From a virus: a stretch of 20,347 nucleotides of DNA. The DNA is taken from the IMG/VR virus record IMGVR_UViG_3300030103_001587, positions 1 to 20,347 of that record; one strand, given 5' to 3'. Shown here piece after piece: positions 1-20,347 of this stretch (positions are counted from its first letter, which is position 1; each line of letters starts with the position of its first letter). Both the position numbers and the translations under genes were made by a program. The notes under the pieces were generated by a model. That model saw nothing but the letters and a program-made list of their open reading frames with translations, had not been told where the DNA came from and did no database searches.

Positions 1-9
1 ATTTTACAG

Positions 10-402
10 ATGGCAAAAGCTGGTGATATAAAAAGTCTTACTCTTTACAAAAATGGTATCCCTGATGAAGTGATGCAAGAGTTTGACAATATTATCAAAC
101 CTATACAATATAAACCAACAGACTATTCAAAATATATCAACATGAAAACTACTGAGGACTACAAAAAAATGGGGTTGTTTGATGCTTGTAAAACCGAAAG
201 AATTATAAATATTACAAATACAACCTTGAAAAGATATAAAAAAATTGGTGTTTTAAAAGAAAATGAACACTACATTGTAGGAGAGCATTATCACCACAGG
301 ACTATGTACTATCCAGAAAAAACTAAACAAGCAATTATTGATGCTGGTTATGATCAAAAATTAGCTGCGTCACAAAGAGAAAGGTGGGCTAAAACAAAAT
401 GA
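10..402 (+). CDS. Small protein with a possible winged-helix/excisionase-like DNA-binding region
   Basis: This 130-residue protein is not recognised with certainty. Residues about 66-112 (ITNTTLKRYKKIGVLKENEH, then a tyrosine/histidine-rich turn and YYPEKTKQAIIDAG) have the layout of a short helix-turn-helix plus wing, as in MerR- or excisionase-like domains, where a helix beginning with Thr-Leu-Lys-Arg precedes a G-x-L turn. The N-terminal 60 residues are charged and featureless. The ATG at 10 is the first usable start in the window, and nothing upstream can be seen. The stop overlaps the next start (ATGA), so the two are probably translated together. Its position just before terminase would fit a late regulator or a packaging-site binding protein, but this is inference from the fold guess and the position only. 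Confidence 0.6.
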   Translation: MAKAGDIKSLTLYKNGIPDEVMQEFDNIIKPIQYKPTDYSKYINMKTTEDYKKMGLFDACKTERIINITNTTLKRYKKIGVLKENEHYIVGEHYHHRTMYYPEKTKQAIIDAGYDQKLAASQRERWAKTK

Positions 403-842
403 AAACTTATAAATCTGCTATCTGTGCAAAAAATGAAGAAGCACAAAAGTTCCATTTAAAATATCCAAAAGGTTGCAACATAAAAGAACTTCACGAATAT
501 AAATGGCCTGTTAGAAAACAATGGGGTTACTGGATATTTAGATCTTCAAATCTTGTATTGGAATTGCAAACAAAAAGAGGTCGTTGGGCTTATGAAATTG
601 ATTTAGAAAGAATTAACAGCACAGCAGAAATGTTGGACTGGATTTTTCAACTTAACCATAAAAATAGGTTTGGTGACAGTATTTATGGAAATGAAAATCA
701 GGATTTAATTGGAGATTTGATACAAGCCTTTGATGATATTTTTAAACCACAGGCTAATTGTTGTTCTAGAGGTAAAGAAAAAGAGTTTTCTGGCTCTGAA
801 CTTGCAAAAGCATATGCAAAAAAATTAAAAAATGAAAAATAA
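399..842 (+). CDS. Conserved phage protein of unknown function, pre-terminase
   Basis: A 147-residue protein without a named domain that I can assign. Its core runs WGYWIFRSSNLVLELQTKRG, followed by RWAYEIDLERI, MLDWIFQLNHKNR and, after an acidic stretch, LIQAFDDIFKPQANCCS. The pattern of a tryptophan-rich beta start, a conserved I/VDLER, a MLDWIFQ helix and a PQANxCS end looks like a family I associate with phages and prophages, where the role is unknown. No signal peptide or membrane segment is visible. It overlaps the preceding stop (ATGA at 399-402), and its own 3-prime end overlaps the next small gene by 11 nt. The length and internal conservation pattern make it a credible gene; function is open. 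Confidence 0.75.
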   Translation: MKTYKSAICAKNEEAQKFHLKYPKGCNIKELHEYKWPVRKQWGYWIFRSSNLVLELQTKRGRWAYEIDLERINSTAEMLDWIFQLNHKNRFGDSIYGNENQDLIGDLIQAFDDIFKPQANCCSRGKEKEFSGSELAKAYAKKLKNEK

Positions 843-960
843 AGACTTTAACACCTTCAATAATGACCGTATCACAGCGTTAAAAAAACGCATTGATGAA
901 CTAATATTTCTCAAAACAAGCTGGGAAAAACAACAGAAATCGACAAAAACCAGCGATTGA
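832..960 (+). CDS. Small 42-residue protein, unknown function
   Basis: A short reading frame starting at ATG 832 inside the end of the preceding gene and ending at TGA 958-960. It encodes 42 residues with a helical, charged middle (RITALKKRIDELIFLKTSWE), which could form a short amphipathic or coiled-coil helix. It fills the space between the preceding gene and the small terminase subunit exactly, and the overlapping start is like other junctions in this operon, which is the main support. No function can be assigned. Confidence 0.5.
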   Translation: MKNKDFNTFNNDRITALKKRIDELIFLKTSWEKQQKSTKTSD

Positions 961-996
961 CGCTACATTTAGAATAATAAAAACCATAATTACATA

Positions 997-1320
997 GTGG
1001 CTAACGGCAGAACTAGCAAAAATGAGCATGAGTTCAGAGTGAACAAAGTGGCTAAACTTATGTCTGTTGGTACTGTTAGATCAGATATACTGCAATTTGC
1101 CACAACTGAGTGGGGTGTAGCTCAAAGGACTGTTGATAGTTATATTCAAGATGCTAGAGAGATTCTTAAACAAGACTTTGATATTGATAGACGACAATTT
1201 ACTGCGGAAGTTTTAGCTCAATACGCATCACTGGCAAAAGAGGCTAGGAAATCAGGTCAGTTAACAGTTGCTTTGGGCTGTATAAATTCAATGGCAAAGG
1301 TCGGTCAGGTAATGTCTTGA
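997..1320 (+). CDS. Terminase small subunit
   Basis: A 107-residue protein that would recognise phage DNA and load the large terminase for packaging. Residues about 13-57 form a helix-turn-helix: a first helix (FRVNKVAKLMSVG), then VRSDILQFATTEWGVAQRTV and the recognition helix VDSYIQDAREIL. A helical tail (residues 65-105) would serve oligomerisation. The length is on the short side for the family. The start is GTG at 997, chosen because no ATG lies in frame before the domain. It directly precedes the large subunit, the two joined by a TTGA overlap at 1317-1320. The assignment rests on the domain pattern plus this position. Confidence 0.8.
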   Translation: MANGRTSKNEHEFRVNKVAKLMSVGTVRSDILQFATTEWGVAQRTVDSYIQDAREILKQDFDIDRRQFTAEVLAQYASLAKEARKSGQLTVALGCINSMAKVGQVMS

Positions 1321-2657
1321 GCATACTGAACAGAGAAGGATCAGTATTAGATCATGTTGGTAGTCACTATGTTGATATTGATACTGATGACTTGTTAAAC
1401 AGGATCAGGACTGATTTACACCCACCGCAGCAACAGTTCTTTGATAATCAAAATGAAATAGTTGGACTTTCTGCTGGATATGGTGCTGGTAAGACAAGAG
1501 CCTTGTGCAGTATGGCTGTAAAGTTGGCTGCAATGAATATTGGATTTATTGGTGCTGTTATGGAACCAACTGCTCCGCTTATTAGAGACATATGGCAAAC
1601 AGACTTTGAGTTGTTCCTTGAGCAATATGAAATCCCTTACACATTCAGAGCTAGTCCGCTTCCAGAATATACTTTGCACTTCAAGGAAGGTGATAGCAAA
1701 TTACTATGCAGATCTTTTGAAAACTGGTCTAGAATAATTGGTCTGAATCTTTCCCATGTATTAGTAGATGAAATAGATGTTGTAAGTCCAGCTATAGCAG
1801 ATAAAGCTTTCCCTAAAATACTTGGTAGGTTAAGGGCTGGTAATGTCCGTCAGTTTTGTGCAGCCAGTACACCAGAGGGATTTAGATGGCTATACAACAC
1901 CTTTGGTACAGATGAAGCAAAAGAGAGAACAGATAGGCAGTTAATCAAGATGAGGACTCAGGATAACCCACATTTGCCTAGTGACTTTATTGAACGTATG
2001 CAAGCTAACTATGATCCATCAATGTTACAGGCATATCTCAATGGGGAATTTATCAATCTAACTACAGGTCAGGTATATGATCGCTTTACCAGAGAAAACA
2101 ATGTTACCACTGTCAAACCAGAGATAGGACTAGAACCATTGAGAGTGGGCATGGACTTCAACATAGGCAACATGAACGCAGTGATCGGTATTGTTCAAAA
2201 TCAAAAATTGTTAATATTTGATGAGATTAGTGGCAGTCATGATACAGATAGCATTGCCCAAGAGATCAAAGCCAGATACCCTATGAATAAGATTTACATA
2301 TACCCAGATGCAAGTGGAGGCAACAGAAGTACTAATGCAAGTCAGACGGACATTCAGATTCTTGAAGGATATGGGTTCAGCAATCAAAGCCCACGCAGCA
2401 ACCCGCCAGTCAGAGACAGGATTTCTGCCGTACAGGCTTTATTATGTAACGGCAAAGGGGAAAGCCGTTTACAAATCCATGCCAGTTGCAGAAAGCTAAT
2501 TGAATCAATGGAACTTCAGTCATACACAGAAAAGGGAGAACCAGATAAAGAGTCAGGCTATGACCATATGGCTGACGCTGTGGGATATTTGATATGGCGT
2601 GAGTTCAATCCATTATTTGCTAGGTCGGGCAAAGCAACAGGGATTAGAATATATTAA
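1317..2657 (+). CDS. terL: Terminase large subunit (ATPase and nuclease)
   Basis: The packaging motor of the phage: an N-terminal ATPase that pumps DNA into the procapsid and a C-terminal RNase H-like nuclease that cuts concatemers. The 446 residues show a Walker A motif GYGAGKT at 54-60, a Walker B VLVDE at 148-152 and a coupling motif AASTPEG at 182-188. The nuclease domain has MDFNIG (Asp280), IFDEI (Asp302), IYPDASG (Asp331) and YDHMADAVGYL (Asp417/Asp420), so the metal-binding acids appear complete. The length is normal for siphophage TerL. The start is TTG at 1317, overlapping the TerS stop; no upstream ATG or GTG is available without reading into TerS. Translational coupling to TerS is likely. 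Confidence 0.95.
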   Translation: MSILNREGSVLDHVGSHYVDIDTDDLLNRIRTDLHPPQQQFFDNQNEIVGLSAGYGAGKTRALCSMAVKLAAMNIGFIGAVMEPTAPLIRDIWQTDFELFLEQYEIPYTFRASPLPEYTLHFKEGDSKLLCRSFENWSRIIGLNLSHVLVDEIDVVSPAIADKAFPKILGRLRAGNVRQFCAASTPEGFRWLYNTFGTDEAKERTDRQLIKMRTQDNPHLPSDFIERMQANYDPSMLQAYLNGEFINLTTGQVYDRFTRENNVTTVKPEIGLEPLRVGMDFNIGNMNAVIGIVQNQKLLIFDEISGSHDTDSIAQEIKARYPMNKIYIYPDASGGNRSTNASQTDIQILEGYGFSNQSPRSNPPVRDRISAVQALLCNGKGESRLQIHASCRKLIESMELQSYTEKGEPDKESGYDHMADAVGYLIWREFNPLFARSGKATGIRIY

Positions 2658-2683
2658 GAACATGATAGTATTGAGGCAAAACT

Positions 2684-4105
2684 GTGTATAGCTCACTAAA
2701 TATTTACAATCAGCCCATAACACAAGCTGCTACCACAGTTGCAAGCCCTAATGCGGCCTACCAGAGAATGAGTCAGTTCTGGGATTTGATAACAGATTTG
2801 AAGGAAGGAACATACAAAATCAGGAGTGAACATAGAAAGTATTTGCCACAGGAAGCAAGAGAAACAGATGATAGCTATGACGTAAGGCTAAGTAGATCAA
2901 CAGTAGTGCCATATTTGCAGCGTATTGAGAAAATGCTCAGTGGTATGCTGGTCAGAAAGCCAGTCCGTTTAGATGACGTTTCTGATCTTGTTCGTGAGCA
3001 ACTTTTTGATGTTGACCTTGAGGGTAATGATCTCAATGTTTGGTTATACAACACAGCAAGACTAGCAATCAGCTTTGGTCATGTTGGAGTACTAGTAGAT
3101 GCACCAAAGGAAGGGGACAAGACCAGACCCTACTGGGTGACATATACACCAAAAGATATTTTAGGATTTAGATCTGAGATTGTAGATGGCGTAAGGCAAC
3201 TCACACAGTTGCGTTTATTAGAACAGGTTGTTGAACCAGATGGGAAGTATGGTGACAAGATCATTAAACAGATCAGAGTGCTTGAAAGGGGCAGATATGA
3301 GATTCATAGAAAAGATGAAAAGAAAGGTGAATATAAATTGTTTGATGAAGGTGAAATGAGCCTTAAGGACAAGATTCCTTTTGCTATTGCTTATTCAAAC
3401 AGAGTTGGTTACTACGAAAGTCGCAGTCCTTTGTATGACATTGCTGAACTAAACCTCAAGCATTATCAGATACAGTCTGACTTGGATAATATCTTGCATA
3501 TTAGTTCTGTTCCTATGCTTGCAGTCTTTGGCTATCCAAATGCAGATGAGATAACAACAGGCCCTAATGAAGCATTATCACTGCCACCTGAGTCACGCAT
3601 GGAATATATTTCTCCATCTGGCGATAGCTATGACAGTCAGTTCACAAGACTGAAAGATATTGCAGAGCAGATCAATACATTGTCATTAGCCGCAGTGCTT
3701 GGACAGAAACTTGTAGGAGAATCAGCAGAAGCTAAGAGGATAGATAGATCGCAGAATGACAGCACAATGATGGTAATAGCACAGCAGATGCAAGACCTGA
3801 TTGATAATTGCCTTAAGTTCCACAGTGAATATCTTAATGAACCGAATGCTGGTAGTTCTTTTGTTAACAGGGATTTCGTAAGTGCAAGACTAGAACCACA
3901 GGAGATTACAAGTTTACTTACATTGTTTACTGCTGGAACTATTACTCAGGAAACATTATTGAATCAACTTTCTGCTGGTGAGGTTTTGGGTGATGACTTT
4001 GACGTAGAGGAAGAGATTGAAGGCACACAGCAGGGAGGTCTTACAGAAGTTGAGCCACCAGAAGAACCTGACCCAGACCCAGAGGAGGAACAAGAGGAAG
4101 AATGA
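2684..4105 (+). CDS. Portal protein, DUF4055 type
   Basis: The 473-residue portal would form the dodecameric ring at the capsid vertex through which DNA enters and leaves. The N-terminal part (residues about 27-80: FWDLITDLKEGTYKIRSEHR, then KYLP and later YLQRIEKMLSGMLVRKPV) matches the DUF4055 portal family, as does SYDVRLSRS. The middle is alpha/beta (clip/stem) and the last 35 residues are almost purely acidic (Glu, Asp, Pro), as in several portals. It begins at GTG 2684, 26 nt after TerL, with a weak purine stretch upstream (TTGAGGCAAAAC). The order TerL-portal-minor head protein supports the call. No large insert or truncation is seen. Confidence 0.88.
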   Translation: MYSSLNIYNQPITQAATTVASPNAAYQRMSQFWDLITDLKEGTYKIRSEHRKYLPQEARETDDSYDVRLSRSTVVPYLQRIEKMLSGMLVRKPVRLDDVSDLVREQLFDVDLEGNDLNVWLYNTARLAISFGHVGVLVDAPKEGDKTRPYWVTYTPKDILGFRSEIVDGVRQLTQLRLLEQVVEPDGKYGDKIIKQIRVLERGRYEIHRKDEKKGEYKLFDEGEMSLKDKIPFAIAYSNRVGYYESRSPLYDIAELNLKHYQIQSDLDNILHISSVPMLAVFGYPNADEITTGPNEALSLPPESRMEYISPSGDSYDSQFTRLKDIAEQINTLSLAAVLGQKLVGESAEAKRIDRSQNDSTMMVIAQQMQDLIDNCLKFHSEYLNEPNAGSSFVNRDFVSARLEPQEITSLLTLFTAGTITQETLLNQLSAGEVLGDDFDVEEEIEGTQQGGLTEVEPPEEPDPDPEEEQEEE

Positions 4106-4108
4106 TAG

Positions 4109-6364
4109 ATGAGTATTCCAGAGGTATTTTTTAGGGAAACTATTGATATAAATAGATACAGTAATGCCGTATCAGTAGATCTAGTTAGAACTTACAATGA
4201 CGTTATTTTACTTGCAGCAAGAAAGCTCAATGCAATAAATATCAGACAGGCAAAGGCTGGAGAAGGTGTAGTCATAGCACCGCAAACTAAAAAAAGATTG
4301 AGGGCAATCATAGCTCAGTCAAAAAGTAGTCTGGATAAATGGTCTAAGACTTCAACAAAGAAGATGATAAAAGAGATTGAAGGTTTGGCAAAGGTACAGG
4401 CTGGATTTATAGAGGGCGAACTGAAAAAAGCTGTAAAATCAGGAAATATTCCCATCAATTCAGTAGCTGTTAGTTCTAAATATGCAGAGTCGTTTGTCAC
4501 AACAGATCCCACAAAGGTAAACATATTTACAAGCAAGCAATTTACAGAAGATGATTTTAAGAAGTTTGGCTCTGGAAAGTTTGAACTTACTGCAAGACAA
4601 GGTGCAATGCAGACCTTACCAAATGGAGAAACAGTAGAGAAAGCATTTAGAGGTATAGCAACAAGACAACAGGAGGGTTTAGCTAGGACTATCAGACAGG
4701 GTGTATTTAGTGGAGAGTCAACACAGCAGATAGCAAGTCGAATGATAGGTAGGCTGGAGTTTGGACAGAGGGGAAGCGTTAGACAGATAGCACAAGCTGG
4801 TGGTGAACTTACAAAATTAGCTAATCATCAGATACAAACTATTGTCAGAACATCTGTAAACCAAGTCCAGAACCAAGCATCACAGGCTGTTTATGCAGCT
4901 AACAGTAAGGTCGCACCAAAGTATGAATATGTTGCAACGCTTGATTCAAAAACCAGTCCAATATGTAAAAGACTTGATGGTAGAAAGTTTGAATACAACA
5001 AAGGCCCTACACCGCCACAGCATTTTAACTGCCGATCTACTACTGTTCCTGTTGTTGATTATGCAGGGTTAAAGAAACAAAAAGGATTTGAGGATCTAAC
5101 ACCGCCACCCAAAGGCAAAGTTGTAACCCGACCTACAGGAGAGGGGACTGGTAGAGTACCACAGGACACTCAGTATGGTGACTGGCTTTTAGGGCAAGAT
5201 AAGAAACTAAAGGTCAAGACTTTAGGTAATGAACAGAAGGTAAGATATTTTGAACGCTTGGCAAAGAAGGAAGGGTCAGGTCAGAAGGCTATAAGAAAGA
5301 TGGTGAGGGAAGATGGAAGCGAAAGAAGTTTGAAGGACTTGGAGAGATTGTATGGTAAGCCCAGTGATATAACGATCAAGATACCAAAGCCTAAGCCTGT
5401 AACTAAACCTGTGGCGTTTGAGAGAAGGCTAGTTGACTCAAGTCCAGAGCAACTAAGAAAAGCTGGCAAAGGTTTGATTGATGAAGTGGGTGGACTTGAT
5501 GTTGATAAACTTAAAAAACTTGAGGCTGAATTTAAAGTTGCTGCGAAAGAGGCAGCTAGAGATATGAGTGCTTTTGATAAATTTGAAAAAGTTAAAAAGA
5601 ATTACTTTGATTTCAGAGAAAAATTTGAAACTAGATTAACTACTTTGAGAAATAAAATGCTTGAAACGACTCTAAATGATGCACAAGTAAATAAATATAT
5701 TAAAAATACAAAGATTACAACATGGAACGCTGCTCAGAAAACAGAAATCAGAGGTCAGTTAGATGAATATATAAGAATGTTTAATGGTAATGGTTTTATT
5801 GATGCTGAAAATGGAGTTCCAGCTATAACAAAAATTGGTAAAGCAAGCAGAGCATCTAATTCACACTGGAAAGGTTCTATTACTACACAACTTAATAGAC
5901 AAGGAAAGATTAGTAAATCTACAACATTCCACGAAATCACTCATTCAGTGGAAGTTATGAACCCTAAACTAAATAATTATATGAATGAATGGAAATTTAA
6001 AAAGGGATTTACCGATAATGCAAAGATAAAGGAAGTTATCCATAACAAAAGAGCTTTTCCTGAGTCTGGTGCAATTGACAGGGCTGCTGGTAAGCCAATT
6101 TATAAACTCAAAGATATAACAAATATTAGGTATCAACCAAGAGAAAAAGCATTTGTTGACAAGTATTTAGATCCTTATATGGGGAAAAAATATGAACCAT
6201 ATGATTTTTCAAGATTTGGAATAAAAGAAAAACTTGAATCATCTGAAGTTTTAACAATGACTGTCCAACAGTTTGGAAAAGTAGAAAATATGGCTAAATT
6301 ATATAGAGAACACCCAGAACTGTTTGAGTTAATTGTAGGTATGTCTAGGGCAAAGGGTCTATAG
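4109..6364 (+). CDS. MuF/SPP1 gp7-type minor head protein fused to a zinc-metallopeptidase (HExxH) domain
   Basis: A 751-residue fusion. Residues 1-320 are the head-morphogenesis domain that sits with the portal inside the capsid; its signature is at 273-310, YEYVATLDSKTSPICKRLDG then PPQHFNCRS, with Cys286, His305 and Cys308. Residues 350-415 (TQYGDWLLGQ onward) form a linker domain common in these proteins. Residues 440-560 are helical and charged, likely coiled coil. The end, 560-751, has STTFHEITHSVE with HEITH at 608-612 and a downstream ESSEVLTM with Glu713, the expected two His, catalytic Glu and third acidic ligand of a zincin. Minor head proteins with variable C-terminal enzymes are known from temperate phages, some as toxins. 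Here the domain could be a maturation protease or an ejected effector. A minus-strand gene overlaps its 3-prime end. Confidence 0.88.
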   Translation: MSIPEVFFRETIDINRYSNAVSVDLVRTYNDVILLAARKLNAINIRQAKAGEGVVIAPQTKKRLRAIIAQSKSSLDKWSKTSTKKMIKEIEGLAKVQAGFIEGELKKAVKSGNIPINSVAVSSKYAESFVTTDPTKVNIFTSKQFTEDDFKKFGSGKFELTARQGAMQTLPNGETVEKAFRGIATRQQEGLARTIRQGVFSGESTQQIASRMIGRLEFGQRGSVRQIAQAGGELTKLANHQIQTIVRTSVNQVQNQASQAVYAANSKVAPKYEYVATLDSKTSPICKRLDGRKFEYNKGPTPPQHFNCRSTTVPVVDYAGLKKQKGFEDLTPPPKGKVVTRPTGEGTGRVPQDTQYGDWLLGQDKKLKVKTLGNEQKVRYFERLAKKEGSGQKAIRKMVREDGSERSLKDLERLYGKPSDITIKIPKPKPVTKPVAFERRLVDSSPEQLRKAGKGLIDEVGGLDVDKLKKLEAEFKVAAKEAARDMSAFDKFEKVKKNYFDFREKFETRLTTLRNKMLETTLNDAQVNKYIKNTKITTWNAAQKTEIRGQLDEYIRMFNGNGFIDAENGVPAITKIGKASRASNSHWKGSITTQLNRQGKISKSTTFHEITHSVEVMNPKLNNYMNEWKFKKGFTDNAKIKEVIHNKRAFPESGAIDRAAGKPIYKLKDITNIRYQPREKAFVDKYLDPYMGKKYEPYDFSRFGIKEKLESSEVLTMTVQQFGKVENMAKLYREHPELFELIVGMSRAKGL

Positions 6365-6647
6365 CATATCCAGTTGTATAACTTTTTAAATCTTTGACAG
6401 CTTGTAGTCTTGATTTTTCTGGCACTTTTACGTTTGACAACCCAACTGAGTTAACGGCTGCATTAATTACATCTGCAATATCACAACTGTTTTTATCAAA
6501 TATATGACCATGAACACCATATAGTCCCTCTCTTACATCATTTTCCCAAAGCTCAACGGCATCTTTTGAACCTACAGCCTTTGCTGTTTTATTAGAATGT
6601 TGAATCTCAATATCCCCTAATGGGGTGGTGATAGTTATAGTAAGCAT
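6345..6647 (-). CDS. Small minus-strand protein, convergent with the minor head gene, unknown function
   Basis: This is the only credible gene on the minus strand. It encodes 100 residues: a beta-rich start (MLTITITTPLGDIEI), a helix (DAVELWENDVREG), then a conserved-looking LYGVHGHIFD turn and two further helices. The + strand from 6365 to 6662 has no competing reading frame, which would be the only non-coding hole of this size in the window, so the minus ORF is likely real. Its last 20 nt overlap antiparallel with the end of the minor head-metallopeptidase gene. No Shine-Dalgarno is seen before its ATG, and possible promoter elements upstream are weak. It may be an inhibitor, chaperone or partner of the fused domain, or an unrelated cargo gene; function is unassigned. 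Confidence 0.65.
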   Translation of the reverse strand: MLTITITTPLGDIEIQHSNKTAKAVGSKDAVELWENDVREGLYGVHGHIFDKNSCDIADVINAAVNSVGLSNVKVPEKSRLQAVKDLKSYTTGYAIDPLP

Positions 6648-6662
6648 AGTTGTAGTTTAGTT

Positions 6663-6794
6663 ATGCCACTTAAAAAAGGCAAATCACAAAAGGCTATCTT
6701 TGGCAATATACGTTTGCTGATGAAAGAGGGCAAGACATTAAAACAAGCACAGGCAATAGCTTTATCGACTGCTAAAAAACGCAAAAGGAAGTAA
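6663..6794 (+). CDS. Small basic phage protein with KQAxAIALS motif
   Basis: A 43-residue protein, start ATG 6663, stop TAA 6792-6794. The sequence MPLKKGKSQKAIFGNIRLLM followed by KEGKTLKQAQAIALSTAKKR resembles a very common family of short phage proteins that begin MPLxKGxS and end with a K-Q-A-x-A-I-A-L-S helix and lysines; the function of that family is unknown. It starts 16 nt from the oppositely oriented start of the minus-strand gene, so the space between the two starts is a short divergent region. It is the first of seven tiny + strand genes placed between the minor head and scaffold genes. Confidence 0.75.
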   Translation: MPLKKGKSQKAIFGNIRLLMKEGKTLKQAQAIALSTAKKRKRK

Positions 6795-6819
6795 TATAAA
6801 GACAGCTACTTTTATTGTT

Positions 6820-6894
6820 ATGCCTAAGGGTGTTGGTTATGGTTCTATGAAACCAAAGGGAACAAAGAAGAAAAAGAAAGGAGGCAAAAAGTAA
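6820..6894 (+). CDS. 24-residue lysine-rich microprotein
   Basis: Start ATG 6820, stop TAA 6892-6894. The peptide begins MPKGVGYGSMKPKG and ends in a run of lysines interrupted by glycines; 10 of 24 residues are Lys. Short proteins starting MPKGxGYG with a basic tail recur among phages, in my recollection, without known function. The next start overlaps its stop (TAATG), the coupling style used elsewhere in the operon, and a purine-rich stretch (AAAGGAGG at 6878-6885) lies within the gene at good distance to serve the next start. Its size means that coding status is inferred mainly from context. Confidence 0.5.
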   Translation: MPKGVGYGSMKPKGTKKKKKGGKK

Positions 6895-6983
6895 TGGGAT
6901 ATATTTTTAAGGTACAGGGCGAAGAGGAAACAAAAAAGCCCAAAGAAACCAAGCCCACTGCTAAAAAGAAAACTAAGAAGTGA
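6894..6983 (+). CDS. 29-residue basic microprotein
   Basis: Start ATG 6894 overlapping the previous stop, stop TGA 6981-6983 overlapping the next GTG start (GTGA). It encodes MGYIFKVQGEEETKKPKETK followed by a Lys/Thr-rich tail. A ribosome binding sequence AAAGGAGG sits about 8 nt before the ATG, one of the best in the window, which supports translation. No known domain. It forms part of the lysine-rich microprotein cassette. Confidence 0.5.
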   Translation: MGYIFKVQGEEETKKPKETKPTAKKKTKK

Positions 6984-7207
6984 CTAGAAAACTAAGGCGA
7001 GTTCCAAAGGACAAAAAGACAGGTGTTCCCAAAAAATATCTGTCTGGTTCTAAAAACAGGTCTGCGAAAGCGGCTGAGATAAAGCGAACTGCCGAAGCTT
7101 ATAGAAAAGGAGAGTATATTGATATAAAAGCTGTATCTAAATCACGCACCAAACAAAATGTCACAGGCAAAAAGAAGAAAACCACTAAGCGAAAAAGTAA
7201 AAGGTAG
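6980..7207 (+). CDS. Small basic phage protein (VPKKYLSG type, possibly DUF5824-like)
   Basis: A 75-residue protein beginning at GTG 6980. The N-terminal part, TRKLRRVPKDKKTGVPKKYL followed by SGSKNRSAKAAEIKRTAEAY, resembles short phage proteins with a VPKKY(L/V)SG motif and a helix ending in YRKG; I think of DUF5824, but that name is from memory and unconfirmed. The C-terminal 20 residues are nearly all Lys, Arg and Thr. That tail is encoded by the same DNA as the start of the next gene, in another frame (50-nt overlap). Strong positive charge suggests nucleic acid or capsid-interior binding, as inference. Confidence 0.7.
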   Translation: MTRKLRRVPKDKKTGVPKKYLSGSKNRSAKAAEIKRTAEAYRKGEYIDIKAVSKSRTKQNVTGKKKKTTKRKSKR

Positions 7208-7415
7208 TCTCAAAAAAAAAGCTGATGGGACTAAGTTTTTTTATGGAGAACTTGCAGAAGTTTATCGCAAGGGACAAGGTGCTTACCTTTCTGCTGGATC
7301 AAGAAATGTTCCTATGGGTGCGTGGGCTATGGGCAGAGTAAACAGCTACATGAGAGGTGATAAAGCAAGAACAGCAGACGCAGCTATCTACAACAAATAC
7401 CAAAAAAGAAGATGA
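7158..7415 (+). CDS. Small phage protein with AWAMGRVNSYMRG motif (DUF5872-like)
   Basis: An 85-residue protein. Residues 18-85 include LKKKADGTKFFYGELAEVYR, then KGQGAYLSAGSRNVPMGAWA and MGRVNSYMRG, ending with ARTADAAIYNKYQKRR. This matches a widespread family of short proteins in phages (Y-R-(K/R)-G, W-A-x-x-R-V-N-S, A-D-A) of unknown function; DUF5872 is my best guess for the name. The ATG at 7158 lies 50 nt inside the previous gene in a different frame. Shorter starts would remove the SEKVKGSLKKKA lead-in that family members usually have, so I keep this start. The stop overlaps the next ATG (ATGA). Confidence 0.75.
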   Translation: MSQAKRRKPLSEKVKGSLKKKADGTKFFYGELAEVYRKGQGAYLSAGSRNVPMGAWAMGRVNSYMRGDKARTADAAIYNKYQKRR

Positions 7416-7567
7416 AACTTACTACCAGACAAAAAAACACACTTGCAAAGCACCAGAAGGCTCATGGTCACACAAAGGCTCACATGGAATATATGAAACG
7501 CAAGATGAGAGAAGGTGTTTCATTTACTGAAGCTCATAGAATGGCTATGAGGCAAAAAGGCAAATGA
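7412..7567 (+). CDS. 51-residue His/Lys-rich small phage protein
   Basis: Start ATG 7412 (ATGA overlap with the previous stop) and stop TGA 7565-7567, which overlaps the next start. The sequence starts MKLTTRQKNTLAKHQKAHGH and continues TKAHMEYMKRKMREGVSFTE with a final AHRMAMRQKGK. It resembles recurrent short phage proteins of the form LTxxQxxxLxxH...HMxxMxxxMxxGxxFxxAHxxA, function unknown. Six histidines in 51 residues might bind a metal, but no defined site is visible. Perfect packing between its neighbours supports it being a real gene. Confidence 0.68.
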   Translation: MKLTTRQKNTLAKHQKAHGHTKAHMEYMKRKMREGVSFTEAHRMAMRQKGK

Positions 7568-7845
7568 GTGATCCTAGACTCAAAAGATTTGGATTGTCTG
7601 GTTTCAACAAACCAAAAAGAACCCCATCACACCCAACAAAGTCTCACGTTGTTCTTGCAAAAGAAGGCGATAAAGTTAAATTAATTAGGTTTGGTATGCA
7701 AGGGGCAAAGACTAAACCGCCTAGAAAGGGAGAATCAGAGGCAGACAAAGCAAAACGCAAGAGTTTTAAGGCTAGACACGCTAAAAATATTGCCAAAGGT
7801 AAAATGTCAGCAGCTTTTTGGGCAGACAGAACAAAGTGGAGCTAA
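7564..7845 (+). CDS. Conserved small phage protein (KRTPSHPTKSH...KGKMSAAFWADxxKW)
   Basis: A 93-residue protein with strongly recognisable motifs: SGFNKPKRTPSHPTKSHVVL near residue 12, AKEGDKVKLIRFGMQGAKT, and FKARHAKNIAKGKMSAAFWA followed by DRTKW at the end. Proteins of this type are frequent in phages, including marine cyanophages, and also in T4-like genomes, but I know of no established function. It is basic and soluble, with no signal peptide. It overlaps the upstream stop by ATGA. After it there is a 29-nt AT-rich spacer before the scaffold gene, ending the microprotein cassette. Confidence 0.85.
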   Translation: MSDPRLKRFGLSGFNKPKRTPSHPTKSHVVLAKEGDKVKLIRFGMQGAKTKPPRKGESEADKAKRKSFKARHAKNIAKGKMSAAFWADRTKWS

Positions 7846-7874
7846 TATTGTGAATAATTGTAAATTTTTTATTT

Positions 7875-8546
7875 ATGGCTGACGAACCAATCAAACCAAA
7901 TCCACCTGTAGATAGTGCAGCGTTGATGGCAGAAGTTGAAGCACTCAGAAAAAGCAACAGAGAAATCTTAGACGATTACAAAAAAGCAAAGGAGGCGGCA
8001 AAAGCTGTACCACCAGATGTTGATGTAGATGCTCTAATTGCTTTTAAACAACAAAAGGAACAGGAAGAACTTGAGGCAAAAGGCAGATATGATGAAGCGA
8101 TTGCTAAACAGGCACAGCAGTATCGTGATGCTGAAGAGGCTAAGAACAAAAGAATCCAAGAGCTAGAAGCTAGACAAAGACAACTTGAAGTTGAAGCCCC
8201 AGCAGTGACAGCCCTTGCTGATGTTGTACACGATCCCCAATATGTACTATCTCGCATCAGTAAGGATCAACTTGCAAGAGAAGCAGATGGGACAGTTGTT
8301 GTAGTTGATGGATACAACAGGACTCCAGTTAAAGATTGGGCAATGTCAAAAATGCCAGCATGGGTACAGAAGAACCCAAGACCTCAAGGCGGTGGAGCAA
8401 CGACAACTAAAGTTCAGACTGAAACAGTGGCTGCTGGTGAAAAGAACCCCTTTGCGAAGGAATCTTTTAACCTTACAGAGCAAAGTAGGTTATATAGAAC
8501 AGATATAAATAAATATAATATGCTCAAAAACGCAGTTAGCGGTTAG
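7875..8546 (+). CDS. Scaffolding protein
   Basis: A 223-residue, highly charged and helical protein that would direct assembly of the capsid protein into a procapsid and then leave. Residues about 15-115 are coiled coil rich in Glu, Lys, Ala and Gln (LMAEVEALRKSN, then EQEELEAKGRYDEAIAKQAQ, RIQELEARQRQLEVE). The C-terminal end, NPFAKESFNLTEQSRLYRTD then NKYNMLKNA, is the short basic helical motif through which such scaffolds bind coat protein. It lies immediately upstream of the major capsid gene, as expected. No protease domain is fused to it, unlike many HK97-type systems. The start ATG 7875 is preceded by a U-rich leader without a Shine-Dalgarno. Confidence 0.82.
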   Translation: MADEPIKPNPPVDSAALMAEVEALRKSNREILDDYKKAKEAAKAVPPDVDVDALIAFKQQKEQEELEAKGRYDEAIAKQAQQYRDAEEAKNKRIQELEARQRQLEVEAPAVTALADVVHDPQYVLSRISKDQLAREADGTVVVVDGYNRTPVKDWAMSKMPAWVQKNPRPQGGGATTTKVQTETVAAGEKNPFAKESFNLTEQSRLYRTDINKYNMLKNAVSG

Positions 8547-8553
8547 TATAGTA

Positions 8554-8588
8554 ACAACGTGGTTGTGCCATGTCAGAGGTTGTGCCTC
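8554..8588 (+). promoter_or_regulatory. Two small hairpins and a 9-nt direct repeat ahead of the capsid gene
   Basis: The 68-nt spacer before the major capsid gene contains ACAAC(8554-8558)/GTTGT(8562-8566) with a 3-nt loop, and GAGG(8576-8579)/CCTC(8585-8588) with a 5-nt loop. GGTTGTGCC occurs twice, at 8561-8569 and 8578-8586, a 17-nt period. The segment is richer in G and C than its surroundings and carries no credible gene. It may be a leader structure, processing site or operator for capsid expression. Stems are short, so chance is possible. Confidence 0.35.
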
Positions 8589-8614
8589 GAAGTAAACATA
8601 TTAATTAAATTCTA

Positions 8615-9652
8615 ATGGCAACATTAAGATCGGATTTAATTATTCCTGAGGTGTTTACTCCCTACTTAATCGAAGCGACAACTCAAACTGACAGCTTCTT
8701 ACAGAGTGGGGTAGTGCAACCTTTGGCAGAATTAAATTTATCCGCAGAACGTGGGGGCGATTTCGTCAAGCTTCCTTTTTATAAAGCAAATTTATCTGGA
8801 GATTTTGAAGTCTTAACAGACTCAACATCATTAACACCTAGCAAGATCACTGCTGACAACCAGATTGGAGTTGTACTTCATAGAGGTAGAGCTTTCAGTT
8901 CTAGAGATTTAGCTTCACTTGCAGTAGGTGGTGGCATAGATCCTATGGCTGCTATTGCTCAGAAGATGGCTGCTTATGTAAACAACCAAAAGCAAAAAGA
9001 TTTGTATTCTTGCTTAACTGGTGCATTTGGATCTATCAACGCAAACTCAAGCAGTTCAGCTTTATTTGATCTAACAATCGACAGTGAGTCAGGTGATTCT
9101 CCTACAGTATTAAGCCCTCGTCATATCGCAAGAGCTAAATCAAAGCTTGGAGATCAAGGCGGCAAGCTTACAGCAATAGCAATGCACTCTAATGTTTATG
9201 GTGATTTGCTTGAGCGTAATATGATTGATCGTATCTACGACAACACAGGCGCACCAGACGGAGATGCTACAGGTGGTAGTACAACTAGAGCTTTTGATGG
9301 CCCTAATGTTGTTGAGACATTTGGTGGTTTAAGAATTATTGTTTCTGACGATATTCCAACAACAGGTTCTGGAGCTTCAACTGAATATTCAACATTCTTC
9401 TTTACACAAGGAGCAGTTGTTACAGGTGAGCAAGCACCAATCAGAACACAAACAGATAGAGACATTCTTGCTCTTGAGGAAGCAATGGCAGTGGATCTCC
9501 ACTATATCTATCACCCTGTTGGATTGAAATATGCAGTGTCTACTGTTAATCCCAACAGAAGCGTTCTCGAAACTGTAGGCTCTTGGTCGAAAGTCTATGA
9601 AACAAAGAATATCGGTATTGTTAGAGCAACTAACGTATCTAATCAGGATTAA
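8615..9652 (+). CDS. Major capsid protein
   Basis: A 345-residue coat protein. The opening MATLRSDLIIPEVFTPYLIE followed by QTDSFLQSGVVQPLAELN, the GGDFVKLPFYKANLSGDFEV segment, SSLTPSKITADNQIGVVLHR with GRAFSSRDLASLA, and the DPMAAIAQKMAAYVNNQKQK helix are typical of a capsid family with an HK97-like fold found in many siphophages. The N-arm, E-loop and long spine helix can be placed in that order. There is no cleavable N-terminal delta domain; the gene begins right at the mature-looking N-terminus, consistent with a separate scaffold gene upstream. The ATG has an A/T-rich leader with no Shine-Dalgarno, although this should be the most highly made protein. Confidence 0.93.
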   Translation: MATLRSDLIIPEVFTPYLIEATTQTDSFLQSGVVQPLAELNLSAERGGDFVKLPFYKANLSGDFEVLTDSTSLTPSKITADNQIGVVLHRGRAFSSRDLASLAVGGGIDPMAAIAQKMAAYVNNQKQKDLYSCLTGAFGSINANSSSSALFDLTIDSESGDSPTVLSPRHIARAKSKLGDQGGKLTAIAMHSNVYGDLLERNMIDRIYDNTGAPDGDATGGSTTRAFDGPNVVETFGGLRIIVSDDIPTTGSGASTEYSTFFFTQGAVVTGEQAPIRTQTDRDILALEEAMAVDLHYIYHPVGLKYAVSTVNPNRSVLETVGSWSKVYETKNIGIVRATNVSNQD

Positions 9653-9654
9653 TC

Positions 9655-10020
9655 ATGCCTTCATTATTTGACGTAACTGCTGGGTCTTTAGTAGGCCCAA
9701 CTGCTGGTGGAACTGTTACTCAGGCTACTAGCAAATCAACAGGTGTAACTCTTAACGCTGAGAGTGGACAAATTACTATGAACGCTGCACAGCTTGACGC
9801 TGGTGTTGAGGTATCTTTCACAGTAACTAACAGCAAGGTTGCAGCAACAGACGTTGTTGTGGCTTGTCATGGTTCTGCTGGAACTGCTGGTTCATACTTA
9901 GTAAATGCAAATGCTATTGCAGATGGTTCTTTTGCAGTAACAGTTTCTAACGTATCTGCTGGTAATTTAAGCCAAGCAATCGTTATTAACTTTGTTGCTC
10001 TTAAGGGTGCATCAAGCTAA
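9655..10020 (+). CDS. Head decoration-like beta-rich protein
   Basis: A 121-residue protein starting 2 nt after the capsid stop. The motif GGTVTQATSKSTGVTLNAES followed by GQITMNAAQLDAGVEVSFTV and ATDVVVACHGSAGTAGSYLV is a beta-rich module that I know from small proteins next to phage capsid genes and from the ends of tail fibre proteins. The predicted Ig-like or jelly-roll beta content and the position after the capsid gene point to a capsid surface decoration protein; a host-attachment role is the alternative. No signal peptide or lysine tail. Its stop overlaps the following start (TAATG). Confidence 0.72.
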   Translation: MPSLFDVTAGSLVGPTAGGTVTQATSKSTGVTLNAESGQITMNAAQLDAGVEVSFTVTNSKVAATDVVVACHGSAGTAGSYLVNANAIADGSFAVTVSNVSAGNLSQAIVINFVALKGASS

Positions 10021-10157
10021 TGGCAATTTTCGCTTTTAGGCGAATGAGAGAACAAAATGAGGCTGCTCAAAAGGCAGCTTCACTTGTTCAAACTCTTGAA
10101 AAGCCAAAACCAAAATCTAAGCCCAAAAAGGTAAAACTCAATGGCAATAACTCTTGA
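10020..10157 (+). CDS. 45-residue Lys/Pro-rich small protein
   Basis: Start ATG 10020 overlaps the previous stop, and the frame ends at TGA 10155-10157, 17 nt inside the next gene. It encodes an amphipathic helix (MAIFAFRRMREQNEAAQKAA) followed by a Lys/Pro tail (EKPKPKSKPKKVK). It fills the 120-nt space between decoration and connector genes. Many phages have a similar short basic gene in this position; no function is known to me. Coding status is supported by the overlap structure and the absence of another candidate. Confidence 0.5.
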   Translation: MAIFAFRRMREQNEAAQKAASLVQTLEKPKPKSKPKKVKLNGNNS

Positions 10158-10701
10158 TGCTACTGTTGGCGGTGCTAACGCAAACACTTATATAACTCTT
10201 GATGATGCAAACTCATTTATTGAGGGTTTAGTTCTCAGTGATGATACTGCGGCATGGGACGGCTCAAGCAACGATAATAAAAATCGTGCGCTTTTTACAG
10301 CAGCCCAAAGAATTGATAGAGAAAAGTTTTTAGGGGCAAGGGTATCTGATACTCAAGCTTTAGAGTGGCCTAGATCAGGAGTAAGGAAGCCTGATACATA
10401 CACAAACTTGTATGGCTTAAGCTTTCCAAATAGATTAGTTGCTGATTATTATCTTGATACTGAAATTCCAGACAGGGTAAAACACGCACAGGTTATCTTG
10501 GCTGTTTATCTAAACAACAACAGGAACGGATTGGAACTAAGCGGCTTGGAGGACTTTGCTGCTGTCAGTGTTGGAAATATAAATGTGACCCCTAGATTTT
10601 ATGGGGCTACTGGTATTGATCGTATTCCACCGATAGTTGATCATTACTTGATGGGTATTAGAATAGGTGGAAGAGCAAACTTATCAATCAAGAGGTCTTA
10701 A
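10141..10701 (+). CDS. Head-tail connector (DnaT-like annotated family)
   Basis: A 186-residue protein. The opening TLDATVGGANANTYITLDDA with NSFIEG, the AAQRIDREKFLGARVSDTQA helix, then LEWPRSGV and a helical VKHAQVILAVYLNN are typical of phage proteins often labelled putative DnaT-like ssDNA-binding protein. By gene order (after capsid and before head closure and neck genes) such proteins act as head-tail adaptors attached to the portal, and the ssDNA-binding label is probably misleading. The ATG start at 10141 lies 17 nt before the stop of the preceding tiny gene. Nothing suggests truncation. Confidence 0.78.
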   Translation: MAITLDATVGGANANTYITLDDANSFIEGLVLSDDTAAWDGSSNDNKNRALFTAAQRIDREKFLGARVSDTQALEWPRSGVRKPDTYTNLYGLSFPNRLVADYYLDTEIPDRVKHAQVILAVYLNNNRNGLELSGLEDFAAVSVGNINVTPRFYGATGIDRIPPIVDHYLMGIRIGGRANLSIKRS

Positions 10702-10702
10702 A

Positions 10703-10942
10703 GTGAACTACGGCTACTCATACCCAGCAGGGTTAATCATTACAGATACAAATGCACATACAGGCAGATTTGGTAAGGTGCATTGTTTATCAAACGCAGA
10801 GGTAACTCTTGTTGCTGAGAACTTAACAGAAAATGGATCTTCAACTATCAACGGCATCACAATGAAATCATCTTCAGAGATTGAAGGTGTAATTACAAGT
10901 ATCACTCTTGCAAGTGGTCAGGTCATAGCTTATTCATTATGA
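10703..10942 (+). CDS. Small conserved phage protein in the connector region
   Basis: A 79-residue beta-rich protein of unknown function. I choose GTG 10703 because it sits 1 nt after the preceding stop, has AAGAGG at 10690-10695 as a ribosome binding site and leaves the sequence beginning NYGYSYPAGLIITDTNAHTG, which looks like a natural N-terminus; an in-frame GTG at 10667 would add 12 residues that read through the end of the connector gene. A GRFGKVHCLSNAEVT core and a final ITLASGQVIAYSL beta strand pair are seen. Similar small proteins occur near neck genes of other siphophages. The stop overlaps the next ATG. Confidence 0.7.
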   Translation: MNYGYSYPAGLIITDTNAHTGRFGKVHCLSNAEVTLVAENLTENGSSTINGITMKSSSEIEGVITSITLASGQVIAYSL

Positions 10943-11292
10943 GCCTTGCTAATGCACTAAAAAAAGCTGCCAGTGCTTCACTGAAGAAGCTTGGTGGTGA
11001 TGTGACTATCAGACAAGTAACAGCAGGGGCATACAATACCACTACTGGAGCCATTACAGAATCTACATCTGATACAACTATTAAAGGTGCATTGAGTAAT
11101 GTTTCTAGAAATCAAGTAAATGATTTGATTGAATCACAGGATAAGTTACTGACTATATCTGCTGGTGATTTAACCTTTGCCCCTACGACAAAAGACAGAG
11201 TGGTGATAAGTAATGTTGAATTTAAAATTATTCAAGTAATAACAAATGAGCAAAATAATACTGCTGTTAGCTTTGATCTTATCCTGAGGTAA
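10939..11292 (+). CDS. Probable head closure / head-tail joining protein
   Basis: A 117-residue protein. An N-terminal helix (SLANALKKAASASLKKLGGD) leads into beta strands with VTIRQVTAGAYNTTTGAITE, then KGALSNVSRNQVNDLIESQD and a closing beta segment RVVISNVEFKIIQVITNEQN. This matches head closure (stopper) proteins, which have a small beta barrel with a loop that plugs the portal channel after packaging. It lies between the connector and the gp10-like neck gene, as expected. Start ATG 10939 overlaps the upstream stop (ATGA). The assignment is from pattern and position, without a diagnostic catalytic motif. Confidence 0.68.
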   Translation: MSLANALKKAASASLKKLGGDVTIRQVTAGAYNTTTGAITESTSDTTIKGALSNVSRNQVNDLIESQDKLLTISAGDLTFAPTTKDRVVISNVEFKIIQVITNEQNNTAVSFDLILR

Positions 11293-11294
11293 AA

Positions 11295-11645
11295 ATGGCA
11301 AGACAAATAACTATATTGGAAATCCCAGATGTGATGGAGGAAGCTGTGGAAACTTTAGTTGCTGCTACCACTTTGGAATGGACAGCAAGAGTAAAGAAGG
11401 CCACACCAGTCGATACTGGTAGATTAAGAGCCGCTTGGCAGACAGATATAAAAAAATTTGAAGGCATAGTGAGTAACAACTTGCCATATGCAGAACCAGT
11501 TTGTTTTGGTGAGAACTTACCACCATCATGGAATAATCAATACCGCACAAGACAAAAAACACAAGCTGGATTTCCAGAACTTATTGCAAAAGAATTACAA
11601 AAGTGGGCTGGTGATGAATATGAAAAAATTAAGAGGAGAATATAG
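11295..11645 (+). CDS. HK97 gp10-like neck/tail completion protein
   Basis: A 116-residue protein with the signature TPVDTGRLRAAW (residues about 36-47) followed by a short beta section, NNLPYAEPVCFGE, and a C-terminal helix (FPELIAKELQKWAGDEYEKI). The P-V-D-T-G-x-L-x-x-(S/A)-W motif and the P-Y-A segment define HK97 gp10-like and related minor tail/neck proteins, which sit at the head-tail interface. It begins 2 nt after the previous stop with AGG close to the start, and its last base is the first of the next gene. A strong GAGGAG near its 3-prime end serves the next start. Confidence 0.82.
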   Translation: MARQITILEIPDVMEEAVETLVAATTLEWTARVKKATPVDTGRLRAAWQTDIKKFEGIVSNNLPYAEPVCFGENLPPSWNNQYRTRQKTQAGFPELIAKELQKWAGDEYEKIKRRI

Positions 11646-12067
11646 TGGCTGCTACAGATTTAAATACAGTAAGATCCACAATAGAGGCTAGGTTAGCAAC
11701 AGAGCTTGCTTCAAGCCCAGCAATCCCTGTTGTTTTTAATAATATGACCTTTGATTCAACAGCAGAGGATACTTTTGTTCAATGTATAACAAGCTTTGGA
11801 AACAATTCATATCTTACTCAGGGAGGAACAAGTGATTCTGATAACCAGATTGATGGCCTTGTTTTATTGAACGTATTTACAGAAGAAGGTCTTGGGGCAG
11901 GGTCTAACTTTACAATTTGCAAAAGACTAAGGGACTTATACAATAGAATTACAGTATCAAGTGTTATTTTTGATGCACCTATTGGCCCTGAGATTCTTAC
12001 CTCAAGTCCAGAAGGTAAATTTCAAACACAAATTAGAATAACATTTACAATTTACGAGGATCTTTAA
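11645..12067 (+). CDS. Tail terminator protein
   Basis: A 140-residue protein that would cap the tail tube and join it to the neck. The helix TDLNTVRSTIEARLATELAS, then IPVVFNNMTFDSTAEDTFVQ, and the DGLVLLNVFTEEGLGAGSNF and QTQIRITFTIYEDL strands correspond to a gpU-like or DUF4128-like terminator, where an alpha/beta fold forms a hexamer. Start GTG 11645 has a strong ribosome binding site AGAGGAG at 11632-11638 inside the preceding gene. The location between the gp10-like gene and the tail tube supports this role. Confidence 0.75.
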   Translation: MAATDLNTVRSTIEARLATELASSPAIPVVFNNMTFDSTAEDTFVQCITSFGNNSYLTQGGTSDSDNQIDGLVLLNVFTEEGLGAGSNFTICKRLRDLYNRITVSSVIFDAPIGPEILTSSPEGKFQTQIRITFTIYEDL

Positions 12068-12069
12068 TC

Positions 12070-12222
12070 ATGCCAAAGCTTGTTTTTACAGAAGAGATGT
12101 TAAACGCTATCGAAGCTGTCAAAGGTGTAAGAGATTCAAGAATGTGGGATCCTAATTGCAAAAGATATATGGAGAGTCAACAAAAATCTAAAAAAGATGT
12201 AAAAAACTCTGAAAAGAGTTAA
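12070..12222 (+). CDS. 50-residue small protein, unknown function
   Basis: Start ATG 12070, 2 nt after the terminator stop, and stop TAA 12220-12222. It encodes MPKLVFTEEMLNAIEAVKGV then RDSRMWDPNCKRYMESQQKS and a Lys/Ser tail. It has a helical N-terminal half and no recognised domain. It fills the gap between tail terminator and tail tube. The DNA for its last residues forms a small hairpin (12205-12220). Tiny genes in this position are common in siphophages; the function is not known. Confidence 0.5.
   Translation: MPKLVFTEEMLNAIEAVKGVRDSRMWDPNCKRYMESQQKSKKDVKNSEKS
12205..12220 (+). other. Small perfect hairpin with GAAA loop before the tail tube gene
   Basis: AACTCT (12205-12210), loop GAAA, AGAGTT (12215-12220): a perfect 6-bp stem with a GNRA-type tetraloop. 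Twenty bases later lies an eight-T run (12241-12248) just before the tail tube ATG. The distance to the T run is too long for an intrinsic terminator, so an mRNA processing or stabilising element is more likely, if it has any role. Confidence 0.3.
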
Positions 12223-12251
12223 TATATTTATAAATCTTTCTTTTTTTTGTC

Positions 12252-12671
12252 ATGGCAGCTATCAGAGGTGATGTAGGCAAGATTATGTTTCATAATGCGG
12301 CTGGAACTGAAGCCGATATTGCTGGAACTAGGTCTTGGTCATTATCAGTTTCAAAGGATACTTTAGAAACTACAGTTCAAGGTGATACTTCAAAAACTTT
12401 TATTGGTGGTCTTATTTCTGGTGAAGGTTCAGCAGAATTGATTTATGACAATGCTGGTAATGCAGACTATCTTTCATTTGTTGAGGACATATTAACAACA
12501 GGTGATGCTGGTGACGCATTATTTGAACTGTTCCCTGATAGTTCAGCTAGTTCTAAAAAATTAGCTTTTTCTGGAATTATTACAAGTGCTGAATATGGTG
12601 CAACACTTGGAGAAACTCAAGTAATAAACATTTCATTCCAGACAACAGGTGCAATAACTTCAGACATATAG
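12252..12671 (+). CDS. Major tail tube protein
   Basis: A 139-residue protein whose hexamers stack to form the tail tube. The sequence starts with a beta strand (RGDVGKIMFHNAAG), followed by AGTRSWSLSVSKDTLETTVQ with GDTSKTFIGG, and ends with EYGATLGETQVINISFQTTG, the pattern of small siphophage tube proteins (a beta sandwich with a T-x-x-x-T-K-T/F hairpin). The length is normal. The gene is isolated by a 29-nt AT-rich spacer containing an eight-T run and has no Shine-Dalgarno, although its product should be abundant. The position before the chaperone pair and tape measure makes the assignment firm. Confidence 0.88.
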   Translation: MAAIRGDVGKIMFHNAAGTEADIAGTRSWSLSVSKDTLETTVQGDTSKTFIGGLISGEGSAELIYDNAGNADYLSFVEDILTTGDAGDALFELFPDSSASSKKLAFSGIITSAEYGATLGETQVINISFQTTGAITSDI

Positions 12672-12700
12672 TAAATTAAGAATACTTCGCATTTAATTTA
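12672..12700 (+). promoter_or_regulatory. Inverted repeat overlapping the start of the tail chaperone gene
   Basis: TAAATTAA at 12672-12679 pairs perfectly with TTAATTTA at 12693-12700 across a 13-nt loop. The right arm includes the A of the ATG at 12700, so if formed in mRNA it would partly hide this start. The arms are purely A/T, so stability is low and chance likelihood is not small in an AT-rich genome. It could lower chaperone translation relative to the tube protein. Confidence 0.25.
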
Positions 12701-13053
12701 TGGCAGAAAAGAAAACCCTCGACCTTTTAAAGGACGCTTTTGACCTTTCTAAAAGGCGTAAATTTGACGTCAAAGATAATGACGGCAAAACAGTATGTAG
12801 TTTATATTTCAAGGCTATTACAAGGGCAGATAGAGCCAGAGCAACACAAAGGGCTGGCAGTGAGGATCCGTTAGTTGTTTCTACACATATGCTTTGTCAG
12901 TTGGCAGAGAATGAAGATGGTACAAAAGCATTTCACCCTGCTGATTTTGCAAATTTACAAAATGAGTTGCCAGAAAATGTATTAAACGAGATCGAGCTAT
13001 TTTTGTTTGGTGTAAATCAAAATGCAACTATTGATAACGTAAAGGAATTTTAA
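12700..13053 (+). CDS. Tail assembly chaperone (lambda gpG-like)
   Basis: A 117-residue protein: KKTLDLLKDAFDLSKRRKFD, then VCSLYFKAITRADRARATQR, a polar region with STHMLCQLAENEDG, and a helical end NVLNEIELFLFGVNQNATID. This matches tail assembly chaperones that coat the tape measure while the tube polymerises. Its place between the tube and tape measure genes is the standard one. The frame ends at TAA 13051-13053, just before six G residues, while a second coherent frame without start codon follows in the -1 register; ribosomes shifting near the end would make a longer gpG-gpT-like fusion. The ATG has only A/T-rich sequence upstream. Confidence 0.82.
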   Translation: MAEKKTLDLLKDAFDLSKRRKFDVKDNDGKTVCSLYFKAITRADRARATQRAGSEDPLVVSTHMLCQLAENEDGTKAFHPADFANLQNELPENVLNEIELFLFGVNQNATIDNVKEF

Positions 13054-13235
13054 GGGGGGATAACTGGTTAAATTTTGAGTTTTTCCTTGCAACAGAATTA
13101 GGTAAGACAGTAAGTGAATTAAGGTGTCAACTCACTGAGGAAGAGTTGATATTTTTTGCTGGTTACTATGAATTAAAGTATGATAGAGAAAAGAAACAGG
13201 CAGATGCGGCTAAACGCAAAGCCAAGTATAGTTAA
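13038..13235 (+). CDS. Second tail chaperone segment (gpT-like), likely made by -1 frameshift
   Basis: In the -1 register relative to the preceding gene, an open frame runs from after a TAA at 13035-13037 to TAA 13233-13235. It encodes NWLNFEFFLATELGKTVSEL, then RCQLTEEELIFFAGYYELKY and a basic helical end, which is the usual sequence type of the downstream part of gpG-gpT fusions (an E-F-x-x-A-x-E-L-G-x-T-V-x-E-L core). It contains no ATG, GTG or TTG before the core. The shift has to happen between 13038 and 13050. The only plausible slip is AAG to AAA on AAAG at 13041-13044. A minor product of about 180 residues is predicted. Confidence 0.7.
   Translation, partial: RKGILRGDNWLNFEFFLATELGKTVSELRCQLTEEELIFFAGYYELKYDREKKQADAAKRKAKYS
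13041..13044 (+). other. Candidate -1 slippery site (AAAG) of the tail chaperone genes
   Basis: The zero-frame codon AAG at 13042-13044 can slip back to AAA at 13041-13043. It is the only well-pairing -1 slip in the permitted interval 13038-13050, but the preceding codon GTA would re-pair badly, so this is not a standard two-tRNA heptamer. A purine block with six G (13052-13059) follows the zero-frame stop. The site is a prediction. Confidence 0.35.
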
Positions 13236-13253
13236 AGGAGTTATTGTTTAGTC

Positions 13254-15308
13254 GTGGCAGTTTCTAATGTAGAACTCAGAGTCAATGCTAGTGGTGCGAC
13301 TAGATCATTAAGAAATGTACAAAATCAAACTGTTCAATTACAAAGATCTTTTGGAGGTTTACAAACTCAAGTTGCTAGAGTTGCATCTGCAATAGCATTA
13401 GTTGGTGCATCAAGATTTGTTTTTTTTAAAACAGCAGAATTAGAAACACAAAGAAAAAGTTTAGAAGTTCTTACTGGATCTGTCAAAGACACAAATAAAA
13501 TAATAAAAGAGCTTCAAGAATTTGGTGCTGTCACACCTTTTACAAGTAGTCAATTAATAGAGCAAACAAAGAGATTAAAAGCTTTTGGTTTTGAAACAGA
13601 AGAACTAGTTGATACTACAAAGAGATTATCTGAGGTTGCTGGTGCTACTGGTGCTGATTTAGAAGGTATAGCAACCGCATTCGGACAAATAAGGGCAAAA
13701 GGTAAATTGCAACAAGAGGAAAATTTACAGTTATTAGAAAGAGGAGTTGACATAACAAGTGAACTTGAAAAATTAACAAACAAACAAGGAGAGGCTTTTG
13801 CCTCTGCGATGCGTAAAGGTGAAATAGGTGCTGATCTTGTAAATCAGGCATTAATAAACTTAACTAATGAAGGCGGTGCATTTTTTGGTGGAGCAACTGC
13901 ACAGGCAACAACGTTAAATGGTAAATTATCTACATTACAAGATTCTTTTGATACTTTAGGAAGAACTGTTGGACAAGTATTGAGTCCAGCTTTAAAAACT
14001 GCCATTACTGCTTTTTCAGATTTAACTTTAAGTACTAGTAATTTTTTACAAACCTCAGAAGGAAAAACGGCTTTAATTTTTACAGGTGTTGCCTTTGCTG
14101 TTAAAGGAGTTGTTGCTGCAAACGCTTTGTTAAAAGCTTCACTTACTGTTTTGACTGCGAAATTCGCTGCTACAAGTGCTGGAGCAATTGCGTTGGCAAA
14201 AGCACAAGCAACAGCATCACTATCAACAAAAGCATTAGCTATAGCAACTGGTGGTTTAAGTTTAGCTTTAAGTGCTTTACCATTAGTAGCTATTGCTGGA
14301 GGGTTTGCATTTTTGACAAATGCAATTATTAAAGCAATAAATAAACAAAAAGAATTTAATGAACTACTAGATGGAGGTAGTGTTGAAGAATTTAAGTCAA
14401 AAATTAAAGAAACAGAAAAAGAAATTTCAACTTTAGAAGAAAAAATCGCAAAAATTACAAAAAATCAAGGAGATTTTGTCATGGTTTCTGGTGCGGAAGC
14501 TTTTGAAGTAGATTTAAAAAGAGCAAACGATCAATTAAAAGAATTAAAAAAAGGTTTAGAAAAAGCAGAAGAATTAAGTTTAGCAAATGAATTTAAAACA
14601 GCAGCTAAAAATATACATGAACAAAAGAAAGGACTTGAACAAATAATTGAAAGATCAAAAATAAGAACTGAAGAGGGAAAAATTCAATTTGATATAGAAC
14701 AAAGAAGGTTGGAGTTGCAAAAAGAATTTGGAGTTGAATTAGGAAATGAACTTTTAAAAAAAGAACTGGCACTAAAACCTTTACAAAAGCAAGTTGATAA
14801 AATTAAGGAATCTGAAGAAGCTGCTAAAAGATTATCTGAAGCTTTTAAAAAAATAGGAGATGATATTGCAACAGGTGTAAGTGATGCTTTAACAGATGCG
14901 ATCATGCAGACAAAATCTTTAGCAGAGGTAGCAAACGCTTTATTAAACGATATTGCTAGACAACTCCTAAGACTTGGTGTTAATACACTATTATCTAGTA
15001 CATTTGGTGGAATATTTAAGAGTTTACCTACCTTTGCCACTGGTGGAAGGCCAACTGTAGGGCAGCCTTCAATAGTAGGAGAAAAAGGCCCAGAATTATT
15101 TGTTCCATCAAGGGCTGGCACTATTATTCCAAATAATCAATTAGGTGGAGGTAGCATGACAAATAATATTGTTGTTAATGTTGATGTAAGTGGAGGTGTT
15201 GACGCACAGGGAGGAGAACAAGAAGGCAGAGAACTTGGAAGACTTATTGCGGTGGCGGTACAATCTGAAATAATACAACAAAAAAGAGCAGGGGGTTTAT
15301 TAGCATAA
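13254..15308 (+). CDS. Tape measure protein
   Basis: A 684-residue protein that sets tail length and is ejected with the DNA. Residues 57-175 hold the conserved tape measure domain (ETQRKSLEVLTGSVKDTNKI, FGAVTPFTSSQLIEQTKRLK, ADLEGIATAFGQIRAKGKLQ). Residues 270-360 are hydrophobic with several possible membrane-crossing helices (FTGVAFAVKGVVAANALLKA and LSLALSALPLVAIAGGFAFL), suited to crossing the cell membrane. Residues 375-530 are coiled coil. The end has ATGGRPTVGQPSIVGEKGPE then LFVPSRAGTIIPNN, a very common tape measure terminus. At about 0.15 nm per residue the tail would be near 100 nm. The start is GTG 13254, with AAAGGAG at 13234-13240, 13 nt away, a long spacing. Confidence 0.92.
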   Translation: MAVSNVELRVNASGATRSLRNVQNQTVQLQRSFGGLQTQVARVASAIALVGASRFVFFKTAELETQRKSLEVLTGSVKDTNKIIKELQEFGAVTPFTSSQLIEQTKRLKAFGFETEELVDTTKRLSEVAGATGADLEGIATAFGQIRAKGKLQQEENLQLLERGVDITSELEKLTNKQGEAFASAMRKGEIGADLVNQALINLTNEGGAFFGGATAQATTLNGKLSTLQDSFDTLGRTVGQVLSPALKTAITAFSDLTLSTSNFLQTSEGKTALIFTGVAFAVKGVVAANALLKASLTVLTAKFAATSAGAIALAKAQATASLSTKALAIATGGLSLALSALPLVAIAGGFAFLTNAIIKAINKQKEFNELLDGGSVEEFKSKIKETEKEISTLEEKIAKITKNQGDFVMVSGAEAFEVDLKRANDQLKELKKGLEKAEELSLANEFKTAAKNIHEQKKGLEQIIERSKIRTEEGKIQFDIEQRRLELQKEFGVELGNELLKKELALKPLQKQVDKIKESEEAAKRLSEAFKKIGDDIATGVSDALTDAIMQTKSLAEVANALLNDIARQLLRLGVNTLLSSTFGGIFKSLPTFATGGRPTVGQPSIVGEKGPELFVPSRAGTIIPNNQLGGGSMTNNIVVNVDVSGGVDAQGGEQEGRELGRLIAVAVQSEIIQQKRAGGLLA

Positions 15309-15655
15309 TGGCTACTTTTCCAGACATCAAGCCTTCTTATGGGTCAAGAAAAACTAATGCACCTATCAACAGGGTTGTAAGATTTGCTGATGGGTTTGAG
15401 CAACGCATTGTTTTTGGTCTTGCACAGAATCAAAATCCAAAAGAATTTAATTTTACATTCAATGTTTCTGAAACTGATGCTGATACAATCGAAACTTTTT
15501 TAGATGCAAGGGCAAATGATCAGGCTAGTTTTGACTACACACCAGCAGGGGAAAGTTCTTCAATGAAGTTTGTTTGTGATACTTGGACAAAATCAATTCC
15601 ATACAATAACAGGGCAACTATTAATGCAACATTTAGAGAGGTGTTTGAACCATGA
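15308..15655 (+). CDS. Minor tail protein, lambda gpM-like
   Basis: A 115-residue tail tip protein. The sequence FPDIKPSYGSRKTNAPINRV then VRFADGFEQRIVFGLAQNQN, the FNFTFNVSETDADTIETFLD segment, the aromatic ASFDYTP and the TINATFREVFEP end correspond to the lambda gpM / phage minor tail family, in which a beta-rich domain forms a ring linking tube and tip. Length fits the family. Its ATG overlaps the tape measure stop (TAATG) and its own stop overlaps the next ATG, consistent with coupled translation of the tip genes in the lambda order M, L, K, I, J. Confidence 0.85.
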   Translation: MATFPDIKPSYGSRKTNAPINRVVRFADGFEQRIVFGLAQNQNPKEFNFTFNVSETDADTIETFLDARANDQASFDYTPAGESSSMKFVCDTWTKSIPYNNRATINATFREVFEP

Positions 15656-16641
15656 GTACTGCCCCAATAATTACAGATTTACAAAAGATAAATCCCTCTG
15701 CGATTATTGAGCTTTTTACTTTAGAAACAACTGTTGCTTTACATGGCTCTGCTCAAACTTATAGATTTCACAATGGAACAAACTTAAATAACAATGGAGA
15801 TATAGTCTGGGCTGGCAATACTTATATTAAATTACCAATTACAGCAGAGGGGTTTGCTTATCAACGTGGGCAGATTCCTAGACCTACACTGACAGTTAGT
15901 AATGCTCTTGGAACTATTACAGCTATCTTGTTAAATGTTAATCAGGTAACGACAGGAAATGATCTGACAGGCTGCACTGTAACTAGGATAAGGACACTTG
16001 CAAGATATCTTGATAATGTGAATTTTCCAGTTACTACAACAAGTTCTACAACAACAACAACAATTGCCGACCCAGCAGATGCTGAATCTGTAACTTACAC
16101 AGTTACTGTGGCAAACGTAGGTGGGATAAATATATTTTTAATAAATGGTGTTAATAACCCTGTTATAACAATGAAACGTGGGTCAACTTATATATTTAAT
16201 CAATCTGATAGCTCAAACGTTGGACACCCTTTGAGAATTAAATCTGATGCTGGAGGACAGCAGACTACAACAAATGCTGGGACTCTTGGAACAGATGCCA
16301 CAGTCACTTATCAGCCAGCTTATCCTGATGCTCCTAGTGATTTGAGATATTACTGCACAGTTCATGGAAATGCTATGGGTAACACAATCACAATGAATAA
16401 TCCAAATACAACAACTCAAGAAACAACGACAACCTCAACACAGCAAGTCAATCCTTTAGGAACACCAGACCCAACAGCAGAATTTCCAAGAGAAATATAT
16501 AAAATCGACAGAAAATCATCAGAAACAAGAGATATTGTAGAGTTTGAACTTGCTGCCCCTTTTGATCTTGCTGGAGTAAAAAGCCCTAAACGTCTTTGTA
16601 CTAGAGACAATTTTCCAAGTATCGGAACATTTATTGCATGA
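15652..16641 (+). CDS. Lambda gpL-like minor tail protein carrying an inserted cupredoxin-like domain
   Basis: A 329-residue tail tip protein. Residues 1-127 (ITDLQKINPSAIIELFTLET, FHNGTNLNNNGDIVWAGNTY, then YQRGQIPRPTLTVSNALGTI) and 268-329 (DPTAEFPREIYKIDRKSSET, RDIVEFELAAPFDLAGVKSP) are gpL. Between them, bounded by Thr-rich stretches at 127-138 and 254-264, lies about 115 residues with a cupredoxin pattern: beta strands, GHPLRI with His192, and YYCTVHGNAMG with Cys235, His238 and Met242, a complete type 1 copper ligand set. The gpL C-terminus ends right after KRLCTRDNFPSIG, so the cysteine-rich section that holds a 4Fe-4S cluster in lambda gpL is missing. Stop and next ATG overlap. gpL identity is firm; copper binding is inferred. 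Confidence 0.85.
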   Translation: MSTAPIITDLQKINPSAIIELFTLETTVALHGSAQTYRFHNGTNLNNNGDIVWAGNTYIKLPITAEGFAYQRGQIPRPTLTVSNALGTITAILLNVNQVTTGNDLTGCTVTRIRTLARYLDNVNFPVTTTSSTTTTTIADPADAESVTYTVTVANVGGINIFLINGVNNPVITMKRGSTYIFNQSDSSNVGHPLRIKSDAGGQQTTTNAGTLGTDATVTYQPAYPDAPSDLRYYCTVHGNAMGNTITMNNPNTTTQETTTTSTQQVNPLGTPDPTAEFPREIYKIDRKSSETRDIVEFELAAPFDLAGVKSPKRLCTRDNFPSIGTFIA

Positions 16642-17339
16642 ACTGGAAAGACGCTGCTCTTGCTCATGCGAAAGACCAAGACCCTAAAGAATCTTGCGGA
16701 CTTTTATTAAATATAAAAGGTAAAGAAAGATATTTTCCTTGTAAAAATTTATCAATGACAGCTTTTCAGTGTTTTATTATTGACCCAGAGGATTATATAA
16801 GGGCAGATAATACAGGAGATATTATAGCTGTGGTTCATAGCCACCCTGTTACACCACCAGTAGCAAGTCAATCCGATAAGGTAGCCTGTGAACAAAGCGG
16901 CCTTGTTTGGCACATAGTAAACCCTAAAACGGAGTCATGGGGTTATTTAAAGCCAACAGGTTATAAAGCTCCCATTCTTGGCAGAGAGTGGGCTTGGGGA
17001 ATCACAGATTGCTATACCTTAGTTCGTGATTGGTATAAAGAAAAACTAAATATAAATTTAATTGACTGGCATAGACCTACAACACTGGAAGATTTCAACA
17101 AAGATCCAATGTTTGAAAAATGTGCAGAAGAAACAGGTTTTAGAGAACTTAATCCTGATGAAAAATTAATAAATGGAGATTTGTTATTTATGTCGATTTT
17201 TTCCAATAATTTGAATCATGTGGCAATTTTCGTAGATGGTGATGTTTTACACCATTTAACAGATAGACTTAGTTGCATAGAGCCATACTCTGAATGGTTG
17301 CTAAAATGCACAGGTAAGAGGTTGCGTTATGTTGCGTAA
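16638..17339 (+). CDS. Tail assembly protein, lambda gpK-like (JAMM plus NlpC/P60 peptidase)
   Basis: A 233-residue two-domain protein. The N-terminal JAMM/MPN metallopeptidase has Glu18 in KESCGLLL, His67 and His69 in VVHSHP and Asp80 in SQSD, the full zinc-binding and catalytic set. The C-terminal NlpC/P60 cysteine peptidase has Cys125 in GITDCYTLVRDWY and His194 in LNHVAIFVDG, with His205 or His206 as a possible third residue. In lambda, gpK is needed to assemble the tip, and the NlpC part may cut peptidoglycan during entry. The start overlaps the gpL-like stop (ATGA), and the end overlaps the gpI-like gene by 11 nt. Both active sites look intact. Confidence 0.92.
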   Translation: MNWKDAALAHAKDQDPKESCGLLLNIKGKERYFPCKNLSMTAFQCFIIDPEDYIRADNTGDIIAVVHSHPVTPPVASQSDKVACEQSGLVWHIVNPKTESWGYLKPTGYKAPILGREWAWGITDCYTLVRDWYKEKLNINLIDWHRPTTLEDFNKDPMFEKCAEETGFRELNPDEKLINGDLLFMSIFSNNLNHVAIFVDGDVLHHLTDRLSCIEPYSEWLLKCTGKRLRYVA

Positions 17340-17946
17340 AATAAAACTATATGGAGAGTTAGCCAATTTTATTGGCCATAAAGAGTTTGAGATAAAGGCT
17401 GATACTTTGAGTCATGCAATTAGTTTTTTAGTGAATAATTTTGAAGGAGTAGAAAAGTATATGAATCCTAAATATTATCAGGTGAAAGTAGGTGATTATG
17501 CTATTGATGAAAGTGAAATAGATCACCCTATAGGTCAACAGGATATACATTTTGTACCTGTCATACAAGGTGCTGGAGGTAATGTAGGTAAGATATTGCT
17601 TGGGGCTGCTCTTATTGCTGTTGGTATGGGTGCTTTCGGTGCTTTTTCAGGTAAGGCTGTTTCATTTGGAGCTAAAGGAATAGGCTTTTCTAAAGCGGCT
17701 CTTGGAGCAAAAGCTTCATTTGGTATTGGTGCGGCTTTGGTTCTTTCTGGTGTCAGTGATATGTTGTTTCCTGTGCCAAAAATGCCTGAGTTTTCTAGTG
17801 AACAAGACCCCAAGTTGTCATATAGTTTTGGAGGAACTCAAAACACTTCGAGGGCTGGAACTCCAGTGCCTGTTGTCTATGGCGAGATAATTACTGGATC
17901 AGTGGTTATCAGTGGAGCTATTGACACCCAGCAGGTGAGAGCATGA
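17329..17946 (+). CDS. Tail assembly protein, lambda gpI-like
   Basis: A 205-residue protein needed for tip assembly in the lambda system. The N-terminal 80 residues form a beta-grasp (ubiquitin-like) domain: RKIKLYGELANFIGHKEFEI, a helix in SHAISFLVNNFEGVEKYM and the DIHFVPVIQGAGG end. Residues about 83-155 are Gly/Ala-rich and hydrophobic (KILLGAALIAVGMGAFGAFS, then SFGIGAALVLSGVSDMLFP), and the last 35 residues carry the RAGTPVPVVYGEIITGSVVI signature that is characteristic of gpI homologues. It overlaps the gpK-like stop by 11 nt, and its own stop overlaps the gpJ-like ATG. Complete and normal in length. Confidence 0.9.
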   Translation: MLRKIKLYGELANFIGHKEFEIKADTLSHAISFLVNNFEGVEKYMNPKYYQVKVGDYAIDESEIDHPIGQQDIHFVPVIQGAGGNVGKILLGAALIAVGMGAFGAFSGKAVSFGAKGIGFSKAALGAKASFGIGAALVLSGVSDMLFPVPKMPEFSSEQDPKLSYSFGGTQNTSRAGTPVPVVYGEIITGSVVISGAIDTQQVRA

Positions 17947-20347
17947 CAAAACCTAAAATTATAAGGGGTTCTGGAGGAGGAAGCCCACCACCACCACCGC
18001 AGCCAACAAGAACACCAGACACTTTACACAGTAGGCAGTTTGCAACTTTTCTTGACCTTATTTCTGAGGGGGAGATAGAAGGCTTTGCTTCAGCATCAAA
18101 GGAAGGACTTACAAAAGGAACAACTGCATATAACAACTCTTGCCTTAAAGATGTAATCCTTAACGATACTCCTGTTTTAAAAGCTACTGCAAACTCAGCA
18201 AATCCAGTTGCAACAGATTTTAATTTTCAAGATGTAACTTTTAATCCTCGCTTTGGTACGTCTGGACAAACAAAAGTTGAGGGTATTGAAAGTAGTTCCT
18301 CTGTTACAGCAGTTGGAGTAGTAGTTACAGCTTCAAGCCCTGTTACAAGACAGATAACAAATTCAAATGTTGACGCTGCGAATATCACAATAACTTTTCC
18401 TCAAATTCAAAAAGCTACAACAAAAGGAGATTTGCTTGGTTCATCTGTTTCACTCAAGATTTCTGTTCAATATAATTCTGGGGGTTTCAGCGATATTATT
18501 ACTGACACAATTACTGGAAGGACTGCTGATGCCTACCAGAGAGATTACAGAGTTGAGTTAACAGGTGCTTTTCCTGTTGATATTAGAGTCTCAAGAGTCA
18601 CCGCAGATAGTACAGATGCAAGTTTAGTTGATGCTTTTCAATGGACAAGTTTAGGTGAGATTATAGATGACGCAAATACTTATGATAATAGTGCTTACGC
18701 TGCAATCAGGCTTGACTCAATGCAGTTTAGTTCTATTCCATCAAGAAAATATAGAATTAGAGGAGTCAAAGTAAGAATCCCAGCCGCAGGAGCAAACGGC
18801 TCTGGTACACCAAACGTTGACAGTGCAACTGGCCGCATAATTTACCCAGACGGCTATATATTTAATGGTGTCATGGGTTCTGCTGTTTGGACTTCTTGCC
18901 CAGCAATGATATTACTTGATCTTCTTACTAACACAAGATATGGATTTGGAGATCATATAACAGATAGCAGCCTTGATTTATTTTCCTTTGTAACCGCAAG
19001 TAAGTTTGCAAACACTTTAGTTGATGATGGACAGGGAGGACAAGAAGCAAGATTTAGCTGCAATGTAAATATTCAAGGCAGTGCGGAGGCTTTTGATCTT
19101 ATTAATGATCTTGCAGGGGTCATGCGTTGTATGCCTATCTGGTCTGCTGGTAGTATTTCTCTTAAACAGGACAGTCCAGCTTCAGCCTCATACCTTTTTA
19201 ATTTGTCCAACATAACCAGTGATGGATTTACATATTCTGGTAGCAGCCTTAAACAACGTCACAGTGTAGTTTCTGTGTCTTACTTTAATATGGACACTCA
19301 AGACATAGATTTTGAGGTTGTAGAAGATGCCAACTTGATAAGTAAGATAGGCACAAGTATCAAGCAAGTAAAAGCTTTTGCCTGTACTTCAAGAGGACAA
19401 GCGGCCAGATTAGGTCGGGCAATCCTTTTCGGGGAGGCAAATGAAACTGAGGTTTGCAGTTTTACAACTTCGATAGATAGCGGCATTGTAGTTAGGCCGT
19501 CAGCAATCATAGAAATAGCAGACCCTTTAAGGAGTGGTCTAAGAAGAGGTGGCAAAATTTCTTCAGTTACATCAACGACTGTTGTTACTGTTGATGATTC
19601 CACAAACACTGACTTGCCATCTACAAACAACGCAAAGCTGTCTGTGGTGCTTCCAGATGGAACAGTGGAGACAAAGGATATAGTTTCCGTCTCTGGTGCA
19701 ACAATCACTGTGGCAAGTGCCTTTTCTCAAGCACCAAATGTTAATGCAAACTGGTTGATTTCAGATGACACTGTGCAGTCTCAATTATTTAGAGTTATTA
19801 GTGTTGAGGAAGTTGACGGCATAAACTATTCAATTACGGCTTTATCTTATGTAAATGAAAAGTATGCGTTTATTGAAGATGGTTCAACACTGCCGACAAG
19901 AACAGTATCAATACTAAATGAACTTAAAGATCCTCCTACTGCTTTACAGGCTGAAGAAAAATTAGTTGAGATAAATAATCAGGCGGTATCTAAACTTATT
20001 GTCAGTTGGCAGCCTATTGTCGGTGTTACGCAGTATCAGGTTAACTATAGATTCAACAATGGTAACTTTGTTTCTACAACAGTTTCTTCTCCTGATTTTG
20101 AGATATTCAATACTGATATTGGAACGTATGAGTTTCAAATATTTAGCTATAATGCTGCATTGCAGACAAGTGCGACTTCTGCTGATCTGACTTTCAATGC
20201 TGTTGGTAAAACTGCATTACCATCAAATGTTACTGGATTATCAGCCGAACCAATAAATGAAAAATTAGTAAGATTACGTTGGAATTTATCTACAGATTTA
20301 GATGTTACTCATGGAGGTAGGGTGTATGTCAGACATTCTCCTCTCGT
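17943..20347 (+). CDS. Tip attachment / host specificity protein, lambda gpJ-like (3-prime end beyond window)
   Basis: An open frame from ATG 17943 to the window edge with no stop, about 801 residues visible. The start, a Gly-rich then Pro-rich leader followed by TPDTLHSRQFATFLDLISEG with EIEGF, is diagnostic of gpJ N-termini. Further gpJ sections are ITNTITGRTADAYQRDYRVE-like beta repeats, RYGFGDHI after MILLDLLTN, FDLINDLAGVMRCMPIWSAG, and FTYSGSSLKQRHSVVSVSYF. From about residue 660 on, fibronectin type III-like modules start (DPPTALQAEEKLVEINNQAV, then SKLIVSWQPIVGVTQYQVNY; LPSNVTGLSAEPINEKLVRL). The receptor-binding C-terminus is outside the window. It recognises the host surface and caps the tail tip. 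ATGA overlap with gpI-like gene. Confidence 0.92.
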   Translation, partial: MTKPKIIRGSGGGSPPPPPQPTRTPDTLHSRQFATFLDLISEGEIEGFASASKEGLTKGTTAYNNSCLKDVILNDTPVLKATANSANPVATDFNFQDVTFNPRFGTSGQTKVEGIESSSSVTAVGVVVTASSPVTRQITNSNVDAANITITFPQIQKATTKGDLLGSSVSLKISVQYNSGGFSDIITDTITGRTADAYQRDYRVELTGAFPVDIRVSRVTADSTDASLVDAFQWTSLGEIIDDANTYDNSAYAAIRLDSMQFSSIPSRKYRIRGVKVRIPAAGANGSGTPNVDSATGRIIYPDGYIFNGVMGSAVWTSCPAMILLDLLTNTRYGFGDHITDSSLDLFSFVTASKFANTLVDDGQGGQEARFSCNVNIQGSAEAFDLINDLAGVMRCMPIWSAGSISLKQDSPASASYLFNLSNITSDGFTYSGSSLKQRHSVVSVSYFNMDTQDIDFEVVEDANLISKIGTSIKQVKAFACTSRGQAARLGRAILFGEANETEVCSFTTSIDSGIVVRPSAIIEIADPLRSGLRRGGKISSVTSTTVVTVDDSTNTDLPSTNNAKLSVVLPDGTVETKDIVSVSGATITVASAFSQAPNVNANWLISDDTVQSQLFRVISVEEVDGINYSITALSYVNEKYAFIEDGSTLPTRTVSILNELKDPPTALQAEEKLVEINNQAVSKLIVSWQPIVGVTQYQVNYRFNNGNFVSTTVSSPDFEIFNTDIGTYEFQIFSYNAALQTSATSADLTFNAVGKTALPSNVTGLSAEPINEKLVRLRWNLSTDLDVTHGGRVYVRHSPL

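Follow-up and report, generated by a model that had tools for sequence, protein, structure and literature searches.

The window, by which we mean the whole stretch of DNA analysed here, covers 20,347 bases of an IMG/VR virus record that is 20,987 bases long and, judged by its sequence, represents part of the genome of a Prochlorococcus siphophage closely related to MED4-184 and P-HS2. The portal shares 95% identity with those of the Prochlorococcus phages MED4-184, MED4-117 and P-HS2 and 62-65% with those of the Synechococcus phages KBS-S-2A and S-H1. The genes run in the order terminase, portal, MuF minor head protein, a cassette of seven small genes (P1 to P7), scaffold and major capsid protein (MCP), followed by the tail genes (Table 1). 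In MED4-184 and MED4-117 a queuine tRNA-ribosyltransferase gene lies just 5' of the terminase gene (L002:1630-2415). The window gave zero matches to Rfam, and a scan of positions 6000-8700 gave 8 promoter-like sites against 5.6 (sd 2.3) in shuffled sequences and 2 terminator-like sites against 2.1.

Table 1. Cassette genes and flanking features of the window. Locus counts refer to the MCP-keyed loci described in the text.
Feature	Coordinates	Strand	Size	Net charge	Family or domain	Loci	pN/pS	Remarks
MuF minor head protein	4109..6364	+						Upstream of cassette; variable C-terminal domain, residues 541-751, HEITH
Antisense ORF	6345..6647	-	100 aa					Between MuF and P1; goes with this MuF C-terminal type
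P1	6663..6794	+	43 aa	+13	phrog_2423	36/41	0.22	
P2	6820..6894	+	24 aa	+10		31/41	0.02 (94 pairs)	C-terminal lysine run
P3	6894..6983	+	29 aa	+6		36/41	0.20	AAAGGAGG upstream
P4	6980..7207	+	75 aa	+24	phrog_38321	35/41	0.22	GTG start
P5	7158..7415	+	85 aa	+15	phrog_28338; DUF5824 domain	35/41	0.24	
P6	7412..7567	+	51 aa	+11	phrog_31838	36/41	0.16	
P7	7564..7845	+	93 aa	+19	phrog_7595	40/41	0.23	
Head scaffolding protein	7875..8546	+			phrog_206			Downstream of cassette; profile E 2e-28

An earlier sequence-only reading of this DNA had described seven consecutive tiny genes, nearly all strongly basic and packed with ATGA, TAATG or GTGA junctions, and all seven ORFs were recovered with the positions and lengths it gave. 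The description of the junctions holds for four of the six (TAATG at P2/P3, GTGA at P3/P4, ATGA at P5/P6 and P6/P7), but P1 and P2 are separated by a 25-nt gap and P4 and P5 overlap by 50 nt. Every one of the seven is basic and together they carry a net charge of +98 over 400 aa, which is +0.18 to +0.42 per residue for P1 to P7 compared to -0.09 to +0.07 for the 21 other window ORFs that were judged to be genes. That the basicity comes from AT-rich composition alone was rejected, because the GC content of the cassette (39%) is about that of the window (38%) and yet those 21 other ORFs are near neutral. The basicity was also retained in every member of the cassette families that was checked. 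By simple arithmetic, the charge of 100 copies of the set is about 13% of that of the phosphates in a 38.3-kb genome, and with this assumed copy number the neutralisation of DNA by the cassette proteins is not absurd.

The seven are real, conserved and linked genes of the head module. Conservation was surveyed with MCP as the key and not with the cassette, so as to avoid selecting carriers. The best 80 matches were fetched and the 41 of these 80 loci that also hold MuF were counted; since only the best 80 were taken, these 41 loci are close relatives of the window. Presence was counted in this set alone because surveys keyed on P5, P6 or P7 are biased toward cassette carriers. All seven genes were found in order in 28 of the 41 loci. 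One locus (L293) has none of the seven at the threshold used and another (L301) retains P7 alone, and therefore the cassette is not strictly required. Every copy found of each cassette gene has a start codon and is of similar length, with the GTG start of P4 kept in 33 of 35 copies, and the distance from P7 to the scaffold match was 29-42 nt in 39 of 40 P7 loci and 298 nt in the remaining one. All seven genes are under purifying selection, with pN/pS of 0.02-0.24, where the values for P4 and P5 are only rough because these two genes overlap; for scaffold, MCP and portal pN/pS was 0.17, 0.19 and 0.15, respectively. These values led us to reject the possibility that the ORFs are spurious.

Homologues of all seven are present in MED4-184 and MED4-117, in the same order and between MuF and scaffold as in the window, and in P-HS2 homologues of P1, P4, P5, P6 and P7 were found; in these three phages the cassette genes are annotated as hypothetical or are not annotated. 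Between MED4-184 and the window, identity is only 45% for P5 and 56% for P7 but reaches 90-95% for portal, scaffold and P6, the first two being at 94-95%. This strong divergence of P5 and P7 beside well kept neighbours indicates that pieces of the cassette have been swapped. The cassette is interrupted by insertions of about 850-950 nt in L007 and L009, one lying between P6 and P7 and the other between P1 and P2.

The view that several of these proteins belong to recurrent phage families with no function stood up for P1, P4, P5, P6 and P7, each of which matches a PHROG (Table 1). P5 is a DUF5824 (PF19141) domain: all 37 of the 37 aligned members match this family at E<=0.1, the best at 2.1e-14, and the window P5 taken alone scores 17.5 bits, which is below the cutoff of 25. 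The same domain forms the C-terminus of the cytidyltransferase family phrog_3041, which is matched by 15 of the 37 P5 members. DUF5824 is free-standing in the cassette and is carried on a nucleotidyltransferase-like protein in Melnitz-3, L319 and L331. The AlphaFold model of P5 is helical (pLDDT 87.5). For P4, only weak Pfam matches were obtained, in 2 of 17 members. P6 has an HxxxHxHxxxH pattern in which H14, H18, H20 and H24 are invariant in 15 sequences, and this is possibly a metal site.

All 49 of the 49 aligned P7 members belong to phrog_7595, and the window member matches it with an E of 3.7e-41 over positions 6-96 of the 96 of the profile. A search with the window P7 matched at least 600 viral contigs, and P7 is present in 49 phage records that include Synechococcus, Prochlorococcus and Roseobacter-clade phages, HMO-2011, a Vibrio phage and freshwater metagenomic phages. 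A P7 subfamily with paired cysteines (RHxC...YWxC; L391, L392, L385, L387), which the window type does not have, is also very abundant (at least 600 viral contigs). The majority of P7 copies stand alone: among all loci collected, 426 P7 ORFs are shorter than 130 aa, 8 are of 130-200 aa and 6 are of 200 aa or more, including that of Melnitz-3 gp18. Domains of the DUF6321 and DUF5754 type also occur in giant viruses. P7 gave only weak matches below the cutoff to both, at E<=0.1 in 24 of 49 members for DUF6321 (best 0.002; the window member scores 17.3 bits against a cutoff of 28.5) and in 16 of 49 for DUF5754 (best 0.011); the latter is named in two papers on algal and protist viruses.

The profile of phrog_220, a minor head protein and DNA pilot family, was matched by 45 of the 49 P7 members. 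The window P7 aligns to columns 533-604 of this profile and the window MuF to columns 982-1261, and the tie of P7 to this minor head protein family is one at the level of the profile. P7 itself matched no protease family, and there was no match to Peptidase_S78_2 by Pfam profile. The P7 model is a beta-hairpin plus a helix (pLDDT 83.6), but it is uneven, as the mean pLDDT was above 80 in 2 of 5 predictions and near 50 in the other three. In BFVD it matched an XkdF protein (probability 0.89), a ChaB protein (0.89) and a 1393-aa protein (0.87), and the P5 model matched the same ChaB protein (0.99). Against the PDB, the fold of P7 gave no convincing match (best Foldseek E 1.1, best VIA Z 2.9) and neither did that of P5 (best VIA Z 5.3), and by sequence both gave weak hits only (best E 0.2) and no solved relative.

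The domains of P5 and P7 are also found fused to other proteins. The annotated capsid protease GP125 of phage ICP1 has an XkdF-type (Peptidase_S78_2) match at residues 37-160 and a C-terminal P7 domain at residues 184-261, and its gene immediately precedes the scaffold, decoration and coat genes. The window P7 likewise comes directly before scaffold but, unlike GP125, it stands alone as a protein without a protease domain. In another locus (L470:922-1770), a single chain of 283 aa has ChaB (13-57), P7 (58-142) and XkdF (162-279) one after the other, and in this chain as well as in P0002 the protease part is outside the P7 region. In view of these arrangements, P7 is best explained as the free counterpart of a domain that belongs, in other phages, to an XkdF-type capsid-maturation protease. 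Melnitz-3 gp18 is a cytidylyltransferase-like enzyme that bears both the DUF5824 (P5) and the P7 domains, and its gene is near DnaB and not near head genes. In L331 an enzyme is joined to DUF5824, L319 has both DUF5824 and cytidyltransferase PHROG matches, and in phage DSL-LC01 the P5 domain is in a 347-aa protein encoded three genes after the portal.

A neighbourhood survey, which the sequence-only reading had proposed for each family, was carried out in phages outside the clade of the window. Of 142 loci, 3 were excluded as members of this clade, 1 because it lacks P7 and 18 as near-duplicates. On either side of P7, the closest gene encoding at least 90 aa was taken as its neighbour, and genes of the same contigs more than 2.5 kb from P7 served as controls; the scan took in 148 of the 231 neighbours and 124 of the 201 controls. 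PHROG matches were counted per family for the 25 commonest families only, and one protein can count in several of these. On this count, the families of the neighbours were 19 head, packaging or terminase, 0 tail, 2 other named and 4 unnamed, whereas the controls had 9 families of head or packaging, 7 of tail or ejection, 3 with other functions and 6 without a name. The neighbour families include head closure Hc3 (9 proteins), portals, terminases, MuF or minor head proteins and adaptors.

Relatives of the other cassette proteins were counted within P7-keyed loci, in three fetches of 66, 72 and 80 loci from which L010 and L012, two short loci that belong to the window clade, were left out. In these fetches P5 relatives were near P7 in 10, 5 and 6 loci, P4 relatives in 5, 2 and 5, P1 relatives in 15, 3 and 4, and P6 relatives in 1, 2 and 4. 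All 62 of these 62 relatives were on the strand of P7, compared to 151 of the 201 control genes. P4 was accompanied by P5 in 11 of 12 loci (the exception is L424), and P6 was directly 5' of P7 in five (L352, L436, L438, L458 and L463). Relatives of P1, P4, P5, P6 and P7 are thus co-located on one strand in unrelated phages, where P4-P5 and P6-P7 recur as pairs. There are also phages in which P7 is near lysis genes, the terminase or the ends of late operons and not near capsid genes (S-CRES1, CRP-1, SIO1, P12053L and S-EIVl), and in HTVC111P P5 is near a lysozyme gene. Homologues of P7 are nevertheless not scattered at random positions in unrelated genomes, a pattern that would have spoken against a joint role, because its relatives co-locate, its neighbours are enriched in head and packaging genes and its domain is fused to head-maturation proteases.

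The clustering had been taken to suggest a joint role in neutralising or binding DNA in the capsid or in acting on host nucleic acid after injection. The co-located relatives, the head-gene neighbours and the protease fusions lend partial support to a joint role linked to the head, and the data offer no evidence of any effect on host nucleic acid. The reading that we prefer, and to which we give about an even chance, is that the cassette encodes small cationic head-assembly proteins, similar to those of a prohead core, which are made beside the scaffold and of which P7 is the anchor. The genes of this late, order-conserved cassette are probably co-expressed. The set would most likely be taken into the prohead together with scaffold, portal and MuF, as the prohead-core and internal proteins of T4 do, and inside the prohead the basic tails would bind scaffold, incoming DNA, or both. 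Among the candidate fates of the proteins, we would place retention in the virion ahead of charge neutralisation, and the latter ahead of injection.

In T4, small head-related proteins are encoded beside the portal and scaffold genes, and in this respect the T4 prohead-core and internal proteins (gp67, gp68 and IPI-III) are like the cassette, which by the locus and neighbour surveys likewise belongs to the head module, with scaffold adjacent. The small proteins of the T4 core are present at 240-370 copies each, and some of the core proteins are destroyed while others stay and get injected, according to a section of PMC9958956. No sequence relation to the T4 proteins emerged from the searches made with the cassette proteins, whose presence in the prohead is a prediction. 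The T4 prohead core is the closest working model, by analogy and not by membership. In the portions of the literature retrieved, no virion proteomic or binding data were found for these proteins or their hosts, and searches by phage names, DUF names and XkdF or ChaB terms found no paper, among the texts returned, that describes the cassette.

Other explanations have to be weighed against this one. The cassette proteins could be transient assembly factors that link scaffold, portal and shell to one another and are lost, by degradation or expulsion, ahead of DNA entry; the mature virion would then hold none of them. The location between MuF and portal on one side and scaffold on the other fits this, as does the presence of the P7 domain on capsid proteases, and in T4 the gp21 protease cleaves gp67 and gp68 into small peptides, as a passage of PMC9958956 has it. 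However, the strong basicity, kept in every member checked, would also be expected of a DNA-contacting protein, and no separate head protease gene that could act as the degrader was identified in the window; we consider this explanation unlikely. It is quite improbable, in our estimate, that the proteins bind nucleic acid in the host cytoplasm for host takeover, either expressed late or injected, and that their position in the head module is a matter of operon history. Such a role would agree with the high net charge, with the P5 and P7 domains on the cytidylyltransferase-like gp18 of Melnitz-3 and P5 on such enzymes in L319 and L331, and with the effector-like C-terminal domains of the adjoining MuF, but the XkdF protease fusions and the head-module neighbours in unrelated phages point to assembly, and the fold searches with the P5 and P7 models gave no convincing match to a DNA- or RNA-binding fold.

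A further explanation, which we regard as very improbable, is that P5 and P7 serve as loading tags by which a partner (protease, MuF or nucleotidyltransferase) is brought into the prohead, the stand-alone genes being untethered or adaptor forms. One domain is indeed found on several unrelated partners, P5 and P7 are on one chain in Melnitz-3 gp18, and T4 uses a targeting sequence of about 10 residues for the same job (in a passage of PMC9958956), but the gene of the nucleotidyltransferase fusion is near DnaB and nothing marks its product as a virion protein. A bolder form of this idea, to which we assign a low probability, is that P5 and P7 make up a portable capsid-loading system, a modular address into the proheads of tailed phages, with the cassette as the core of the system and swappable MuF effectors among the things loaded. 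It draws on the occurrence of these domains free-standing beside scaffolds, on XkdF proteases (P7), in a MuF-type profile (P7) and on nucleotidyltransferases. Finally, the region may be a permissive spot that collects unrelated small genes without any joint function. The low identity of P5 (45%) and P7 (56%) to those of MED4-184, where portal, scaffold and P6 are at 90-95%, and the large insertions in L007 and L009 are what such a spot might look like. Against it are the order kept in 28 of 41 loci, the recurrence of the same families as neighbours in unrelated phages, all on the strand of P7, and the purifying selection on all seven genes, and we give it only a slim chance.

Two features next to the cassette were omitted from the sequence-only reading, namely the conserved 100-aa antisense ORF and an extension of 211 aa that ends MuF. 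When the ends of MuF were compared in 154 loci, 74 had a short form and the others had extended forms of four C-terminal types, with 37, 29, 13 and 1 members. Types and companion ORFs were re-counted by tblastn over all loci collected. Type A, with a HEIGH motif, was found in 41 loci, 38 of which have a 63-aa ORF; type B, that of the window with HEITH, was found in 32 loci, 18 of which have the antisense 100-aa ORF; and type C was found in 16 loci, all 16 of which have a 53-aa ORF. One 53-aa ORF was found without its type C domain. By our own reading the type C domain is ADP-ribosyltransferase-like, though it has no Pfam match. The C-terminal domain of the window MuF matched no Pfam family, and the MED4-184 form had one match below the cutoff, to the zinc-metallopeptidase toxin family PF07737 (18.5 of 27.4 bits). 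The MuF gene of MED4-117 is split into two overlapping ORFs (L005:10438-12724) and in MED4-184 it is a single ORF. It was also considered whether P5 and P7 alleles track the MuF C-terminal type, and this was not upheld, as the median identities were alike in the three multi-member types.

A MuF N-terminal part, a variable C-terminal domain and a small ORF of its own, the features that mark a MuF polymorphic toxin, are all present here, and MuF with its companion ORF looks like the arrangement of a MuF polymorphic toxin-immunity locus, with the C-terminal domain as a putative toxin. MuF polymorphic toxins were reported in temperate phages only, as worded in a part of a 2017 paper (PMC5576092), and P-HS2 has been used as a lytic phage (in a passage of PMC7852597). 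The genome of MED4-184, however, has an annotated excisionase, which tempers the view that the Prochlorococcus MuF locus is an exception to the temperate-only rule.

A polymorphic MuF with companion genes may be a more striking feature of this locus than the cassette itself. The set is carried by an isolated, cultured phage (P-HS2/MED4-184). The P7 family, phrog_7595, occurs very commonly in aquatic phages as an "unknown", and its fusion to or adjacency with head-maturation proteases gives many proteins annotated as hypothetical a testable place.
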